Below, one piece after another: positions 1-64,000 of a DNA stretch of 64,000 bases. Numbering within the stretch: position 1 is the first letter of the stretch; the number at the start of each line of letters is the position of its first letter. A program made the position numbers and the translations under genes. Under the pieces are notes generated by a model, which ran no database searches, was not told the origin of the DNA, and worked only from the letters and a program-made list of their open reading frames with translations. Source of the stretch: Novosphingobium kaempferiae (GTDB lineage: Bacteria > Pseudomonadota > Alphaproteobacteria > Sphingomonadales > Sphingomonadaceae); contig NZ_CP089301.1 of the NCBI RefSeq assembly GCF_021227995.1, positions 2,976,001 through 3,040,000 on the forward strand, written 5' to 3'.

Positions 1-1703
1 TCGAGGTCTTCCTTGTCCCACTCGATGAAAGTGCGCTTCTCCATCGCCGCATTGTGGATCGGCACGAGTTCGTCGAGCCGACCTTCGCTCAGCACGAAGC
101 CGCCGACATGCTGCGAAAGGTGGCGGGGGTATTCGAGGAGCCGCCCCACCATGTCGCGCAGACGCTCCACCTGCGGGTTGGCGGGGTCAAACCCGGCTTC
201 GGTCAGGCGGGTTTCGGGCAGTTCGGTGCCACCCCAGCTGCCCCAGACGGTACCGGAGAGGCGCGTGGTGATGTCCTCGCTCATGCCCAGCACCTTGCCG
301 ACTTCGCGGATGGCGCTGCGCTGGCGATAACGGATGACGGTGGCGGCAATCCCGGCACGGTCGCGGCCGTAGCGATTGTAGATATACTGCATCACCTCTT
401 CGCGCCGCTCGTGCTCGAAATCGACGTCGATGTCGGGCGGCTCGTCCCGCTCGGTGGAGAGGAAGCGCGTGAACAGCAGTTTTTCTTCCACCGGGTCGAT
501 CGGCGTGACGCCAAGGAAGTAGCAGACCAGCGAATTGGCCGCGCTGCCGCGTCCCTGACACAGAATCGGCGGATCGAGACTGCGCGCGTAATGCACGATG
601 TCGTGGACGGTGAGGAAGTAGTAGGCGATCTTCTGGTCACGGATCAGGCCGAATTCCTCGTTCAGCGTCTCTTGGTACCTGGGTGGCAGGCCATCGGGGA
701 ACCACTTGCGCGAGCCCTCCATGACGAGATGCTCCAGCCACGGCTGCGGCTCCCAACCTTCGGGCACCGGCTCGTGCGGGTATTCGTAGCGCAAGTCGTC
801 GAGGGTGAATTTCACACAGGCCAGCAAGTCCTGCGTCGCCGCCAGCGCCTCGGGGCAGGCGCGGAACAGGCGGGCCATCTCGACGGGGAACTTGAGGTGC
901 CGCTCGGCATTGGCGGCGAGGCGGCGACCGGCGGTCTGGACGGTCAACCCCTCGCGGATGCAGGTGAGGACGTCCTGCATCGGCCTGTCCTCCGGCGTCG
1001 CATAAAGCACGTCGTTGGTGGCGATCAGGGGGACGCCGGTGCGCTGCGACAGCGCCATCCGCTCCGCCAGCCGACGCGCGTCGCGACCGGCACGGGGCAT
1101 GGTGGCGGCAAGCCAGAGCCTGACCGTAGTTTCCGCCTTGCCCCCTCCTTCGTCATTGCGAGCGTAGCGAAGCAATCCATGCGGTGCGCGATGCCGCTGG
1201 ATTGCTTCGCTACGCTCGCAATGACGAGGTGTGAGTGTAGATGTGGAGTGCGAATGAGCAGCCAGCGCCCGCAACGTGGCAAGCAGCGCTTCGTCCCCAT
1301 CCCCACTACCCGGCATCACGATCAGCGCCATCTCCTGCGCATGTTCGACGAGGTCGCTCAGGTGCAGTTCGCACTCGCCCTTCTTCGACTTGCGGTTGCC
1401 CAGGGTCAGCAGGCGCGTCAGGCGGCCCCAGCCGTGGCGCGTCATCGGATAGGCCACGATGTCGGGCGTGCCGTCCGCGAAGACCAGCCGCGCGCCGACG
1501 ATCAGGCGCAGCCCGCTTTTTGCCCTCCCGATCTCCTTCCATGCACGATGGGCGCGGACCACGCCCGCCACGGTGTTGCGGTCGGCGATGCCGATGCCGG
1601 TCATGCCCATCGCCTGCGCCCGCACGACCATCTCCGCTCCCGGCGAGGCGCCGCGCAGGAAGCTGAAATTGGTGGCGGTGACGAGTTCCGCGAAAGCACT
1701 CAC
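1..1703 (-). CDS. dnaE2: Error-prone DNA polymerase DnaE2 (ImuC), N-terminal part; runs off the left edge
   Basis: Translesion polymerase of the SOS mutasome, a second DnaE-type alpha subunit working with ImuA, ImuB and the beta clamp in the cytoplasm. About 567 N-terminal residues are visible. They open with a PHP-like N-terminus (TNFSFLRGAS near residue 10) and continue to the conserved VPLIATNDVLY and QDVLTCIREG segments. The polymerase aspartates are visible in PDIDVDFEHERR. The C-terminal third or more lies outside the window. The GTG start at 1703 overlaps the imuB stop in a GTGA quartet, so translation is probably coupled to imuB. Unusual: residues about 159-185 are encoded by an interspersed palindromic repeat (1150-1227). 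The frame stays open through it and returns to canonical DnaE2 sequence. The family assignment is firm; whether the protein with this insert is active is unknown. Confidence 0.93.
   Translation of the reverse strand, partial: MSAFAELVTATNFSFLRGASPGAEMVVRAQAMGMTGIGIADRNTVAGVVRAHRAWKEIGRAKSGLRLIVGARLVFADGTPDIVAYPMTRHGWGRLTRLLTLGNRKSKKGECELHLSDLVEHAQEMALIVMPGSGDGDEALLATLRALAAHSHSTSTLTPRHCERSEAIQRHRAPHGLLRYARNDEGGGKAETTVRLWLAATMPRAGRDARRLAERMALSQRTGVPLIATNDVLYATPEDRPMQDVLTCIREGLTVQTAGRRLAANAERHLKFPVEMARLFRACPEALAATQDLLACVKFTLDDLRYEYPHEPVPEGWEPQPWLEHLVMEGSRKWFPDGLPPRYQETLNEEFGLIRDQKIAYYFLTVHDIVHYARSLDPPILCQGRGSAANSLVCYFLGVTPIDPVEEKLLFTRFLSTERDEPPDIDVDFEHERREEVMQYIYNRYGRDRAGIAATVIRYRQRSAIREVGKVLGMSEDITTRLSGTVWGSWGGTELPETRLTEAGFDPANPQVERLRDMVGRLLEYPRHLSQHVGGFVLSEGRLDELVPIHNAAMEKRTFIEWDKEDL
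1150..1227. repeat. Palindromic repeat A, copy 1, in frame inside dnaE2
   Basis: One arm reads CGTCATTGCGAGCGTAGCGA and the other is its inverse complement; about 20 variable bases lie between them. All other copies in the window are intergenic. This one lies within dnaE2 and is read as about 26 codons without a stop, beginning RHCERSEAIQ on the coding strand. Confidence 0.95.
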
Positions 1704-3280
1704 GGGAACAGGCCGTGCAGATACCAGCGCGGGTCCGGCTTCTCGCTGAACAGGCCGTGGCGGAAGATCCAGTAGCGCCGCCCGTCCGCGTCCTCGATGC
1801 GGTAGTAGTCGCGCGTCTCCCCCGCTCCGCCGGGCATGTGCCCGCCGCGCCGCCGCCACCATTCCGCGCCAATCCGCTCCGGCCCCTCGGCCAACGTGAC
1901 GTCGTGGAGGCGCCCCTTCCAGCGGAAGCGCTGCGGCGGACTGTCGGGCACACCCGCGATCACGTCCACCTGCTGCGGCGGGTCGAGGAGGAGGAGTGGA
2001 CGCGGTGGCACGTCCTCGGGCGGCGGCCACTGGACGTTGCGGAGGCGCAGCGCCGGGACCAGCGCCTGCGCCTTCTCGGGCAAGTGCCGGTCGCGGGGGG
2101 CGACACGGCGCACGCTGTCCTCGCCCATCCGCACGCTGAGCTGGTCGACCAGTGCGGCCACGTCGTCGGCGTTCTCCTCCCTGCCGTCCTCCAGCATGAT
2201 CTGGCGCGAAGGCAGGTGCTGCGCGCCGAGTACCGCCAGCGTGATCGCATCGAAGCCGAAGCCGGGGTCCAGCGGGTCGGAAAGCGTGTCGATCCGCTCG
2301 CGCAGGAGGCGCATGACGGCAGCGGGATCGCGCACCGCCAGCCCGGTTTCCACCGCCAGCCGCCTCCGCGCGTTGTCGGTGCGATGGAGCGTGACGAGGA
2401 AGCGCCGCCCGCCGAGCTGGCGCTGCTCCATCGTGCGCGACGCCTGCGCCAGCAGATCCTCGATCACGTCGAGCGCGTCGTCGGTCCGCGCGAGGGGTTC
2501 GGGAAAGCGGGTTTCCAGCCGGATCGGCTCGGCCAGGCGCAAGGGGACGACGGGGCTGCCCGCTTCGCCCAGGATCGCGCGCAGGCGGGTGACGGCGAGT
2601 TCGCCGAAGCGCGCCGCGAGGCCCGCCATCGGACGGCTGGCGAGATCGCCCAGCGTCTCCAGCCCGGCGCGGCGCAGGCCGGACAGGGCCTCCGCGTCCA
2701 GTTCCAGCGCGGAGACCGGCAGGGCGCGCACGTCCGTCCCCCCACCGAAGCGCGCCAGCGCGCGGGCGGCGGCGACATGGGGGGCGAGCGCGTGGCGCAC
2801 GGCATGGCCGGTGGCGGCGAGCACCGCACGCACCAGCGCCGCCTCCCCGCCGAACAGGTGCGCGCAGCCGGTCACGTCGAGCACCACGCCGTCGGGGGCA
2901 TCGAGCGAGACGAGCGGGGTGAAGGCGATCATCGCTCCCGCCAGCCGCTCCAGCGCGCGGGAATCGGCGACGGGATCGTGCGGCGCGGTGGCGAGGTCCG
3001 GGCAGCGCGCGCGGGCATCGGCCAGCGTCATGCCCGCGCCAAGGCCCTGCCGCACCGCCGCCACGTCCACCGCCGCGAGGCGCAGCGCCTGCCCCTCGCG
3101 CGCGAAGAGTGCCTGCGGGCCTTCTCCGTCAGGCAATGCGCCGCAGCGGCGCGCCCGTTCGCAGGGCAGGAAGGGGAACCACAGCGCCAGATAGCGGCGC
3201 GGCCCGTCCGCCTGCCCGGTCGTCGGCGTCAGCGGCAGCGTGGTCGAGGGGTATGTCGCGGAATCCGCCATGTTCGTCAT
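1700..3280 (-). CDS. imuB: ImuB, catalytically dead Y-family polymerase-like mutasome protein
   Basis: Adaptor of the ImuABC mutasome; in characterised systems it bridges the beta clamp, ImuA and DnaE2. About 526 residues. The Y-family-like N-terminus reads RRYLALWFPFLPCERARR, with no aspartate where active Y-family polymerases have the catalytic DxD region. This agrees with the known inactivity of ImuB. The finger/palm-like and little-finger-like segments follow, and the C-terminus ends WYLHGLFP. The ATG at 3280 was chosen because it follows a weak purine-rich site and immediately precedes the conserved N-terminus. An ATG at 3271 is also possible. An upstream in-frame start would add about 53 arginine-rich residues that look like antisense-of-imuA noise. 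The first ~150 bases overlap the 3' end of imuA in another frame; the stop overlaps the dnaE2 start. Confidence 0.92.
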   Translation of the reverse strand: MTNMADSATYPSTTLPLTPTTGQADGPRRYLALWFPFLPCERARRCGALPDGEGPQALFAREGQALRLAAVDVAAVRQGLGAGMTLADARARCPDLATAPHDPVADSRALERLAGAMIAFTPLVSLDAPDGVVLDVTGCAHLFGGEAALVRAVLAATGHAVRHALAPHVAAARALARFGGGTDVRALPVSALELDAEALSGLRRAGLETLGDLASRPMAGLAARFGELAVTRLRAILGEAGSPVVPLRLAEPIRLETRFPEPLARTDDALDVIEDLLAQASRTMEQRQLGGRRFLVTLHRTDNARRRLAVETGLAVRDPAAVMRLLRERIDTLSDPLDPGFGFDAITLAVLGAQHLPSRQIMLEDGREENADDVAALVDQLSVRMGEDSVRRVAPRDRHLPEKAQALVPALRLRNVQWPPPEDVPPRPLLLLDPPQQVDVIAGVPDSPPQRFRWKGRLHDVTLAEGPERIGAEWWRRRGGHMPGGAGETRDYYRIEDADGRRYWIFRHGLFSEKPDPRWYLHGLFP

Positions 3281-3887
3281 TCCATTCCAGCCGCCAGCGC
3301 ATTCCCGCCGGTCCGCCCCGCCGCCGGACCAGTTCGACCAGCAATGCCGGAGGACCGGGAGCGCGCGGCTCCAGCGGGACGGAGGGCGCGGTGGAGACCG
3401 TCCAGCGGGTATGCGCGGCGCTCGGGCGCGGGTCGGCATCGCCGCGCAGCATGACCACCGGGATGCGCGAGCGCTCCGCCGCGAGGATCAGGCGGCGGCT
3501 CGCCACCATGTCGTATTCGCGCAGTCGCCCCCAGCTCTCGACGATGACGGCGGCCGGGCCGCTGCTGCGCGCCGCGTCAAGCCCTGCCCGCAGCAGCGCC
3601 GCATCGTCGCGCGCGTCGATGACGACCAGCCGGGCGGGATCGACGCCGAACGCGGCGAAGCCCGCGCCGTAAGGCACCATCGCCGCCCCGCGCCTGCGGG
3701 TGCGCAGCAGCAGCACCGGCTTGCGACCGTCTGCATCCATTGCACCCAGCCCGAAGGCGAGCGCCCCCGCCCAGTCCACGCCATCGGCATGGACTTCGTG
3801 CAGCTGCGCGCGGGCGAGCCGGGGGATGCCGCCGCCGCTATCGGGGGGCGGATCTTCGATGCAGGCGCCGGCCTGATCGTGGAACAT
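3129..3887 (-). CDS. imuA: ImuA, RecA-like SOS mutasome protein
   Basis: First gene of the imuA-imuB-dnaE2 cassette. ImuA proteins resemble RecA/SulA-like ATPase folds and support damage-induced mutagenesis. Family-typical segments include LARAQLHEVHADG near residue 25, FGLGAMDADGRKPVLLL, VIVESWGRLREYDMVASRRL and a C-terminal MRWRLEWNDEHGG. The protein has 252 residues. Its last ~50 residues are encoded in a region that also encodes the N-terminus of ImuB in another frame. The start is the ATG at 3887, about 27 bases downstream of a perfect LexA box, so SOS control is very likely. Family assignment comes from these motifs and from the diagnostic gene order. Confidence 0.88.
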   Translation of the reverse strand: MFHDQAGACIEDPPPDSGGGIPRLARAQLHEVHADGVDWAGALAFGLGAMDADGRKPVLLLRTRRRGAAMVPYGAGFAAFGVDPARLVVIDARDDAALLRAGLDAARSSGPAAVIVESWGRLREYDMVASRRLILAAERSRIPVVMLRGDADPRPSAAHTRWTVSTAPSVPLEPRAPGPPALLVELVRRRGGPAGMRWRLEWNDEHGGFRDIPLDHAAADADDRAGGRAAPLSGAVVPLPALRTGAPLRRIA

Positions 3888-3913
3888 GGAACGATCCTCG
3901 AATCGGGAATTTC

Positions 3914-3928
3914 GTTCCTATTATGTTC
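3914..3928 (-). promoter_or_regulatory. LexA (SOS) box upstream of imuA
   Basis: GTTCCTATTATGTTC is an exact GTTC-N7-GTTC direct repeat, the LexA operator form of alphaproteobacteria (GAAC-N7-GAAC when read toward imuA). It lies 27-41 bases before the imuA start, where it could overlap the promoter. Confidence 0.9.
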
Positions 3929-3969
3929 CAATTTGAGGGTGCGAGTCTACTCCCCTTCGCCGCGCCGTT

Positions 3970-5193
3970 TCAGGCGGCGGCGAGATGGCCGGGGCGTTCG
4001 GAGCGCAGGCCCGCGAAGCACTCGACCCGGTCGGCGGCACCGTCCACCGGGCTGCGTCCCCGGAACACCGGGGTCCCGTCGGGCCGCCACGAGATACCCT
4101 CGATGGTGTAGGCCATGCGCTCGCGCTGCCAGTTGACGTAGGCCGGGTGGGTGGCGAAGGCGCGCTCGATGGCGGCGGCGATGTCCACCTCGGGGGCGAT
4201 CACCTCACCGAAGTGCCACATCGCGTAATCCTCGCTGTCCTGCCACTCGACGCCCCTGGCATCGACGAAGAGGCAGGGGCGCGGATAGGCGAGGAATTCG
4301 TAGACCTGGCTGCTGACGTCGCCGATGTAGAGATCGGCACCGAGGGTATAGGTCATGTCGTTGCAGCGCGACGATCCGAGGTCGATCACGACCTGCCCCG
4401 GCACCGCCAGCGCCTCCCACTGCCGCCGCTTCGCCGCCGACCAGCGGCCCGCCAGCCTGACGTGCGGCGCGACGACGAGGTTGTAGTGGCCGTCGGCCAC
4501 CACCGCCTCGACCAGCCGCTGGCCGAACACCTCGATCGAGCCGTACTTCTTGGAGAAGTGCGGGTTGTAGAGGATCGTCGGGCGGCCGTTGTCGAACAGC
4601 GGCGGACGCTGGAGCGCTCCGGCAAGGACGGTCGAGAGCTTGACCGGGCCGGTGACGGTGCAGGCCTCCGCCGTGACGACGCCGCTTTCGACGAGGCGGT
4701 CGCGATCCTTGCGCCCGGCGAGCATCACATGGTCAAACAGGCGGAAGCGCTTCTCGAAGCCCACCGCGCGGTCGCCCGCGCCGTGCGGGATGTGCAGGAT
4801 CGGCGGGCAGTGGCCGGGCAGGCGCTTGAGGATCGTCGAGGTCCGCTCGGCACAGAGGATCACCGCCGCGTCGCGCAGGCGCTCGGCCTGCAGGGCAAGG
4901 CGCAGGCCCTTGTGCAGCGCCGAGGGCAGGAGCTTCGCGATGCCGGGCAGGCCGAGCACCACCGTCTCGGGCAGCACCTGCCCCTGGGCGAAATCCCGGG
5001 CAGCCGCGGCTTCCGCATCGCTCGACACGAACAGGCTCACCTGCCCCGGATGGCGCCGCTCAAGCTCCAGCGCGACGGGCAGGATGTGCCCGAACTGGTG
5101 CGATCCACCGATGGCAAGCACGTTGATACGTTGGCCGGAAGCTGGGACGCGTGCGGAATCGGTCCGGGGGAAAGGAGAGGGGGAAAGGGGCAT
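3970..5193 (-). CDS. GT-B-fold transferase resembling CDP-glycerol glycerophosphotransferase / UDP-sugar 2-epimerase
   Basis: Predicted cytoplasmic transferase of 407 residues, probably adding a group to a surface glycan. A Rossmann-like start (INVLAIGGSHQFGHILPVALELERRHP, about residues 23-50) is followed by a central PPILHIPHGAGDRAVGF, then TILYNPHFSKKYGS. The C-terminal half has ADLYIGDVSSQVYEFLAYPRPCLFVDARG. The last segment matches the donor-site pattern of TagF-like enzymes (a D-SS-x-EF-type motif followed by a pro-cys/leu strand). No signal peptide or membrane segment is seen. It lies alone between the SOS cassette and the two-component pair, transcribed away from the latter. The start at 5193 has no clear Shine-Dalgarno site and could be slightly further in. 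Substrate cannot be deduced. Confidence 0.7.
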   Translation of the reverse strand: MPLSPSPFPRTDSARVPASGQRINVLAIGGSHQFGHILPVALELERRHPGQVSLFVSSDAEAAAARDFAQGQVLPETVVLGLPGIAKLLPSALHKGLRLALQAERLRDAAVILCAERTSTILKRLPGHCPPILHIPHGAGDRAVGFEKRFRLFDHVMLAGRKDRDRLVESGVVTAEACTVTGPVKLSTVLAGALQRPPLFDNGRPTILYNPHFSKKYGSIEVFGQRLVEAVVADGHYNLVVAPHVRLAGRWSAAKRRQWEALAVPGQVVIDLGSSRCNDMTYTLGADLYIGDVSSQVYEFLAYPRPCLFVDARGVEWQDSEDYAMWHFGEVIAPEVDIAAAIERAFATHPAYVNWQRERMAYTIEGISWRPDGTPVFRGRSPVDGAADRVECFAGLRSERPGHLAAA

Positions 5194-5361
5194 TGCAATG
5201 CTTTGGCGCAGCGACGTTGGCCGGGCGTGGAGCCTTTATTTAGTTTTGCCCATTTTCCTCCGCCCGCGCGTTCGCGTCAACCGCGAACTCCCCTGCGACA
5301 CTGCCCCACCTCGACGCCCCACCTCGACGGGGACACGGGTCCACGATAAGGCTCGGGCGGG

Positions 5362-6039
5362 ATGCAGATACTCCTGGTCGAAGACGATGCCGCGCTGGCG
5401 GCGCATATCATGGCCGGCGTGCGCGAGGCCGGGCACGTCGTCGAGCATTGCGCCGATGGCCGCGACGCGCTCGTCCGGGCGACCTGCGAGTGCTACGACG
5501 CGATCATCCTCGACCGGATGCTGCCCACGCTCGACGGGCTCAAGGTGCTCGCCGCCCTGCGCGCGACCGATGATGCGACCCCGGTGCTGATCCTGAGCGC
5601 GCTGGGCGACGTGGACGAGCGCGTGCGCGGCCTGCGCGCCGGGGGCGACGACTACATGGCCAAGCCCTTCGCCATGTCCGAACTGCTGGCGCGGCTGGAG
5701 ACGCTGGCGCGCCGCAACGCGCCGGTCGCCGAACAGTCCAGCCTGCTGCGCGTCGCCGACCTCGAGATCGACCTTGCCTCGCACACCGTCACGCGGGCGG
5801 GACGGCGCATCGCCCTCACCCTGCGCGAACTGCGGATCGTCGCCTATCTCGCGCGCAATGCGGGGCGTGTGGTGACGCGCACGATGCTGCTCGAGAACGT
5901 GTGGGACTACAATTTCGACCCGCAGACCAACATCATCGACCAGCACATCAGCAAGCTGCGCCAGAAGATCGCGCAGGATGACGAGGCCGACCTGATCCAC
6001 ACCATCCGCGGCGTCGGCTACATGATGCGCGCGGGATGA
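5362..6039 (+). CDS. OmpR/PhoB-family response regulator
   Basis: DNA-binding response regulator of 225 residues. The receiver domain (about 1-115) has the acidic pair in LLVEDDAAL, the phosphoacceptor aspartate in AIILDRMLP and the conserved lysine in DDYMAKPFAMSELLAR. The winged-helix domain (about 130-225) contains LTLRELRIVAYLARNAGRVVTR and ends GVGYMMRAG, as in OmpR/PhoB proteins. Its stop overlaps the next gene, a sensor kinase, in an ATGA quartet. The pair is therefore one operon and almost certainly a cognate two-component system. Stimulus and targets are not evident; the neighbouring glycan genes are only circumstantial. Confidence 0.93.
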   Translation: MQILLVEDDAALAAHIMAGVREAGHVVEHCADGRDALVRATCECYDAIILDRMLPTLDGLKVLAALRATDDATPVLILSALGDVDERVRGLRAGGDDYMAKPFAMSELLARLETLARRNAPVAEQSSLLRVADLEIDLASHTVTRAGRRIALTLRELRIVAYLARNAGRVVTRTMLLENVWDYNFDPQTNIIDQHISKLRQKIAQDDEADLIHTIRGVGYMMRAG

Positions 6040-7412
6040 GGCGCCTGCTGCGCAGCTTCACGTTCCGGCTGATGCTGTTCTACGCGGGGCTGTTCTGCCT
6101 TTCGGTGGGGCTGCTGATGGGGGCCGGGTACTGGCTGCGCGTGGTCGTGCCGATGGACGCCGCACACGCCATGGTGGACGAGGAGGCGGAGGAGTTCCGC
6201 GCCGCCTACCTCGCCCACGGCATCGCCGCCACCGCCACCGCGCTCGACCGGCGGGCGCGCCATTCGGATGGGCCCAAGGCGTTCCACGCCCTGCTCGCCC
6301 CCGATGGCCGGGTGCTCACCTCCAACCTGCCGAGCTGGCCCGCCCGCCCGTCCGAGCAGCTCACGCTGATCGAGGCGGATACCTTCGTGGAGGGCGTGGA
6401 AATCGACCACAACGCCCTCGTCCGAGACCGCATGCTGCCCGGCGGCGCGCGGCTCATGATCGGCCGCGACGTGGAGGAAGTGACCAGCGAGGCCGAAGTC
6501 CTGCGCACGGCGGCGGTGTGGATCTTCGGCGTGACGCTGCTCCTCGGCCTCGGCGGGGGCTGGCTGATGAGCCTTGCCATCGGGCGGCGGATCGAGGCGG
6601 TGACGCTGGCGGCGCGGCAGGTGATGGAGGGCGACCTTGCGGGCCGCGTGCAGGTGCGCGGCTCCAACGACGACTTCGACCGGCTGGGCGAGACGCTCAA
6701 CCTCATGCTCTCGCGCATCCAGTCGCTGTTCCAGGCGGTGCAGCGCGTCTCTGACAACGCCGCGCACGAACTGCGCACCCCGCTCGCGCGGCTGATCGGG
6801 CGGCTGGAGGCGCTGGAGCACATGGCCGGGGACGACCTTGCGATGCGCGTCGCCGCCGGAGATGCGATCGTCGAGGCGAACCGGCTCCGGCAGATCCTCT
6901 CCGCGCTGATGCGCATCTCGCGGCTGGAGAACGGCCGCCATCCGCTCGAACGCCAGCGCACCGACGTGGTGCAGTTGCTGGAGGATCTCGAAGAGTTCTA
7001 CCAGCCCGAGGCCGAGCGCCTCGGCATCGACCTCGTCCTCTCGGCGCAGCGGCCGCTGGTGGCGGACCTCGACCTCGACCTCGTGTTCCAGGCGCTGTCG
7101 AACCTCCTCGACAATGCGCTGAAGCACGCCGGGCCGGGGCATCGGGTGGAACTGTCCGCGACGCGGCGGCGCGGCGAGCTGGAACTGAGCGTGCGCGACG
7201 ACGGCCCCGGTCTCGACGAGGACGAGGCGGCCCGCGTCACCGAGCAGTTCTATCGCGGCACGAACTCCGCCGCGGTGCCGGGCGACGGCCTCGGCCTCAG
7301 CATGGTCGCGGCCATCGCGCAGGCCCACGGCGCGGAACTGCTGCTCGCCCCCGCCTTCCCCGGCCTGCGCGTCTCGCTGGTGATTCCCGAGCCCCGTCCG
7401 GCGCGAATCTGA
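6036..7412 (+). CDS. Sensor histidine kinase (HAMP, HisKA, HATPase)
   Basis: Inner-membrane sensor kinase of 458 residues, partner of the preceding response regulator. The first transmembrane helix is at about 8-30 (FRLMLFYAGLFCLSVGLLMGA). A periplasmic sensor segment of about 130 residues follows, then a second helix at about 160-185 (AAVWIFGVTLLLGLGGGWLM) and a HAMP linker. The H-box is DNAAHELRTPLARL, with its histidine near residue 248. The N-box is NLLDNALKHA and the G-boxes are RDDGPGLD and GDGLGLSMVAAI. The ATG overlaps the regulator stop codon. No PAS or other known ligand-binding domain is recognisable in the sensor part. Confidence 0.93.
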   Translation: MRRLLRSFTFRLMLFYAGLFCLSVGLLMGAGYWLRVVVPMDAAHAMVDEEAEEFRAAYLAHGIAATATALDRRARHSDGPKAFHALLAPDGRVLTSNLPSWPARPSEQLTLIEADTFVEGVEIDHNALVRDRMLPGGARLMIGRDVEEVTSEAEVLRTAAVWIFGVTLLLGLGGGWLMSLAIGRRIEAVTLAARQVMEGDLAGRVQVRGSNDDFDRLGETLNLMLSRIQSLFQAVQRVSDNAAHELRTPLARLIGRLEALEHMAGDDLAMRVAAGDAIVEANRLRQILSALMRISRLENGRHPLERQRTDVVQLLEDLEEFYQPEAERLGIDLVLSAQRPLVADLDLDLVFQALSNLLDNALKHAGPGHRVELSATRRRGELELSVRDDGPGLDEDEAARVTEQFYRGTNSAAVPGDGLGLSMVAAIAQAHGAELLLAPAFPGLRVSLVIPEPRPARI

Positions 7413-7413
7413 C

Positions 7414-7449
7414 CGGAACGCCGTTCCCCCGCGTTTTCCATACGGAAAA
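7414..7449 (+). terminator. Two short inverted repeats after the kinase gene; possible terminator
   Basis: Just past the kinase stop lie GGAAC-GCC-GTTCC (7414-7426) and TTTTCC-ATAC-GGAAAA (7434-7449). The second is a short A/T-rich hairpin without a long downstream T run. A weak terminator is possible. The rest of the gap to 7623 is AT-richer than its surroundings and probably holds the promoter of the next gene. Confidence 0.35.
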
Positions 7450-7623
7450 TTCGGACCAGTAGACCCAGCCCTCAAACGGGCAACGCATCTGCAATATTCC
7501 CGTAAAACCGTCGATATTTCAAATCAGCGTATACTAGTGAACCTTGCCCAAACTGGACGACGCAACTGCCCTGTGGTGTAAATAACGTCGCTGCATCTGG
7601 CCTGCTTTCGGTTTGGAGTCTGC

Positions 7624-8652
7624 ATGCCGACGCTTTCTATCTGCATACCTACTTTCAATCGCGCGGATCTTCTGGCCGAACTTCTCGAAAGCATCGTGGC
7701 CGAAGCCATGCCCGAGATCGAAGTGGTCGTCAGCGACGACGGTTCCTCCGACCATACCGCCGCCGTGATGGAGCGCTATGCGGCGCGCATCGCGCGGTTC
7801 GTCGGCATCCGCCAGCCGGTGAACATCGGCGTCGACCGCAACGTCGCCGCCGTGACCGCCAGCGCGACGGGCGACTACATCTGGCTGATCGGCGACGACG
7901 ACCGGCTGGAGCGTGGCGGCGCGCGGCGGGTGATGGAAGCCCTGCAACGCTGGCCGCAGGCGGTCGCGCTGACGGTGGGCGTGGTCGACTACGACGTCAC
8001 CATGCGCCGCATCACCGGCATCCGCGCCATGCCCGAAACCCAGTGCGTGACCGGCGCCGGAGCCGCCTTCAGCCGGTTCGCCGAACTGCTGGGCTATATC
8101 TCCGGCACACTGGTGAAGCGCAGCAACTGGGAAGCGGCCGCCGCCGATCCGCGCGCACGGGCGATGGACAACCTCTATTCGCCGGTCTTCATCGCCGGGC
8201 TCGCGGTCGGCAGGCACGGCGGCTGGGGCGTGGTGCAGGAACCCTGCGTCGGCTTCCGGTCAGGCAACGACCAGTTGAAGCGCCGGGTCGGCTGGCTAGA
8301 ACGGCTGCGGATCGACGTGCGCGGCTATGACGAGATCGCCGACATGCTCTTCGCCGACGATCCGGCATCGCACCGCGCCATGGGCAAGCGGGTGTTCGAC
8401 ACCCACGTCATCGCCCGCGTGGTCAACGCCAAGACCGACGGCGACAGCGCCGGGCAGACGCTCAAGGCCGCCGCCTACCTGATCGGTCGCTACGCCGCGC
8501 TGCCCCGGCTGTGGACGGTGGCGCTGCCGCTGCTGCTGGCCCCGGCGGGCACGGTGCGGGCGATTCGGCAGGCCTACCAGACCTCCATTCCGAACTCCGG
8601 TGCGGGCCGCGCGCGACAGCTCACGCTCGATCGCGCGCACCCCAGCCGCTAG
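7624..8652 (+). CDS. Family 2 glycosyltransferase
   Basis: Inverting GT-A glycosyltransferase of 342 residues that would add one sugar to a lipid-linked repeat unit at the inner face of the membrane. The N-terminus is typical of GT2 (MPTLSICIPTFNRADLLAELLESIV), with nucleotide-binding VVVSDDGSSDHTAAVM and the metal-binding triad in WLIGDDDRLERGG. The C-terminal part is not diagnostic, and a hydrophobic stretch (PRLWTVALPLLLAPAG) suggests membrane association. The ATG at 7624 follows a GGAG site at good spacing. The next gene is a sugar aminotransferase 17 bases downstream, so co-transcription is likely. Donor and acceptor are unknown. Confidence 0.88.
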   Translation: MPTLSICIPTFNRADLLAELLESIVAEAMPEIEVVVSDDGSSDHTAAVMERYAARIARFVGIRQPVNIGVDRNVAAVTASATGDYIWLIGDDDRLERGGARRVMEALQRWPQAVALTVGVVDYDVTMRRITGIRAMPETQCVTGAGAAFSRFAELLGYISGTLVKRSNWEAAAADPRARAMDNLYSPVFIAGLAVGRHGGWGVVQEPCVGFRSGNDQLKRRVGWLERLRIDVRGYDEIADMLFADDPASHRAMGKRVFDTHVIARVVNAKTDGDSAGQTLKAAAYLIGRYAALPRLWTVALPLLLAPAGTVRAIRQAYQTSIPNSGAGRARQLTLDRAHPSR

Positions 8653-8669
8653 CCTCAAAAGCGGGAGAC

Positions 8670-9989
8670 ATCGCCATCGGCATCTTCTCTTCCTTCGCGG
8701 GACAGGTTCCCGCTTCCGACGACGACCCGGACGCCGGGGACTTCGGCCTGCTGCGCAGCGTCGCGTCGGTCGACCGCGAGGCGCTGCTGCGGCGGCTCAC
8801 CGCGATCGAGCCTCAGGCGCCGCGCCGGTTGCTGGCCTACGAACCGCAGCTGCCGATGACGGACGCGATCACCCCGTACCTGCGGATGATCGACCAGTCG
8901 CGGATGTATTCCAACCAGGGCCCGCTGGTGAAGCGGCTCCAGCGGCGGCTGTGCGACCTGTTCGACCTGCCCGAAGAGACCGTCGTCGCCACCAGTTCGG
9001 GCACCGCCGCGCTCGTCGCCGCGATCCTTGCGCACGCAGGCCCGGCCACGCCCGAGCGCCCTTACGCGCTGTGCCCTGCCTATACCTTCGTCGCCACCGC
9101 ATCGGCGGTGCGCCAGTGCGGCTTCGAGCCCTACCTTGCCGATGTCAGCGCGGAAACCTGGACGCTGGACCCGGACGTGCTGGCGTCGCACCCGATGCTG
9201 GACAAGATCGGCGTCGTGGTGCCCGTCTGCCTCTATGGCCGCCCCATCGATGTCGAGCGCTGGGCCCGGTTCCAGCACGAGACCGGCGTGCCCGTGGTGA
9301 TCGACGCCGCCGCCGCCGTGGAGGCGCTGGCGGACGGGACGATGACCTGCGCCGCCGAGGTGCCGCTCGCCCTCAGCTTCCATGCGACCAAGGCGCTGGG
9401 CTGCGGCGAAGGCGGCTGCGTCGTCTGGCCGGACCTTGCCATGGCGGCACGCACCGCGCAGGCGACCAACTTCGGCTTCATGGGATCGCGCAACAGCCAG
9501 ACCGCCAGCCTCAACGGCAAGATGAGCGAATACCACGCCGCCGTGGCGCTGGCCGAACTGGACGGCTGGGCCGCCAAGCGCGCCGACTTCGGCCGGACCA
9601 TCGCCGCCTACCGTGCCGCCTTCGCACGCGAGAACCTGCCGATAGACCGGCTGGCGACCTACCCGGAACTGGCGTCCAACTACGTCGTGCTCAAATGCCC
9701 GGACGGCACCATGCTGGAAGCGGTGCAGGCCGCGATGGACGCGGCGGGGATCGAGGCGCGGCTGTGGTACGGGCGCGGGATGCACCAGCACGACCACCTG
9801 CGCACCGCGCGCCGGGACGAACTGCCGGTGACGGACCGCCTGTCCGGCACCCTGCTCGGCCTGCCGATGGGCTCCGGCCTGACCAGCCTTGAGGTGGACC
9901 GCGTGGCGACGGTGCTGGCGATGCAGTTCCACGGCCCCGCCGCGATGGCGGGAATGCCACCGCTGCCGGATGTCCTCCACCCGGCCTGA
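8670..9989 (+). CDS. DegT/DnrJ/EryC1/StrS-family PLP sugar aminotransferase
   Basis: Cytoplasmic PLP enzyme that transaminates a nucleotide keto-sugar to an amino sugar. The family entry motif YLRMIDQSRMYSNQGPLVK, the phosphate-binding TSSGTAAL, the aspartate region VVIDAAAAVEAL and the PLP-lysine motif SFHATKALGCGEGG are all present, with GLPMGSGL near the end. No ATG precedes the conserved LLAYEPQLP segment after the previous gene stops. The best-placed start is a rare ATC at 8670 behind GGGAG, giving 439 residues. If only ATG is accepted, the first is at 8856 and would remove conserved sequence. Family is firm, start is uncertain. The product would feed the neighbouring glycosyltransferases. 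Confidence 0.85.
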   Translation: MAIGIFSSFAGQVPASDDDPDAGDFGLLRSVASVDREALLRRLTAIEPQAPRRLLAYEPQLPMTDAITPYLRMIDQSRMYSNQGPLVKRLQRRLCDLFDLPEETVVATSSGTAALVAAILAHAGPATPERPYALCPAYTFVATASAVRQCGFEPYLADVSAETWTLDPDVLASHPMLDKIGVVVPVCLYGRPIDVERWARFQHETGVPVVIDAAAAVEALADGTMTCAAEVPLALSFHATKALGCGEGGCVVWPDLAMAARTAQATNFGFMGSRNSQTASLNGKMSEYHAAVALAELDGWAAKRADFGRTIAAYRAAFARENLPIDRLATYPELASNYVVLKCPDGTMLEAVQAAMDAAGIEARLWYGRGMHQHDHLRTARRDELPVTDRLSGTLLGLPMGSGLTSLEVDRVATVLAMQFHGPAAMAGMPPLPDVLHPA

Positions 9990-10002
9990 GGGGGAAAACC
10001 GC

Positions 10003-10170
10003 CTGGCCCTTCCCCCCTGATGGGGGAAGAATAGCGAAGCTTGCTCCGTCAGGAGCTAGCGCAGCTTGGATGGGGGTGATTTTCCGCACACAGCGCCCAG
10101 CCTCTCACCCCCGCCCAACTTCGGCTAGTTCGCTACGCTCTCAAGCCTGCGTATCCCTCCCCCATCGAGG
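10003..10170. repeat. GC-rich intergenic repeat region (TCCCCC/GGGGGA type)
   Basis: The stretch carries complementary blocks such as CCCCCCTGATGGGGG at its left end, TGGGGGTGA in the middle, and CCCTCCCCCATCGAGGGGG at its right end. They can pair over long range and resemble a common alphaproteobacterial intergenic repeat. The right end overlaps the last codons of the glycosyltransferase gene on the minus strand. Confidence 0.6.
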
Positions 10171-11409
10171 GGGAGGGGAACTCAGCGTGGCCCGGCTCTC
10201 GCCGAGGATCCGAGCGCAGATCGCCTGCGCCTGCGCTTCCCATGAGCGCCGCCCGGACATCGCCTGGCCTGCCGCCACCAGCGCATCGCGCTCGGGGCCC
10301 TGCGCCAGCGCGGTGCGGGCGGCGCGCACGATCGAATCGACGCTCATCGGGTCGCAGTAGAGCGCCGCGCGCCCGCAGCGCTCCCACATCGAGGGGATGT
10401 TGGACACCACCACCGGGCACCCGAAGTGCGCGGCTTCCAGCGGCGGCAGCGGGCAGGCCTCGTAGAGCGAGGGGAACAGCAGCAGCCGCGCATTTCGGTA
10501 GATGCCGGCAAGGCGCGCGCTGTCGTTGATCTGGCCGAGGAAGTGGATGCGATGGGCGACGTCGGCGGGCACTTCGCACCGGGGCTTCTGGAGGATCCCG
10601 CCCGAAGCGCCGACGAACACGAAGTCGAGGTCGTCCTCGCGCGCCAGTCGCACGGCGGCGGCCAGCGTGCGCTCGAAGTTCTTGCGGCGCGAGAGCGAGC
10701 CCACGTAGAGCCCGTAAGGCTCCGCGATCTCCGGCAGGGCATCCGCGCCCGCGCTGCCGCCGCCGCTCCAGCCGCCGTTGGGCGCGACCGTGATGCGCGG
10801 CGCAGCGGCGGGGGAAAGGCGGACGAGCCGCTCCCGCTCGGTCTGCGACACGGTGACGATATGGCGCGCCGCGCGCATCAGCAGCGGCAGCATCCGGCGG
10901 TGCGCCATGCGGTAGCTCAGGCGATAGGCGGCGGGATGGTCGAGGAACGAGACGTCATGGATCATCACCGCGACGCGGCTCCATCCGGCCAGCAGCGTCA
11001 GCGCCGGGGCACTGTTGCCGAGGCACAGCAGAGTGCCGCCGGTCGCGCGGCGCGGCAGGTCGAGCTGCTCCCACCAGACGCCCCGGCGCGTGCCGACCGT
11101 CTCCACGGCGATGTGCCGCAAATTCAGCGGCTGCACCCACTCGCCCCGAGGCACCAGAAGCGTGACGTCGGCCACCAGTTCGCTGCGGTCCAGCATGGTG
11201 TCGATGCCGCGCACGATCTCTACCGCGACGCGCTGCACGCCGGTCGCCTGCTGGACGAGGAAGCGGCCGTTGACGAACAGCTGCGGCCTGCGCGGGACGG
11301 CGGCGTCCACGGTCGCGCGGTCCTGCACTTCGTCGGGCAGGAGACTGCGAAGCCATGAAGGTTGCGCCACCGTTCGATCCATCCGAGCAGACCACCGTTC
11401 CCCGGCCAT
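10141..11409 (-). CDS. Family 4 (GT-B) glycosyltransferase
   Basis: Retaining glycosyltransferase of about 422 residues. The N-terminal domain has LFVNGRFLVQQATGVQRVAVEIVRGID, a motif found in GT4 enzymes that act on polysaccharide repeat units. The C-terminal domain has YVGSLSRRKNFERTLAA and the donor-site motif LFPSLYEACPLPPLEAAHFGCPVVVSNIPSM, with the expected E-x7-E arrangement. Candidate starts are 11412/11409 (ATGATG) and 11382; none has a strong ribosome-binding site. An upstream in-frame start would add about 50 arginine-rich residues that look spurious. The last dozen residues (SSPPPRWGRDTQA) are encoded by an intergenic repeat, so the original stop was probably upstream or the repeat moved in. 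Transcribed divergently from the GMC oxidoreductase. Confidence 0.85.
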   Translation of the reverse strand: MAGERWSARMDRTVAQPSWLRSLLPDEVQDRATVDAAVPRRPQLFVNGRFLVQQATGVQRVAVEIVRGIDTMLDRSELVADVTLLVPRGEWVQPLNLRHIAVETVGTRRGVWWEQLDLPRRATGGTLLCLGNSAPALTLLAGWSRVAVMIHDVSFLDHPAAYRLSYRMAHRRMLPLLMRAARHIVTVSQTERERLVRLSPAAAPRITVAPNGGWSGGGSAGADALPEIAEPYGLYVGSLSRRKNFERTLAAAVRLAREDDLDFVFVGASGGILQKPRCEVPADVAHRIHFLGQINDSARLAGIYRNARLLLFPSLYEACPLPPLEAAHFGCPVVVSNIPSMWERCGRAALYCDPMSVDSIVRAARTALAQGPERDALVAAGQAMSGRRSWEAQAQAICARILGESRATLSSPPPRWGRDTQA

Positions 11410-11726
11410 CATTGCCGGATTGTAAAAGGTAGAAATCAATCGCCGATCCGGGGGCCTACTCCAACCGGTCCATGAGGAGTAATCCCGATTCGTGCGCGCC
11501 TCACGGGAACTTCCGCGCAGCGCGGTTTCAGGCGCGCGATCGGGCGGATTATCCAATGGTATTAATCATTCATGCCTGATTGCGGGTGGGCTGGATCGGT
11601 GGAAGCAAGGGACCGGGCCACAGCGGCAGATCGCGCGCGTGGCCCCGGGGGGTTCATGCGATGCGACACGCCGCCGATGCCCGCGCCCCGGCGCGCCACA
11701 TCGTCCGCAGGGGCGGGCGCTAGCGC
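11410..11726. other. Divergent intergenic region between glycosyltransferase and GMC oxidoreductase
   Basis: About 315 bases without a convincing gene. An AT-richer core near 11550-11575 (GGTATTAATCATTCATG) is the most promoter-like part. The plus-strand frame of the GMC gene is closed by a TAG directly before its ATG, so that protein cannot extend leftward. No repeat, operator or RNA gene was recognised. Confidence 0.5.
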
Positions 11727-13184
11727 ATGGCTTCGCTCAGGAGCCAGGTACGCGCGGCGGACATCGCGGGCAGGCACTTCGACACGGTGGTGATCGGCTC
11801 CGGCTTCGGTTCGGGCTTCTTCCTCCACGAAGCGCTGCGCCATGCCCGCACCGGGCGGGTGCTGGTGCTCGAATGGGGCGACATCCGCAGCCATGCCGAC
11901 CAGTGGGCCGACGGCCGCCAGACGCACATCGCGCCGGAATCGACGTATGCCAACGAGAGCCCCCGCCCGTGGAACTTCACCATCGGCTTCGGCGGCGGCA
12001 CCAACTGCTGGTTCGCGCAGACCCCGCGCTTCCATCCGACCGACTTCCGCCTGCGCAGCCTCTACGGCGCCGGGCGCGACTGGCCGTTCGACTATGCCGC
12101 GCTGGAGCCGTTCTACTGCGAGGCGGAGGACATCATGGCGATCTCCGGCGACGACGCGATGGGCCGCGTGCTGCCGCGTTCGAAGCCGTTCCCGCAGCCG
12201 CCGCACATCCCCTCCACCCCCGACGCCCGGCTGAAGCGCGCGCGGCCGGAGCAGCACTTCGTCATGCCCACCGCCCGCGCCCGACAGGCGACCGAGACGC
12301 GCGGGCCGTGCTGCGCCAACCTGCGCTGCTCGCTGTGCCCGGTGGACGCCAAGTTCACCGCCAACAACGGGCTGATGGACGTGTTCCAGCACCCCTCGGT
12401 CAGCGTCTGTCCCGGTGCGGAAGTGCTGAGCCTGGAGGCGCAGGGCGGCGCCGTGCGCTCGGTCGTGTTCCGCTCCGGCGGGAAGGAGTACAGCGTCAGC
12501 GGCGACCTCTTCGTGCTGGGGGCCAACGCCATCCATTCCCCGGCGATCCTGCTGCGGTCCGGCATCGACCGGGGACCGGTCGGCAGGGGCCTGCACGAAG
12601 CCTACGGCATCGAGGTGGAGGTCTTCCTCGACGGGGTGGATAACTTCGACGGCAGCACGATCACCACCGGGCTCGACTACGGCGCCTACGACGGCGCGTT
12701 CCGCTCCACCTCCGGCGCGGCGCTGCTCTATTTCGAGAACCGCTGGAAGTTCGGCTTCCGGCCCGAGCCCGGCAGGTGGCGCCAGACCCTGCCCATCGTC
12801 ATCGTCGTCGAGGACCTGCCGCGCGACAGCGACGCGGTCGTGCTCGCCCCTGACGGCCGGGCGCGCGTGGTCGGCAAGGAGCCGGGGCGCTACGCCCTCG
12901 ACGGTGCGGACCGGGCGTTCGACCAGTTGCCCGAGATCCTTTCCGCCCTGCCGGTCGAGCGGATCGAGCGGCGGCTGGTCCGCCCCACCGAAAGCCACCT
13001 TCAGGGCAGCCTGCGCATGGGCACCGACCCCGCCGACGCCGTGGTGGACGCGGGGCAGGTGCATCACGCCTTCCGCAACCTCGTCGTCGTCGGCTCCAGC
13101 GTGTTCCCCACCTGCTCCGCCAGCAATCCCAGCCTCACCGTGGGCGCGATGTCGATCCGCGCCGCAAGGAGCCTCCTCGCATGA
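11727..13184 (+). CDS. GMC-family FAD oxidoreductase resembling the FAD-glucose dehydrogenase catalytic subunit
   Basis: FAD-dependent dehydrogenase of 485 residues. The dinucleotide motif VVIGSGFGSGFFLHEAL lies at residues about 20-37, a GMC-type GFGGGTNCWFAQTPR near 90, and a C-terminal ESHLQGSLRMGTDP with SNPSLTVGAMSIRAARSL, as in GMC enzymes. Residues 195-201 read CCANLRC, a CC-x4-C pattern like the 3Fe-4S ligands of bacterial FAD-glucose dehydrogenase alpha subunits. There is no signal peptide of its own. The next gene encodes a small Tat-signal protein and overlaps it by an ATGA quartet, which suggests a complex exported by the partner's signal. No cytochrome c subunit follows. Substrate could be a sugar or sugar derivative; this is inferred from family and context only. 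Confidence 0.83.
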   Translation: MASLRSQVRAADIAGRHFDTVVIGSGFGSGFFLHEALRHARTGRVLVLEWGDIRSHADQWADGRQTHIAPESTYANESPRPWNFTIGFGGGTNCWFAQTPRFHPTDFRLRSLYGAGRDWPFDYAALEPFYCEAEDIMAISGDDAMGRVLPRSKPFPQPPHIPSTPDARLKRARPEQHFVMPTARARQATETRGPCCANLRCSLCPVDAKFTANNGLMDVFQHPSVSVCPGAEVLSLEAQGGAVRSVVFRSGGKEYSVSGDLFVLGANAIHSPAILLRSGIDRGPVGRGLHEAYGIEVEVFLDGVDNFDGSTITTGLDYGAYDGAFRSTSGAALLYFENRWKFGFRPEPGRWRQTLPIVIVVEDLPRDSDAVVLAPDGRARVVGKEPGRYALDGADRAFDQLPEILSALPVERIERRLVRPTESHLQGSLRMGTDPADAVVDAGQVHHAFRNLVVVGSSVFPTCSASNPSLTVGAMSIRAARSLLA

Positions 13185-13618
13185 GCCGCATCAGCCGCAG
13201 GACCGTCCTTGCCGGGATCGGCGTCGCCGGAGTGGCGGGATCGGGCGGGATCGCGCTGTTCATGACGGCGGGCGGTCGCACCGAGGCGATGCGCGCCATC
13301 CTCCACCGCCTCGTCGGCCCCTTCACCATGGCCGACGCCGAATTCGCCCGCTTCGCGCAGGATTTCGAGAAGGCGTACCGCGCGATGGGCGCGCTGGAGG
13401 CGGACATGCTGCGCTTCTTCGAGACCGCAGGCCCGGTTCGCAACCTGACGCGCCTGCGCCCGGCGGTGGCGGCGCGGCTGGAGAGCTTCGACCGCAAGCT
13501 GCTGACCGAGTTCGCTCTCGCCACCGGGCTCACCGGGGCGCCGCCCACGGCGCCGCTCGAATATCGCGGGCTCTTCGCCGCCAACCCCTGCACCAACCCC
13601 TTCGCGCACCTCTCCTGA
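13181..13618 (+). CDS. Small Tat-signal protein, probable partner subunit of the GMC oxidoreductase
   Basis: Protein of 145 residues opening with MSRISRRTVLAGIGVAGVAGSGGIALFM, a twin-arginine (SRRTVLA) signal followed by a hydrophobic segment. The remainder is mostly helical in character, with no recognised catalytic motif. Its position directly behind the GMC gene, with overlapping stop and start, parallels the gamma (small, Tat-bearing) subunits of gluconate and FAD-glucose dehydrogenases, which escort the flavoprotein to the periplasm. It is shorter than many of those subunits. Function is inferred from context; sequence similarity to a named family was not established. Confidence 0.6.
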   Translation: MSRISRRTVLAGIGVAGVAGSGGIALFMTAGGRTEAMRAILHRLVGPFTMADAEFARFAQDFEKAYRAMGALEADMLRFFETAGPVRNLTRLRPAVAARLESFDRKLLTEFALATGLTGAPPTAPLEYRGLFAANPCTNPFAHLS

Positions 13619-13775
13619 CTCCTCGAAAGAGGTAGGAACGGCGGATTTCGGCCCGAAATGATTAGGCTCTTCTTAGCAGTGGCCTCGGATGGCGTAGCTA
13701 CCGATAAGGCGGTTTGTAGCCGTTAACGCTGAAGGCCGTCGTCGCGGACCCGAGGCAGCAAGGTCGGGGTGTGTC

Positions 13776-14060
13776 ATGAGTGACTCGTCGCGTTCGAACG
13801 CCCGAGGGGGCGGAAATCCTCTTGACCCCATCGCGAATGCCCATGACGAGATCGACTATCGGGCCTTCGCTCCGGTATCGCGCCAGCTTGCCGCCAGCTA
13901 CGCCTGCATCGCCGAGATGGGCTTGCCCGCCAGCGCCGTCGCCGTCGCCATGCTGGGCGCGACGGTCAATTTCTACGAGTGCTTCGGCATGTCGCAGGAA
14001 CTGCCCTCCACCCTGCGCGCGCTGGCCGACACGCTGGAATTCACCCGGCCGATGTCCTGA
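13776..14060 (+). CDS. Small hypothetical protein
   Basis: Unrecognised protein of 94 residues. A polar N-terminal tail (about 1-25) is followed by a likely helical region with FAPVSRQLAASYACIAEMGLPASAVAVAMLGATVNFYECFG and LPSTLRALADTLEF. No signal peptide is evident. The codon pattern is GC-rich in third positions like its neighbours, which supports a real gene. It stands alone after an AT-richer 157-base gap and before a pyruvyltransferase gene. No role can be assigned; a small regulatory or adaptor role near the glycan locus is speculation. Confidence 0.5.
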   Translation: MSDSSRSNARGGGNPLDPIANAHDEIDYRAFAPVSRQLAASYACIAEMGLPASAVAVAMLGATVNFYECFGMSQELPSTLRALADTLEFTRPMS

Positions 14061-14237
14061 TCTTCGGGCCTAGTCTGCTGTTATGGCCGGACGCCTGCGC
14101 AGCCCCCTACCCATTTCGGAGCCCCCCGTTTGCGCGTCTTCGCCACGGGTCCGCAATTGCATAGCCTTCCGATGATGGCGGGGCGGGTGCCTCCACCCCG
14201 CCGGGCGGCCCCGCGCCGACCGATGCAAGGATAGTCG

Positions 14238-15572
14238 ATGGAAGCCGCCCACCACCTGGCACTGCGTCGCGAACCGGGCGAGGCACCGGCTACGCAGCCG
14301 GGCATCGCGCCGTTCCGCCCGCAGGAGGCGGCGACGACGACGCACCGGATCGGCATCTTCAACGTCAAGTACAGCCCCAATCTCGGCGACGGGATCATCG
14401 CCGAATGCCTTGAAGGCGAGTTGCGCCGCGCCGATCCGCGCGTCGAGCCGGTGTCGATCGACCTCGCCGGGCGCACCGCCTTCGACCCCGCCCACGGCAA
14501 TAACCGCGCCGCGATGCTGGCGGTGATAGAGCGCCTGCCCGCCCCCCTGCGCGCGCGGATCGTGCCTGCCCTGCTGCTGGCGCTGGTGCGGCTGCGCATG
14601 GCCCCGCGCTGGCGCGAGCAGCTGAAGCACTGCGACAGCGTGATCGTCGGCGGCGGAGCGCTGTTCCAGGACGTCGACCAGAACTTCCCGGTCAAGATTT
14701 CCGAGGCGCTCAAGCTCGCCAATGCGCGCGGGCTGCCGGTCGCCGTCGCCAGCGTCGGGGTATCCGGGCAATGGTCGCGCGCGGGACGGCGGCGACTGGC
14801 CGCGCGCCTGCTCGCGGCGCGGATCGTCAGCCTCTCGGTCCGTGATACCCAATCGGCATCGGCATGGCGCGCGGTCATGGGGACTCTCGGCATTGGTGCG
14901 GTCGCCCACGCGCCCGACCCGGGCCTGTTGACCGCGCGGCAGTACGGCCCCGCACCCCGGCCCGACGCCACGGGCCCGCGCGTCGGCATCTGCGTCACCG
15001 CGCCCATCGCGCTCCGGCTCCATCACGACGACGGGCACGACGACCGCCAGCTCGAGACATGGATGGTCGCGGTCGCGCGCGAACTTGCCGCGCTCGGCAA
15101 CGAGGTCATGCTGTTCACCAACGGCAGCCCGGAGGACCGGCTGTTCCGCGACCGCCTGAAGATCGCGCTGGCCGACGATGCCGCGATCCGCTTCGCCCCC
15201 GACTTCGCGCGGCCCGGGGAACTGGCGCATACCCTCGCCGGGTTCGACTGCGTGCTGGCGCACCGACTGCACGCCTGCATCGTCGCCTATTCGTACAAGG
15301 TGCCGACGGTCGGCTTCGCGTGGGACGGCAAGCTGCGCAGCTTCTTCGAGCAGACCGGGCGCGGCTATTTCGTGATCGACCCGCGCGAGGCGAGCCCGCT
15401 CCACGTCGCCGACCTTGCCATGGCGGCGATGGCGCAGGGGATCGACGGGCAGACCCACGCGCACCTGCAGGAGACCGCGAAAGGCGCGATCCATGCGCTG
15501 GCGCAGCGGCTGCTTTCGGGCAGAGACCTTGCCGCCACCGAGCAGAAGATCAACGGAGCACGGGCCGGATGA
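14238..15572 (+). CDS. Polysaccharide pyruvyl transferase family protein (first of two)
   Basis: Predicted to transfer pyruvate from phosphoenolpyruvate onto a sugar of the repeat unit, forming a ketal that gives the exopolysaccharide negative charge. Protein of 444 residues. Family motifs are IGIFNVKYSPNLGDGIIAECL near residue 35, VIVGGGALFQDVDQNF, LPVAVASVGVSGQW, and the C-terminal VLAHRLHACIVAYSYKVPTVGFAWDGKLRSFFEQTG. The start ATG follows AAGGAT. The stop overlaps the next glycosyltransferase gene (ATGA). It heads a six-gene, closely packed operon ending with the flippase at 21276. Confidence 0.85.
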   Translation: MEAAHHLALRREPGEAPATQPGIAPFRPQEAATTTHRIGIFNVKYSPNLGDGIIAECLEGELRRADPRVEPVSIDLAGRTAFDPAHGNNRAAMLAVIERLPAPLRARIVPALLLALVRLRMAPRWREQLKHCDSVIVGGGALFQDVDQNFPVKISEALKLANARGLPVAVASVGVSGQWSRAGRRRLAARLLAARIVSLSVRDTQSASAWRAVMGTLGIGAVAHAPDPGLLTARQYGPAPRPDATGPRVGICVTAPIALRLHHDDGHDDRQLETWMVAVARELAALGNEVMLFTNGSPEDRLFRDRLKIALADDAAIRFAPDFARPGELAHTLAGFDCVLAHRLHACIVAYSYKVPTVGFAWDGKLRSFFEQTGRGYFVIDPREASPLHVADLAMAAMAQGIDGQTHAHLQETAKGAIHALAQRLLSGRDLAATEQKINGARAG

Positions 15573-16900
15573 TCGAGCGCATCGTCGTCGTCAACGATCT
15601 CGCGCAGCCCAAGGGCGGGGCCTCGCAGCTCGCGATGGAATCCGCCGTGCAGTTCGCGCGGCGCGGGCATCGGGTGACGGTGCTGTGCGGATCGACCGGC
15701 AACGACGACCTCGCGGACGAAGGGATCGAGGTGGTCGCGCTCGGCCAGGGCCGCCTGCTCGAATCCAATCCGGTGACGACCGCCGTGCGCGGGCTCTACA
15801 ACCGGCCCGCCGCCAGCATGGTGGCGCGCTGGATCGCCGCCAACGACACGCCGCGCACGGTCTATCACATCCACGGCTGGTCGCAGATCCTCTCCCCCGC
15901 GCTGTTCAACGGCATGGTGGCGGTGCGCGGGCGCACGCTGGTCCACGCGCACGACTTCTTCTTCTCCTGCCCGAACGGGGCGATGTTCCACTTCGGCAAG
16001 GACGCGCCCTGCCCGGCGAAACCGATGAGCCTGCCCTGCATCGCCTCGGCCTGCGACCGGCGGGGCATGGCCTCGAAGCTGTGGCGCGTCGGGCGGCAGA
16101 GCATCCAGAACGCGCTGCTGCGCGACTATCCGCTGCCGCTGCTGCTGATCCACGGCGGCATGGCCCCCTACTTCGCGCGCTCGGGCGTGCTGGCGCGCGA
16201 CATGGCGGTGCTGCCCAACCCGGTGCGCCCCTTCGTGCCCGACCGCATCGCGGCGGAGCGCAACCGCAGCGTCCTGTTCGTCGGTCGCCTCGAAGCGACC
16301 AAGGGGATCGACCTTGCCGCAGAGGCCTGCCGCCGCGCCGGAGTGCGCCTCGTCGCGGTGGGCACCGGCGATCTGGGCGACGACCTCAAGCGCTGCTACC
16401 CCGAGATGTCGTGGGTCGGGCGGCACGAGCACGACCGCATCGCCGCCTTCGCGCGCGAGGCCCGCGTCGCCGTCATGCCCAGCCGCCATATCGAACCCTT
16501 CGGCCTTGCCGCCGTGGAGGCGCTGTGGAGCGGCCTGCCGGTGGTGACTTCCGCCGATGCCCTGATCGCGCCCGACATCGTGGCGGCAGGCGCGGGGCTG
16601 GCCGTGAACCCGCGCGACGCCGACGCCTTCGCGGGCGCGCTCGCCGGCATCTTCGCCGACGATGCGTTGACGCTGGGCATGAGCGAGAACGCGCACCGCC
16701 GCACGACCGGCCTCGCGCTGTCGCCCGACCGCTGGCTCGATGCGCTGGAGGCGGCCTACGAAGGCTACCTCGACGGCGGACGCCCCGGCCTCGTCACGGC
16801 GGTGCGCCGCAGCGTTGCCGGGACCGGACCGGCCCCGGTCACCACGCTGGCCCCAAGGCTCCGCCCGTTCCGCAACCGCCCGGCCCTGTGGGGAGTGTGA
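15569..16900 (+). CDS. Family 4 glycosyltransferase (operon position 2)
   Basis: Glycosyltransferase of 443 residues, GT-B fold. N-terminal IERIVVVNDLAQPKGGASQLAMESAVQFARRGH is the acceptor-domain entry with a KGGAS motif; VYHIHGWSQIL and LVHAHDFFFSCPNG follow. The donor domain has NRSVLFVGRLEATKGIDLAAEACRRAG and MPSRHIEPFGLAAVEALWSGLPVVTS, the E-x7-E motif of GT4. The ATG overlaps the pyruvyltransferase stop, and the stop lies two bases before the next gene. No membrane helix is seen. Sugar specificity cannot be read from sequence. Confidence 0.88.
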   Translation: MIERIVVVNDLAQPKGGASQLAMESAVQFARRGHRVTVLCGSTGNDDLADEGIEVVALGQGRLLESNPVTTAVRGLYNRPAASMVARWIAANDTPRTVYHIHGWSQILSPALFNGMVAVRGRTLVHAHDFFFSCPNGAMFHFGKDAPCPAKPMSLPCIASACDRRGMASKLWRVGRQSIQNALLRDYPLPLLLIHGGMAPYFARSGVLARDMAVLPNPVRPFVPDRIAAERNRSVLFVGRLEATKGIDLAAEACRRAGVRLVAVGTGDLGDDLKRCYPEMSWVGRHEHDRIAAFAREARVAVMPSRHIEPFGLAAVEALWSGLPVVTSADALIAPDIVAAGAGLAVNPRDADAFAGALAGIFADDALTLGMSENAHRRTTGLALSPDRWLDALEAAYEGYLDGGRPGLVTAVRRSVAGTGPAPVTTLAPRLRPFRNRPALWGV

Positions 16901-16902
16901 AG

Positions 16903-17769
16903 ATGCGCATCCACGTCGTCTTCGCATCGCTGGGCCGCGCGCCGCTCCTCGCCCGCACGGTGGACCGGCTGGCGGACCAGACCCGGCAACCCGACGGCGT
17001 GCTCGTCTCCGCCACCAAGCCCGAGGACGTCGAGGGTATCGGCGGGGGCCGCATGAAGGCAGAGGTCATCCTCGGCGCGAAGGGCCTGTGCCGCCAGCGC
17101 AACCACGCGCTGCGCCACCTTGCCGACCGGGCGGACGTCATCGTCTTCTTCGACGACGACTTCGTGCCCCACAACGACTACCTCGCCGTGATCGAGGAGA
17201 CGCTGGCCTCCGACCCGGGAATCGTCGGTGCGACGGGCGATCTCCTCGCCGACGGCATCCATGGCGACGAGATCCCCTTCGATGATGCCGTTCGGCGCCT
17301 CGATGGTCACGTTGGGTGCCGCTCGGTGCCGTTCAGTGCGCGCCGTGCGCTTTACGGATGCAACATGGCGATCCGCCTGAAAGCCGCGGAAAACCTGTGG
17401 TTCGACGAGGCGCTGCCGCTCTACGGCTGGCAGGAGGACATCGACTACACTTACCGCCTCGGACGGCGCGGAAGGCTGGTTTCCGGCCCCTGCCTGACCG
17501 GCATCCACCTCGGCACCCGCAGCGCCAGAAGCCCCGGAAAACGGCTGGGTTACTCGCAGGTCGCGAACCTCGTCCACCTCTGGCGCAAGGGCACGATGCA
17601 GCCCAACCTCGGCCAGCGCCTGCTCCTCCAGAACCTCGCCTCGAACGCGGTCCGCAGCCTGTTTCCCGAGCCCCACATCGACCGCCGCGGCCGCCTGCTG
17701 GGCAACCTCATCGCCATCGTCGACCTGCTGCGCGGCAGGATCGACCCGCGCCGCGTGGAGACGATGTGA
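16903..17769 (+). CDS. Family 2 glycosyltransferase (operon position 3)
   Basis: Glycosyltransferase of 288 residues, GT-A fold. MRIHVVFASLGRAPLLARTVDRLADQTRQPDGVLVS opens the Rossmann-like half, GAKGLCRQRNHALRHL is a donor-binding segment, and VIVFFDDDFVPHNDYL is the metal-binding DDD motif. YGWQEDIDYTYRLGRRG carries the probable catalytic ED pair. The ATG lies two bases after the previous stop, and the next gene starts two bases after this stop, so the genes are almost certainly translated together. The enzyme would extend a lipid-linked repeat unit in the cytoplasm. Confidence 0.88.
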   Translation: MRIHVVFASLGRAPLLARTVDRLADQTRQPDGVLVSATKPEDVEGIGGGRMKAEVILGAKGLCRQRNHALRHLADRADVIVFFDDDFVPHNDYLAVIEETLASDPGIVGATGDLLADGIHGDEIPFDDAVRRLDGHVGCRSVPFSARRALYGCNMAIRLKAAENLWFDEALPLYGWQEDIDYTYRLGRRGRLVSGPCLTGIHLGTRSARSPGKRLGYSQVANLVHLWRKGTMQPNLGQRLLLQNLASNAVRSLFPEPHIDRRGRLLGNLIAIVDLLRGRIDPRRVETM

Positions 17770-17771
17770 CG

Positions 17772-18863
17772 ATGCTCCAGCCGATCTATTTCAACGGCAA
17801 GTTCTACGGCGGCGCGCTCAACGGCGTCCACCGCGTCGCCGACCGGCTGATCCGCGAATGCGACCGGATGCTCGCCCTCGTCCCGCGCGAGGAACGGCCG
17901 CCCGCCTACCTCATGACCAGCGCCAGCGCGACCTGGGTGCCGCCGCTGGAGGCCATCGAGCGGCGCGACTACGCCCGCACCGACCAGCTCTGGGAACAGG
18001 TCGTCCTCCCCCTCGCCGCGCGCGACGGGGTGCTGGTGAACCTCGCGAACCTCGCCCCGGTGGCCCACCGCAACAAGATCACGATGATCCACGACGTGCA
18101 GTTCCTCTTCACCGACTGCGGCTATCCGGCGCGGCAGCGGCTCGGCTACCGCTGGCTCACCCCGCTGCTGGGGCGGTCGAGCAAGGCGACGCTGACGGTG
18201 TCGGAATTCTCGCGCCGGATGCTAGACCAGCACGCGATCTCCTTCGCCGACCGGACCCGCGTGATCGCCAACGGCGCCGACCACATCCTCGACGCCGGAG
18301 AGGATCACGGCCTGCGCGAGAGGCTGGGGCTGGAACCCGGCAGCTACGCGGTCCTATTCGGCAGCGTGAAGGCCTACAAGAACAACGCCACGCCCTTCGC
18401 CGCCTTCGCCTCCGGGGAGACCGGGCCGACGCGGCTGGTGGTGGTGGGGCCGGGGCGCGAGGATCTCCTCGCCGCCGGGCTCACGCCGCCGCAGGATGCG
18501 GTGTTCGCCGGGCGGCCGAGCGATGCGGAGCTGAAGGGGCTGCTCAGCGCGGCGCTGGCCATCCTGTTCCCCTCGCGCACCGAAGGCTTCGGGCTGCCGC
18601 CGCTGGAGGCGATGCTCTGCGGATGCCCGGTCATCGCGAGCCCGGCGGGCGCGATCCCCGAGGCCTGCGGCGATGCCGCGCTCTACGCCGGGACCGAGCG
18701 GCCCGGGGAATGGAGCGAGGCGATCAACCGCCTGCGCACCGACCCGGACCTGCGCGCCGCCAAGATCGCGCAAGGGAAGCGGCAGGCCGCGCGCTTCACC
18801 TGGAGCGAGGCGGGCACGCGGCTGATGGACGTCATCCGGCAGGTTGGACAGGAGAAGCGATGA
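17772..18863 (+). CDS. Family 4 glycosyltransferase (operon position 4)
   Basis: Glycosyltransferase of 363 residues. The N-terminus YFNGKFYGGALNGVHRVADRLIREC resembles the GT4 enzyme at 10141-11409, and both share the NG-x-F and GVxRV pattern, so they may be paralogues. VTMIHDVQFL-type and ASKATLTVSEFSRRML-type segments follow. The donor site is in LFPSRTEGFGLPPLEAMLCGCPVIASPAGAIPEACGDAA. The stop overlaps the next start by four bases. Donor and linkage are unknown. Confidence 0.88.
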   Translation: MLQPIYFNGKFYGGALNGVHRVADRLIRECDRMLALVPREERPPAYLMTSASATWVPPLEAIERRDYARTDQLWEQVVLPLAARDGVLVNLANLAPVAHRNKITMIHDVQFLFTDCGYPARQRLGYRWLTPLLGRSSKATLTVSEFSRRMLDQHAISFADRTRVIANGADHILDAGEDHGLRERLGLEPGSYAVLFGSVKAYKNNATPFAAFASGETGPTRLVVVGPGREDLLAAGLTPPQDAVFAGRPSDAELKGLLSAALAILFPSRTEGFGLPPLEAMLCGCPVIASPAGAIPEACGDAALYAGTERPGEWSEAINRLRTDPDLRAAKIAQGKRQAARFTWSEAGTRLMDVIRQVGQEKR

Positions 18864-19786
18864 TGCAGGCCCCCACCCCCCACCGGCCGCAGGTCGACGT
18901 GGTGATCCCGACCTACAACCGCCGTGCGCTGCTGCCCACCGCCATCGCCAGCATCAAGGCGCAGACGCTGCCGGTGACGCGCATCTTCGTGGTCGACGAC
19001 GGCTCCACCGACGGCACCATCGAATGGCTGCGCGAACTTGCGGCCGAAGACCTCAGCATCGAGTTCATCGAGATGCAGCACGGCGGCGCCAACGTCGCGC
19101 GCAACGCCGGGATCGCGCGGGCGCGCTCGGAATGGGTGGCGTTTCTCGATTCCGACGACGCCTGGGAGCCGGACAAGCTGGAGCGCCAGTTCGCCATGCT
19201 GGAAGAGCGCCCCAACCTCGTCGGCCTGTTCTGCGGGTTCCGGCTGGTGGGCGTGACGTCCCGCGCGATCCACCGCCCGCGCGACAATCCCTCGCTGCTC
19301 GACCTGCGCGGCTCCAACGTGCTGGGCAGCACGTCGGGCGCGGTGATCCGGCGCGACGCGCTGGAGGCGGCGGGCGGCTTCAACCCCGCGCTGCCGAGCT
19401 GCCAGGACTGGGACTTGTGGTTCCGCCTGCGCAAGATGGGGCCGATGGGCGTCGCGCGCCTGCCGCTCGTCCTGTTCAACTGCGGCCCGCACGAGCGGAT
19501 CACCACCAACATGCAGAAGGTCGTCTCCGGCCACCGCGCCATCTTCGTCCACCTCCTCGCCGACGTGGAGAGCGCACGCGAACGCAACATCGTGCTCGCC
19601 CAGCACATGCTGACCGAGGCCGACATCAAGCGCCGCTTCGGGGACTATCGCGCCGCGCTGCAACTGGTCGCGCGCTCGGTCATACGGGTGCCGACCAGGC
19701 GCGCGCTGGCGATCGCGGTGCGCACCGCGCAATGCATCTGGCGCGACCGGCAGCGCCGCGCGCCTTCTACCGCCAGCCCGGCATGA
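18860..19786 (+). CDS. Family 2 glycosyltransferase (operon position 5)
   Basis: Glycosyltransferase of 308 residues with the classical GT2 layout: VDVVIPTYNRRALLPTAIASIKAQT, FVVDDGSTDGTIEWL, GGANVARNAGIARA, VAFLDSDDAWEPDKLERQ (DXD metal site) and a later LPSCQDWDLWFRL acceptor-site motif. A gag-rich ribosome-binding site (GGAGAAG) precedes the ATGATG start, which overlaps the previous gene. Its own stop overlaps the flippase start. It would transfer one of the later sugars of the repeat unit before export. Confidence 0.9.
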   Translation: MMQAPTPHRPQVDVVIPTYNRRALLPTAIASIKAQTLPVTRIFVVDDGSTDGTIEWLRELAAEDLSIEFIEMQHGGANVARNAGIARARSEWVAFLDSDDAWEPDKLERQFAMLEERPNLVGLFCGFRLVGVTSRAIHRPRDNPSLLDLRGSNVLGSTSGAVIRRDALEAAGGFNPALPSCQDWDLWFRLRKMGPMGVARLPLVLFNCGPHERITTNMQKVVSGHRAIFVHLLADVESARERNIVLAQHMLTEADIKRRFGDYRAALQLVARSVIRVPTRRALAIAVRTAQCIWRDRQRRAPSTASPA

Positions 19787-21276
19787 CCAAAGTCGGCGTC
19801 GCCCGGGGCGCGGCAGCGCTCAGCGTCACCCGTGTGGTGACGAACATCGCGAACCTCGTCGCGATGGTGGTGCTCGCGCGGCTGCTGACGCCGCAGGACT
19901 TCGGCCTCGTCGCGATCTGCACGACGGTGCTCGGCATCCTCGTCGCGCTGACCGAGCTGTCGGTGGGCGCCGCGCTGGTCCAGCGGGCCGAGACGTCGCA
20001 GGAGCATGTCGACAGCGCCTGGACCATGTCGCTGGTGCGCGCGGTGCTGATCGCGGTCGGCTTCGCGCTCGCCTCGGTGCCGCTGGCGAAGCTCTACGGC
20101 GACATGCGCCTCGCCCCGCTGTTCGTCCTGTCCGGCGTGACCGGCGCGCTGGCGGGGCTCACCAACCCGCTCGTCGCCCTGCGCACCCGGCAGATGAGCT
20201 TCCGGCCGATGATCCTCATGCAGGTGGTGCAGAAGCTGGCGACGCTGGCGATCTCGATCGGGCTGGCGCTGTGGCTGCGCAACTACTGGGCGATCGTCGT
20301 CGGCAGCGCGATCGGCACCGCGATCTCGACGCTGCTGAGCTATGCTCTCGTCCCCTACCGCCCGCGCTTCACGCTGTCCCGCTCGCGCGATCTCCTCGGC
20401 TTTTCGAGCTGGCTGTTCCTCGGCCAGGCGATGAACACGCTGAACTGGCGCTTCGACCAGCTCGTGATCGGCCTGTTCCTGCCGCCCGCGCAGCTTGGTG
20501 CCTATTCGATGGCCGACAACGTCGCCGCCATCCCCAGCCGCGAGGCGACGACGCCGCTGATCCAGTCGCTGTTCCCCAGCTTCGCGCGGATGCAGGACGA
20601 CCGGGCGCGGCTGCGCTCCGCCTACCAGACCGCGCAAGGGGCCATCGGCATCGTCGCGCTGCCCATCGCGGTCGGCTTCATGCTGCTCGCCGAACCCTTC
20701 GTGAAACTGGCGCTCGGCCCCAAGTGGTCGGCGACGATCCCGCTGATCGAGGTGATCGGCCTGTGCTACGCGATCCAGACGCTCGTCACCGCATCCCGAC
20801 CGCTGGCGATGGCCAAGGGCGCGACGCGGGCGCTGTTCGTCCGCGACGTCTGGGGGCTGCTGCTGCGCGTACCCTGCGTCACGCTGGGCATGATCGGCTG
20901 GGGGCTGACCGGGCTCGTCTGGGGTCGCTTCCTGAGTGCGCTGATCGGCCTGTTCATCACGTCGGCGCTGGTGCGATCGATGACGGGGCTGTCGAGCCTC
21001 GACCAGTTGCTCGCCCATCGCCGGACCATCGCGGCGGTGCTGTGCATGACCGTGGTCGTCGTCGCGACCGACCACCAGTTGCTCGCATGGAGCGCCGGGC
21101 CGCTGCTGAGGATCGCCGTCCTCTCCCCGCTGGGCGCGCTGGCCTATACGGCGGCGCTGCACCTGCTGTGGATCGCCAGCGGGCGGTGCGCCGGCGCGGA
21201 AGCCGAACTGCTCGGCCTCGCGCGCGGCGCGATCGCGAAGTTCAGGAAGGGCAAGGCCCGTCCTGCCGTAATCTAG
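19783..21276 (+). CDS. Wzx-like oligosaccharide flippase (MATE/MVF-type polysaccharide transporter)
   Basis: Polytopic inner-membrane protein of 497 residues that would flip the undecaprenol-linked repeat unit to the periplasm. At least ten hydrophobic helices are visible. The N-terminal GAAALSVTRVVTNIANLVAMVVLARLLTPQDFGLVAI and LLGFSSWLFLGQAMNTLNWRFDQLVIG motifs are typical of the lipopolysaccharide/O-unit flippase family. Start overlaps the preceding glycosyltransferase stop. It ends the six-gene operon; a 319-base repeat-rich gap follows. Together with the Wzy-like polymerase at 26147-27616 and the Wzc- and Wza-like proteins it completes a Wzx/Wzy-dependent pathway. Confidence 0.88.
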   Translation: MTKVGVARGAAALSVTRVVTNIANLVAMVVLARLLTPQDFGLVAICTTVLGILVALTELSVGAALVQRAETSQEHVDSAWTMSLVRAVLIAVGFALASVPLAKLYGDMRLAPLFVLSGVTGALAGLTNPLVALRTRQMSFRPMILMQVVQKLATLAISIGLALWLRNYWAIVVGSAIGTAISTLLSYALVPYRPRFTLSRSRDLLGFSSWLFLGQAMNTLNWRFDQLVIGLFLPPAQLGAYSMADNVAAIPSREATTPLIQSLFPSFARMQDDRARLRSAYQTAQGAIGIVALPIAVGFMLLAEPFVKLALGPKWSATIPLIEVIGLCYAIQTLVTASRPLAMAKGATRALFVRDVWGLLLRVPCVTLGMIGWGLTGLVWGRFLSALIGLFITSALVRSMTGLSSLDQLLAHRRTIAAVLCMTVVVVATDHQLLAWSAGPLLRIAVLSPLGALAYTAALHLLWIASGRCAGAEAELLGLARGAIAKFRKGKARPAVI

Positions 21277-21334
21277 AACTTCGTCATGACCTTAAGCATC
21301 GGCATAGCCTGAAGCATCGTCATGAACTTTAGCT

Positions 21335-21424
21335 TCGTCATTGCGAGCGCAGCGAAGCAATCCATGGTTGGCCCCCTATGCTCCATTGAGCCGCTGGATT
21401 GCTTCGCTGCGCTCGCAATGACGA
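21335..21424. repeat. Palindromic repeat A, copy 2
   Basis: Arms of the CGTCATTGCGAGCGCAGCGA type with a G in the matching position of the other arm; the spacer (about 32 bases) is longer than in the other copies. It lies between the converging flippase and glycoside hydrolase genes. A short degenerate CTTCGTCATGA/AAGCATCG tandem precedes it (21277-21334). The whole 21277-21595 gap holds only repeats. Confidence 0.92.
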
Positions 21425-21492
21425 AAGGGTGGTTCGAACGATGGTTCAAACCGATGTCATCGCGCCATCAAGCATGCCTGCATCTCATCGAC

Positions 21493-21573
21493 CGTCATTC
21501 CCGCGAAGGCGGGAACCCATCTCCTGACGTCACCTGCAGCACCGCCGGAAGATGGATCCCCGCCTTCGCGAGG
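21493..21573. repeat. Palindromic repeat B (GTCATTCCCGCGAAGGCGGG type)
   Basis: One arm GTCATTCCCGCGAAGGCGGG and a partial inverse arm CCCCGCCTTCGCGAGG about 60 bases later. It is a different family from repeat A and the only copy noticed in the window. It lies just past the stop of the glycoside hydrolase and may act as a bidirectional terminator. Confidence 0.75.
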
Positions 21574-21595
21574 TGGCGACCGATGTTTCCGTGCC

Positions 21596-22552
21596 TCAGG
21601 CCGTGAGGACCGACCGCAGCGCGGCCACCGCGGGCCTCGGCGACAGGTCGTTGTTGAACAGGCCGAAGTTGGTCATCTCGCTCGTCCCCTTCCACGAGAA
21701 CAGCTCGTAGATGCTGATCGTGTTGACGTAGGACCGCCCGAGCGCGGTGCGCACGTCGGAGGCGAGCAGGGTCGCCTGCTGGCTGAGGCTGACCGGGGGC
21801 GAGGTCACGTTCTTCGAACTGCCGCCGGTCGTGCGGCCCCATTCGGTGATGACACCCTGCGTATGCTTGCCTTCGACGACCTTGGTGCGGAAACCGTCGA
21901 GGCGCGAGGCGACGTTGCTCGGCGGGGTCGGGTAGATGTGCGAATTGGAGTAGGTGGTGAACGGCGCCTGCTGCGCCTGCATGAAGTCGTTGCTGGCGAT
22001 CAGCGGGATCGACCGCAGCACCGGGTCGATCTTGATGGCCGCGTGGAAGTCCTTGATGAAGGCCATCAGCGCCGGGGCATTGCCGGTACGGAAGCCGAGC
22101 CGCTTGTCGGTGACGCCGTTGTAGGTCACCGGGTTGAGGTCCGGCTCGTTGGGGAACTCGATGGCCCAGATCGACCCCGGCACGGTGGCGAGGAACGAGC
22201 GCAGGTCGCGCAGGGTGACGGCGATGTCGCGCACCGAGAGCGTGAAGCAGAACTTCACCCCGGCGCGCGCGAGGCCGACGTAGGTCGCCCAGCCCGCCGT
22301 GCCGCTGTAGGGCTCACGGCACCGCATCTTGCGGACGCCGCCCAGCTTGTCGAGCGCGGACATGATGTTGGCGAGCTTGTAGACGGACTGGGTGTCCTGC
22401 GGCCGCCCCTGCACCATGAAGCGCGCGATTTGCGCCGGTCCCGCCTTGGCGACCGCCGGAATCAACGGAGCAGCGGCCATACCAGCGACTAACTGACGGC
22501 GAGATAACGCAAATTTTTCTTCAGACAATGCCAATAACTCCGCGTGAGGCAT
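21596..22552 (-). CDS. Tat-exported glycoside-hydrolase-like protein (TIM-barrel clan A type)
   Basis: Periplasmic or secreted protein of about 318 residues, likely to cut or trim a polysaccharide. The ATG at 22552 follows GGAG; the Tat signal SRRQLVAGMAAAPLIPAVAKAG comes next. IWAIEFPNEPDLNPVTYNG contains the NEP acid/base motif and GVITEWGRTTGG the strand-7 nucleophile glutamate, the two-glutamate pattern of clan GH-A families such as GH5 or GH39. An upstream start at 22594 is possible. It lies downstream of the minus-strand exopolysaccharide genes and may trim the product or clear periplasmic polymer. The exact GH family is not assigned. Confidence 0.7.
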   Translation of the reverse strand: MPHAELLALSEEKFALSRRQLVAGMAAAPLIPAVAKAGPAQIARFMVQGRPQDTQSVYKLANIMSALDKLGGVRKMRCREPYSGTAGWATYVGLARAGVKFCFTLSVRDIAVTLRDLRSFLATVPGSIWAIEFPNEPDLNPVTYNGVTDKRLGFRTGNAPALMAFIKDFHAAIKIDPVLRSIPLIASNDFMQAQQAPFTTYSNSHIYPTPPSNVASRLDGFRTKVVEGKHTQGVITEWGRTTGGSSKNVTSPPVSLSQQATLLASDVRTALGRSYVNTISIYELFSWKGTSEMTNFGLFNNDLSPRPAVAALRSVLTA

Positions 22553-22702
22553 GTTGCTCTGCTCCGCGCTACAATATTGGTCGGACAGGGTCACCGTACC
22601 CGAAGGACCGTTCAGGACGCACAGCCCCCTGCATACGGCGACTTGCTTCAGCGATTTCGGCCTTCACTGAATTTATTGAATTTTATTACTGACAAACGAT
22701 AG

Positions 22703-23923
22703 TCATTGATGCTCCTGCGCGCGCAGAAGCCGCTGCACCGCGCCGCGATCCGCCGGAAGGCACTGCCGCGCGTCCGGACGGGCGGCGACCGTGCAGTCCC
22801 ACAGCGCCATTTCCGTGCGCGACGCATGGTTGCGCGTGAAGACGAACGCCGGGCGATCCTGATCGGACAGGGCGCGCACGCGGTTGCTCTCCAGCAGCGC
22901 GGGGGAGTTCCAGCCGACCACCGCGCAATCGGTCTTACCAGCGCAGCGGGACATGGCGTCCATCGCCCAGCGGCCTGCGGGAACCGCCGGGTCGACCGCG
23001 ACCATGATGGCGGAGGAGAGCTGCCGGGCGGGCAAGCTGGACGTCGGCCCGGAGGTCAGTGCTGTCGGATGGGCCGGAACCAGGGCGGGCAAGGGAGACG
23101 GCGCGATCGGGCCGGGCTCCGGCGCGGCCTCGCCCCCCTCGCCGAAGATCGCGACGAGTTGCGGCACGACCGGTTCGGGCACGCCGAGCGCGGCCTTCCT
23201 GCCCCCGCCCCACGGGAACCGGTAGAAGACATGCGCGCCAACGGTCGCCAGCTTGGCGAGGGTCGGCGCCCAATAAGGATAGACGTAGTCGGCATGGTAA
23301 TGCGTGGCGTCGCCGACCACGGGGTCCACCGCTCCGTCGAGCGCGGCGGCGGCAAGCGCCCGCGCCCTCCCCCACGCCGCCACGCCGGGCCTGCGCGCAA
23401 GGGCGCCGTCGCAGGTGAAGGTGAACTGGCACCCGGTCGAAAGCTCCGACCCCTGAAACACCGCGCCGCAGACGCTCGCGGGGTAGGCGGCATGGCGGAT
23501 CCGGTTGAGCACGACCTGGATCACGGCGCGCTCTCCGCCCGGATCGTCGCCCGCCTCGTACCACGCGGCGGCGGCAAGGCAGGTCAGCGCCCGCTGCCGG
23601 TCCACCTCGGCCCCTGCGAACCGATAGGGCAGGCCCGCGCCCGGCGCGGCATCGATCGCACGCCGCGCATTCATCAGCCGCGCATCGACGGGCGAGATCG
23701 CGGGCTCCGTGCTTCCGGGCGCGGTGGCGAACGGCGTGAAGACGCGCGCCGATGCCAGCGTCGAACTCATCGGCAGCGGGATGTGGATGCGATCCGCAGG
23801 CAGGGTGTAGGACGAAAGCAGCGCCGCGACGACGATCGCGGCGGGCCCGCGCGCCACCCCCAGCGGTCCGGACCACGCTGGTCGCCCGACCGGGGCCGGG
23901 ATCGAGTCGACGAGATCGTACAC
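22703..23923 (-). CDS. SleB-like cell wall hydrolase
   Basis: Protein of 406 residues with a possible N-terminal membrane anchor (GPAAIVVAALLSSYTLPADRIHI, about residues 26-50). A hydrolase_2 (SleB) domain spans about residues 110-225: RALTCLAAAAWYEAGDDPGGERAVIQVVLNRIRH, then GAVFQGSELSTGCQFTFTCDG and ATHYHADYVYPYWAPTLAKLATVGAHVFYRF. These enzymes are peptidoglycan lytic transglycosylase-like hydrolases. The C-terminal ~150 residues are proline-rich and then a small cysteine-containing segment of unknown role. The GTG at 23923 is the first in-frame start. Adjacent placement to the glycan export genes suggests it opens peptidoglycan for the secretion complex; this is inference. Confidence 0.8.
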   Translation of the reverse strand: MYDLVDSIPAPVGRPAWSGPLGVARGPAAIVVAALLSSYTLPADRIHIPLPMSSTLASARVFTPFATAPGSTEPAISPVDARLMNARRAIDAAPGAGLPYRFAGAEVDRQRALTCLAAAAWYEAGDDPGGERAVIQVVLNRIRHAAYPASVCGAVFQGSELSTGCQFTFTCDGALARRPGVAAWGRARALAAAALDGAVDPVVGDATHYHADYVYPYWAPTLAKLATVGAHVFYRFPWGGGRKAALGVPEPVVPQLVAIFGEGGEAAPEPGPIAPSPLPALVPAHPTALTSGPTSSLPARQLSSAIMVAVDPAVPAGRWAMDAMSRCAGKTDCAVVGWNSPALLESNRVRALSDQDRPAFVFTRNHASRTEMALWDCTVAARPDARQCLPADRGAVQRLLRAQEHQ

Positions 23924-24060
23924 CCCACTGTGATGCCTCTCACGGCGGCATGGTGACAGGACGCAACCGGGCTAGCGCAGGCGCGCGCGGAGTACCTCTT
24001 CGGAGGTGTTCTGGCGGGGTTAGGTGCCGCCAGGTGCGTCTAGGTTCCGTTAAGTACCGC

Positions 24061-25167
24061 TCAGGCAAGGTTCAGTGCAGCCCTTGCGGCCAGTTCCTCC
24101 CTCACCCTGCCGCGCCGTTCGCGGTCGAATGCAAGCGCCGCCGCCACCTCTTCCGCGACGCCGGCGGCAGCCTCGCGGGAGATCACGGGAATGGCGAAAC
24201 GGTCCGCAACGACGCGGACTTTGGCGGTTCCGTCATCGATGGCAAGCGCCGGTGCCTCGGCCAGAATCGCGAAGATCAGGGCGTGCAGGCGATTGGTCAC
24301 GACGAGGGCGGCATTGCGGTAAAGCTCGGTCAGTTCGCCCAGCTCGAAGCTGTCGAAAACCCGCAGATTCCAGCCATTCCACCTCTCCTCAAGGCGCGCC
24401 GCCGCCGCCTTGTCCATGGACTTGCGCGGGTCATGGCAGGCGATGGCGATCTGCGCATCGGGCAGGAACGCCAGCGCCGCCTCCACCGCCGCATCGAGCC
24501 CCGGCCCATCGAGCGAACGCCCCTCGCTCCCGTCCATGCAGGGCGCCACGACCACCCATCTGCGCTCCTCTACGGGCGGCAGGACAGCCTGCGGCCCCGG
24601 CGTCGGCAGGAACACCATGTCCGCATGCACCGCCACCGCCTTGCCCGGCAGCAACAGCCCCACATTGCGCGCCGAAGCCTCATCCCGCACGTTGACCACC
24701 GCGCAACGGCGCAGCACCGCCCGCCACAGCCACCGGCGCAAGCGGGACCGGATCACGCTCACGCCCAGCCCCCGCGTCACCAGCTGGCCGCCTCCCAGCC
24801 GCGCGCTGACCGTGGCTAAAAGCAGTCCTGCCAGCGACGCGATCGAGACGTTGTCACGCACCAGCTGCCCGCCGCCGAACACCAGTTCCTTGCCGAAAGT
24901 CCGGCCCGCAAACACCAGAATCCGCCGGCCGGGCACCAGTTCGCCGCCCGCCTCCTCGACCTGCCGGACGATGGCCGGAGGCAATGCCGCCCACCGCCGC
25001 ACCACCCCGCCCCGCCCCTGCGTCAGCGCCAGATTCTGGAGCAAGAGCTTGAGATCGCCGAGATTATGGAGGTCTCCGCAGACGAAGACCTGCCGCCGCG
25101 GCGCCACTGCCGCCACGCTCGCCGGTCCCGTGTTCGAGATGCCATCCCGAACCTGCTGAAACGTCAC
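24061..25167 (-). CDS. Polysaccharide pyruvyl transferase family protein (second)
   Basis: About 368 residues. Family motifs: VFVCGDLHNLGDLKLLLQNLAL, LVFGGGQLVRDN, VVNVRDEASARNVGLL and AALVVTNRLHALIFAILAEAPALAID. Predicted to ketalise or otherwise modify a repeat-unit sugar using phosphoenolpyruvate. The GTG at 25167 was preferred because AGGAG lies seven bases upstream; a TTG at 25185 would add six residues. It shares only the family pattern with the enzyme at 14238-15572, so the two probably modify different sugars or have different acceptors. It lies 26 bases downstream of the PRTase-HAD gene in the minus-strand operon. Confidence 0.82.
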   Translation of the reverse strand: MTFQQVRDGISNTGPASVAAVAPRRQVFVCGDLHNLGDLKLLLQNLALTQGRGGVVRRWAALPPAIVRQVEEAGGELVPGRRILVFAGRTFGKELVFGGGQLVRDNVSIASLAGLLLATVSARLGGGQLVTRGLGVSVIRSRLRRWLWRAVLRRCAVVNVRDEASARNVGLLLPGKAVAVHADMVFLPTPGPQAVLPPVEERRWVVVAPCMDGSEGRSLDGPGLDAAVEAALAFLPDAQIAIACHDPRKSMDKAAAARLEERWNGWNLRVFDSFELGELTELYRNAALVVTNRLHALIFAILAEAPALAIDDGTAKVRVVADRFAIPVISREAAAGVAEEVAAALAFDRERRGRVREELAARAALNLA

Positions 25168-25193
25168 CGCATCGCTCCTCGCCAACTATCGCA

Positions 25194-26147
25194 TCACGAA
25201 CGAACCGCCTGCCCGGACTGCAACATCCGCGCCACGGCCCGGCCCACTTTCGCCCGCATTCTCGACGGGGCCAGCTTGTGCCCGATCGCCCGGGGATTGA
25301 GCGCACTGGGCACGATCATCTGCGGCCCCTGCAGGCTCAGCACCGGCTTGCCTGACAGCCGCGCGATGTCCCGCGCCTGATGGAGTTCGCTTTCGACGAA
25401 CAGATCCTGCCCGGATTCGCGATAGACTCCGGCCTTGAAGCTGGCGTGCGCCCCCAGCCGTCGCCGCGTCTCCGCGTCCGGCAGGTCGAGCATGCGCAAT
25501 TCCCGATAGCGGATGCCCTGCCGCGCCAGCCAGTCCTCGGTCGGGCGGCGATATTTCTCCAGACGGCTGGTCACGAGCATCGCGATCTCACGGCGCGGGC
25601 GGTGCAGAACCGTCGCGGTCTGGAGAAAGTCGAGGTAGCGCGCGCCGTCGTCGTTCTGCGCCTCGGTCGGATCGACGCAGAGGACGCCGTCGATGTCGAA
25701 GCATGCCCGCGAGACGAGCGGATGGTGCAATACGTTCCATTCGAACACGCGCGGTTCCGGGACTCTCGCGCAGATGAAATCCACGGCCGTCGTTTCCCGT
25801 GTCGGCCCGTAGACCGCCGCAAACGTCAGGCGGCAGTCGAGGTGCGCCAGCTTCGCCCGCGCCTCGCGCATGGAAGTGCCGGTGAGGCAGCTGTCGTCGA
25901 TGACCAGCGCATGGGCAAAGCCGCTGCGGCCTTCGGCTCCTTCCCGCCGGGTATGGCCCGCGTTGAGGATGCGCCCTTCGGCGAACCCGTCGATATCGGC
26001 CAGCGGCAGGTTGCGGGCGAGCGCGATCATCGAGGCGGGCAACATGCCGCTACGGGGGATGCCCACCACGATATCGATGTCGTGCGGCAGGCGACCCAGC
26101 GCAGCCCATACGTCCCGATAGAGGTCGCTGATAGAACGAAAATGCAT
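25194..26147 (-). CDS. Phosphoribosyltransferase-HAD fusion protein
   Basis: Protein of 317 residues with two recognisable domains. The N-terminal half has IDIVVGIPRSGMLPASMIALARN and the PRPP-loop-like HALVIDDSCLTGTSMREA, which match type I phosphoribosyltransferases. The C-terminal half has ACFDIDGVLCVDPTE, a HAD motif I (DxDG), then LVTSRLEKYR, a HAD motif II-like Ser/Thr. The last residues are basic. The gene shares one base with the stop of the polymerase gene (TAATG) and sits in the exopolysaccharide operon. A nucleotide or phosphosugar substrate, perhaps for a phosphoribosyl or related decoration, is possible, but no activity can be stated. No membrane segment. Confidence 0.72.
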   Translation of the reverse strand: MHFRSISDLYRDVWAALGRLPHDIDIVVGIPRSGMLPASMIALARNLPLADIDGFAEGRILNAGHTRREGAEGRSGFAHALVIDDSCLTGTSMREARAKLAHLDCRLTFAAVYGPTRETTAVDFICARVPEPRVFEWNVLHHPLVSRACFDIDGVLCVDPTEAQNDDGARYLDFLQTATVLHRPRREIAMLVTSRLEKYRRPTEDWLARQGIRYRELRMLDLPDAETRRRLGAHASFKAGVYRESGQDLFVESELHQARDIARLSGKPVLSLQGPQMIVPSALNPRAIGHKLAPSRMRAKVGRAVARMLQSGQAVRS

Positions 26148-27616
26148 TACCCGGCGCTCCCCGGCGATACTGCTGAAGGCATTCCCTGCGGCGGCACCCC
26201 GGAGAGGCCGCGACTGACGATCAGCGCGAACTCGGGACGTACCCGGCTGCGCGGCAGCATTGCGCGCAACGCCAGCGCAGCGCCTGCGAAGATGGCGAAG
26301 TTGGTGCCCGGGTGGCTGTTCGGCGAGGAAATCGCGGCGGGGACCAGGATGATGAGCGCACTCACCGCGCAGGCGCGCATCACGGACGAGACGGCATCGC
26401 GCCCGTCATCGCTTCCCGCTCCGATGGAGCGCGCGACATGGATCAGGTAGCCGCCGAATGTGACCACCCCGATCACGCCCATGGTGCCGAGGATCGCGGT
26501 GAACAGGCTCGAAGAGCGGAAGCTGCCCGGCCCGACGCCCAGTCCCGCAGAAGCAGTGAAGGCGCTGAAGCCCTGCATCGCCCAGAAAAGGCGCTGCTGG
26601 CCGGATTCGCTCTGTCCCTTCTCGACCGTCATGTGGAGGACCATGTCCCCGACTTTCGCGGCGACGCCGGGCAATGTAGCCAGCGCGATCGCCGCCAGCA
26701 CGGTCATCGCGAAGACTGCAACCCCGGCCTGCCGCAACCGCAGCGGTTCGCCGCTGCCGGGCGCCAGCAGGGCCCGCGCGAAGAAGAACAGGGCGTAGCA
26801 GGCCAGTCCGACATAGGCGGTGCTCGAAGTGCTGATGCACAGCACGCCGCCCAGCAGCAGCGCTGCGGCGCCGGTGTGCCGCGCCCAGACCGAGCGATAC
26901 CAGCACTCGCAGTTGAACACGAACCACGCGAGGCCGAACGAGGCCCAGCCCGACGCTTCGGGGAAGAAGCCGTCGATGCGGTTGAAGCCCTGGTAGCTCT
27001 GGTCGAGTTGCGCGTAAGTGCCGTTGCGGAACGCGGCGAAGATGCCGCCGATCGGCGTTCCCTTGGTCTGGGCCGCGATCAGGCCGCTCAGCGCGTGGAA
27101 CCAGGCGATGACGACGCCGCCCTTCACCAGCGCCTCGAGCCCGCCTTTCGTGCGCACCGCGACATAAGTGCCCAGCGTGATGAGCAGCGCGCCCAGCAGG
27201 TACACGGCGGCCGTGATGTTCTGCGCCGTGGGCTTGAGCGGAACGGTGTCGAAGAGGCTGCGCGCATCGTCGAACCGCATCGGCGCGACGTCGATGTCTC
27301 CAGCAAAGATGCGCGGCGCGGCGAAGGCGGCGACCATGCCGTAGAGCGTGAACAGGACCAGCAGGAAGTTGTCCTTCACGCCCTCCGTCCAGATCGAGAA
27401 GAACCCGCCTTTCGGCATCATCAGCCGCAGGTAAACGAAGACCAGCGCAAACTGGATCGGCGGAATCGAGCTGTTTCCGAGCGCGGGAACGGTCAGCGCC
27501 GCCGCACCGCCGAACAGGCCGGAGACCATCAGGAACACCAGCATCGCCGCCATCGAGCGGAATAACAGAACTGAACCTACGACGAGCTGAAACAGCCCGA
27601 GAAGGGTGAAACTCAT
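26147..27616 (-). CDS. O-antigen ligase/polymerase-like membrane protein (Wzy-like)
   Basis: Polytopic inner-membrane protein of 489 residues with about a dozen hydrophobic helices, the first at LLGLFQLVVGSVLLFRSMAAMLVFLMVSGLFGG. A large periplasmic loop near residues 180-230 has NRIDGFFPEASGWASFG, similar to loops of O-antigen polymerases. GQQRLFWAMQGFSAFTASAGLGVGPGSFRSSS follows, with the G-x-G-x-G-S-type end typical of the Wzy_C region. The start overlaps the preceding glycosyltransferase stop and the stop shares one base with the PRTase-HAD start. It would polymerise flipped repeat units in the periplasm. Confidence 0.82.
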   Translation of the reverse strand: MSFTLLGLFQLVVGSVLLFRSMAAMLVFLMVSGLFGGAAALTVPALGNSSIPPIQFALVFVYLRLMMPKGGFFSIWTEGVKDNFLLVLFTLYGMVAAFAAPRIFAGDIDVAPMRFDDARSLFDTVPLKPTAQNITAAVYLLGALLITLGTYVAVRTKGGLEALVKGGVVIAWFHALSGLIAAQTKGTPIGGIFAAFRNGTYAQLDQSYQGFNRIDGFFPEASGWASFGLAWFVFNCECWYRSVWARHTGAAALLLGGVLCISTSSTAYVGLACYALFFFARALLAPGSGEPLRLRQAGVAVFAMTVLAAIALATLPGVAAKVGDMVLHMTVEKGQSESGQQRLFWAMQGFSAFTASAGLGVGPGSFRSSSLFTAILGTMGVIGVVTFGGYLIHVARSIGAGSDDGRDAVSSVMRACAVSALIILVPAAISSPNSHPGTNFAIFAGAALALRAMLPRSRVRPEFALIVSRGLSGVPPQGMPSAVSPGSAG

Positions 27617-28749
27617 GCCTGCCCCACCGCGGAAAGGATCCTGGCGTCGAAATGCTCGGGCGCGAAGAGGTTGGACTGCGCGACCGCGCGGCGCGGGTCG
27701 AATTCGGGCAGCCAGCGTTCGAAGCGCGCGATGCCCTCGGCCAGCGAATCGACCGTCTGCTGATCGAAGAACAGGCCGGTCTCGCCGGGGATCACGCTGT
27801 CGAGCACCCCGCCACGTCCGTAGGCGAGCACCGGGCGGCCCGAGGCCATGGCCTCCACCGGAACGATGCCGAAGTCCTCCTCCGCCGTGAACACCAGCCC
27901 GCGCGCGCGCGCATAGGCCTGCCGCAGGTCGTTGAAGCCGAGGCGGGTGACGAAGCGGATGTTCGGCCCGGCCATCTTCCGCAGCTTGCCGAGCATCCCG
28001 CCGTCGCCCACCATCAGCAGTGGCTGACCGGTGCGGGTGAAGGCCTCGACCACGAGGTCGGGGCGCTTGTAGGGGACCATCTGCCCGACCCAGAGGTAAT
28101 GGTCGTCCACGTCGAGGCTGGGCGTGAACAGGCGGGTTTCCACCGGGGGGTGGATCACTTCCGCCTCGCGCCGCCAATACTTGCGCACGCGGTCGCGGAT
28201 GAAGCTGCTGTTCGCCGCGATCGTGTCCACGCGGGCGCTGGACGACATGTCCCACTGCCGCATCCGGTGATAGATCAGCGGCATCGCCGCCCGCGCGATC
28301 GGGTTCGCATCCTTGCGGTAGAGGTGGTAGTGATCCCACAGATACCGCATGGGTGAATGGCAGTAGCACAGGTGCTGCGCGTGCGGGCTGGTGATGACGC
28401 CCTTGGCCGGCCCGCTCTCGCTGCTGATGACGAGATCGTAGGCCGACAGGTCCAGCGCTTCGAGCGCCATCGGCATGAACGGCAGGTAGTACTGGTAGAA
28501 CCGCTTGGAGAACGGCAGCCCGTCGATCCAGGTCGTCGTGACCTTGGCCTTGCGGATTCTCTCCGACATCTTGCTGTCGTCGTAGACGTGGGTGAACACG
28601 TCGGCGCCCGGAAACAGTCCGAGCAGGCGCTCAAGCACCCGCTCGCCGCCGCGCATCGACACCAGCCAGTAATGGACGATGGCGACGCGCGGCTCGCTGA
28701 AGCGGCCGTGCCGTCTTGCGGTGGGCGTGCCTGCCATCATCAGGTTCAT
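27613..28749 (-). CDS. Family 4 glycosyltransferase (mannosyltransferase-like)
   Basis: Glycosyltransferase of 378 residues. The N-terminal VAIVHYWLVSMRGGERVLERLLGLFPGADVFTHVYD and HLCYCHSPMRYLWDHYHLY are characteristic of GT4 enzymes near WbaZ and GumH. The donor site is VFTAEEDFGIVPVEAMASGRPVLAYGRGGVLDSV, with the E-x7-E pair. The ATG overlaps the Wzc stop (ATGA) and its stop overlaps the polymerase start, so it is in one operon with both. Mannose as donor is only a guess from the similarity. Confidence 0.87.
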   Translation of the reverse strand: MNLMMAGTPTARRHGRFSEPRVAIVHYWLVSMRGGERVLERLLGLFPGADVFTHVYDDSKMSERIRKAKVTTTWIDGLPFSKRFYQYYLPFMPMALEALDLSAYDLVISSESGPAKGVITSPHAQHLCYCHSPMRYLWDHYHLYRKDANPIARAAMPLIYHRMRQWDMSSSARVDTIAANSSFIRDRVRKYWRREAEVIHPPVETRLFTPSLDVDDHYLWVGQMVPYKRPDLVVEAFTRTGQPLLMVGDGGMLGKLRKMAGPNIRFVTRLGFNDLRQAYARARGLVFTAEEDFGIVPVEAMASGRPVLAYGRGGVLDSVIPGETGLFFDQQTVDSLAEGIARFERWLPEFDPRRAVAQSNLFAPEHFDARILSAVGQA

Positions 28750-30887
28750 GCGTAGTAGCCCTTGTACTGGCGGTAGAAGTACGCCGGGTCGCTGTGGCCG
28801 AAGAGGCGGCGGCGGCGCAGGTCCATGCGGTTGATGGCGATGCCCACGACGTTGACGGTCTCACGCGGGAGCATCAGCAGCGCCGAGCGGGCCGCGCCGC
28901 GCATCGTCTTGCGCCAGCGCACGACGAGGACGGTGGCGTCGGCCATCCCGGCGATGGAGCGCCCGGCGGCGATCGGCAGGACCGGCGGCAGGTCGAGCAC
29001 GACATGCTCGAAGCACGCGCGCAGTTCCTGCAGGAGCCGGGCGAAGGTCTCGCCGGTCAGCAGGGTCTCGGTGTCGCTGTCCGAGGGGCGGATCGGCAGC
29101 ACGCAGAGCCCGGATTCCCCGGTGACGAGCGCTTCCGCCAGCGTCGCCTTGCCTTCCAGCACGTCGATCAGGCCGGGATGCTCGGGCGCGAGGCGCAGGA
29201 GGCGGCTGACCCCGCGGCCCCTGAGGTCGCAGTCGACGAGGAGCGTGGTGCGGCCGCTGACCGCCAGGGTCTGCGCGAAGCAGGACGAAACGGTGGTCTT
29301 GCCCTCCTTCGGCAGCGCCGAAGTGACCGCGATCACCTGCGTCGGGCCGTAGACCGCCTGTTCGATGGAGGTACGCAGCGAGCGGAACGATTCGGCGAAG
29401 GCCGATCGCGGCTCCTGCGTGATCGCCGGAACCTCGCGCCGGGCCTTGCGGCTGACCGACGACAGCAGCGGGATAGCGCCCAGATAGCGTGAGCCCAAGC
29501 CGTATTCCACCTCGTCCGCCGTCGACACCCCGCGGAACAGCGATTCCGCCACGTAAGCCGCCGCCAGCCCCGCGCCGAGGCCGATCACCAGCGCCAGCAG
29601 CATGTTCATCGGCACGTTGGGAGAACTGGGGAGAAGGGGTACTTCGGCAAGGGAAAGCACCCGGGCATTGGGGCGCTGGGTGCCGTCCTGCGCAATCAGC
29701 TGCTTGTAGCTGTTGAGGTAGCTTTCATAGAGCAACTGCGACGACTGCGCTGACCGCTCCAGTTCGTCGAGCCCGACCATCGCCGCATTGTTGCGCGCAA
29801 GGTTCCCGCGCGCCGCGCCAAGGCTCTCGGTCAGAGAGCCGAGGCGCTGGTTGGCGACGTCGCGCTGCGCCTGGAGGTTCGACATGATGCGCGCGATCTC
29901 GCTCTGGATGTTGCGCTTCACTTCGGCGAGTTCGCTTTGAGCGCGCACCAGCTGCGGATGGTTGGCGCCGTAGCGGGCCTGAAGGTTGGCCACTTCGCCG
30001 CCGACCTGCGATTCGCGGGCGCGCAGTCCGCCGATCACGCTTGAGCCGAGCGCCTCGCCCACGTCGTCGCCCGCCGAGCCCGACTGCAACTGCGCCTGCG
30101 CCGTGGAGAGGCGCGCCTGGCTTTCCGCCGCCTCGGCGCGAGCGCGGGTGACTTCCTGGTTGTAGCTGGAAATCTCCTGCTCGGTCAGCGACGCGCCGGA
30201 AGTGCTGAGGAGCCCGTTGGCGATGCGATAGCGCTGCAGCCGCTCGGTATCGGCGTGGGCCTGCTGGCGCAGTTCTTCAAGCCGGGGCGCGACGAGCTTG
30301 GTGGTCTCCCGGTTGCTCTCGCGAGAGGACTGCACCTCGATCTGGGTGAACTGCTGGGCGTACATGTTGGCGCCCTTGGCCGCCCCCTGCCCGTCCGCGC
30401 CTTCGAAGATGATCTTGAGTGCGTAGCTCTCGCCGCTGCGCACCGCCGAGACGTTGGACTGGAACTCCGTGACGATCTGCGCCTGCTCGGCGCTTGACTT
30501 GCCGTCCAGCGCGCCCAGCGCCGAAGCCACACGCTGCGCGAGATCGCGTGACTGGATGATCTCGACCTGCGTGTCGACATAGGCGCTGTTCGGCGACGGA
30601 CCGGCCTGGCGCCCTGCGGTCGACCCCTCCGCCGGTTCCTCGGGCGGCGCCTGAAGGCTCACCATGGCCTCGGCGGTGTATTCGGTCGGGGTCGTGTAGG
30701 TGATGAGCGCACCCACTGCCAGCGCGGCCCCCGTAACCAGCGCGATCAGCCCCGAGCGCCGCTGGAAGAAGGCCAGCGATTCGCCGAGGTCCACGCGGCT
30801 CGACGGCAGCATCAGCGCCTGGCCGGGAGAGGTCGCGATGTCGCGCGGGTCCGGGCCGGCGCTGATGATTTGATGTGAACTGTTCAT
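28746..30887 (-). CDS. Wzc/ExoP-like polysaccharide co-polymerase and tyrosine autokinase
   Basis: Inner-membrane protein of 713 residues that controls polymer length and export. An N-terminal Wzz domain starts with a helix at about residues 48-70 (GLIALVTGAALAVGALITYT). It continues through a long coiled-coil region with many glutamine- and arginine-rich heptads (about 200-400) and a second helix near 430 (NMLLALVIGLGAGLAAAYVAESL). The cytoplasmic BY-kinase domain has Walker A SALPKEGKTTVSS, Walker A' LLVDCDLRG and Walker B VVLDLPPVLPI. The C-terminus DPAYFYRQYKGYYA is the tyrosine cluster. The ATG has an AGGAG site. It lies between the outer-membrane barrel and the glycosyltransferase genes. 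Confidence 0.93.
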   Translation of the reverse strand: MNSSHQIISAGPDPRDIATSPGQALMLPSSRVDLGESLAFFQRRSGLIALVTGAALAVGALITYTTPTEYTAEAMVSLQAPPEEPAEGSTAGRQAGPSPNSAYVDTQVEIIQSRDLAQRVASALGALDGKSSAEQAQIVTEFQSNVSAVRSGESYALKIIFEGADGQGAAKGANMYAQQFTQIEVQSSRESNRETTKLVAPRLEELRQQAHADTERLQRYRIANGLLSTSGASLTEQEISSYNQEVTRARAEAAESQARLSTAQAQLQSGSAGDDVGEALGSSVIGGLRARESQVGGEVANLQARYGANHPQLVRAQSELAEVKRNIQSEIARIMSNLQAQRDVANQRLGSLTESLGAARGNLARNNAAMVGLDELERSAQSSQLLYESYLNSYKQLIAQDGTQRPNARVLSLAEVPLLPSSPNVPMNMLLALVIGLGAGLAAAYVAESLFRGVSTADEVEYGLGSRYLGAIPLLSSVSRKARREVPAITQEPRSAFAESFRSLRTSIEQAVYGPTQVIAVTSALPKEGKTTVSSCFAQTLAVSGRTTLLVDCDLRGRGVSRLLRLAPEHPGLIDVLEGKATLAEALVTGESGLCVLPIRPSDSDTETLLTGETFARLLQELRACFEHVVLDLPPVLPIAAGRSIAGMADATVLVVRWRKTMRGAARSALLMLPRETVNVVGIAINRMDLRRRRLFGHSDPAYFYRQYKGYYA

Positions 30888-30929
30888 GGTCTACTCCTGC
30901 CCTTCCGGACCAATCGATCGGCTCACGCC

Positions 30930-32183
30930 TCAGATCGCGAAACTCACTCCAAGCCGCACCGCGGCGCCGTCGTATTCCCTGGGATTGATGCCCGACCCGC
31001 GCTGCGTGCGGCCGCTGACGCCAACGAAGGCGGCAAGTCCGCGGGCGACCTGATGGCGCACCGTCGCTTCCGCGAAGAGCCGCGATTCGCGCCGGTCGAA
31101 CCCGTCGTAGCTGTTGCGCAGGAACCCGGCCTCCAGCCCGATCAGGGTTCGGCTGCCCACGGCGATCGCGGCGCTGCCGGTGATGGTGGACTGCAGCACC
31201 GCCGCGCCCACCGCGAGCGGGCTGCGCTCTACCGTGCGTTCGGCCCGCAACGCGAAGCGGGTGCGGGTGGTCGGCGTCCACTGGACGAGCGCGTGGTAGT
31301 CCACCGCGCTGATGTCCGGCCGGGTCGGACTGCGGGTGTTCTGCTTGACGTAGCCCACCCCCGCCTCGACCGTGACGAGATCGGTCACTTGGTAGCTTGC
31401 GCCGCCGAGTATCGAGAAGCCCTTCGAATTGCGGTCCCGGCCCAGATCGTAGTCGAGCCGCGTGCCGGTCGCGCGGGCGAACAGGCCGAGACGGGACGAA
31501 CGGTTGTAGTCGATCCGGAAGGAAACCGCGTCGCGCCGCACGTCGCGGAACGACTGGTCGACCGCAAGGCCGCCCTGCCGCGCGTCGTTGTAGCTGAGCT
31601 TGCGCGTGCTCACGCCCGCCTGCCATTCGATGACGCCGCCCATGCGCGAAAGGCGGGTGCCGACGGAGAATTCGTCGTAGGAAACCGGCCGGTCGGTGAA
31701 GAACTGGTCGCCGAACGTGCCGCGCCGCTCGATCCGGCGCGCCGCGCCGACATCGGTGGTCAGGACGTAACGGCTGGCGAAATCCAGCCGCCCGGTCGCC
31801 TGCACCGCCCACTGGTTGCTGTTCTCCTCGGGCGTGTCGAAGTAGCGCCGCCCCTCGGCAGCCGCGTCGATGCGCAGGGCGTGGCGGGAGAAATTGCTGT
31901 CCAGCCGCACGCCGGGGCGCAGCACGGCCACGGTATCATCGCGCGCGTTGGGCTGGTTGTAGATGTTGCTGTCCTGCCGCAGATCGAAGTTCACGCGCGG
32001 CAGCAGGGTAAACGATCCGAGCGGCAGGCCCTTGGGCTTTTCGCTGTCGATGAGGGCCTCGGGCACGCCGACCGCATAGTCCTGCGCCCATGCCGCACCG
32101 GGGGCGAACAGGTGGATGACCGGACCGGCGAACCACAAGGCCGAAGCCCGGCACCGGGACCACGCTCCCTGCCGGACCCGCAC
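30930..32183 (-). CDS. Outer-membrane beta-barrel protein of the exopolysaccharide locus
   Basis: Outer-membrane protein of about 417 residues. The GTG at 32183 gives a signal peptide ending LFAPGAAWAQ. The mature protein consists of alternating polar/hydrophobic strands (for example HALRIDAAAEGRRYFDT, FSVGTRLSRMGGVIEWQAGVSTRKL) and ends VRLGVSFAI, a typical C-terminal barrel strand. It matches the outer-membrane-barrel proteins found next to Wzc/Wza genes in sphingomonad polysaccharide loci. Longer in-frame extensions upstream overlap the sugar transferase gene and lack a plausible signal. A role in polymer export or anchoring is inferred from position. Confidence 0.78.
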   Translation of the reverse strand: MRVRQGAWSRCRASALWFAGPVIHLFAPGAAWAQDYAVGVPEALIDSEKPKGLPLGSFTLLPRVNFDLRQDSNIYNQPNARDDTVAVLRPGVRLDSNFSRHALRIDAAAEGRRYFDTPEENSNQWAVQATGRLDFASRYVLTTDVGAARRIERRGTFGDQFFTDRPVSYDEFSVGTRLSRMGGVIEWQAGVSTRKLSYNDARQGGLAVDQSFRDVRRDAVSFRIDYNRSSRLGLFARATGTRLDYDLGRDRNSKGFSILGGASYQVTDLVTVEAGVGYVKQNTRSPTRPDISAVDYHALVQWTPTTRTRFALRAERTVERSPLAVGAAVLQSTITGSAAIAVGSRTLIGLEAGFLRNSYDGFDRRESRLFAEATVRHQVARGLAAFVGVSGRTQRGSGINPREYDGAAVRLGVSFAI

Positions 32184-32221
32184 CCTCGCGGCGCGATGCC
32201 TGCGCCTGGACGGCCCGCCTG

Positions 32222-32995
32222 TCAGCACGAACCGCGCCCTGTCGCCACGGCGGGAATGGTCGCCGCGAGGATCATCGCATCGAAGCCGAGGGTGCGGGCG
32301 CGGGCATACTTGATGTCGGCGGCGATGCGGCGACGGTAGGTCACGCTGGACCGGCCCGAGACCTGCCACAGCCCCGTCAGGCCGGGACGCAGGGCGTAGT
32401 AGTGGTGGATGTACCGGCCATAGCGGGGCACTTCGGCCGCCACGATCGGGCGCGGGCCGACGATGCTCATCTCGCCACGCACGACGTTGAACAGCTGCGG
32501 CAGTTCGTCGAGGCTGGTCATGCGCAGGATCCTGCCGACGCGCGTGACGCGCGGGTCAGCCGGCAGCTTGTGGTCCCGGTCCCACGTCTCGCGCAGTTCC
32601 GGGTTGTCCCGCAGGATACCCGCCAACTGCTTCTCCGCATCGACCTGCATCGATCGGAACTTGAAGCACGGAAAGCACTTGCCTTTTCGCCCGACCCGTC
32701 GCTGCACGAAGATGATCGGCCCCGGATCGTCCAGCCAGATCGCCGCAGCTATCAGGAGGAAGACGGGCAGGAAGCCGATGATGAGCAAGGCCGCGAGGAC
32801 AGTGTCGATGGGCCGCGCAAGGGCATGGTCGGGTCCGGCAAGCTCGCCCCAGCAGTCCCAGCGGGACCGACTCACGATCGCGATCGGCGCCGGACGAAAG
32901 GCCCCGGCAGCAGGCGCTGCATCCCGCTCGGGCAGCAGGGAATAGGAGAGGGATGCCTGCCTTCGGGCCTGCACTCCGATCGAGTTCCCGTACAT
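32222..32995 (-). CDS. Undecaprenyl-phosphate sugar-phosphate transferase (initiating enzyme)
   Basis: Membrane enzyme of about 257 residues that starts repeat-unit assembly by moving a sugar phosphate onto undecaprenyl phosphate. A single membrane segment (IDTVLAALLIIGFLPVFLLIAAAIWL, about 62-88) precedes the catalytic domain with GPIIFVQRRVGRKGKCFPCFKFRSM, RVGRILRMTSLDELPQLFNVVRGEMSIVGPRP and LRPGLTGLWQVSGRS. All are hallmarks of the bacterial sugar transferase family (PssY/ExoY/WbaP C-terminal type). The ATG at 32995 follows GAAGG; a start at 33115 would add a 40-residue tail. First gene of the minus-strand operon. Confidence 0.92.
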   Translation of the reverse strand: MYGNSIGVQARRQASLSYSLLPERDAAPAAGAFRPAPIAIVSRSRWDCWGELAGPDHALARPIDTVLAALLIIGFLPVFLLIAAAIWLDDPGPIIFVQRRVGRKGKCFPCFKFRSMQVDAEKQLAGILRDNPELRETWDRDHKLPADPRVTRVGRILRMTSLDELPQLFNVVRGEMSIVGPRPIVAAEVPRYGRYIHHYYALRPGLTGLWQVSGRSSVTYRRRIAADIKYARARTLGFDAMILAATIPAVATGRGSC

Positions 32996-33266
32996 AGAGA
33001 CCGCCTTCTCTGCTTCGGTATCCGTTGGCCGGTTCGCGCTGCAATGCGGAACAACGGTCAACTGATTGACTAAGCTTAGAGTGAAGGCATCGATGCTCGA
33101 CTCGCAAACGGGCATAAGACTTAGGGCCGCTTACCTCTTTCGAGTTAGCCCCCGAAATGCCCTGCTTTTTCCGCCCCTCAAAAGAGTGATGGTGCTCAAA
33201 TTGTACATGAATAGGATCGCTGCATGCCTTGGAGCATCGGTTCCGGCGTCTCACCAGGAGGGTAAC

Positions 33267-33908
33267 TTGATCCGATCAACGCATAGTCTTGGGGGCGACA
33301 GGCCGGTCTCGGCGTCCGTTCCCGCCATCGCCCGCCGCGCGTGCATCGCAGCATGCGGCGTCCTTTCGCTGGCCCTGTTGCCCGGCTGCGCGACGCAGGA
33401 TTATCCCGGCGTCAGCGTCTCCGAAGCCAACACCCGCGCGCCCGAGGCCCTGCGCCTCCAGCCCGGCGACAAGCTTCGCGTCACCGTCTATGACGAGCCC
33501 AGCCTCACCGGCGAATACGAAGTGGGCGCCAGCGGTTCGGTGACGATGCCGCTGATCGCGGACGTCACGGCGGCCAACACCAGTCCGCAGCAGATGGCCG
33601 ACGCCGTCGCCGCCAAGCTGAGCCAGGGCGGCTACGTCCTCAACCCGCGCGTCGCGGTAGACGTGCTGGCCTATCGCCCCTTCTACATTCTGGGGGAGGT
33701 CAACAAGCCGGGCGAATATACCTACGCGGGCGAAATCTCGCTTCTGCAGGCGATCGCCAAGGCCGGCGGCTTCACCGCGCGCGCCAACAAGGGCGATGTC
33801 GTCGTGCAGCGCAAGGTCTGGGGCGGCGGACGCAAGGTGCCGCTGGGCGACCCCGGCCTCATCATCATGCCGGGCGATACGATCACCGTGAGGGAATCCC
33901 TGCTTTGA
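33267..33908 (+). CDS. Wza-like polysaccharide export lipoprotein
   Basis: Outer-membrane or periplasmic export protein of 213 residues. The TTG at 33267 was chosen because AGGAGG lies five bases upstream. It yields a signal peptide with a lipobox (ALLPGC). The Poly_export domain (about 65-150) contains LQPGDKLRVTVYDEPSLTGEYEVGASGSVTMPLI and an SLBB domain (about 150-200) has YYILGEVNKPGEYTY-like FYILGEVNKPGEYTYAGEISLL. The gene is divergent from the initiating transferase gene and shares its upstream region. It would form the outer-membrane channel or its periplasmic part with the Wzc-like protein and the barrel. Confidence 0.88.
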   Translation: MIRSTHSLGGDRPVSASVPAIARRACIAACGVLSLALLPGCATQDYPGVSVSEANTRAPEALRLQPGDKLRVTVYDEPSLTGEYEVGASGSVTMPLIADVTAANTSPQQMADAVAAKLSQGGYVLNPRVAVDVLAYRPFYILGEVNKPGEYTYAGEISLLQAIAKAGGFTARANKGDVVVQRKVWGGGRKVPLGDPGLIIMPGDTITVRESLL

Positions 33909-34236
33909 AAATGGATGGGCGGGCTCGATTCATCCGATGGGAAAGTCCGCTCAACCCCATTATGGAACTGCATGCTGAAAAAGCACCATGCACAGCCAAA
34001 AATTTCTCACGTATGTAAAAACATATTAGTTCCGTTTCGGATGATCATCGCAAAGACAACGCGGTCCGGAACGAATCGACAAGAAGAAAATATGAGGATG
34101 CCTTGCCGTTGATGCTGCTGCGTACCCGCGCCTTCTGACGCGGTTCAGCGGCATTCGACCCCGAAAGGTCGGTTACTAACAGCGATCCGGAGGTTTGCGC
34201 TGCCGCACTCCGGAGGACACTTGCGGAGGTCGACCG
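33909..34236 (+). promoter_or_regulatory. AT-richer intergenic region upstream of the LuxR-type regulator
   Basis: About 328 bases with no convincing gene. It is clearly richer in A and T than the rest of the window, for example AAAAATTTCTCACGTATG and AAAAACATATTAG near 34000-34030. This fits a regulatory region with bendable or UP-element-like DNA. The base GGAGG at 34225-34229 is the ribosome-binding site of the downstream gene. No exact operator could be named. Confidence 0.5.
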
Positions 34237-34905
34237 TTGGGAATTTCAGTCTCCATCATCAGCCCCAGCGTGATTTCGCGGGAAGGGCTCAAGCGCATCG
34301 TCTCGGACGGCGGTATCGACGTGGTTTCGGCCTCTTCCTGCGTGGAAGACCTGCCTGACCTGCCAGCCGGGAACGATCACCTCGTCCTCGTCGACGTGCC
34401 CAGCCTCGATGACCAGATCACCTCGCTGCGCGTCCTCGGCAATCGCGAGCATTCGCGGGCGCTGGTGCTGGCGGAGAAGTTCGACCTCTCCTCCATGCTC
34501 AGCTGCTTCGATCATGGCGCGCAGGGCTATGCGGTGAAGGACATGCCCTGCAACACGCTGATCGCGCTGCTGCAGTTGGCTGCGCTCGGCCACCGGATCA
34601 TGCCGCCGGACGTGGCCGATGTGCTCCGGCGCGACGACCTGCGCATTCAGGCTCCGGTGGTACAGCATGATGCGGCGGACGGGCGCTCCAACCTGTCCCA
34701 GCGTGAGCATGACGTGCTGTGCTGCCTGATGGCGGGTTATTCGAACAAGCGCATCGCCCGCAAGCTCGACGTCACGGAAGCCACCGTGAAGGTCCACGTC
34801 AAGGCGATCCTGCGCAAGCTCAACGTGACCAACCGCACGCAGGCGGCCATGTGGGCCACCTCGCGCAACATGGTCAGCTTCGAGCAGCAGGCGATGATGC
34901 AGTAG
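34237..34905 (+). CDS. LuxR/NarL-type response regulator with atypical receiver
   Basis: Transcription regulator of about 222 residues. The receiver-like domain (about 1-120) keeps an aspartate in HLVLVDVPSL but has SPSV in place of the usual acidic pair near residue 10, so phosphorylation may be altered or absent. The C-terminal HTH (about 155-215) reads LSQREHDVLCCLMAGYSNKRIARKLDVTEATVKVHVKAILRKLNV, a classical LuxR domain. The TTG start at 34237 has GGAGG seven bases upstream; an upstream start at 34195 lacks support. It lies next to the Wza-like gene, so control of exopolysaccharide genes is plausible. It overlaps the convergent MmgE/PrpD gene by 32 bases. Confidence 0.82.
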   Translation: MGISVSIISPSVISREGLKRIVSDGGIDVVSASSCVEDLPDLPAGNDHLVLVDVPSLDDQITSLRVLGNREHSRALVLAEKFDLSSMLSCFDHGAQGYAVKDMPCNTLIALLQLAALGHRIMPPDVADVLRRDDLRIQAPVVQHDAADGRSNLSQREHDVLCCLMAGYSNKRIARKLDVTEATVKVHVKAILRKLNVTNRTQAAMWATSRNMVSFEQQAMMQ

Positions 34906-36211
34906 CCAGTTCGGCGACATCCGCCAGCGCATCGACGTCCGTCACCGCCGCCGCGAGCGTCCACGCCGCCTCCGGCCCGATCACCGGCGCAGCGAGTGCG
35001 TGGTATTTCGCCTCGATCCGCGTGCGCAGGGTGGCCATGTCCTCGGTCCGGACCGAAGTGTCGTGCCGCTCGGTCAGCACTATCCCGTCCCGGCGCATCA
35101 CGGTGACTTCAGTGAGGTCTTCGGGCCAGCCTTCAGGCGCGAGTTCGACTTCGACCTGCGCCGCCGTCCGCGCGAGGTCCGCATTGTCCGCAAGGCTGTC
35201 CGCATAAGTCGCGATATCCGCGGTGGCGAAGCCGTGGAGCGCCAGCGCGGCGTTGAAGCGCAGGCTGAACTTCACGGCAAGGCCGGTGCGCGGCTCGGCG
35301 ATGTTGCACATCCGGTCGAGCCCGGCGTCCACCTTCAGGGTGATCTTCTCCACGTCCTCGGGCCGCAAGCCCACCTGCCGCAGCCGACCGACCGCCTCCA
35401 GCGTGCCGTGCGTGCCGAAGCAGGCGGCGTGGAACTTGAACAGGTTGCGGTCCAGCTCGTAGCCGTCCAGCGTCGGCTCCGCGCCAAGCCCGGCCGACTG
35501 GGTATCGGCAAAGCCCTGCCGCGCTTCGAGGATATCGGTCCGCGCGGTCATGCCCGCTTCCGCCCAGAGCGCGGCGAGCAGGCCCGCCTCCGCAGCCCGG
35601 CCCGCGTGGAGCGGCTTGGCCATAGTCCCGAACTGCGCCTTGAGCCCCGCCGCCTGCGAAGCGGCAAGGCCGATGGCGCGCGCAGTCGCCTCCTCGTCCA
35701 GACCGATCAGGTGCGCGCAGGCGACCGCCGCGCCCAGCGCGCCGATGGTGCCGGTCGCATGGAAGCCGCGCGCGTAGTGGCTGCGCGCCATCATCCGCCC
35801 GATCATCCCCGCCGCCTCGTAACCCGCGACGAAGGCATCGACGAGCCGCGCACCGGGCAGGCGGCGCTGCTCGGCCAGCGCGAAGATGCCCGGCATCAGC
35901 ACGGCGGTCGGATGGACGTTCATCGCAAGGCTGACGTCGTCGTAGTCGAGCGCATGGCCCGCGACGCCGTTGACCAGCGCGGCCTGACGCGCGCTGAACC
36001 GGCGGCCCGCGCCGAAGATCGTCGCGGCGGGCGCGGCACCTTCCGCCCGCGCCCCGGCGAGCAGCAGTGTCGAGACCGGCTCCGCCATGCCCGCCAGCCC
36101 CAGCCCGAACCAGTCGAGCATGCACAGCCGCGCCATCTCGCGCGTGGCTTCGGGTATCGCGGCAGCTGCCTCCCGGCTCAGCCTGACGACCGTGCCGGTG
36201 GCTCCGATCAC
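34874..36211 (-). CDS. MmgE/PrpD family protein
   Basis: Protein of about 445 residues of the MmgE/PrpD fold, whose known members are 2-methylcitrate dehydratase and related dehydratases or isomerases. Motifs: MLDWFGLGLAGM, ALVNGVAGHALDYDDVSLAMNVHPTAVLMPGIFALAEQ and a central HYARGFHATGTIGALGAAVACAHL. The start GTG at 36211 overlaps the stop of the adenosine-deaminase-like gene (GTGA), so it is translated from the same message. Its substrate here is unknown: the purine context suggests a ring-cleavage intermediate rather than methylcitrate. Its 3' end overlaps the regulator gene on the other strand. Confidence 0.85.
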   Translation of the reverse strand: MIGATGTVVRLSREAAAAIPEATREMARLCMLDWFGLGLAGMAEPVSTLLLAGARAEGAAPAATIFGAGRRFSARQAALVNGVAGHALDYDDVSLAMNVHPTAVLMPGIFALAEQRRLPGARLVDAFVAGYEAAGMIGRMMARSHYARGFHATGTIGALGAAVACAHLIGLDEEATARAIGLAASQAAGLKAQFGTMAKPLHAGRAAEAGLLAALWAEAGMTARTDILEARQGFADTQSAGLGAEPTLDGYELDRNLFKFHAACFGTHGTLEAVGRLRQVGLRPEDVEKITLKVDAGLDRMCNIAEPRTGLAVKFSLRFNAALALHGFATADIATYADSLADNADLARTAAQVEVELAPEGWPEDLTEVTVMRRDGIVLTERHDTSVRTEDMATLRTRIEAKYHALAAPVIGPEAAWTLAAAVTDVDALADVAELATASSPAARS

Positions 36212-37317
36212 CACCGGGCGATGTCCACCAGCGCGTCGAAGCGGCCGGGCCATTCGGCGCGCCAGCGCGCCTTGCTGTCCTCGTCCGCCCAGCTCCCTTC
36301 GATCCCGTGCAGCATCATCGCGCGCAGGTCGGCCAGCTCGAAGCCGAGGTGGCTGACCATGAGCTGCCACGCGCCCGCCGGAGTGACGTGGTGCAGCGTC
36401 GGGTCGTCGGTGTTGGGATGCATCGCCAGACCCAGCTCGGCCATGCGGCGGATCGGGTGGTCCAGCGCCCAGCGATCCTCGCTCAGCGTGCGCAAGTAGT
36501 AGCTGTTGGTCGGCACGATGGTGAACATGATCCCGCGCTCGGCATAGCGCGCCGCAAGTTCGGGGTTGTCGACGATGGTGTAGCCGTGGTCGATGCGATC
36601 CACGCCCAGCACGTCCACCGCCGTGGCGACATTGTTCCACGGCATCCCGAACTCACCCGCGTGCGCGGTGGCCTTGAGGCCGTTGCGGCGCGCCAGCGCG
36701 TAGGCTTCGGCGAACATCTCGGGCGGACGGTCGTTCTCGCGGTAATCGATGCCGATGCCCGCGACCAGGGGATTGCGGTGGGCGACGACCTGCTCGACCA
36801 TCTCCAGCGCTTCGGAGGCTTCCGCCTCGCGGTCAATGGCGGGGACCAGCAGCGCGCTGATGCCGAAGTCCGCCGCCGCCTCGCGGATGCCCGCGACGAT
36901 GCCCGCCTGCGCCTCGCGATAGGGCAGGCCCGCGTCGCGCATGGTGGCGGTGGGGTTCCAGAAGAACTCCGCGTGCTCCACGCTCTCGATGGAGGCGTCT
37001 TCGAGGTATTCGTAAGTGATGCGCCGGAAGTCCTCCGGCTCCAGCAGCAGGTGTGCTTCCAGCGCGCGCAGCACGCGCAGCACGCCGACCGGCTTGCTGC
37101 CGCGCTCGTAGAAGCTGGCGATCTCGGCATCGGTGATCGGCGCCTGCCGCTTGCGCACGAGGTCGGTGAAAGTCTCGCGGCGGATGGCGCCGAGCAGGTG
37201 GCAGTGCAGTTCCACCTTGGGCAGCGCCGCGAAGAAGGCGGCCTGCGCCTGCGTGATCGACCTGCCGATGGGGGACACCGGCACGTTGCCGATGGAATTC
37301 ATGCGTTCGGGGGACAT
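36208..37317 (-). CDS. Adenosine deaminase family protein
   Basis: Predicted cytoplasmic metal-dependent purine deaminase of 369 residues. The metal and substrate motifs of the family are present: PKVELHCHLLGAI (HxH) near residue 35, LKATAHAGEFGMPWN, DRIDHGYTIVDN and MHPNTDDPTL. HCH has cysteine between the two histidines where arginine is frequent in adenosine deaminases, so substrate preference could differ. Its stop overlaps the MmgE/PrpD start and its start lies 15 bases after the permease stop. In context it would deaminate an imported purine base or nucleoside. Confidence 0.87.
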   Translation of the reverse strand: MSPERMNSIGNVPVSPIGRSITQAQAAFFAALPKVELHCHLLGAIRRETFTDLVRKRQAPITDAEIASFYERGSKPVGVLRVLRALEAHLLLEPEDFRRITYEYLEDASIESVEHAEFFWNPTATMRDAGLPYREAQAGIVAGIREAAADFGISALLVPAIDREAEASEALEMVEQVVAHRNPLVAGIGIDYRENDRPPEMFAEAYALARRNGLKATAHAGEFGMPWNNVATAVDVLGVDRIDHGYTIVDNPELAARYAERGIMFTIVPTNSYYLRTLSEDRWALDHPIRRMAELGLAMHPNTDDPTLHHVTPAGAWQLMVSHLGFELADLRAMMLHGIEGSWADEDSKARWRAEWPGRFDALVDIARW

Positions 37318-37331
37318 GGGAAAACCGTGCG

Positions 37332-38654
37332 TCAGTGGCCTGTAGAGGCGACGTAGAAGTAGTATCCAAGCGGCACGGCGAGGATCAGCAGGCCCTTGGG
37401 AACCTGCGCGATCCGGCCAGCCAGCAACTGGACGATGACATGAGCCAGCAGGCCGCCGGCGATGCCGGTGCCGAAGCTGTTGGAGATGAGCGTGAGCAGG
37501 ATCATCGCCATCGCGGGCAGCAGATCGACGATGTCGTCGCCCTTCGCGTGACGGATGGTGCCGAGCATCGAGATGCCGATGAGGATCAGCGCGGGCGCCG
37601 TGGCCTGCTTGGGGATCGCCATCGCCAGCGGCAGGAACAGCAGCGTGCAGAACACCAGCGCGCCCGCCGCGATAGGGGTCAGGCCGGTGCGCCCGCCCGC
37701 TTCCACGCCCGCAGCGGATTCGACGAGCGCGGTGCCCGCCGGAATGCCGATCAGCGGCCCGAGCGAGGCGGCGAGCGAGTCGACGAGGAAGGGCCGCTCG
37801 ATGCCCGGCAGGTTGCCGTCATCGTCGGTAAGGCCAGCCTTCGCGCCGATCGCCAGCGTGGTGCCGAGCGTCGAGAAGAACTCGCCCGCGAAGAACGCGA
37901 ACATGTAGGGCAGCGCCGCGATGGAGAGGGCCGAGAGCAGGTCCACCTTCATCGCCACCGGTGCCAGCGAGTGCGGCAGCGAGACCGCGCCCGAGGGCGT
38001 CGTCAGGCCAAGCGGTATACCCGCGAGCGCGGCGGCGGCGATCCCCGCCAGCACCGCGCCCGGAATCCGCCGCGCCTGCAACGCGACCGCGACGCCGAGG
38101 CCGATCAGCGCCACGATGGGGCCGGGCTGGCTGAAGTCGCCCAGCGCCAGCGCGCTCGACTTCGCGTTGACCGACACCATTCCCGCGTCACGGCAGCCGA
38201 GCATGGCGATGAACAGGCCGATGGATGCCCCCAGCCCCAGCTTGATCTGCGGCGGGATCATCTTCACGACCAGTTCGCGCGCGCCGGTCAGCGTCAGGGC
38301 GAGGAAGATCACGCCCGATGCCGCCGCGATGCCGAGGCCGGTCTGCCACGGCACCTGCTCCACCTGCGCCAGCGTCACGCCCAGGATCACCGAGCCGCCG
38401 ATGCCGGGGCCGACGATGAAGGGCAGGTTCGCGTAGAACCCCATGGCAAGGCAGCCGCAGCCCATCAGGATGATCGCCGCCGTCGTCGCCGCGCCCCGGT
38501 CCATGCCGCCCGAGGACAGCAGCGAGGGGATGACGACGATCAGGTAGGCGGCGGCGAGGAAGCTGGTCAGCCCTGCCATCGCCTCGCGCGGGATCGTCGA
38601 TCCCCGCTCGGCGACGCGGAAGCGGCGGTCCAGATACGTGGCGATGCCGCTCAC
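37332..38654 (-). CDS. NCS2/AzgA-type purine permease
   Basis: Inner-membrane transporter of about 440 residues with 12 or more hydrophobic helices. The start is a GTG (38654) overlapping the nucleoside hydrolase stop. FRVAERGSTIPREAMAGLTSFLAAAYLIVVIPSLL is the family entry motif (AzgA/GhxP-like). Later segments are LPYMFAFFAGEFFSTLGTTLAIGAKAGL, FLVDSLAASLGPLIGIPAGTALVESAAGVEAGGRTGLTPI and an ISMLGTIRHAKGDDIVDLLPAMAMI stretch. It would import purine bases released by the nucleoside hydrolase in the periplasm. Specificity among hypoxanthine, guanine, adenine and xanthine is not readable. Confidence 0.88.
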   Translation of the reverse strand: MSGIATYLDRRFRVAERGSTIPREAMAGLTSFLAAAYLIVVIPSLLSSGGMDRGAATTAAIILMGCGCLAMGFYANLPFIVGPGIGGSVILGVTLAQVEQVPWQTGLGIAAASGVIFLALTLTGARELVVKMIPPQIKLGLGASIGLFIAMLGCRDAGMVSVNAKSSALALGDFSQPGPIVALIGLGVAVALQARRIPGAVLAGIAAAALAGIPLGLTTPSGAVSLPHSLAPVAMKVDLLSALSIAALPYMFAFFAGEFFSTLGTTLAIGAKAGLTDDDGNLPGIERPFLVDSLAASLGPLIGIPAGTALVESAAGVEAGGRTGLTPIAAGALVFCTLLFLPLAMAIPKQATAPALILIGISMLGTIRHAKGDDIVDLLPAMAMILLTLISNSFGTGIAGGLLAHVIVQLLAGRIAQVPKGLLILAVPLGYYFYVASTGH

Positions 38655-39763
38655 TGCTGCGCCTGCTTCGTGAAGGTCGCCAAGAACCGCTCGACATCGA
38701 TGCCGCGCACGATGTGGACATCGCGCGTGCCCTTGGCGGGGGCCATCTCCGCCTTCCAGATCAGCGACTGCCCGTAGCTCGGCCCCGGCAGCGTATCGAC
38801 GTCGAGCCGGGCGACGAGTTCGTCGGTCACCAGCGAGCGGTCGATGGCGACGGCGACGGTGATCTCGTCCCACAGCGGCTGGCCGATGCGCGCGTAAGTC
38901 TTGAAGTAGGTGCCCACCGGCTTGCCCGGCGCGGCGATGCGGTCGGCCAGTTCCTGCGTCGCCTTGGCGGCGGCGGTGACGTTGCCGACGGCGGTGATCT
39001 TCTTCCACGGCGCAGTCAGCACGATATGCGCCGCCTCCGGGTCGAACAGGAAGTTGAAGTCGGTGGAATAGTCGGTGTTGCCGGTGGCCCGGGCGAAGCC
39101 GGTGTCCACCTTGCCCGCTTCCATCACCAGTTCCTTCGCCAGCAGCGGCAGGTCCGGCGCGATGCGCAGGGCGAGCGCGATGTTGGTCAGCGGTCCGGCG
39201 GAAACGACCGTGATCTGGCCGGGGTTGGCGCGCACCGTGCGGATCAGCGCCATGACCGCGCTCTCGTCCTGCGCCTTGAGGCGGGGCTGGCCTTCCGGCA
39301 TCGGCGGGATCAGCGCCGGATCCTCGGGGTGGTAGGTGCGGCCCGGGCGAGGCGTGCTCCACGCACCCTTGAACGGGATCCTGCCGTAGCGCGCTTCCCA
39401 GTTCGCCATCTCGGCCTGGTTGCGCATGATCGGCATTTCCGCACCGGGATAGACCTTCACTTCGGGCCGGCCGGCGATCTCAAGGAAGCGCAGCAGATGC
39501 TGCACTTCCTCGTCGCGCCAGGCATCCCCGGTGACGACGCCGACGCCCTCCAGCTTCACGCGCTCGTCGCGCAGCAGCGGGATCATCGACTGGATGTTAC
39601 TCTGCCCGGGGCCGAGGAAGTCGTTGTCGAAGAAGATGCGGACCTTCTCGGCGCCGGCGCTTTTCGCCGGAACATTCTTCGCAGGCGCATCCGCCAGCGC
39701 CGGGGGCGTCATCGCCAGCCCGGCCACCGCGACGATCACGCCCAATGCCTTGCGCAGTTTCAT
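38651..39763 (-). CDS. Exported nucleoside hydrolase
   Basis: Protein of 370 residues with an N-terminal signal peptide (KALGVIVAVAGLAMTPPALADA). The family calcium-site aspartates of the usual DTDPGxDD are represented by VRIFFDNDFLGPGQSNIQ near residue 43. ITVVSAGPLTNIALALR and VMEAGKVDTGFARATGNTDYSTDFNFLFDPEAA further support inosine-uridine-type nucleoside hydrolase. It would split nucleosides to base and ribose in the periplasm. The next gene is the permease, overlapping its stop. The start ATG lies 64 bases after the TonB receptor stop, with a strong hairpin between. Confidence 0.85.
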   Translation of the reverse strand: MKLRKALGVIVAVAGLAMTPPALADAPAKNVPAKSAGAEKVRIFFDNDFLGPGQSNIQSMIPLLRDERVKLEGVGVVTGDAWRDEEVQHLLRFLEIAGRPEVKVYPGAEMPIMRNQAEMANWEARYGRIPFKGAWSTPRPGRTYHPEDPALIPPMPEGQPRLKAQDESAVMALIRTVRANPGQITVVSAGPLTNIALALRIAPDLPLLAKELVMEAGKVDTGFARATGNTDYSTDFNFLFDPEAAHIVLTAPWKKITAVGNVTAAAKATQELADRIAAPGKPVGTYFKTYARIGQPLWDEITVAVAIDRSLVTDELVARLDVDTLPGPSYGQSLIWKAEMAPAKGTRDVHIVRGIDVERFLATFTKQAQQ

Positions 39764-39784
39764 GGCTTCGGCCTTTCGTAAGGC

Positions 39785-39822
39785 GGCGGCGAGACCCCTC
39801 GGTACTCCGGGGTCTCGCCGCC
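39785..39822 (-). terminator. Strong hairpin between TonB receptor and nucleoside hydrolase genes
   Basis: A perfect 14-base-pair stem, GGCGGCGAGACCCC pairing with GGGGTCTCGCCGCC, with a 10-base loop. No T run follows on the minus strand. It could attenuate transcription or protect the 3' end of the receptor message, so that the receptor is made in excess over the enzymes. Confidence 0.6.
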
Positions 39823-39827
39823 CGTCA

Positions 39828-42797
39828 TCAGAAGCGGGCAGTTACGCCTGCGAACATGTAGCGGCCAAGCGCGTCGTACATGCCGCCGAAGAACGCGGTG
39901 TTCGCGGTCTGGCCACCGGTCGAGGCGGTGATCGGCGGATCCCTGTCGAACGCGTTGTTGACGCCGAAGCGCAGCGTATAGGCTTCGGTCACGTCGATCG
40001 AGGCGGCGAAGTCGAAGTAGTTCATCGCCTTCATCTTCGCGTCGTAGGGCTGGTAGGTGCCCGTCAGGAAGGTGTCGTCGCTCGACTTGTCGTTCTTCGT
40101 GGAACCGATGTAGCGCCAGGTGGCCGACAGGCTGACCCCGCCCGGCGAAGTCCACGTCGCCAGCAGGCGGTGGCGCCAGTGCGGCAGGGGCTGGCCGCAG
40201 GTCGTGCCGAAGTAGCCGTCGCAGCTGTACGGATCGGCGCCCGGCAGCACCTGCGTCTCGTAGCGGAAGGTGCGCGTGCCCGCGAAGTTGAGGCTCACCG
40301 TGCCCGGATCGCCGCCGAATACGTCGGCGAGATCCTGCTTGCCGCTCACCGAGAAGTCGATGCCCGAGGTCTTGAGGTAGCCCGAGTTGACGTAAGTGGC
40401 GTTGATGAAGCCGCCCGTCACCAGCGATCCGGTAGCCGGGTTACGCTCGATCTGGTCGCAGAAGTCGCCGGTGGCGATGCACTGGTTGAGCGTGATCGCG
40501 GCGGGGACCGTGGCGATCAGCTTGTTGACCTTGATGTCGAAGTAGTCGGCGGTGAAGGTCACACCCGGCAGGAAGGCCGGGGTATACTGGCCGCCGAAGC
40601 TGATCGTGTTCGAGGTCTCGGGATCGAGGTTCGGGTTGCCGCCGACGCGGGTGGCCGACTGCTGGCCCGCCGCCGGAGCGATCGTGCCGTACTGCGCCTG
40701 CGTCACGCCGGTCAGCGCGCACTGCGCGAAGGTGGCGCGCGGCGCGGTGCCCTCGCACGGGTCGGAGATCGGCGTGGGCGAGCTGCGGACCGGGCCGAAC
40801 AGCTCGACCAGGTTCGGCGCACGCACCGCGCGCTGGAAACTGGCGCGCAGGCGCAGCCCACGCATCGGCGACCAGTCGCCGCCCGCCTTGAACGCCCAGG
40901 TGGTGCCCGCCGTGCTGTAGTCCGAGTAGCGGAAGCCGCCCTCGAGCGCGAGATCCTGGAAGAACGGACGGTTCTCCACCAGCGGAACGCGGATTTCGCC
41001 GAAGACTTCCTTCACGTCGAACGAGCCCGAGATCGGGAACTCGCCGCCCGAGTTTCCGGCCACGTCGCGGCTGCTGTAGAAGCTGTCGGGCTGGAAGCTG
41101 ATCGTTTCCTTGCGGTACTCCGCGCCCAGCGCAATGCCGATCGAGTGCGTCGCGAAGGGGCTGGTCACGCCGAGGTCGCCGGTGATCGAGCCGCTGAGGA
41201 TCTTCTCCTCGGTGTAGCCCTTACGGCGCACGGTGTTCTGGATGTAGTTCAGCGCCTCTGGCGTGATGCCGTTCACCGCGAAGAGGTTGAGCGGCACGCA
41301 CGACGGATCGGTGCCGTTGAGCGCGGATTCGCACACGATGTTGCCGCTGGCATCGGTCGTCGCGCGCAGCGAGCGGGCGAACTTGGTCAGCGAGTAGTCG
41401 TTGGTCAGCACCGAGGTGTAGTCGGTGCGACCGTACTGGCCATAGGCGTCGTAGCGCCAGCCCGGCGCGAACTCGCCGCGCGCACCCAGCACGCCGCGGT
41501 AGCTGGTGTGCGTGGTGTAGTCATGGCGCGAGCCGCCCAGCGCATTGCGCTGCGAGACGATGACGTTGGCGTTCTGCGTCGGGCCAAGGCCGACCGAGGT
41601 GCAGATCAGGTCGCGCTCGGAAGCCGAGAGGAACGGGTTGGAGCAGCTGACGCTCTGCGACACCGAGAACACGGCGGTCGGCGAGATGCGGATGTCCGCC
41701 TTGTCGCGCATGAACATGAACTCGCCGTATAGATCGACGGCGTCGGACAGTTCGTAGTGGGCGAAGAGGTCCGCGTTGATGCGCTTGTCCGGGGCCTGGA
41801 CGTCGTAGGTGTTGCCGTTGTTGAACCCGTCCGCCGAAGTGTAGCGGCGCAGCGAATTGCCGGTCGTCGAATCCAGCGTGTAGCTGCCGCGCACCGCGCC
41901 CGTGGTCGGGTTGGTCAGCTGGAACTGCACCGGATACGTCGCGGAGGAGAGCGAGCAGGCATAGCCCGACGCCGCCGCCGTGAGGTTGCAGGTCGTGAAG
42001 TCGCGGCGGGTGCCCGCTACGCCCTCGATATTGCGGTAGCCGACATAGCCGGTCACGTTGCCGCGGCCGCCGTCGAAGTTCTTGCCGAAGGTCAGCGAGA
42101 CGGTCTGCTGGCCGCCGTCCAGCGTGTCGCCGGTCGGGAACTGCTGGTTGGCCGCAGCCGCGATCGCCTGCGCGCGGCGGTTGTTGTTGTCATGGCTGAA
42201 CAGGCCGATGTTGCCGTCGAGCTGGATGCCGTCGAAGTCGCGCTTCATGACGAAGTTGACGACGCCCGCCAGCGCGTCCGAACCGTAGACCGCCGAGGCG
42301 CCGCCGGTGACGATGTCGATGCGCTGGATCAGGGCGGCGGGGACGTTGTTGATGTCGGCGGCCTGCGCGGCCGAGCGGGCGGGATCGCCCTGCATCAGGC
42401 GGCGGCCGTCGATCAGCACGAGGGTGCGCTGGTTGCCGAGGTTGCGCAGATTGATCGTCGCGGTGCCGCTGGCGCCCACGGTGCCGCCGCGGTTGCCGCC
42501 GCCCTGATCGGCGAAGGCCTGCGGCAGCGTGTTGATGAGGTCTTCCACGCGGGTCGAGCCGCGCAGTTGCAGTTCCGCGCCGCCGACGGTCGAGACCGGG
42601 CTGACGCTGTCCGCGTCGGGCGTGCGGATGCGCGATCCGGTGACCATGATGGCGTTGTCTTCGCCGGCGTCATCGGCAGCCTGTGCCTGGGCATTGCCGG
42701 CCAGCAGCAGCGCCGAAAGAGAGACCGCGCCGAGCAGCGCCGAAGTGCGCGCACCCATGCGCAACGCACGGAATGCGGTTGAATCGTTAGGCAGCAT
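39828..42797 (-). CDS. TonB-dependent outer-membrane receptor (purine/nucleoside locus)
   Basis: Outer-membrane receptor of 989 residues. The signal peptide ends LAGNAQAQA, and the N-terminal EDNAIMVTGSRIRTPDADSVSPVSTV with the plug domain (about 55-180) has NLRNLGNQRTLVLIDGRRL and DIVTGGASAVYGSDALAGVVNFVMKRDFDG. The barrel follows and ends with an aromatic VTARF. Receptors of this size and plug type are common in sphingomonads. Its place at the head of the nucleoside-hydrolase, permease and deaminase genes suggests that it imports nucleosides or nucleotides. Substrate has not been shown. A LysR gene is divergently oriented. Confidence 0.92.
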   Translation of the reverse strand: MLPNDSTAFRALRMGARTSALLGAVSLSALLLAGNAQAQAADDAGEDNAIMVTGSRIRTPDADSVSPVSTVGGAELQLRGSTRVEDLINTLPQAFADQGGGNRGGTVGASGTATINLRNLGNQRTLVLIDGRRLMQGDPARSAAQAADINNVPAALIQRIDIVTGGASAVYGSDALAGVVNFVMKRDFDGIQLDGNIGLFSHDNNNRRAQAIAAAANQQFPTGDTLDGGQQTVSLTFGKNFDGGRGNVTGYVGYRNIEGVAGTRRDFTTCNLTAAASGYACSLSSATYPVQFQLTNPTTGAVRGSYTLDSTTGNSLRRYTSADGFNNGNTYDVQAPDKRINADLFAHYELSDAVDLYGEFMFMRDKADIRISPTAVFSVSQSVSCSNPFLSASERDLICTSVGLGPTQNANVIVSQRNALGGSRHDYTTHTSYRGVLGARGEFAPGWRYDAYGQYGRTDYTSVLTNDYSLTKFARSLRATTDASGNIVCESALNGTDPSCVPLNLFAVNGITPEALNYIQNTVRRKGYTEEKILSGSITGDLGVTSPFATHSIGIALGAEYRKETISFQPDSFYSSRDVAGNSGGEFPISGSFDVKEVFGEIRVPLVENRPFFQDLALEGGFRYSDYSTAGTTWAFKAGGDWSPMRGLRLRASFQRAVRAPNLVELFGPVRSSPTPISDPCEGTAPRATFAQCALTGVTQAQYGTIAPAAGQQSATRVGGNPNLDPETSNTISFGGQYTPAFLPGVTFTADYFDIKVNKLIATVPAAITLNQCIATGDFCDQIERNPATGSLVTGGFINATYVNSGYLKTSGIDFSVSGKQDLADVFGGDPGTVSLNFAGTRTFRYETQVLPGADPYSCDGYFGTTCGQPLPHWRHRLLATWTSPGGVSLSATWRYIGSTKNDKSSDDTFLTGTYQPYDAKMKAMNYFDFAASIDVTEAYTLRFGVNNAFDRDPPITASTGGQTANTAFFGGMYDALGRYMFAGVTARF

Positions 42798-42999
42798 TAT
42801 GGAACCCCCCTGTGGTGAACGAGCGCCAAGACCGGCCCTCTTCCCGAACTTCTCTTGTTCCCGGGTCGATCGCCTTTGCGGCTATATCGCCCGACTTTAT
42901 GGGTTCCTGCGACCCGCCTCTGTAGTTTTCGTGAGCGGGATGAATTGCGGCCTGCCTACCGACCCGCGTGCTCGAAAGGAAATGGATTATCTTTATCTT

Positions 43000-43020
43000 T
43001 TTATAGCCTGAGTTTATAGC
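43000..43020 (+). promoter_or_regulatory. Direct repeat TTTATAGC-N5-TTTATAGC, candidate LysR operator
   Basis: Two identical TTTATAGC boxes start 13 bases apart in an AT-rich block just before the LysR gene (start 43032). The spacing is in the range for binding on one face of the helix plus a partial turn. It lies 200 bases before the TonB receptor start, within the 234-base divergent region. Confidence 0.5.
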
Positions 43021-43031
43021 AGCACCTCCCG

Positions 43032-43958
43032 GTGAAGGATCAGACGTTGCAGTTGCAGGCTATCTCCTTGAGGCAGGTGCGCTTTTTCGTGGCGCTTGCC
43101 GAATCCGGCAACTTCAGCCGCGCGGCGGAAAAAATGGCGATCTCGCAGCCCGCGCTCAGCAGCGCGATCCGGCAGGTCGAAACACTGATGGGCCTCAGGC
43201 TGTTCGACCGGACCACCCACCGCGTCACCCTGACCAGCGCGGGTCTGTCGTTCCTCCCCCACGCCCAGCGCCTGCTGACCACCGCCGACAATGCCTTCCG
43301 CGACATGGGCGAGGCGGCGCATCGGGGGCGGACCACCATCCGCATCGGTGCCATCCCCTCCACCTTCCCCGCCATCGCGCGGGCCATGGCGACGCTCGAT
43401 CAGGACGCCGCCGGGGTCAGCCTTCACCTCGCCGACGGCAAGAGCGACGAACTCATAGCCGACCTGCACCGGGGCCGGATCGACCTCGCCATATGCGTCT
43501 GCGGGCGCGTGGAGGATGGCCTGCTCGCGGACCTGCTGGTGGAGGACGAGATGCTGCTGGTCGTCCCCGTCGGCCATGCGCTCGACGGCGTGGACAGCCT
43601 CCTGTGGAGCCGGCTGGAGGGTCAGGAGATCGTTCACTTCGCAGGCGGCAGCATCGGCGACCTCAGCCGCGCGGCGATGCGCCAGCACAATCTGGAGCCC
43701 TCTTCGCGCTATCAGGTGGATCAGACCGATTCGCTGTTCGGCATCATCGCGGGGGGACTCGCGGTGGGCGTCATGCCGCGCCTCTACACCCGCCGTTTCG
43801 CGCCCGAACAGGTATCGCTGGTGTCGCTCGTCCAGCCCGCGATCCGGCGGCGAATCGTGATGCTGCGGCGAAAGGCGCTGGCCGAGGAGCATCCGCTGGG
43901 CGCGTGGGTGGCCGACCAGTTCACGCCGCTGCTGCCAAGCCTGCTGGCTTCGCACTGA
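43032..43958 (+). CDS. LysR-family transcriptional regulator
   Basis: Regulator of about 308 residues. The N-terminal winged helix (about 12-70) has ISLRQVRFFVALAESGNFSRAAEKMAISQPALSSAIRQVETLMGLRLFDR. The effector domain starts with TTIRIGAIPSTFPAI and includes DLHRGRIDLAICV and GIIAGGLAVGVMPR, as in LysR proteins. The GTG at 43032 has no good Shine-Dalgarno site; internal TTG starts nearby are possible. It is divergent from the purine receptor gene and is the likely regulator of that operon, with a purine or nucleoside as inducer by inference. Confidence 0.9.
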   Translation: MKDQTLQLQAISLRQVRFFVALAESGNFSRAAEKMAISQPALSSAIRQVETLMGLRLFDRTTHRVTLTSAGLSFLPHAQRLLTTADNAFRDMGEAAHRGRTTIRIGAIPSTFPAIARAMATLDQDAAGVSLHLADGKSDELIADLHRGRIDLAICVCGRVEDGLLADLLVEDEMLLVVPVGHALDGVDSLLWSRLEGQEIVHFAGGSIGDLSRAAMRQHNLEPSSRYQVDQTDSLFGIIAGGLAVGVMPRLYTRRFAPEQVSLVSLVQPAIRRRIVMLRRKALAEEHPLGAWVADQFTPLLPSLLASH

Positions 43959-44040
43959 AAGCACAAATAGCCGCACGCAGCACTTGCCGCGAACGGGGGA
44001 GCCCGAAGGCAAAGATCATTTCGTTTTCAGAAAATCTGCC

Positions 44041-44127
44041 TGGTGCGGTCGAGAAGACTCGAACTTCCACGGGCTTTCGCCCACAACGACCTCAACGTTG
44101 CGCGTCTACCAATTCCGCCACGACCGC
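44041..44127 (-). tRNA. tRNA-Leu (anticodon GAG)
   Basis: Read on the minus strand the gene begins GCGGTCGTGGCGGAATTGG and ends in an encoded CCA. The acceptor stem GCGGTCG pairs with CGACCGC. The anticodon stem CAACG/CGTTG frames a loop TTGAGGT with anticodon GAG. A variable arm of the long class II type (TGGGCGAAAGCCCG) and a T arm with GTTCGAGTC identify tRNA-Leu. Length is 87 bases including CCA. Confidence 0.95.
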
Positions 44128-44232
44128 TAAACCAGATGGGGTGGATTTGCATCCTCCCCGGGGCAGGAGCGCGCCACTAGCAAAGAGATTCGGACCCTGC
44201 AAGCGGCTCGTGAAGATTATTTTCGCTCCGCG

Positions 44233-45513
44233 TCATTTTCCTTCCTCCGCCCCCAGAATGCGGCGTTTCATGTGGTGGAGCCCGAACCAGACGCCCAGAA
44301 CCACCACCGGAGCCAGCAGCGCGGCGGTGAAATGGGCGTGTACCTGCGGCACCGCCTCCTCCACGCCCTCCAGCACTTTGCCGATCAGGCCGAGCGCGTA
44401 ATAGCTCACCGCCACGACCGAGAGCCCCTCCACCAATTGCTGCAGGCGCAACTGGCGCGAGGCGTTGCGCTCCATGGACGCGAGGAGGCAGCCGTTCTGG
44501 TTCTCGATCCGCGTATCGATTCGGGTCCGCAGCAGCGTCAGCACTTGCGCGGTGCGCTGCGACAATAGTTCCGCGCGGCGGCTGTGCGCGGCGCAGGTGC
44601 GCACGGCAGGCAGAAAGCGGCGCTGCGTGAAGTCGGCCAGCGACAGGCAACCCGGCACCGGCACTATATGCAGTTCGGCCAGCCGCTCCTCCACGATCGT
44701 CGCATAGGCCTGCGTCGCGTTCATGCGGAAGTCCGCCGCGCTCGCCTGCGCCACCTGCTCCATCGAGAGGTGCATGACCTTCTCCAGCAGTTCGTCGTCG
44801 GTAATGTCGGGCCGGGCGACGGCGTGGTTCACCTCTGCCAGCATCTCCTCCACCCGGTCGAGCGCGCGCCACCCGTCGCGCGCCACCGGCAGGCCCAGCA
44901 GCGCCAGATTGCGGTAGTTGCCGAGTTCCTGAAGCCGCTGCAGCGTGCGGGAGAACGGCCCCGGCGCCATGCCGCATGCGGCGATGAGCGCGACGCCGAA
45001 CCCGTCCTCGCGCAACTGGAAGTCGGACCACACCCGCGCCCGCGCCTCGTCAGGGTGGTCGCCGATATAGCATGTCACCATATCGTCCGGCGCAAAGCCG
45101 AGCCCGGGAAGCAGCGCCAGCGCCGCCGCCTCGTCCTCCACCAGTTGCAGGCGCGAGGCGCGGATCACCTTGCCCGGCAGGCTGCCCGCCCAGGCCAGCG
45201 CATCGGTCAGCGCCGGGGAGCCGTTGCCGGTCACGAACAGCGTCGTCGTGCTCGCCTCGCTCTGCCGCTCCCATGTAAAGGCCAGCCCCGGCGCGAGATT
45301 GCCACTGAGATGGCGCGGCAGGTTCTCCGACGGAAACGGCACGCTCGGCCCGACCGAGGGGATCGCGCACATAGCCGCCATCTCCTCCTCCCGGTCGGCC
45401 GGATCGAGGACGCGCACGAACTGGATGATCGATGCCGGCGCACAGATCTGCGGCCAGCGCCGCAAATGCATCTCGCTCACCACCACACGGCGAAGTTCGT
45501 GCTCGTTCAGCAA
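44233..45513 (-). CDS. DUF3422 family membrane-anchored protein
   Basis: Protein of about 426 residues matching the DUF3422 pattern: LLNEHELRRVVVSEMHLRRWPQICAPASIIQFVRVL at the N-terminus, LPGLGFAPDDMVTCYIGDHPDEARARVWSDFQL in the middle. A C-terminal cytoplasmic or periplasmic helical region precedes membrane segments LSVVAVSYYALGLIGKVLEG and AALLAPVVVLGVWFGL. The TTG at 45513 was chosen because GGAGG lies nine bases upstream and it starts the conserved part. An ATG at 45588 would add 25 residues of low-complexity sequence. The function of the family is not known. It is divergent from a cytochrome c gene that has the candidate quinoprotein operator. Confidence 0.8.
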   Translation of the reverse strand: MLNEHELRRVVVSEMHLRRWPQICAPASIIQFVRVLDPADREEEMAAMCAIPSVGPSVPFPSENLPRHLSGNLAPGLAFTWERQSEASTTTLFVTGNGSPALTDALAWAGSLPGKVIRASRLQLVEDEAAALALLPGLGFAPDDMVTCYIGDHPDEARARVWSDFQLREDGFGVALIAACGMAPGPFSRTLQRLQELGNYRNLALLGLPVARDGWRALDRVEEMLAEVNHAVARPDITDDELLEKVMHLSMEQVAQASAADFRMNATQAYATIVEERLAELHIVPVPGCLSLADFTQRRFLPAVRTCAAHSRRAELLSQRTAQVLTLLRTRIDTRIENQNGCLLASMERNASRQLRLQQLVEGLSVVAVSYYALGLIGKVLEGVEEAVPQVHAHFTAALLAPVVVLGVWFGLHHMKRRILGAEEGK

Positions 45514-45606
45514 GTCCCCGGTCCTCCTCAAGCTCTGCCCCAGACTGCGACTCCGGGTCGAAGGCAGGCAAGTACCTCTTGGTATCATGCAGCAGGCCGG
45601 TGCGGA

Positions 45607-45620
45607 CCAAAGTCCAATAT
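45607..45620 (+). promoter_or_regulatory. Candidate quinoprotein-regulon motif, site 1
   Basis: CCAAAGTCCAATAT, about 62 bases before the cytochrome c start at 45682. It matches the motif found before the SoxYZ-like, porin and PQQ dehydrogenase genes (CCAARGTSCAAT). Confidence 0.5.
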
Positions 45621-45681
45621 CCGCCCCCGGCACCCCCATGCCAAACCGATGGCCAAGACAGGAATCACGGGAGAATACGAC

Positions 45682-46092
45682 ATGACCATCGGCCGGAAAC
45701 GCGCGGGACTGGCCCTCGGAGCCGCCGCGCTGATACTGGCGGCCTGGGCGGGCGGGCAGCAGGGACTGGTCGCCTCCGCCGAAGCCGCGCCTGCAGCACC
45801 GCCCGCACCCACCTCCTTCGCGCGTTGCGCGGTGTGCCACAACGTCGCCAAGGGCGCGCCGAACAAGCTCGGGCCCAACCTCTACGGCACGTTCGGGCAC
45901 AAGATGGGCCAGGGCAGCTTCGCCTTCTCCGACGCGGTGAAGAAGTCCGGCCTGACGCTGGACGAGAAGACGCTCGACAAGTGGCTGGAGAACCCGCGCA
46001 CGCTGGTGCCCGGCAACAAGATGAGTTTCCCCGGCATGAAGGACGCCGCCAAGCGCAAGGAAATTATCGACTACCTCAAGAAGCAGCGCTGA
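45682..46092 (+). CDS. Small class I cytochrome c
   Basis: Exported cytochrome c of 136 residues. A signal peptide or anchor (RAGLALGAAALILAAWAGG) is followed by the haem motif CAVCH near residue 53, NKLGPNLYGTFGHKMGQGSF, and the axial methionine region MSFPGMKDAAKRKEIIDYLKK. This is typical of small mono-haem cytochromes of the c2/c-552 class. It would pass electrons between a periplasmic dehydrogenase and a terminal oxidase. It lies next to the quinoprotein genes and carries the putative regulon motif upstream, so it may be the electron acceptor of the PQQ dehydrogenase or of its cytochrome. Confidence 0.87.
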   Translation: MTIGRKRAGLALGAAALILAAWAGGQQGLVASAEAAPAAPPAPTSFARCAVCHNVAKGAPNKLGPNLYGTFGHKMGQGSFAFSDAVKKSGLTLDEKTLDKWLENPRTLVPGNKMSFPGMKDAAKRKEIIDYLKKQR

Positions 46093-46156
46093 GTTCATCC
46101 TCTCTCAAGCGCCCGGTCCGTCGCTTTAGAGCGGCGGGCGGGTTTTCATTTCCTGT

Positions 46157-46232
46157 CGTCATTGCGAGCGGAGCGAAGCAATCCAGCGGCATCGCGCAAC
46201 GCCGGATTGCTTCGCTCCGCTCGCAATGACGA
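46157..46232. repeat. Palindromic repeat A, copy 3
   Basis: Arms with G/C at the variable position (GCGGAGC and GCTCCGC). It lies between the converging cytochrome c and CXXCW genes; its right end is one base from the stop codon of the latter. Confidence 0.95.
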
Positions 46233-46233
46233 C

Positions 46234-46785
46234 TTAGGGTGCAGCGATCACCACCGGCTCCGCATCGACCAGTTCGCGGCCCGCGCCGTGCCAGCCCTCG
46301 ATCCCCTCGGCGAGCCAGCGGACGTGCGCGACACCGCCTCTGGCCAGCCGTCGCGCGGCGTTCCAGCCCATCCAGCAGTCGGTGCGGCAGAACGTCACCA
46401 CCGGCAGATGCGCCTTGGCCACTTCCGCCAGCAGCCCCTGCCACAGCAGCGGATCGACCGGACTGCGGCCGGTTTCCGGGTGCCACAGCGCGCCGGAGAT
46501 CGTCTGGTGCGCCTCGCTCAGCGTCCATTGCCCGGTCGCGGGATCGCGGCGGCCCGCCTCCACCGGCAGCACGTCGAGGAACAGCGCATCGCGGCCGGGC
46601 GTCAGCTTCAGCGCGTCGGTCAGGGCGATGCGGCGGGCGGGAGATGGCACCCGATCCACCGGAGCGCGGTAGCGGCGGGCGCGATATCCGGCCGCATCGA
46701 AGTCGTCTCCGGCGGCATGGGCTGAGGGCGCGCAGAGCCACGCCAGCAGCCAGCCGAGCGTCGTTCTGCGGCAGATTTGCGCCAT
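46234..46785 (-). CDS. PQQ-dependent-catabolism-associated CXXCW rhodanese-like protein
   Basis: Exported protein of 183 residues. A signal peptide ends PSAHAAGDD. The rhodanese-like fold has LFLDVLPVEAG and the C-terminal PVVTFCRTDCWMGWNAARRLA with the CxxCW motif (CRTDCW) that defines the family linked to quinoprotein clusters. These proteins are thought to handle a thiol or redox function for PQQ enzymes, but their biochemical role is unproven. The stop is directly beside repeat A copy 3. It is divergent from the SoxYZ-like gene, with a candidate operator between. Confidence 0.85.
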   Translation of the reverse strand: MAQICRRTTLGWLLAWLCAPSAHAAGDDFDAAGYRARRYRAPVDRVPSPARRIALTDALKLTPGRDALFLDVLPVEAGRRDPATGQWTLSEAHQTISGALWHPETGRSPVDPLLWQGLLAEVAKAHLPVVTFCRTDCWMGWNAARRLARGGVAHVRWLAEGIEGWHGAGRELVDAEPVVIAAP

Positions 46786-46809
46786 TTCCGCTGCCTTTCC
46801 AGCCTCATC

Positions 46810-46823
46810 CCAAGGTCCAATAT
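46810..46823 (+). promoter_or_regulatory. Candidate quinoprotein-regulon motif, site 2
   Basis: CCAAGGTCCAATAT in the 74-base divergent region between the CXXCW gene and the SoxYZ-like gene, 37 bases before the latter's start. It differs from site 1 at one position. Confidence 0.5.
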
Positions 46824-46859
46824 GGCGCGGGATGCGGGCGGACTACATTGGCCCTTGGT

Positions 46860-47657
46860 ATGATCCGCAAGAAGATCCTGCTCGCCCTCCTCGCGCCCCT
46901 TGCCGCGCTTTCCCCGGCGGTTTCCGCGCGCGAGGCGCTGCCGCCCGACCCGCTGAAATCGCCGATGTGGGCATATCATGCCGAGCGGCTGTTCGGCGAT
47001 GCGCCGGTGCGCTTCGACCCGGCGGTCAGGCTCGAAATCCCACAGATCGCCGAGAACCAGCGGGTGTTTCCCGTCACCGTCGATGCCCGGAGAATCGCCG
47101 GAGTCCGGCGCATCCTGCTGTTCGCGGACCTCAATCCGATCCCCGTCGCGGTGGACTACGCGCCCAGCGCCGCCGCGCCGTTTCTGGCGACGCGGATCAA
47201 GCTGGACCAGCGCACGCCGGTGCGCGCGGCAGTGCTCACCAGCGACGGAATCTGGCACGTTTCCGGGGCCTGGATCGACGCGGCGGGCGGTGGCTGCTCC
47301 GCTCCGCCGGTCAGCCGGGTGAAGGGCGACTGGGCCGATCACCTCGGCGAAATGCACGGCGCGGCATGGGCACTGAACGGCACCGAGACGCGCCTGAGAG
47401 TGACCGTGCGCCACCCGATGGACACCGGGCTGGTCGAGAACATCCCCGCCTACAACATCGAGCGGCTCACCGTCTCGTCCGCCACCGGAACGCCCCTCGC
47501 CACCCTCGAAGTGTTCGGATCGGTGGCCGAGGATCCCGCCTTCACGTTCATCGTCGAGAGCGCGAAAGGCCCCCTCTCCGTCACCGCCCGCGACACGTCG
47601 GGCCTCGAGTTCACCGGCACCGTGACGCCGGGCCGCGCCGCGCTCGCCAGCCGGTGA
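46860..47657 (+). CDS. Quinoprotein-associated SoxYZ-like carrier protein
   Basis: Exported protein of 265 residues. The signal peptide ends LSPAVSAREA. The first domain is SoxY-like and ends around GGGCSAPP near residue 145, whose cysteine corresponds to the SoxY carrier cysteine in a shifted context. The second domain (about 170-265) is SoxZ-like with VRHPMDTGL and a terminal TGTVTP. Such fused carriers occur specifically in PQQ dehydrogenase clusters. Known SoxYZ carries sulfur intermediates; the ligand of this variant is not known. The metallohydrolase gene begins 11 bases after it. Confidence 0.83.
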   Translation: MIRKKILLALLAPLAALSPAVSAREALPPDPLKSPMWAYHAERLFGDAPVRFDPAVRLEIPQIAENQRVFPVTVDARRIAGVRRILLFADLNPIPVAVDYAPSAAAPFLATRIKLDQRTPVRAAVLTSDGIWHVSGAWIDAAGGGCSAPPVSRVKGDWADHLGEMHGAAWALNGTETRLRVTVRHPMDTGLVENIPAYNIERLTVSSATGTPLATLEVFGSVAEDPAFTFIVESAKGPLSVTARDTSGLEFTGTVTPGRAALASR

Positions 47658-47668
47658 CGTTCACGCCC

Positions 47669-48607
47669 ATGACCTTGACTCGCCGCAGCGTCCTTGCCGG
47701 CGCGCTGGCGTGTCCGGTGGCGCTGCGGGCGGAGACGTTCGCCGGCAGCTATGCACCCCGGGCCGAGCCCATCGCCGAGGGCGTGTGGATGGTGCGCGGG
47801 GCCGATGCGCCGATCCTGTTCGAGAACGGCGGCATGATCGCCAACAGCGCCATCCTGTCCACCGACGACGGCGCGGTGCTGTTCGACCCCGGCGTCTCGC
47901 TGGACCACGGCAGGGCGCTCGGCGCGCTGGCGCGGCAGGTGACGGGCAAGGCGGTGGGCCGCGTCTACGTCAGCCACCTGCACCCCGACCACGCGCTCGG
48001 CGCCGCCGCCTTCGACCCCGCGATCGTCCACGCCCTGCCCGCCACCCGCGCCGATCTGGAGCGCGATGGCGAGGGGTTTTCCGATGCCATGTACCGCCTG
48101 CTGTCGGACTGGATGAAGGGCACGCATGTCGTCCTGCCCACGGGTGATGTCACGGAAGGCGCGACCTCGTTCGGCGGACGAGCCTTCCGCCTCTTCGCGA
48201 TGCAGGGCCATTCGGCGGGCGACCTCGTTCTGCTGGACGAGCGGACCGGCACGCTGCTCGCGGGCGACCTCGTCTTCCACGACCGCGCGCCGTCGACGCC
48301 GCACGCCGACCTTGCCAAGTGGCGCGCGGCGCTCGACCGGCTGAAGGCGGTGCCGCACACCGCGCTGGTGCCGGGGCATGGCCCGCTCGACCGCGACGGC
48401 TCCGCCATCGCGCAGACCCGCGACTGGCTCGACTGGCTTGAGGATACGCTGGCGCAGGCCGTGGCCGACGGGCTCGACATGACCGAGGCGGGGGAACTGC
48501 CGATCCCCGAGCGGTTCGCCGGACTGAAGGCGGTGCGGTACGAATTGCAGCGCAGCGTCTCGCACCTCTATCCGGGGCTGGAGGCGCGGTTGTTGCCGAA
48601 GTTGTGA
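47669..48607 (+). CDS. Quinoprotein relay system zinc metallohydrolase (MBL fold)
   Basis: Exported protein of about 312 residues. A Tat-like signal (TRRSVLAGALACPVALRAE) leads into a metallo-beta-lactamase fold with YVSHLHPDHALGAAAF (HxHxDH), FAMQGHSAGDLVLLDE, LLAGDLVFHDRAPS and ALVPGHGPLDRDG as metal ligands. Quinoprotein relay metallohydrolases occur with SoxYZ-like carriers in PQQ clusters. A GTG start at 47654 is also possible. It probably acts on a thiol-bound or thioester intermediate, by analogy with glyoxalase II-like enzymes, but this is not shown. Confidence 0.85.
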   Translation: MTLTRRSVLAGALACPVALRAETFAGSYAPRAEPIAEGVWMVRGADAPILFENGGMIANSAILSTDDGAVLFDPGVSLDHGRALGALARQVTGKAVGRVYVSHLHPDHALGAAAFDPAIVHALPATRADLERDGEGFSDAMYRLLSDWMKGTHVVLPTGDVTEGATSFGGRAFRLFAMQGHSAGDLVLLDERTGTLLAGDLVFHDRAPSTPHADLAKWRAALDRLKAVPHTALVPGHGPLDRDGSAIAQTRDWLDWLEDTLAQAVADGLDMTEAGELPIPERFAGLKAVRYELQRSVSHLYPGLEARLLPKL

Positions 48608-48634
48608 CGCGCGCTGGGCACATCGTTGCTTCCA

Positions 48635-48753
48635 CGTCGTCCCGGGCTCGACCCGGGACCGGTGGCCGTCTTTAGGCGCGACCTCTCGCCAAAGCGCCCT
48701 GCCGATGGGTGGGCTGTTCACGGCCAGCGGTCCCGGATCAAGTCCGGGACGAC
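48635..48753. repeat. Palindromic repeat C (CGTCGTCCCGGGCTCGACCC type)
   Basis: Inverse arms CGTCGTCCCGGGCTCGACCC at the left and a matching TCCCGGATCAAGTCCGGGAC at the right end, with about 70 bases between. It is the only copy noticed and is followed within 20 bases by repeat A copy 4. With it, it fills the 264-base gap. Confidence 0.75.
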
Positions 48754-48773
48754 GAAAATCATGAGCTCCCTTT

Positions 48774-48849
48774 CGTCATTGCGAGCGTAGCGAAGCAATC
48801 CATCGTCGCAGGCCGACCGTGGATTGCTTCGCTACGCTCGCAATGACGA
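48774..48849. repeat. Palindromic repeat A, copy 4
   Basis: T/A variant (GCGTAGC and GCTACGC). It lies between the converging metallohydrolase and TonB receptor genes and ends 22 bases before the receptor stop. Confidence 0.95.
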
Positions 48850-48871
48850 AGGTTGGATGACGAGCCCCCCT

Positions 48872-51124
48872 CTAAAACCGCGCTCTTACCGAAACCGTCA
48901 GCCTGCGCGGCGCGCCCGGGGCGTAGGCGCGGGGGTTTTCCGCTCCCGGCGCCTCGACCAGATCGATCTCGTCGATCTCGGAGAACGTGCCCATCGTCAC
49001 GTAGCGGCGGTCGAACAGGTTGCGCAGTTCCGCCGCCAGCTCGACGCCGGGGAAGACCTCGACCCGGCCCATCGCGTCGAACACGGCGTAGGCGGGCGTG
49101 CGGGCGTTGTCGTTGCCTTCGTCCCCCAGCAGGACCTGCCCCGAACGCGCGCGCATGGCGAGGCCGAGTTCCCAGCCCTTGCCCGCGCGCCCGGCATAGA
49201 GATTGACCGAATGACGCGGCACGCCGGGCAGGCGGTCTCCACGCGCGACCGCGACCAGGCCGTCCTCGTCCGCCTCGGGGTTGGAGGGGCTGGAGACCTC
49301 GAAATCCTCGCGGAATTTCGCGTCGGTCAGGGCATAGCTGGCCGAAAGCCGCCAGCCGCCGCGCTGCCAGTCGGCCGAAGCCTCGATCCCCTGCCGCCGG
49401 CTTTCGCCGAGGTTGGCGAAGTAGGCCCGCCCGCGCACTTCCGATGCGATCATGCGGATGTCGTTCTTCGTGTCCGAACGCCAGCCGTTGATCCGCCATG
49501 CAAGCCCGCCGCTGTTCCCGGAAATCCCGGCGTGCCAGTTCTGCGCCGTCATGGCCTTCAGCGGCGGGTCGGCGATGAAGAAGTTCGCCAGCGTGCACGG
49601 CGATTCAGGATCGGCGCAGGACAGTTCGGCGGGCGTCGGGTTGCGGCTGGTGAGCGCGAACCCGGCGGTCGCGTGGATCTGCGGGGTCAGGGCGTAGTCG
49701 AACTCGATCGAGGGATTGAGGCGGCTGAACTTGTGGCTGCCGTCGAGCGCGTCGCCCAGCCGGTCGTCCAGCGTGACCCGCGTGCGCGACCAGCGCGCGC
49801 CCGCCTCCACCGTCAGCGCCGGGGTCAGCGGCACTTCGGCGCTGGCGAACAGGGCAAGGTCGGTCATGCGCGTGACGACGTCGACCGGCGTGATGCCGCC
49901 GTCCTCGGACGTGAGCAGCAGGCCCAGCCCCTTGACCGAGCGGTCCTCCTCCAGTTCGCCCAGTTCGGTGGTGGCGACGAAGCGGGTGCGCGCGCGTTCC
50001 CAGCTGGCGCCTACGGCGAAGCGGCGGGTGCCGTTCTGCGTCTCGCGCTCGTCCAGCCATTGCAGCATCGCCCCGCCGCTGCGGGTGCGCTCGCGCCCGC
50101 GGTTGAACACGGCGTAGTCGTCCACCGCCGGGTCGATGACGACGGGCGCGCCGTTCGCCAGCAGCGGTTCCTCGAACTCGTCGTCATCGCCGAGGCACAG
50201 GTTTGCTGCATCATCCTCGCAGGCGCCGAAGTCGGCAAGATCACCATTGGCGCTGCGGCGGGTCAGCGTCTGCCAGTGCGCGCGCAGTTCCACGCGGCCG
50301 GTGTCTCCCGCCGCGATCCACGGCGCGGCGACGAGGCGGGCGAAGCGCGTGTGGGTGACGTCTGGCGTGGTGAACACCGCGTTCCAGTCCGCATCGAGCA
50401 GTTCGACCGGGGCGACACCGTTGCCCGTCAGGTCGGTGTCGGCGGCGAGCGCCTGAAGTTCCAGCCCCCATGTCCCGGCATCGTGCAGGCCCTTGGCGAA
50501 CAGCCGCTTGAGCGTGGAGGGCGAAGCGACGCGCCAGCCGTCGTCATGGCGGGCCTCGGCGACGACCAGCAGGTTGTCGGCCTTGTCGCCCAACCCCAGC
50601 GACACGCTGCCGCCGACGCTGCCCACCGTGTCCAGATCGCCCTGCAGCCGCAGGCCCGACAGGCTGGTGCCGTCATGCGTGGTCAGCAGCAGCGATCCGG
50701 CCAGCGCATTGCGGCCGAGCACCGGGTTCGCCTCATTCAGCTGCGCGCCCCGCAGCGCGGCCTCGGGCACCACGTCGAGCAGCACCACATCGCCGAACGG
50801 CTGGTTGAAGCGCACCCCGTCGAGGTAGACCGCCAGCCCCTGCTCCGCACCCTGCAGCGCGGAGGCCGAGAAGCCGCGCCACGTCAGCGCCGCCTGCCAT
50901 GGGTTGCCGGTCGATTCGGCCAGTGTCAGCCCCGGAACGGTCCGCTCCAGCGCGCGGGCGAGGTCGCGCTTTCCCGCGATGTCGAGCGCCTGCGGGTCCA
51001 CCTCGCGTGCTTCGTCGAGGTCGATCGATCCGCCCGGCGCGGTGACGACGATCGGCGCTTCGTCAGCCCATACCGGCGAGGCCGAGGCCAGCAGGCCGGC
51101 GATGATGTAGCTGGTCTTTCGCAT
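48872..51124 (-). CDS. TonB-dependent receptor of the quinoprotein cluster
   Basis: Outer-membrane receptor of about 750 residues. The ATG at 51124 gives the signal peptide MRKTSYIIAGLLASASPVWA. The plug has ADEAPIVVTAPGGSIDLDE, ALERTVPGLTLAESTGNPWQAALTWRGFSASALQG, YLDGVRFNQPFGDVVLLDVVPEAALRG and NALAGSLLLTTHDG. The barrel ends RRLTVSVRARF. It is shorter and different in type from the receptor at 39828. Its placement among PQQ and candidate lanthanide genes raises the possibility that it imports a metal chelate, the alcohol substrate or PQQ; none of these is proven. Confidence 0.9.
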   Translation of the reverse strand: MRKTSYIIAGLLASASPVWADEAPIVVTAPGGSIDLDEAREVDPQALDIAGKRDLARALERTVPGLTLAESTGNPWQAALTWRGFSASALQGAEQGLAVYLDGVRFNQPFGDVVLLDVVPEAALRGAQLNEANPVLGRNALAGSLLLTTHDGTSLSGLRLQGDLDTVGSVGGSVSLGLGDKADNLLVVAEARHDDGWRVASPSTLKRLFAKGLHDAGTWGLELQALAADTDLTGNGVAPVELLDADWNAVFTTPDVTHTRFARLVAAPWIAAGDTGRVELRAHWQTLTRRSANGDLADFGACEDDAANLCLGDDDEFEEPLLANGAPVVIDPAVDDYAVFNRGRERTRSGGAMLQWLDERETQNGTRRFAVGASWERARTRFVATTELGELEEDRSVKGLGLLLTSEDGGITPVDVVTRMTDLALFASAEVPLTPALTVEAGARWSRTRVTLDDRLGDALDGSHKFSRLNPSIEFDYALTPQIHATAGFALTSRNPTPAELSCADPESPCTLANFFIADPPLKAMTAQNWHAGISGNSGGLAWRINGWRSDTKNDIRMIASEVRGRAYFANLGESRRQGIEASADWQRGGWRLSASYALTDAKFREDFEVSSPSNPEADEDGLVAVARGDRLPGVPRHSVNLYAGRAGKGWELGLAMRARSGQVLLGDEGNDNARTPAYAVFDAMGRVEVFPGVELAAELRNLFDRRYVTMGTFSEIDEIDLVEAPGAENPRAYAPGAPRRLTVSVRARF

Positions 51125-51189
51125 ACTTTGTCGGCGCAATGCTGCGCCCTCCCCCTGTTGGCGATCGTTCGCCGTTTTATTTCCCCTTT

Positions 51190-51265
51190 CGTCATTGCGA
51201 GGACCGAAGGTCCGCGGCAATCCGGCGGCAGGCGCTGCGGTGGATTGCTACGCTCGCAATGACGA
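51190..51265. repeat. Palindromic repeat A, copy 5, hybrid arms
   Basis: The left arm is of a different subtype, with its own small hairpin GACCGAAGGTC, while the right arm is of the usual T/A kind but shortened. It lies between the cytochrome b561 and receptor genes on the minus strand, within the message upstream of the receptor. Confidence 0.85.
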
Positions 51266-51281
51266 AACAGGCTGACATTCC

Positions 51282-51803
51282 TCAAAGCATCCGGCGCAGC
51301 ACGCCGTCCCGCAGCATGAAATGATGGCGCAGCGCCGCGCCGACATGGCCCGCGACCAGCGCCAGCAGCAGCCAGCCGCCGGTGCCGTGGAAGCCGTGGC
51401 CCACCTCGTAGAGCGTGCTGCCCTTCGCCACCGCCAGCTTGGGCCAGTCGAACAGGCCGAACCACGTCAGCGGATACTTGCCCGCCGAGGACATGATCCA
51501 CCCCGACACCGGCATCGCGATCATGAAGAGATAGAGCACCGCATGGACCGCGTGGGCGAGGCCGATCTCGGCCCGGCTCATGCTGGCGGGATAAGCGGGC
51601 GCCCGCCACGTCAGCCGCAGCATGAGGCGCAGCATGGAGAGGACCAGAACGGTCAGCCCCATCGCCTTGTGGACCGGCATGACCGACACCACGCCGTCGA
51701 GCGCATCGTGCAGCAGCCCGCTGGCAAGGTTGGCGACGATGAGCGCCGCGATGATCCAGTGCAGCATGCGTGCTGCGGCATTGTACCTGGGTGTGTCCAT
51801 CAT
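51282..51803 (-). CDS. Cytochrome b561-type membrane protein
   Basis: Inner-membrane di-haem b561-like protein of 173 residues with four helices: ARMLHWIIAALIVANLASGLLHDAL, GLTVLVLSMLRLMLRLTWR, LAHAVHAVLYLFMIAMPVSGWIM and GWLLLALVAGHVGAALRHHFML. Histidines in helices 1 (LHW), 2-3 (HKAMG, HAVHAV) and 4 (GHVGAALRHH) are placed as haem ligands. Proteins of this type shuttle electrons between quinol and periplasmic partners. It sits between the porin and the TonB receptor and may connect the periplasmic oxidation to the quinone pool. Confidence 0.85.
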   Translation of the reverse strand: MMDTPRYNAAARMLHWIIAALIVANLASGLLHDALDGVVSVMPVHKAMGLTVLVLSMLRLMLRLTWRAPAYPASMSRAEIGLAHAVHAVLYLFMIAMPVSGWIMSSAGKYPLTWFGLFDWPKLAVAKGSTLYEVGHGFHGTGGWLLLALVAGHVGAALRHHFMLRDGVLRRML

Positions 51804-51843
51804 GGCTGCGACTCCGGTGATGGGTGGTTGAGTTCAATTCCTT

Positions 51844-51929
51844 CGTCATTGCGAGCGACCGTCAGGTCGCGCGGCAATCCAGGGCGGCATCGACCGCGCC
51901 GGATTGCTTCGCTACGCTCGCAATGACGA
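51844..51929. repeat. Palindromic repeat A, copy 6, hybrid arms
   Basis: The left arm has an internal hairpin (GCGACCGTCAGGTCGC) similar to copy 5, while the right arm is the usual T/A form. It lies between the porin and cytochrome b561 genes, 11 bases after the porin stop. Confidence 0.88.
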
Positions 51930-51940
51930 AAGGTTGCGCA

Positions 51941-53371
51941 TCAGAAGAACAGGATCCCGCCCAGCGCGATGGCGTCGCTCTGCGCCTCGTTGCCGGAATG
52001 GGCCCTGGCCTTGGAGTGGATGTATTCCCCGATCAGCGTGAGCCAGCTGGTCAGGTTGTAGCGGGCCTGTCCGACGTAGCTGGAGTTGGTCTTCACGAGG
52101 TTCGGATTGGCGATGGCATCCGCAGCATTGGCATGCTTGAGCGAACTTTCGCCGTAGCTGCCGCCGACCGAGATCTTGCCGAAGGTGGCCAGAGCCTGCG
52201 CGTAGAAGCCGTCGCTCTTGCGCGGGTTGCCGAAGCCGTCGCTGTCATGCAACCCGAACACCGTCGTGCCGAGGCCCTTGGCGGTGTAGTAGTAGCCCAC
52301 CACCTGGATCGGCCCCGCCGTCACCTTGCCGCCGAAGTCGAGGCCCTGCCCGGTGAAGCTCTCGCCGTTCACCTGGTTGTGCCGCTGCGTTACGCCGCCG
52401 ACCCATGCCCGCGCACCGATGCCGCCGAACTTGCCGTCGTAAGTCAGCTTGCCCTGAAAGCCGGGCGAGGAGTTCTGCTGGTCGGGCCCGGTCAGCGAGG
52501 ACAGCGGCTGGAACACCCCGACCGACGCCTGCACGCCGCCGAAACTCGGCGAGGTGTAGGTGATCTGCGGCTGGAAGTCGGTGTAGATGTAGCCCACGCC
52601 GATGCGGCCCAGCGTCGTGTTGGCCGGAGCCACGTTGCCGCCGGGCGTGCCCGAGGACAGCAGCGTGATGTCGTTGAGGATCGCCTCTGACCCGAACAGG
52701 CCGATGTCGCGGCCGATCTTGAAGGTACCGATGTTGGGCTTGCCGAAGGTCAGGTAGGTCTGACGAAAGTCGATGCCCGCCGTCGCCAGCGCGGTCGGCT
52801 GCCCGCCGTTGTTGGCCCCCAGCGCACCCCACGCGGCGGAGTTGATGCCGGGATACATCCCGAAGAACGCGCCGACGTCCCAGCCTTCCTGCTTCGTCGA
52901 TACCGAGATCGTCAGGTAGCCCGGCAGCAGGCCGTTGCGCACCGCGCTGGAATTGCGCGTGCCGACGCTGGCGACGCCGCCGACGACCTGCGTGGTGGCC
53001 GAGGGGGTGTCCGGATTGTCGTGGACGTAGAAGCCGTTGACCGAACCGCTGAACTTGATCGTCGCCGGCCCGATTTCCATGCCGATGCCGGTCTCGCTGA
53101 CGCGCACCATGCGGCTCATGTCGAGCGTGCCCTGCGCCCGTTCGGTCGGGGTGGCGGCGGAGGATGTCGCGATCTGCGGCGTCGCGGCGGTTTCGGCACG
53201 CTCCTGCGCGAGCAGCTCGTTATAGTCCTCGTCGCTCAGAATGCCCTTCTCGTGCAGCCGCTTCAGCAGCGCCTCGCTGCTGCCCGCATATGCCGGTGCC
53301 CCTAGTGTCACTGCGCCCATGGCCAGTACGCCAAGCGCGGCACCGCCGCGCAGTATGATCCTGGAGATCAT
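51941..53371 (-). CDS. Outer-membrane porin
   Basis: Outer-membrane protein of about 476 residues. The ATG at 53371 yields a signal peptide ending LGAPAYAG. Next comes a short coiled segment LLKRLHEKGILSDEDYNELLAQERAE, which is typical of porins and alginate-export-like proteins in alphaproteobacteria. The barrel has FSGSVNGFYVHDN, YGESSLKHAN and many strands and ends IALGGILFF. It is preceded by a doubled candidate regulon motif. A role in alcohol or other small-molecule entry for the dehydrogenase is inferred from context. Confidence 0.82.
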   Translation of the reverse strand: MISRIILRGGAALGVLAMGAVTLGAPAYAGSSEALLKRLHEKGILSDEDYNELLAQERAETAATPQIATSSAATPTERAQGTLDMSRMVRVSETGIGMEIGPATIKFSGSVNGFYVHDNPDTPSATTQVVGGVASVGTRNSSAVRNGLLPGYLTISVSTKQEGWDVGAFFGMYPGINSAAWGALGANNGGQPTALATAGIDFRQTYLTFGKPNIGTFKIGRDIGLFGSEAILNDITLLSSGTPGGNVAPANTTLGRIGVGYIYTDFQPQITYTSPSFGGVQASVGVFQPLSSLTGPDQQNSSPGFQGKLTYDGKFGGIGARAWVGGVTQRHNQVNGESFTGQGLDFGGKVTAGPIQVVGYYYTAKGLGTTVFGLHDSDGFGNPRKSDGFYAQALATFGKISVGGSYGESSLKHANAADAIANPNLVKTNSSYVGQARYNLTSWLTLIGEYIHSKARAHSGNEAQSDAIALGGILFF

Positions 53372-53448
53372 GGATCCGTCCCCCTTTGTAGTGTGTCGTC
53401 TATTCCTGCGACTGGGGGCGAACATGCTGCCGGACGGCGGGGCGGGGT

Positions 53449-53476
53449 ATTGGACTTTGGGCAGTTGTACTTTGGG
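53449..53476 (-). promoter_or_regulatory. Candidate quinoprotein-regulon motif, site 3 (doubled)
   Basis: Read toward the porin gene, CCCAAAGTACAAC and CCCAAAGTCCAAT stand as direct repeats 15 bases apart, about 80 bases before the porin start. The second copy matches sites 1 and 2. Confidence 0.5.
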
Positions 53477-53495
53477 AGGACGGGCTTTTTTGCCT

Positions 53496-53571
53496 CGTCA
53501 TTGCGAGCGTAGCGAAGCAATCCAGCGTAGCGCGATGCCGCTGGATTGCTTCGCTACGCTCGCAATGACGA
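53496..53571. repeat. Palindromic repeat A, copy 7
   Basis: T/A variant with the standard spacer. It lies in the 244-base gap upstream of the porin gene and downstream of the beta-propeller gene. Confidence 0.95.
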
Positions 53572-53615
53572 AGGGGAAAGCAAGGACATGGCAAGCCCCC
53601 GCCGCACGCACCAGG

Positions 53616-54641
53616 CTACCTCCCCAGCGCCACGCCCCACGGCCCCTCGCCCGCGGGCACTGTGGCCGTCACTTTCAGCGCCGCGAGGTCCACCATCGAA
53701 AGGTCATCGCTCGCCCCGTTGGCGACGAGCGCGCTGGTGCCGCCGGGCAGAATGGCGAGGTGCCACGGCCGCGCGCCCACCTTGACGTAGCCGCGCACCG
53801 AACCGCCTGCTGCATCGACCACGGCCACGCTGTCCGCCCGCCCCAGCGCGACCACCGCCGTCCTGCCGTCCGGCGTGAAGCGGATGCCGCAGGGCATGAC
53901 CTTGTAGTCCGGCGCGCCCGGCGGCGCGAACTGGATGGTCCGGACGATCGCCTGCGTGGCGACATCCACCACATGGACCACGCCGCCCACTTCCGCGGCG
54001 ATCCAGACCTGTTTGCCGTCGGGCGTGAACTCGACATGGCGCGGGCGCGCCTCGGTCTCGGTCTCGTGCGCGACGGCGCGGGTGCTGATATCGATCCAGG
54101 CGACGGAGTTGTCCTCCTCACTGGTGACGAGCAGCCACTTGCCGTCCGGGCTTTCGGCGATGCCTTCGGGCTCCTTGCCGACGCTGACCTGCCAGGCGAC
54201 CTTGCGAGCGGCAAGGTCGATCGCCGTCACCGCGCCGTCGTCCTCGTTCGCGGCATAGAGCAGCTTGCCATCGTGCGAGGCGAAGAACTGCTCCGGGTCC
54301 GCGCCCGAGGGCAGCGTGGCGACCAGCGCGCCCGTCGCCGGATCGCGCACTTCCACCGCGTTGTCGGCGCTGGCACAGATCAGCACGTATTTCCCGTCGC
54401 GCGTCATCGAGATCCCGCGCGGACGCTTGCCGACCGGCCACTGCGCCACCGCCTTGCCGGTGCCGAGATCGACCACCGTCACGGTCGAGGACCGCTCGTT
54501 GCTCACATAGGCACGGGTTGCTGAACCATCGGCATCCTGCGCGAAAGCAGGCACCACATACAGCGCCAGCGGCGCGGCACACAGCGCCAGCGCCCATCTC
54601 TTCAGGCTTCTCTCCATCATGCCCGCAAAGTTACGCTTCAT
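53616..54641 (-). CDS. PQQ-associated YVTN-type beta-propeller protein
   Basis: Periplasmic protein of about 341 residues. The signal peptide ends LYVVPAFAQDA. Seven propeller blades are suggested by repeats such as AYVSNERSSTVTVVDLGTGK, GISMTRDGKYVLICASADNAVEVRD and HVEFTPDGKQVWIAAEVGGVVHVVD. Proteins of this type occur in PQQ dehydrogenase gene clusters, with unknown function. The ATG at 54641 gives the best signal peptide; 54620 and 54617 are alternatives. It is divergent from the cytochrome c gene at 54777. Confidence 0.82.
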   Translation of the reverse strand: MKRNFAGMMERSLKRWALALCAAPLALYVVPAFAQDADGSATRAYVSNERSSTVTVVDLGTGKAVAQWPVGKRPRGISMTRDGKYVLICASADNAVEVRDPATGALVATLPSGADPEQFFASHDGKLLYAANEDDGAVTAIDLAARKVAWQVSVGKEPEGIAESPDGKWLLVTSEEDNSVAWIDISTRAVAHETETEARPRHVEFTPDGKQVWIAAEVGGVVHVVDVATQAIVRTIQFAPPGAPDYKVMPCGIRFTPDGRTAVVALGRADSVAVVDAAGGSVRGYVKVGARPWHLAILPGGTSALVANGASDDLSMVDLAALKVTATVPAGEGPWGVALGR

Positions 54642-54655
54642 CGCGGGCTTGCGGC

Positions 54656-54668
54656 AATGCGACCTTGG
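54656..54668 (-). promoter_or_regulatory. Weak candidate quinoprotein-regulon motif, site 4
   Basis: CCAAGGTCGCATT on the minus strand, 15 bases before the beta-propeller start at 54641. One base longer than the other sites and therefore uncertain. Confidence 0.3.
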
Positions 54669-54776
54669 TCTTGTACCATTGGCCAACTGGTCGGCGGCGC
54701 GGGCCGAGGGTTATCCAACAGGGGAAGTTCGAAGGCGACCAAAGGCTCGCCCGAAAGTCGCAGAGGATACCTGACC

Positions 54777-55220
54777 ATGACCATCCGAACCGGCCGCGCG
54801 GTCCTCGTCGCTGCCGCCGCCATCGCCTCGCTTTCGATCGGCACCAACCTCTACGCCCACGGCGACGTCACGCCGCAGCCGGTGGACACCACGGCCCTGC
54901 CCGACATCGAGGGCGGCAACGACGCCTGGAAGACCGAGAACCCCTATACCGGCAACGCCAAGGCCATGGAGATCGGCAAGTCCGCCTACGGCCAGAACTG
55001 CGCCCGCTGCCACGGCCTCGACGCGATCTCGGGCGGCATCGCGCCGGACCTGCGCTACCTCGAACTCGGCTCCTCGGGCGACGAATGGTTCGTCGAGCGG
55101 TTCCGCCACGGCTCCAGCCACGATGGCAAGGTCTACATGCCGCCCTTCGGCGACGTGCTGGGCCAGAAGGCCGGCTGGGCGATCCGCGCCTGGCTGGAAT
55201 CCAAGCACACCGACGAGTGA
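54777..55220 (+). CDS. Cytochrome c of the PQQ dehydrogenase cluster (XoxG/MxaG-type context)
   Basis: Exported cytochrome c of 147 residues. The signal peptide is RAVLVAAAAIASLSIGTNLYAHG and the haem motif CARCHGLDA lies near residue 76; KVYMPPFGDVLG holds the candidate axial methionine. The arrangement agrees with methanol-metabolism-related cytochromes that accept electrons from PQQ dehydrogenases. The next gene (binding protein) overlaps its stop in GTGA, and the PQQ dehydrogenase is the third gene on the same strand, after the intervening GIY-YIG gene on the other strand. Start chosen at an ATG behind GAGGA. Confidence 0.87.
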   Translation: MTIRTGRAVLVAAAAIASLSIGTNLYAHGDVTPQPVDTTALPDIEGGNDAWKTENPYTGNAKAMEIGKSAYGQNCARCHGLDAISGGIAPDLRYLELGSSGDEWFVERFRHGSSHDGKVYMPPFGDVLGQKAGWAIRAWLESKHTDE

Positions 55221-56092
55221 TCGTCAGCGTGGACCGCCGGTCCCTCCTGCGCAGCATGACGGCCGCAGGCGCGCTTGCCGCCCTGCGGCCCGCCGCTCTG
55301 TGGGCCGCGCCGCTGGACAAGGTGAAGGCGCTGGGCGTGCTGCGCGTCGGGCTCTACAACGACAACCGGCCGTGGTCGTGGGAGCAGGACGGCAAGCCCG
55401 CCGGTATCGACGCCGACCTTGCCCGCGCCATCGCCGAGGCATTGGGCGTGCGCGCCGACATCGCGCTGTTCACCGCCGACGAGGAGCTCTCGGACGACTT
55501 GCGCAACGTGGTCTGGCGTGGCGGTCTGCTGGGCTTCCAGGCCTGCGACGTCATGCTGCACGTCCCCTTCGACCGCCAGTTGATGGCGCAGGAGGACAAC
55601 GTGACCTTCCTCGCCCCCTACTACCGCGAGAGCTTCGGCGCGGCCTGCGGCGAGACGACGGACTGCGAGGCGATGCCGGTGCGCTGGAAGGGCCGCAGGA
55701 TCGCGGCGGAGCTGGATTCGATCCCCGATTTCTACCTGCTCGGCCATGCGGGCGGTGCTCTCGCGAAGGACGTGGTACACCTGCCGACCGGCTATCAGGC
55801 GGTCAGCGCCGTGGGCCGCAGAGAGGCCGACGCCGCCGTCGCCACCACCGCGCAGATCGAAGCCGCCATGCACGACGCGCCCGACGCGGGCATCCTGCAC
55901 CGCAAGGGCTTCCTCCCCGCGATGCTCTCCCCCGGCTGGGACATCGGCATCGCGGTGAAGGAAAACAGCCGTAACCTCGGCTTCGCGATCGAGGAACTCT
56001 TCGCCGCCATGGCCAAGGACGGCCGCATGAAGGCGACTTTCGCGAAATACGGCGTCGGATGGCGCCCCGCGCTGGCCTCGCAAACGACCTGA
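55217..56092 (+). CDS. Quinoprotein dehydrogenase-associated substrate-binding protein (MxaJ/XoxJ-type)
   Basis: Periplasmic binding-protein fold of about 291 residues. The start is a GTG overlapping the cytochrome stop. The signal is RRSLLRSMTAAGALAALRPAALWAAPL. LGVLRVGLYNDNRPWSWEQDGKPAGIDADLARAIAEALG opens the first lobe, and CDVMLHVPFDRQLMAQEDNVTFLAPYYRESFG bridges the hinge. Proteins of this family (MxaJ, XoxJ) are thought to help PQQ dehydrogenase maturation, for example by loading the metal or cofactor. It is likely to serve the dehydrogenase at 56851. Confidence 0.86.
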   Translation: MIVSVDRRSLLRSMTAAGALAALRPAALWAAPLDKVKALGVLRVGLYNDNRPWSWEQDGKPAGIDADLARAIAEALGVRADIALFTADEELSDDLRNVVWRGGLLGFQACDVMLHVPFDRQLMAQEDNVTFLAPYYRESFGAACGETTDCEAMPVRWKGRRIAAELDSIPDFYLLGHAGGALAKDVVHLPTGYQAVSAVGRREADAAVATTAQIEAAMHDAPDAGILHRKGFLPAMLSPGWDIGIAVKENSRNLGFAIEELFAAMAKDGRMKATFAKYGVGWRPALASQTT

Positions 56093-56174
56093 AGCTCCGG
56101 AGGGGGACGGGGGTGCCGACTGCGACCGGCGCCCCCCGAACCGGGGTTTGGTGGGCGCTCCCACACCCCCCGTT

Positions 56175-56250
56175 CGTCATTGCGAGCGTAGCGAAGCAAT
56201 CCGGCGTGGTGGGCCGACCGTGGATTGCTTCGCTACGCTCGCAATGACGA
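56175..56250. repeat. Palindromic repeat A, copy 8
   Basis: T/A variant, 25 bases past the stop codon of the GIY-YIG gene and about 80 bases after the binding-protein gene. Confidence 0.95.
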
Positions 56251-56275
56251 AGGAGGGGCGCGCGGACAGATGAGG

Positions 56276-56575
56276 CTACAAAACCAGATCGTCGAACAGA
56301 TCTCGCCACGCCGGGTTCATCGCCTCGATCAACGCCAGCTTCCTTGCTCGCGAGCCGCCCTTGATCTGTTTCTCCCGCAGGATGGCGTGCTCCATCGTGG
56401 CGTGCAATTCGAACCACACCAGCATCTTGCAGCCGTATCTGCTGGTGAACCCATCGGCCACGCCTTCGCGGTGCTGCCAAGCCCGAACGCGCAAGTTCGA
56501 GGTTACTCCCACATAGATCGTCCCGTTGATCCGATTGGCCATGATGTAAACCGCAGGCTGGAAATCACGCTTCAT
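56276..56575 (-). CDS. GIY-YIG domain nuclease (single-domain)
   Basis: Small protein of 99 residues made almost entirely of a GIY-YIG domain: VYIMANRINGTIYVGVTSNLRVRAWQHREG carries the GIY (VYI) and YIG-like (IYVGVTS) strands and a downstream arginine. YGCKMLVWFELHATMEHAILREKQIKGGSRARKLALIEAMNP holds the E-x-AI-REKQIK region with the metal-binding glutamate. It matches stand-alone nucleases widespread in bacteria whose function is unknown. An upstream GTG start near 56602 is less likely. The gene is flanked on both sides by copies of palindromic repeat A and is the only gene on the minus strand between the binding-protein and dehydrogenase genes. Confidence 0.87.
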   Translation of the reverse strand: MKRDFQPAVYIMANRINGTIYVGVTSNLRVRAWQHREGVADGFTSRYGCKMLVWFELHATMEHAILREKQIKGGSRARKLALIEAMNPAWRDLFDDLVL

Positions 56576-56640
56576 CCCGCGACCATATGAGAGGCGCACC
56601 ACCGCCTCGAATTAACACCTCGTCACTCGCTCCCCACGTT

Positions 56641-56716
56641 CGTCATTGCGAGCGCAGCGAAGCAATCCATGGTCAAGCGCCAACGCCGGATTGCTTCGCT
56701 GCGCTCGCAATGACGA
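56641..56716. repeat. Palindromic repeat A, copy 9
   Basis: C/G variant (GCGCAGC and GCTGCGC), 66 bases before the GIY-YIG start and about 130 bases before the PQQ dehydrogenase start. Confidence 0.95.
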
Positions 56717-56732
56717 ACGGATTTTCATCCTC

Positions 56733-56755
56733 CCAAGGTGCAATTTTGCTGCACC
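56733..56755 (+). promoter_or_regulatory. Candidate quinoprotein-regulon motif, site 5, with overlapping inverted repeat
   Basis: CCAAGGTGCAATTTT (56733-56747) matches the shared motif at all but one or two positions. GGTGCA-ATTTTGC-TGCACC (56737-56755) is an inverted repeat overlapping it. It lies about 100 bases before the dehydrogenase ATG, where an activator could bind. Confidence 0.5.
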
Positions 56756-56850
56756 CCGCACAGTCCTACGCTGCGGGCCGACGATGGGGGTTCGGGGGCA
56801 GATTCCCGAGCACGCACCCCCTTTCGGAATACCCATAACGGAGGGACAGG

Positions 56851-58596
56851 ATGAAGCGGCGTTTCACACATATACTCGCAGCCCTGATGGCGGCCGGCGG
56901 CATCGCGGCCGCCCCGCTCGCGGCAGCGGACGGCCCGACGAGTGCGGATCTCCTCAAGGACGCGGACACCCCAGGCGACGTGCTGACTTACGGCATGGGG
57001 CCGTGGCAGCAGCGGTTCAGTTCGCTCGACCAGATCAACGCCTCCAACGTGGCGAAGCTGCTGCCGGTCTACGGCGCCTCGCTCGGCGGGGAGAAGCAGC
57101 GCGGGCAGGAAGCCCAGCCGCTGGTCTATGACGGCACCATCTACGTCACCGGATCGTACTCGCGCCTGTTCGCCTTCGATGCGCGCACCGGCGAGAAGAA
57201 GTGGGAATACAACGCCCGCCTGCCCGACGGCATCATGCCCTGCTGCGACGTCGTCAACCGCGGCGCGGCGATCCATGGCGACAAGGTGATCTTCGCCACG
57301 CTCGACGCGCATCTGGTGGCGCTGAACCGCAACACCGGCAAGGTGATCTGGAACAAGAAGACCGGCGACTACCAGGCCGGTTACTCCGCCACCGCCGCGC
57401 CGATCATCGTCGGCGACAAGGTCATCACCGGCAACTCCGGCGGCGAATTCGGCATCGTCGGCGCGGTGCAGGCGCGCAACGTCGATACCGGCGAGCTGAT
57501 CTGGGAACGCCCGGTGATCGAGGGCCACATCGGCACCCTCAACGGCCAGCCCAACGGCATGACCGGCAAGCTCAACGCCACTTGGCAGGGCGACCTGTGG
57601 AAGACCGGCGGCGGCGCGACCTGGCTCGGCGGCACCTACGATCCGGGCACCAACATGGTCTACTTCGGCACCGGCAACCCGGCCCCGTGGAACAGCCACC
57701 TGCGCCCCGGCGACAACCTCTACACCTCCTCCACGCTCGCCATCGACGCCGACACCGGCGTCATCAAGTGGCACTACCAGACCACCCCGCACGACGGCTG
57801 GGACTTCGACGGCGTGAACGAGTTCATCCCCTTCGACGCCACCATCAAGGGCAAGGCGATGAAGCTGGGCGCCAAGGCGGACCGCAACGGCTACTTCTAC
57901 GTGCTGGACCGGACCAACGGCAAGTTCATCTCCGCCAACCGCTTCGTCATGCAGACCACCTGGGCCGACGGCATCAACCCCAAGACCGGCAAGCCCAACG
58001 TGATCCCGGCTGGCCGCCCCGGCGCGCCCAGCGGCACCGAGAAGGGCAAGCCGGTATTCTCCAGCCCGTCGTTCCTCGGCGGCAAGAACTGGATGCCGAT
58101 GGCGTACTCCAAGGACACCGAACTGTTCTACGTCCCCTCCAACGACTGGGGCATGGACATCTGGAACGAGCCGATCGCCTACAAGAAGGGCGCGGCCTAC
58201 CTCGGCGCCGGGTTCACCATCAAGCCCATCGCCGAGGACCACATCGGCGCGCTGCGTGCGATGGACCCCAAGACCGGCAAGATCGTGTGGGAATACAAGA
58301 ACAAGGCCCCGCTGTGGGGCGGCGTGCTGACCACGCACGGCAACCTCGTCTTCACCGGCACGCCCGAAGGCTACCTCAAGGCGTTCGACGCCAAGACCGG
58401 ACAGGAGCTGTGGAAGTTCCAGACCGGATCGGGCGTCGTCGGATCGCCGATCACCTGGGAACAGGACGGCGAACAGTACGTCGGTGTCATGTCCGGCTGG
58501 GGCGGCGCAGTGCCGCTCTGGGGCGGCGAAGTCGCCAAGACCTTCAAGGAAATCAGCCAGGGCGGCATGCTCTGGGTGTTCAAGCTGCCCAAATAA
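56851..58596 (+). CDS. PQQ-dependent alcohol dehydrogenase, predicted lanthanide-dependent
   Basis: Periplasmic quinoprotein of 581 residues that oxidises an alcohol and passes electrons to cytochrome c. A signal peptide ([22 protein letters not shown]) precedes an eight-bladed propeller. PCCDVVNRG has the adjacent-cysteine ring that lies over PQQ. Metal ligands appear in [11 protein letters not shown] (glutamate) and GTGNPAPWN (asparagine). [12 protein letters not shown] has the catalytic aspartate followed two residues later by a second aspartate, the signature of lanthanide-using XoxF/ExaF/PedH-type enzymes; calcium enzymes have another residue there. GGAGG gives a good start. Methanol, ethanol or another alcohol cannot be told apart. 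Confidence 0.93.
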
Positions 58597-58605
58597 CGCA
58601 ACCGC

Positions 58606-58635
58606 ACGGCGCGCCGGTTCCCGCTGGCGCGCCGT
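58606..58635 (+). terminator. Hairpin after the PQQ dehydrogenase gene
   Basis: Perfect 10-base stem ACGGCGCGCC/GGCGCGCCGT with a 10-base loop, 10 bases after the dehydrogenase stop and 20 bases before the regulator start. No T run follows. It may limit read-through from the strongly expressed dehydrogenase into the regulator. Confidence 0.55.
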
Positions 58636-58654
58636 CCGTCCCCGGGATAGACAG

Positions 58655-59335
58655 ATGGAAACAATGGCCGTTACGGAAGCCAGCATGGGGGATCTCACCG
58701 GACCCGATCGCGTCCTGATCGTCGACGACCACTCGCTGGTCCGCGACGGCCTGCGCTCGATCTTCGACGATGCCTTTCCCGCCTGCACGATCCTGGAGGC
58801 GGACAGCCTCGAGGCCGCGCTGCGGGTGCTGGACGAGGAAGGCGACGTCGACCTCGTCCTGCTCGACCTCAACATCCCCGACGTGTCGCACCTCTCGGGC
58901 CTGCAATCGGTGCGGGACCGGTTCCCCGCCACCCCGGTGGTAATGGTTTCGGGCGTGACCGACCGCAACGTGGTGCGCGATGCGCTGGCGGCGGGCGCGG
59001 CGGGCTTCGTGCCCAAGTCGCTGAAACGCTCCGCCATCGTCGATGCGCTGCATCAGGTGCTCTCGGGCGAGATCTACATGCCCGACCTTCCGGGCGACGA
59101 AAGCGCGGCGGCCGAGGAAGACCTGATCCGTGCCCGCATCGACACCCTCACCCCGCAGCAGCGCGTGGTGCTCGGCCATCTGGTGGCAGGGCGGCTGAAC
59201 AAGCAGATCGCCTATGAACTGGACGTCTCGATGACGACGGTGAAGGCGCACGTCTCGGCCATTCTCCAGAAGATGAACGTATTCAGCCGCACGCAGGCGG
59301 TCATCATGGCGGGGAAGATCGGGTTCCGGGGGTGA
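58655..59335 (+). CDS. LuxR/NarL-type response regulator (ErbR/AgmR-like context)
   Basis: Response regulator of about 226 residues. The receiver has DRVLIVDDHSLVRDGLRSIFDDA, VDLVLLDLNIPDV (phosphoacceptor) and GFVPKSLKRS (lysine). The C-terminal HTH is LTPQQRVVLGHLVAGRLNKQIAYELDVSMTTVKAHVSAILQKMNV. Regulators of this type (AgmR/ErbR) control PQQ ethanol dehydrogenase genes in Pseudomonas. It follows the dehydrogenase on the same strand. The hybrid kinase at 60115 is its probable partner, although a phosphorelay has to be assumed. ATG 58655 was chosen; ATG 58664 is an alternative. Confidence 0.88.
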   Translation: METMAVTEASMGDLTGPDRVLIVDDHSLVRDGLRSIFDDAFPACTILEADSLEAALRVLDEEGDVDLVLLDLNIPDVSHLSGLQSVRDRFPATPVVMVSGVTDRNVVRDALAAGAAGFVPKSLKRSAIVDALHQVLSGEIYMPDLPGDESAAAEEDLIRARIDTLTPQQRVVLGHLVAGRLNKQIAYELDVSMTTVKAHVSAILQKMNVFSRTQAVIMAGKIGFRG

Positions 59336-59351
59336 GCATCTCCCACCCGTT

Positions 59352-59427
59352 CGTCATTGCGAGCGCAGCGAAGCAACCCAGCGGCGTGAGCAGACCATGG
59401 ATTGCTTCGCTGCGCTCGCAATGACGA
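59352..59427. repeat. Palindromic repeat A, copy 10
   Basis: C/G variant with one change in the left arm (AAGCAACCC). It follows the response-regulator stop by 16 bases. Confidence 0.93.
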
Positions 59428-59500
59428 CGATGGTGCTTTGACGAAGGTGGTCCTTTGACGAGGTGGTGCCCGACGCCGCCCGCCGCTAACACCGCCCGCG

Positions 59501-59932
59501 ATGAGCCGAGAACCCCTGCGCCCGCGCGCCGCCTACCGCGCCTTCGTTGCCGTGACCACGCGCTGGCACGACAACGACGTCTACGGCCACGTCAACAACG
59601 TGGTCTACTACGCCTTCTTCGACACCGCCGTGAACACCTGGCTGATCGAGGCGGGCCTGCTCGACATCGCTGAGGGCGACCCCATCGGCGTGGTCGTGGA
59701 AACCGGCTGCCGCTACGCCGCATCCGTGCATTTCCCGCAGAAGCTGGAAGTCGGCCTGACCGTGGCGCGGCTCGGCACCAGCAGCGTCACCTACCACCTC
59801 GGCCTATTCGTCGAGGGCGAGGACGATGCCGCGGCCGAGGGGCACTTCACCCACGTCTACGTCGGGCGCGACAGTCGCAGGCCGGTGGCGTTGCCGGATA
59901 AATGGCGGGACACGCTGGCGCGGTTGGGATGA
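59501..59932 (+). CDS. Acyl-CoA thioesterase (4HBT/hotdog fold)
   Basis: Small cytoplasmic thioesterase of 143 residues. The hotdog-fold motifs are TTRWHDNDVYGHVNNVVYYAFFDTAVNTWLIEAG, with the catalytic-type aspartate in HDND and the GHVNNVVY helix, then VVVETGCRYAASVHFPQKLEVGLTVARLG. YbgC/FadM-type proteins have the same layout. It is flanked by repeats and has no close operon partner. A link to the alcohol-oxidation genes, for example acyl-CoA turnover, is only possible. Confidence 0.85.
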   Translation: MSREPLRPRAAYRAFVAVTTRWHDNDVYGHVNNVVYYAFFDTAVNTWLIEAGLLDIAEGDPIGVVVETGCRYAASVHFPQKLEVGLTVARLGTSSVTYHLGLFVEGEDDAAAEGHFTHVYVGRDSRRPVALPDKWRDTLARLG

Positions 59933-59934
59933 CC

Positions 59935-60093
59935 CTTCGACAAGCTCAGGGGGAGCGGAGTAGGGGTTTGTCCCTCCCATCGTCATTGCGAGCGTAGCGA
60001 AGCAATCCACGGCAGGCGTATGTCGCTGGATTGCTTCGCTACGCTCGCAATGACGAAGTGGTTGGAAACCCGCTCAGGCTGAGCCTGTCGAAG
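59935..60093. repeat. Palindromic repeat D (CTTCGACAAGCTCAGG type) enclosing repeat A copy 11
   Basis: The arm CTTCGACAAGCTCAGG at 59935-59950 has a near-perfect inverse (GCTGAGCCTGTCGAAG) at 60078-60093. Between them sits the whole of repeat A copy 11. A nested arrangement of two repeat families. Confidence 0.8.
59981..60056. repeat. Palindromic repeat A, copy 11 (nested inside repeat D)
   Basis: T/A variant, standard length, in the gap between the thioesterase and hybrid-kinase genes, which are convergent. Confidence 0.95.
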
Positions 60094-60114
60094 CCCCCGC
60101 AGCCTTGCGCGACC

Positions 60115-62331
60115 TTACAGCACATCCATCTGCCGCAGCAGCGCGCGCAATTGCGCTGGCTTCACCGGCTTGTTCAGCACCGGCAGCGACAGCCCCGCAA
60201 GCTGCGCCTTGGTCTCCGGGCCGCGATCCGCGGTGATGACCATTGCCGGGATTACCCGCCCCGCCCGCTCGCGCAGCATGGCGACGGCGCGGTCGCCGGT
60301 CAGGCGATCGTCAAGGTGATAGTCCACGATCAGCATCGCCGGCCCCTGCTCCAGCGCCGCGATGGCCGCAGCATCGGAGGGATCGTTGGCGGTCACGACA
60401 TCGAGCCCCCAGTTCTCCAGCAGCGCCTCCATGCCCGACAGGATGCCGGGATCGTTGTCGATCACCAGCACCATGCCGCCCGAACCGGCCCGCGCGGGAG
60501 CGGCGGCAGGCCCCGCCTCCTCGACCGCCGCCATCGCCTCCACGCGCGGCAGGCGGATCGAGAACGCGGCACCGCGGCTCGGCGCAGTGTCGAGGTCTAT
60601 GGCGTGGCCCAGCATCGTCGTGACGCGCCGCACGATGGCAAGGCCGAGGCCCTTGCCGGGGATCTTCTGCGTCTTGCCGACGCGGCGGAACTCCTCGAAG
60701 ATCTCGGCGCGGTCGGCCTCGGCGATGCCCGGCCCGGTGTCGCGGACGGTGACGACAACATCTCCGTCGTCCTGTGCTACCTCCACGTTGACGCTGCCCT
60801 GCTCGGTATAGCGGATCGCGTTGGAGACGAAGTTCTGCAGCACGCGGCGCAGCAGGCGCGGATCGGAACGCACCCACAGCGGCGTATCGGGCACCGTGAA
60901 GTCAAGCCCGCCCGCCAGCGCCAGCGGCCCGAACTCCACCCTGAGCGCCGACAGGATCGCGCCGAGCGAAAGGTCCGCGAACTCGGGCTGGATCGCGCCG
61001 GCATCCAGCCGCGAAATCTCGAACAGCGCCTCCAGCAGGTCCTCGACCGAATCGAGCGCCGTCGAAGCCTGCTTCACCAGCGAGCGCGGGCGCTCCGGCA
61101 TCGGGTGGCCGTCCATGGCAGAGACGAACAGCCGCGCGGCATTCAGCGGTTGCAGCAGGTCGTGGCTGGCGGCAGCGATGAAGCTGGTCTTCGACCGGTT
61201 CGCCGTCTCCGCCTCGTTCTTCGCGTCGACGAGTTGCAGGTTGACCTCGACCAGCTCGGCGGTGCGCTCGGCCACGCGGCGCTCCAGCGTTTCGGCGGTT
61301 TCCGTAAGCGAACGCTCGAACTGCACATGGTCAGTCACGTCGTCGAAGGTGAAGACCATGCCCCCGTTCTTGAGCGACACCGAACGCACAGTGAAGTGGC
61401 GCTGAGCGTCACCGGCGCCCATCGTGCAGTTCGTCGCGACGCGCGCACCGCCGCCATCGCGCCAGTCGAGCGCCTCAGGCCGGTCGAGCCCGCGATGCTC
61501 GATGCACCAGCGCGTCAGGGCGTCGTGGGTGTCGATGCGCCAGCCTTCGTCGACCAGCGCCAGCACCGTCAGCACGCCCTCGTTCCACGCCTGCAACTGG
61601 CGCTGCGCGTCGAACAGGCACACGCCCTCGGACAGCGTGTCGAGCGTCGCCTGCAGCGCAAGGTTGCGTTCGGCCAGTTCGCGGGCGCGCTGGCGGGCGT
61701 CCTCAGCCTTGACCGTCGTGATGTCGGTATAGATGCCGACGGTACCGCCGTCGCTGGTGCGCAATTCGTTGATCTGGATCCAGCGCCCATCTGCCAGCGC
61801 CTGGACATGCGCGCCTTCCGCGCGGCGGTGCTGCGCCATGCGATCCTTGAACCAGCGCTCGGGCGCCATGCGCGAACCCATCGTCGCGCCGCTTTGGGCA
61901 AGGCGGCTGGCGAGTTCGGCGAATTCGGGCGCGTCCTCGCTCATCTCCTCGAAGTTGGGGAAGATCTTGAGGTAGGCGCGGTTGCACAGGACCATGCGGT
62001 CCTCCGCATCGAACAGCGCGAAGCCGTCCGACAGGGATTCGATCGCATCGCGCAGCATCACGCGCGCAGCGGTGGCGGCGGCGTGGGCCGCGCCGAGTTC
62101 CGCGTTAGCCGCGTTAAGCCGCTCCAGCGCGACCTCCAGCGCCCCGGTCCGGTCGCGCACCATGGCGTCGAGCGAGATCGCCGTCTCGAACATCGAGAAC
62201 GCGCCGCCCTGCATGTCGGTGGACCGTTCCACCCGGTCCATCAGCGCGGCGTTGATCTTCTCCAGCTGCGCGACGCGGCGGCGCAGGCGGGCGGCTTCGT
62301 CATCGCGGGCGGGCGGGTCGGTCAGCGCCAT
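60115..62331 (-). CDS. Hybrid sensor histidine kinase/response regulator (NahK/ErcS-type)
   Basis: Soluble hybrid kinase of about 738 residues. A coiled-coil N-terminus precedes PAS-like domains at about 85-200 (MLRDAIESLSDGFALFDAEDRMVLCNRAYLKIFP) and 210-330 (LSEGVCLFDAQRQLQAWNEGVL). The H-box is SFIAAASHDLLQPLNAARLFVSA (NahK-like), with N-box NFVSNAIRYT and G-boxes RDTGPGIAE and GKGLGLAIVRR. A C-terminal receiver has VLVIDNDPGIL, MLIVDYHLDD and LNKPVKPAQLRALL. No transmembrane helix. The true start is MALTDPP at 62331; the in-frame ATG inside repeat A would add 15 residues encoded by repeat sequence. Such kinases accompany PQQ alcohol dehydrogenase genes. Confidence 0.9.
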   Translation of the reverse strand: MALTDPPARDDEAARLRRRVAQLEKINAALMDRVERSTDMQGGAFSMFETAISLDAMVRDRTGALEVALERLNAANAELGAAHAAATAARVMLRDAIESLSDGFALFDAEDRMVLCNRAYLKIFPNFEEMSEDAPEFAELASRLAQSGATMGSRMAPERWFKDRMAQHRRAEGAHVQALADGRWIQINELRTSDGGTVGIYTDITTVKAEDARQRARELAERNLALQATLDTLSEGVCLFDAQRQLQAWNEGVLTVLALVDEGWRIDTHDALTRWCIEHRGLDRPEALDWRDGGGARVATNCTMGAGDAQRHFTVRSVSLKNGGMVFTFDDVTDHVQFERSLTETAETLERRVAERTAELVEVNLQLVDAKNEAETANRSKTSFIAAASHDLLQPLNAARLFVSAMDGHPMPERPRSLVKQASTALDSVEDLLEALFEISRLDAGAIQPEFADLSLGAILSALRVEFGPLALAGGLDFTVPDTPLWVRSDPRLLRRVLQNFVSNAIRYTEQGSVNVEVAQDDGDVVVTVRDTGPGIAEADRAEIFEEFRRVGKTQKIPGKGLGLAIVRRVTTMLGHAIDLDTAPSRGAAFSIRLPRVEAMAAVEEAGPAAAPARAGSGGMVLVIDNDPGILSGMEALLENWGLDVVTANDPSDAAAIAALEQGPAMLIVDYHLDDRLTGDRAVAMLRERAGRVIPAMVITADRGPETKAQLAGLSLPVLNKPVKPAQLRALLRQMDVL

Positions 62332-62351
62332 GACTGGTATCCTCCCTTCTT

Positions 62352-62427
62352 CGTCATTGCGAGCGCAGCGAAGCAATCCACGGTCGGCTCACGACGCTGG
62401 ATTGCTTCGCTGCGCTCGCAATGACGA
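62352..62427. repeat. Palindromic repeat A, copy 12
   Basis: C/G variant in the 106-base gap between the FIST gene and the hybrid-kinase gene, both on the minus strand, so it would be part of a joint message. Confidence 0.95.
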
Positions 62428-62437
62428 ACGGGTGTAG

Positions 62438-63619
62438 TCATGGCCGTGCAGGCTCCTCCACCGCCCGCCCGATGGCAAGCCCGCTGAAGGTCTGGTTCAT
62501 GTGCGCGGCAAGGAACTGCTCGCCATACGTGCTGAACCCCAGCACCTTGTTCTGGACGTAAAGCTCCGACACTTCGCGCAGGATCTGCCGGTCCTCGGCA
62601 TCGAGCCGGTTGAGCACGCAGTCGAAACCGATGATGTGGTCGATCGTGCCGACCTTGCGCGATACCGACTGGAACAGGTCGCGCATCCAGGTCACGCGGT
62701 CCACCGGCTCGCCGATGGTGAGGACGACCCCGGTGTCGATCGCGCAGTAGAACGTCAGCGATCCGTCCGGGTTGGCGCTCTGCACCGAGCGGACGTGGAA
62801 TTGCCCGCCGGTGCGCACCATCGGCGGATGCGCGGCGAAGAAGTGGACGTCCAGCTGCTCTCCCGGACTGCCGGACAGGCGCAGGTATTCCTCGGCGGCG
62901 GGGGCGGCGTTGATCTCGTAGACGGTGCGCGTCTCCGGGTCCGCTTCGGTGATGACCATCTTGGCCGGGCCAGGGCGGTAGTGGTTGGCGCAGAAGACGT
63001 GCATCGGGCGGCGGCTGGTCAGCACCGCGATCACCGCCGCATCGGTGTGAAAGCGCCCTTCGTGCAGCACCGCCGTCTCACGGAAGGACAGGCCGTCGCC
63101 GCTGGAGCCGCCTATCAGTTGCACGTCGCCCAGCGCATGCTGCGCGGTCATCGTCAGCAGTTCCTCGCGGTGGGAAAGCCCGTCGAGGAACGACAGCGCC
63201 ACCTGGTGCAGGTCGCCCGCCGCGCCATGGTCCAGCCGCGCGCCCGCCACAAGCTGCCGGATCGCGCCCTGCGCCGCCACCGGATCGAAGTTGTCGAGAT
63301 CCTCGAACCGCAGCGCCGCCATGGAAAAGCTGGCGGCGGGAAAGCCGATCAGCAGCAGGCTGTCGGTGTCGTAGCCCCGGTTGGTCAGTTCGCCCGCGCT
63401 GGTGCAGCCGATCAGCGGCACGCCCGGCAGTTGCGCGGTCAGTGCACGAGCCAGTTCCTCGCGCGGGTAGCGGTGCGAGCAGAACAGCAGCGCACCCGCC
63501 AGCTCCACCGCGCCGACCGCCTCGACCAGTTCCGCGACAGCATCGCCCGGATCCTGCGCGTGCGAGGCGCAGGCCACCAGCGGGCGGTCACCATCGTGAA
63601 GCTGTGCATCCATTCGCAT
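62438..63619 (-). CDS. FIST N/C domain signal-sensing protein
   Basis: Protein of 393 residues with the FIST N domain (about 35-235; AGALLFCSHRYPREELARAL, GVPLIGCTSAGELTNRGYDTDSLLLIGF, VQLIGGSSGDGLSFRETAV) and FIST C domain (about 240-370; AAPAAEEYLRLSGS, GSLTFYCAIDTGVVLTIGEP and GFDCVLNRLDAEDR). These domains are predicted small-ligand sensors in signalling proteins. GGAGAGG precedes the ATG. It lies upstream of the hybrid-kinase gene on the same strand, so it probably feeds that kinase, as is common for FIST genes next to NahK/ErcS-type kinases. Soluble, no signal peptide. Confidence 0.88.
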   Translation of the reverse strand: MRMDAQLHDGDRPLVACASHAQDPGDAVAELVEAVGAVELAGALLFCSHRYPREELARALTAQLPGVPLIGCTSAGELTNRGYDTDSLLLIGFPAASFSMAALRFEDLDNFDPVAAQGAIRQLVAGARLDHGAAGDLHQVALSFLDGLSHREELLTMTAQHALGDVQLIGGSSGDGLSFRETAVLHEGRFHTDAAVIAVLTSRRPMHVFCANHYRPGPAKMVITEADPETRTVYEINAAPAAEEYLRLSGSPGEQLDVHFFAAHPPMVRTGGQFHVRSVQSANPDGSLTFYCAIDTGVVLTIGEPVDRVTWMRDLFQSVSRKVGTIDHIIGFDCVLNRLDAEDRQILREVSELYVQNKVLGFSTYGEQFLAAHMNQTFSGLAIGRAVEEPARP

Positions 63620-63676
63620 GTCCCTCTCCTGCCGGCCGCCTCTCTTCGTGCGGTCCGGGCCCCAAGTCGCGAAAGT

Positions 63677-64000
63677 CTAGGCCGAGTCCCCTCGCTCGCC
63701 AAGCGCGTTAACGGCATCGCCCCGCGGCGGGTCACCCGCCGCTTCGAGCACCGCGTTCTCCTCGTCCGTGAAGATGCGGCTGCGCACGATGAAGCGCACG
63801 CCCTCGGGCGCTTCGAGGCTCATCCCCGCGCCGCGCCCGGGCACCACATCGATGGTGACTTGCGTGTGCCGCCAGTACTCGAACTGCGCCGCGCCGATCC
63901 ACACGCGGGTGCCGCCGACCAGCGTGCCGAGCAGTACATCCTGCCCGCCGACGCGGAACTCCCCCTCGACGAAGCACATCGGCGCGGAGCCGTCGCAGCA
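63677..64000 (-). CDS. DUF779 family protein, C-terminal part; runs off the right edge
   Basis: About 108 C-terminal residues are visible. CCDGSAPMCFVEGEFRVGGQDVLLG is a cysteine-rich start of the visible part, followed by VWIGAAQFEYWRHTQVTIDVVPGRGAGMSLEAPEGVRFIVRSRIFTDEE, which is diagnostic for DUF779. The gene stops at 63677 and the N-terminus lies outside the window. DUF779 genes commonly neighbour aldehyde dehydrogenase genes in alcohol-oxidation loci, so an aldehyde dehydrogenase gene may lie just beyond the right edge. Its function is not known; the paired cysteines could bind metal. Confidence 0.88.
   Translation of the reverse strand, partial: CCDGSAPMCFVEGEFRVGGQDVLLGTLVGGTRVWIGAAQFEYWRHTQVTIDVVPGRGAGMSLEAPEGVRFIVRSRIFTDEENAVLEAAGDPPRGDAVNALGERGDSA

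Follow-up and report, generated by a model that had tools for sequence, protein, structure and literature searches.

A CGTC-tagged, REP-like palindrome read in frame within dnaE2 of Novosphingobium kaempferiae, and other palindromes in the same stretch of DnaE2 genes

CGTC-tagged REPs have been described, and DnaE2 has been named among the REP-tagged proteins, in the main text of Di Nocera et al. (2013; PMC3733652), according to which these elements have no dedicated transposase and REP-tagged repair genes are speculated to help make hypermutable strains. As to the polymerase, the metal sites of the PHP domain are mostly not conserved in DnaE2 according to the main texts of PMC3919608 and PMC12926913, and in the latter the PHP domain was modelled as the most extensive contact of DnaE2 with the C-terminal barrel of ImuB. 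The first-pass annotation of the DNA considered here had pointed to a palindromic repeat read in frame within dnaE2, had compared it with the palindromes that enter genes in frame in Rickettsia, and had regarded such an event in a sphingomonad as notable. The comparison is apt, RPE-4 and RPE-6 being placed among the CGTC elements in the main text of PMC3733652, but the claim of novelty in kind had to be given up, as the same text already names DnaE2 among the tagged proteins and sphingomonads among the hosts. For this reason, the single case is one more REP-tagged DnaE2 and adds to a class described, and so known, since 2013 (PMC3733652, main text). At the same time, no account of different palindromes recurring in one stretch of DnaE2, as seen here in other Sphingomonadales, was found in the open-licence literature, taken as main texts without supplements.

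The window, i.e., the whole 64,000-nt stretch of N. kaempferiae DNA that was analysed, begins within dnaE2, the gene of an error-prone C-family polymerase (3..1703, minus strand). Cut at the window edge, the gene has 567 residues inside the window, counted from its GTG start at 1703; it is complete in the genome (1067 aa) and matches the Pfam families PHP, DNA_pol3_alpha, finger, HHH_6 and OB. The CGTC-tagged palindromic element (1151..1226, minus strand), a head-to-head dimer of two 28-nt arms and a 20-nt centre, is read without a stop as residues 160-185 of DnaE2 and is flanked on either side by conserved polymerase sequence. The initial claim of a full repeat copy in the dnaE2 frame, lacking a stop and followed by conserved sequence, was therefore confirmed, with a length of 76 nt and residues 160-185 as its extent; the interval proposed for it, 1150-1227, contained the element and one flanking base too many per side. 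The proposed size of about 26 residues is correct for the element, whereas the net extra stretch is 45 codons when compared with the insert-free relative G101. This whole extra stretch (1119..1268, minus strand) covers residues 146-195, and opposite its 50 residues G101 has five and reads LLATLR-GLTPK-LWLAATM. The net gain against G101 is 45 codons in the window's own genome (G000) and 59 in a second insert-bearing genome (G029). An assembly artefact is an unlikely source of the insert, since the genome is one contig and a separate assembly, that of G029, has an insert of differing sequence at this site.

Upstream of dnaE2 lies an imuB-like gene (1700..3439, minus strand; Pfam IMS and IMS_C), given here as the longest open frame, with the true start probably further inside. 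Further upstream is an open frame without a Pfam match (3129..3887, minus strand), which is assigned to the imuA position from its place and the usual operon order. A GTTC-N7-GTTC motif, which resembles a LexA box, is located 26 nt upstream of the ATG of this frame (3914..3928, strand not assigned); it is the single match in the window, yet 1.30 matches would be expected by chance. Two more dnaE2-like genes were noted in the genome (G000:C1:3303594-3305138 and 4783193-4784737), with 47-48% identity over the longer segment.

The element has the form CGTC...GACG, with 0 mismatches to the arm pattern. Its exact arm occurs 431 times in the 5.7-Mb single-contig genome (217 forward and 214 reverse), and the reversed arm pattern, serving as a control, does not occur there. 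The predicted fold of the whole element has an energy of -63.5 kcal/mol (z -14.3; none of 200 shuffles was equally good), and a single unit, in its minimum-energy fold, forms five pairs, an internal bulge and two pairs, leaving unpaired both the terminal CGTC and the tail ...CAATCCA. Each arm carries a stop codon in only one of the three frames. Head-to-head dimers made up 27 of the 39 elements in the 300 kb around dnaE2, 20 of these 27 being 75 nt long, and 23 of the 27 elements in 282 kb of G029. Both ends of the dimers from these two regions are bordered by a pyrimidine-rich tract at -9 to -1, with C at -9 to -3 and T at -1 in 95%; this border might belong to the mobile unit or might reflect a target preference. 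The centre sequences of the repeat differ by species (L141-L170 and L192-L205; G000, G029 and G101). A search for the Y1 transposase family PF01797 gave no match in G000, two in G029 and five in G101. At one site (G000:C1:3058780-3058854), GATCT is found at both edges of the extra stretch and G029 has the short form, as a 5-bp target duplication would give; at the other empty sites no target duplication was seen by eye, and no mobility mechanism is claimed.

That the other copies in the window are intergenic, as had also been stated at the outset, was borne out for the 10 further elements found by an arm search with up to four substitutions: no frame that crosses one of them looks coding, by its base pattern, to the left as well as to the right of the element. 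Shorter or more decayed pieces (e.g., 51224-51266; 11-nt matches) also occur. The survey of the genome covered 102 of at least 217 elements, namely all 39 in the 300 kb and those in 40 further regions, and because these regions were picked mainly for long open frames, the sample favours the finding of coding cases. Among the 102 elements examined, 35 frames run across an element without a stop and continue on either side for no fewer than 60 residues. The initial GC-frame threshold failed all 35, including dnaE2, and the values were hence judged by hand; read in this way, the order GC3 > GC1 > GC2 on both sides was found for the dnaE2 frame alone among the 35. Four look-alike frames with the same GC pattern on both sides were rejected as shadows of two adjacent genes. 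The sister-genome test of the 39 elements yielded 11 candidate rows, and only for dnaE2 did a single frame show 83-91% identity over at least 138 residues on each side of the element. The best reading is that the repeats rarely survive inside genes.

The comparison with DnaE2 of close relatives that had been suggested in the first-pass annotation was carried out, and the insert was absent in 28 of the 29 relatives first aligned, i.e., it was present only in G000 and G029 among 30 loci. The outcome named there as a refutation, an unrelated but equivalent stretch of about 26 residues shared by the relatives, was not what was found: the insert-free genes have a short form. The repeat peptide was found in none of the 107 database homologues that could be parsed out of 120 (13 unparsed). 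Searches with the DnaE2 region of a protein database clustered at 90% recognised no other protein with the insert; the G029 protein may hide in the cluster of P0001, and nothing is concluded from these searches. Exact arms occurred in 22 of 61 genomes, with 431 in G000, 339 in G029 and 0-39 in each of the other 59; in a second set of 12 genomes, four of them common to both sets, arms were present in five, including G101 with 114.

The short form is shared by P0001 (by its database name, the error-prone DNA polymerase of Novosphingobium resinovorum), which is near-identical to G101 there with at least one residue different, and dnaE2 of the outgroup G078 also has the short form. In the DnaE2 tree, which contained P0001 and not G101, the insert-free P0001 is sister to G029 (support 1.000; 96.1% identity); with these two joined, there were either two gains of the insert or a loss on the P0001 lineage. 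Two separate insertions at one site, as against one inherited insertion that was lost by the G101/P0001 lineage, have in our estimate a little less than an even chance. They are favoured by the position of G029 beside P0001, by the match of each copy, in centre type, to the other elements of its genome, by G101 having the short form of the outgroup G078, and by eight of the 39 G000 elements in the 300 kb whose sites are filled in G029 and vacant in G101, the flanks at several of them looking unlike by eye. The opposite is indicated by the upstream extra flanks at dnaE2 of G000 and G029, which resemble each other beyond expectation (an equally good match was reached in 23 of 3000 codon shuffles, and in 471 of 3000 for the downstream flanks), and by dS between G029 and G101, which is 0.34 in codons 100-130 and 1.74 in codons 130-144 against 0.04-0.25 in nine other windows. 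The codon comparison suggests that this raised dS in codons 100-144 of G029 is due either to local recombination or to fast change beside the insert; it stands out less clearly in the comparisons with G000 and G078. The evidence on the origin of the insert is thus divided. Beyond the eight sites mentioned, which run against the DnaE2 tree, the 39 elements comprise two present in all three genomes, 11 whose sites are empty in both G029 and G101, 13 that lack synteny to either of these genomes, and five mixed.

The AlphaFold model of DnaE2 (71 sequences; mean pLDDT 85.3, pTM 0.86) has E. coli Pol III alpha as its best match among solved structures (TM 0.78). Residues 154-188 have pLDDT below 50 and lie in the segment that links helix 136-150 of the PHP domain to strand 195-201, and the insert is accordingly predicted by the model to be a disordered loop. 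The first-pass annotation had suggested that the inserted peptide may alter the PHP region; in the model, the PHP fold around the loop is intact. In a weak alignment (10.4 bits) to 4jom, which is E. coli Pol III alpha with an engineered PHP mutation, the first-motif histidines of 4jom face other residues in DnaE2, and this mismatch agrees with the mostly unconserved PHP sites of DnaE2 described in the main texts of PMC3919608 and PMC12926913. Since the PHP domain was modelled in the main text of PMC12926913 as the most extensive ImuB contact, an effect of the insert on the mutasome is possible. In the mRNA, a hairpin of about -71 kcal/mol is predicted at the insert, and such a hairpin could lower DnaE2 synthesis. 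Between G000 and G029 the insert has dN 0.294 and dS 0.451, and codons 400-600 have dN 0.045 and dS 0.502; judged from these values, the insert appears to evolve loosely. PDIDVDF and many more columns are invariant among the 71 DnaE2 sequences.

Palindromes in DnaE2 genes of other organisms were sought by a loop scan, in which 113 of 131 loci were parsed (18 unparsed; some loci are one genome twice) and loops of at least 118 residues only were considered, and by a full-length scan of 80 dnaE2 genes (260,127 nt) for inverted repeats scoring at least 13. The latter gave seven inverted repeats, four at reference residue 137 (L087, L114, L072 and L093), two at 841-843 (L114 and L123) and a borderline one at residue 874 (L098), and none was found in 250,707 nt of codon-shuffled dnaE2 genes. 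A palindrome is thus carried in the strand-helix-strand stretch of the PHP domain by eight dnaE2 genes, those of G000, G029, L017, L022, L072, L087, L093 and L114. In all six of these that were searched it is repeated in its own genome: beside the exact arms of G000 and G029 there are 83 matches for L087, 77 for L114, 36 for L017 and 53 for L093, and a relative of L114, L120, has 81 matches to the L114 element in its genome; note that a palindrome matches both strands, so that the number of places is about half that of matches, and that the tail of each match list is weak. By sequence the elements fall into the groups G000/G029, L087/L093 (with a decayed L138), L114/L120 and L017, plus L022 and L072, the first four groups being confirmed as repeats. 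The elements of L087 and G000 align with a score of 13 against a shuffle maximum of 12, and a remote tie between them is possible on this comparison. L114 carries two palindromes, one in the PHP stretch and one at the second place; the in-frame palindromes at this second place, residues 841-843, are located at about 6671-6723 in L114 and 6480-6583 in L123.

A single common position within the PHP stretch was not found. The palindromes of L072, L087, L093 and L114 stand before the helix, at reference residue 137, whereas the window's insert stands after it; by eye, that of L017 is after the helix and that of L022 before it. Of the 20 gapped intervals, 133-138 and 841-844 show the greatest spread in length (SD 19.4 and 15.2 residues, respectively). 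The turn 149-195, the site of the window's insert, differs in length across the 80 genes by no more than one residue (SD 0.45). Growth in this turn was seen only in G000, G029 and, by eye, L017 (genome G048), whose unrelated element seems to share the turn; given the near-constant length in the 80 genes, tolerance at the turn is documented by G000, G029 and G048 only. A variable loop accounts for most of the recurrence, fitting the pre-helix loop and the place near residue 841, and as a full explanation it was rejected, since the window's turn is not length-variable. This speaks for something rarer at the window's site, a fixed-length turn still able to take 45 residues.

The 80 dnaE2-centred loci contain 21 inverted repeats scoring at least 18, of which the six that pass the mid-gene coding test lie in dnaE2 (four) and in imuB-like genes (two). 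The imuB control gave no inverted repeat in 27 genes (40,500 nt), but imuB had to be rejected as a clean control, as only 27 of the 80 loci were recognised and, among the 53 missed, two had imuB-like genes with strong palindromes. One of these strong inverted repeats lies within extra residues (L103:2684-2769), and the other looks like an inversion at normal length (L068:2884-2962).

The reading that we prefer, with a probability of about 0.72, is that a repeat copy entered dnaE2 and is borne there thanks to its open frame, a tolerant site and the non-essential nature of an SOS polymerase, the peptide having no evolved function; the estimate was lowered from 0.8 on account of the constant-length turn 149-195 and the failed imuB control. 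A copy of the high-copy CGTC-tagged repeat, together with some flanking DNA, would have entered the turn that joins helix 136-150 to strand 195-201. The gene would have stayed usable, each arm having a stop in one of three frames and the net insert being a multiple of three, and the peptide would form a disordered loop outside a PHP domain with a lost metal site. The polymerase would remain usable if the fold around the insert survives, and insertions elsewhere would presumably be lost; the same filter would account for the other palindromes, those of the pre-helix loop as well as those of the other variable loop, around residue 841.

A functional insert, whose loop alters the mutasome (e.g., at the PHP face meeting ImuB) or whose hairpin lowers DnaE2, and which is kept as a tuner of the mutation rate, would accord with the speculation on hypermutable strains in the main text of PMC3733652, with the modelled ImuB contact in that of PMC12926913, and with a frame kept in two species, G000 and G029, in a turn otherwise constant in length. 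However, the insert is disordered in the model and loosely evolving, and both P0001, the sister of G029, and G101 manage without it, so that we consider this role unlikely. That all six coding-test passes fall in dnaE2 or imuB-like genes also favours it, but the 80 loci were chosen around dnaE2, by which the operon is over-represented, and the L068 case resembles an inversion rather than an insert. It is quite unlikely, too, that palindromic repeats land by preference in this PHP stretch and, more generally, in genes of the SOS mutasome, at least four largely unrelated high-copy elements having become coding in the stretch independently by targeting (e.g., of single-stranded DNA exposed during SOS) or by mutasome tuning. 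A decaying dnaE2, with the insert as the mark of a gene no longer under selection, could be seen in the faster codons upstream of the insert between G000 and G029 (dN 0.156 in codons 100-130 and 0.142 in codons 130-144; of the nine other windows, eight have 0.022-0.075 and one has 0.129). Yet dN/dS is about 0.09-0.16 outside codons 100-130, the 1067 aa are open, PDIDVDF and other columns are invariant in the 71 sequences, and the neighbouring frames are open; decay is very improbable, and as the main reading it was rejected on account of the low dN/dS and the conserved columns.

Mobile palindromes, for the most part non-coding, are here predicted to be turned into protein within a short segment of an SOS polymerase. 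Whether a REP insert in a repair polymerase is neutral or acts as a tuner of mutation can be tested directly, since insert-free sister alleles exist in nature.

When compared with the CGTC-tagged REPs in the main text of PMC3733652, the window's element shares the unpaired CGTC end, the AT first stem pairs, the CCA tail and the prevalence of head-to-head dimers, as well as the alphaproteobacterial host, the high copy number and the mostly intergenic location with in-frame cases at times, dnaE2 included. The absence of a Y1 transposase match in G000 also fits that description. In contrast to the 8-9 bp stem and 4-5 nt loop given there, the unit has five pairs, an internal bulge and two pairs, and its 22-nt core fits none of the stem-plus-loop lengths stated in that text exactly; since the 8-9 bp unit stem was not found, the element is called CGTC-tagged and REP-like, without a family number (1-4). 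Like RPE-4 and RPE-6 of Rickettsia, as presented in the same main text, it is a palindrome among the CGTC elements that is read in frame in a protein; R. conorii has the most intragenic CGTC repeats there, whereas here dnaE2 is the only case among 102 elements out of at least 217 in the genome. As in other in-frame REP-tagged proteins, the frame has no stop, conserved protein lies on both sides and insert-free relatives exist, and the DnaE2 of Figure 7 in PMC3733652 represents the same gene with the same kind of insert. The recurrence differs from the main text of that paper: REPs are reported there in one functional category at different sites (recB of Xanthomonas excepted), whereas in the present genes a single strand-helix-strand stretch repeatedly harbours different elements.
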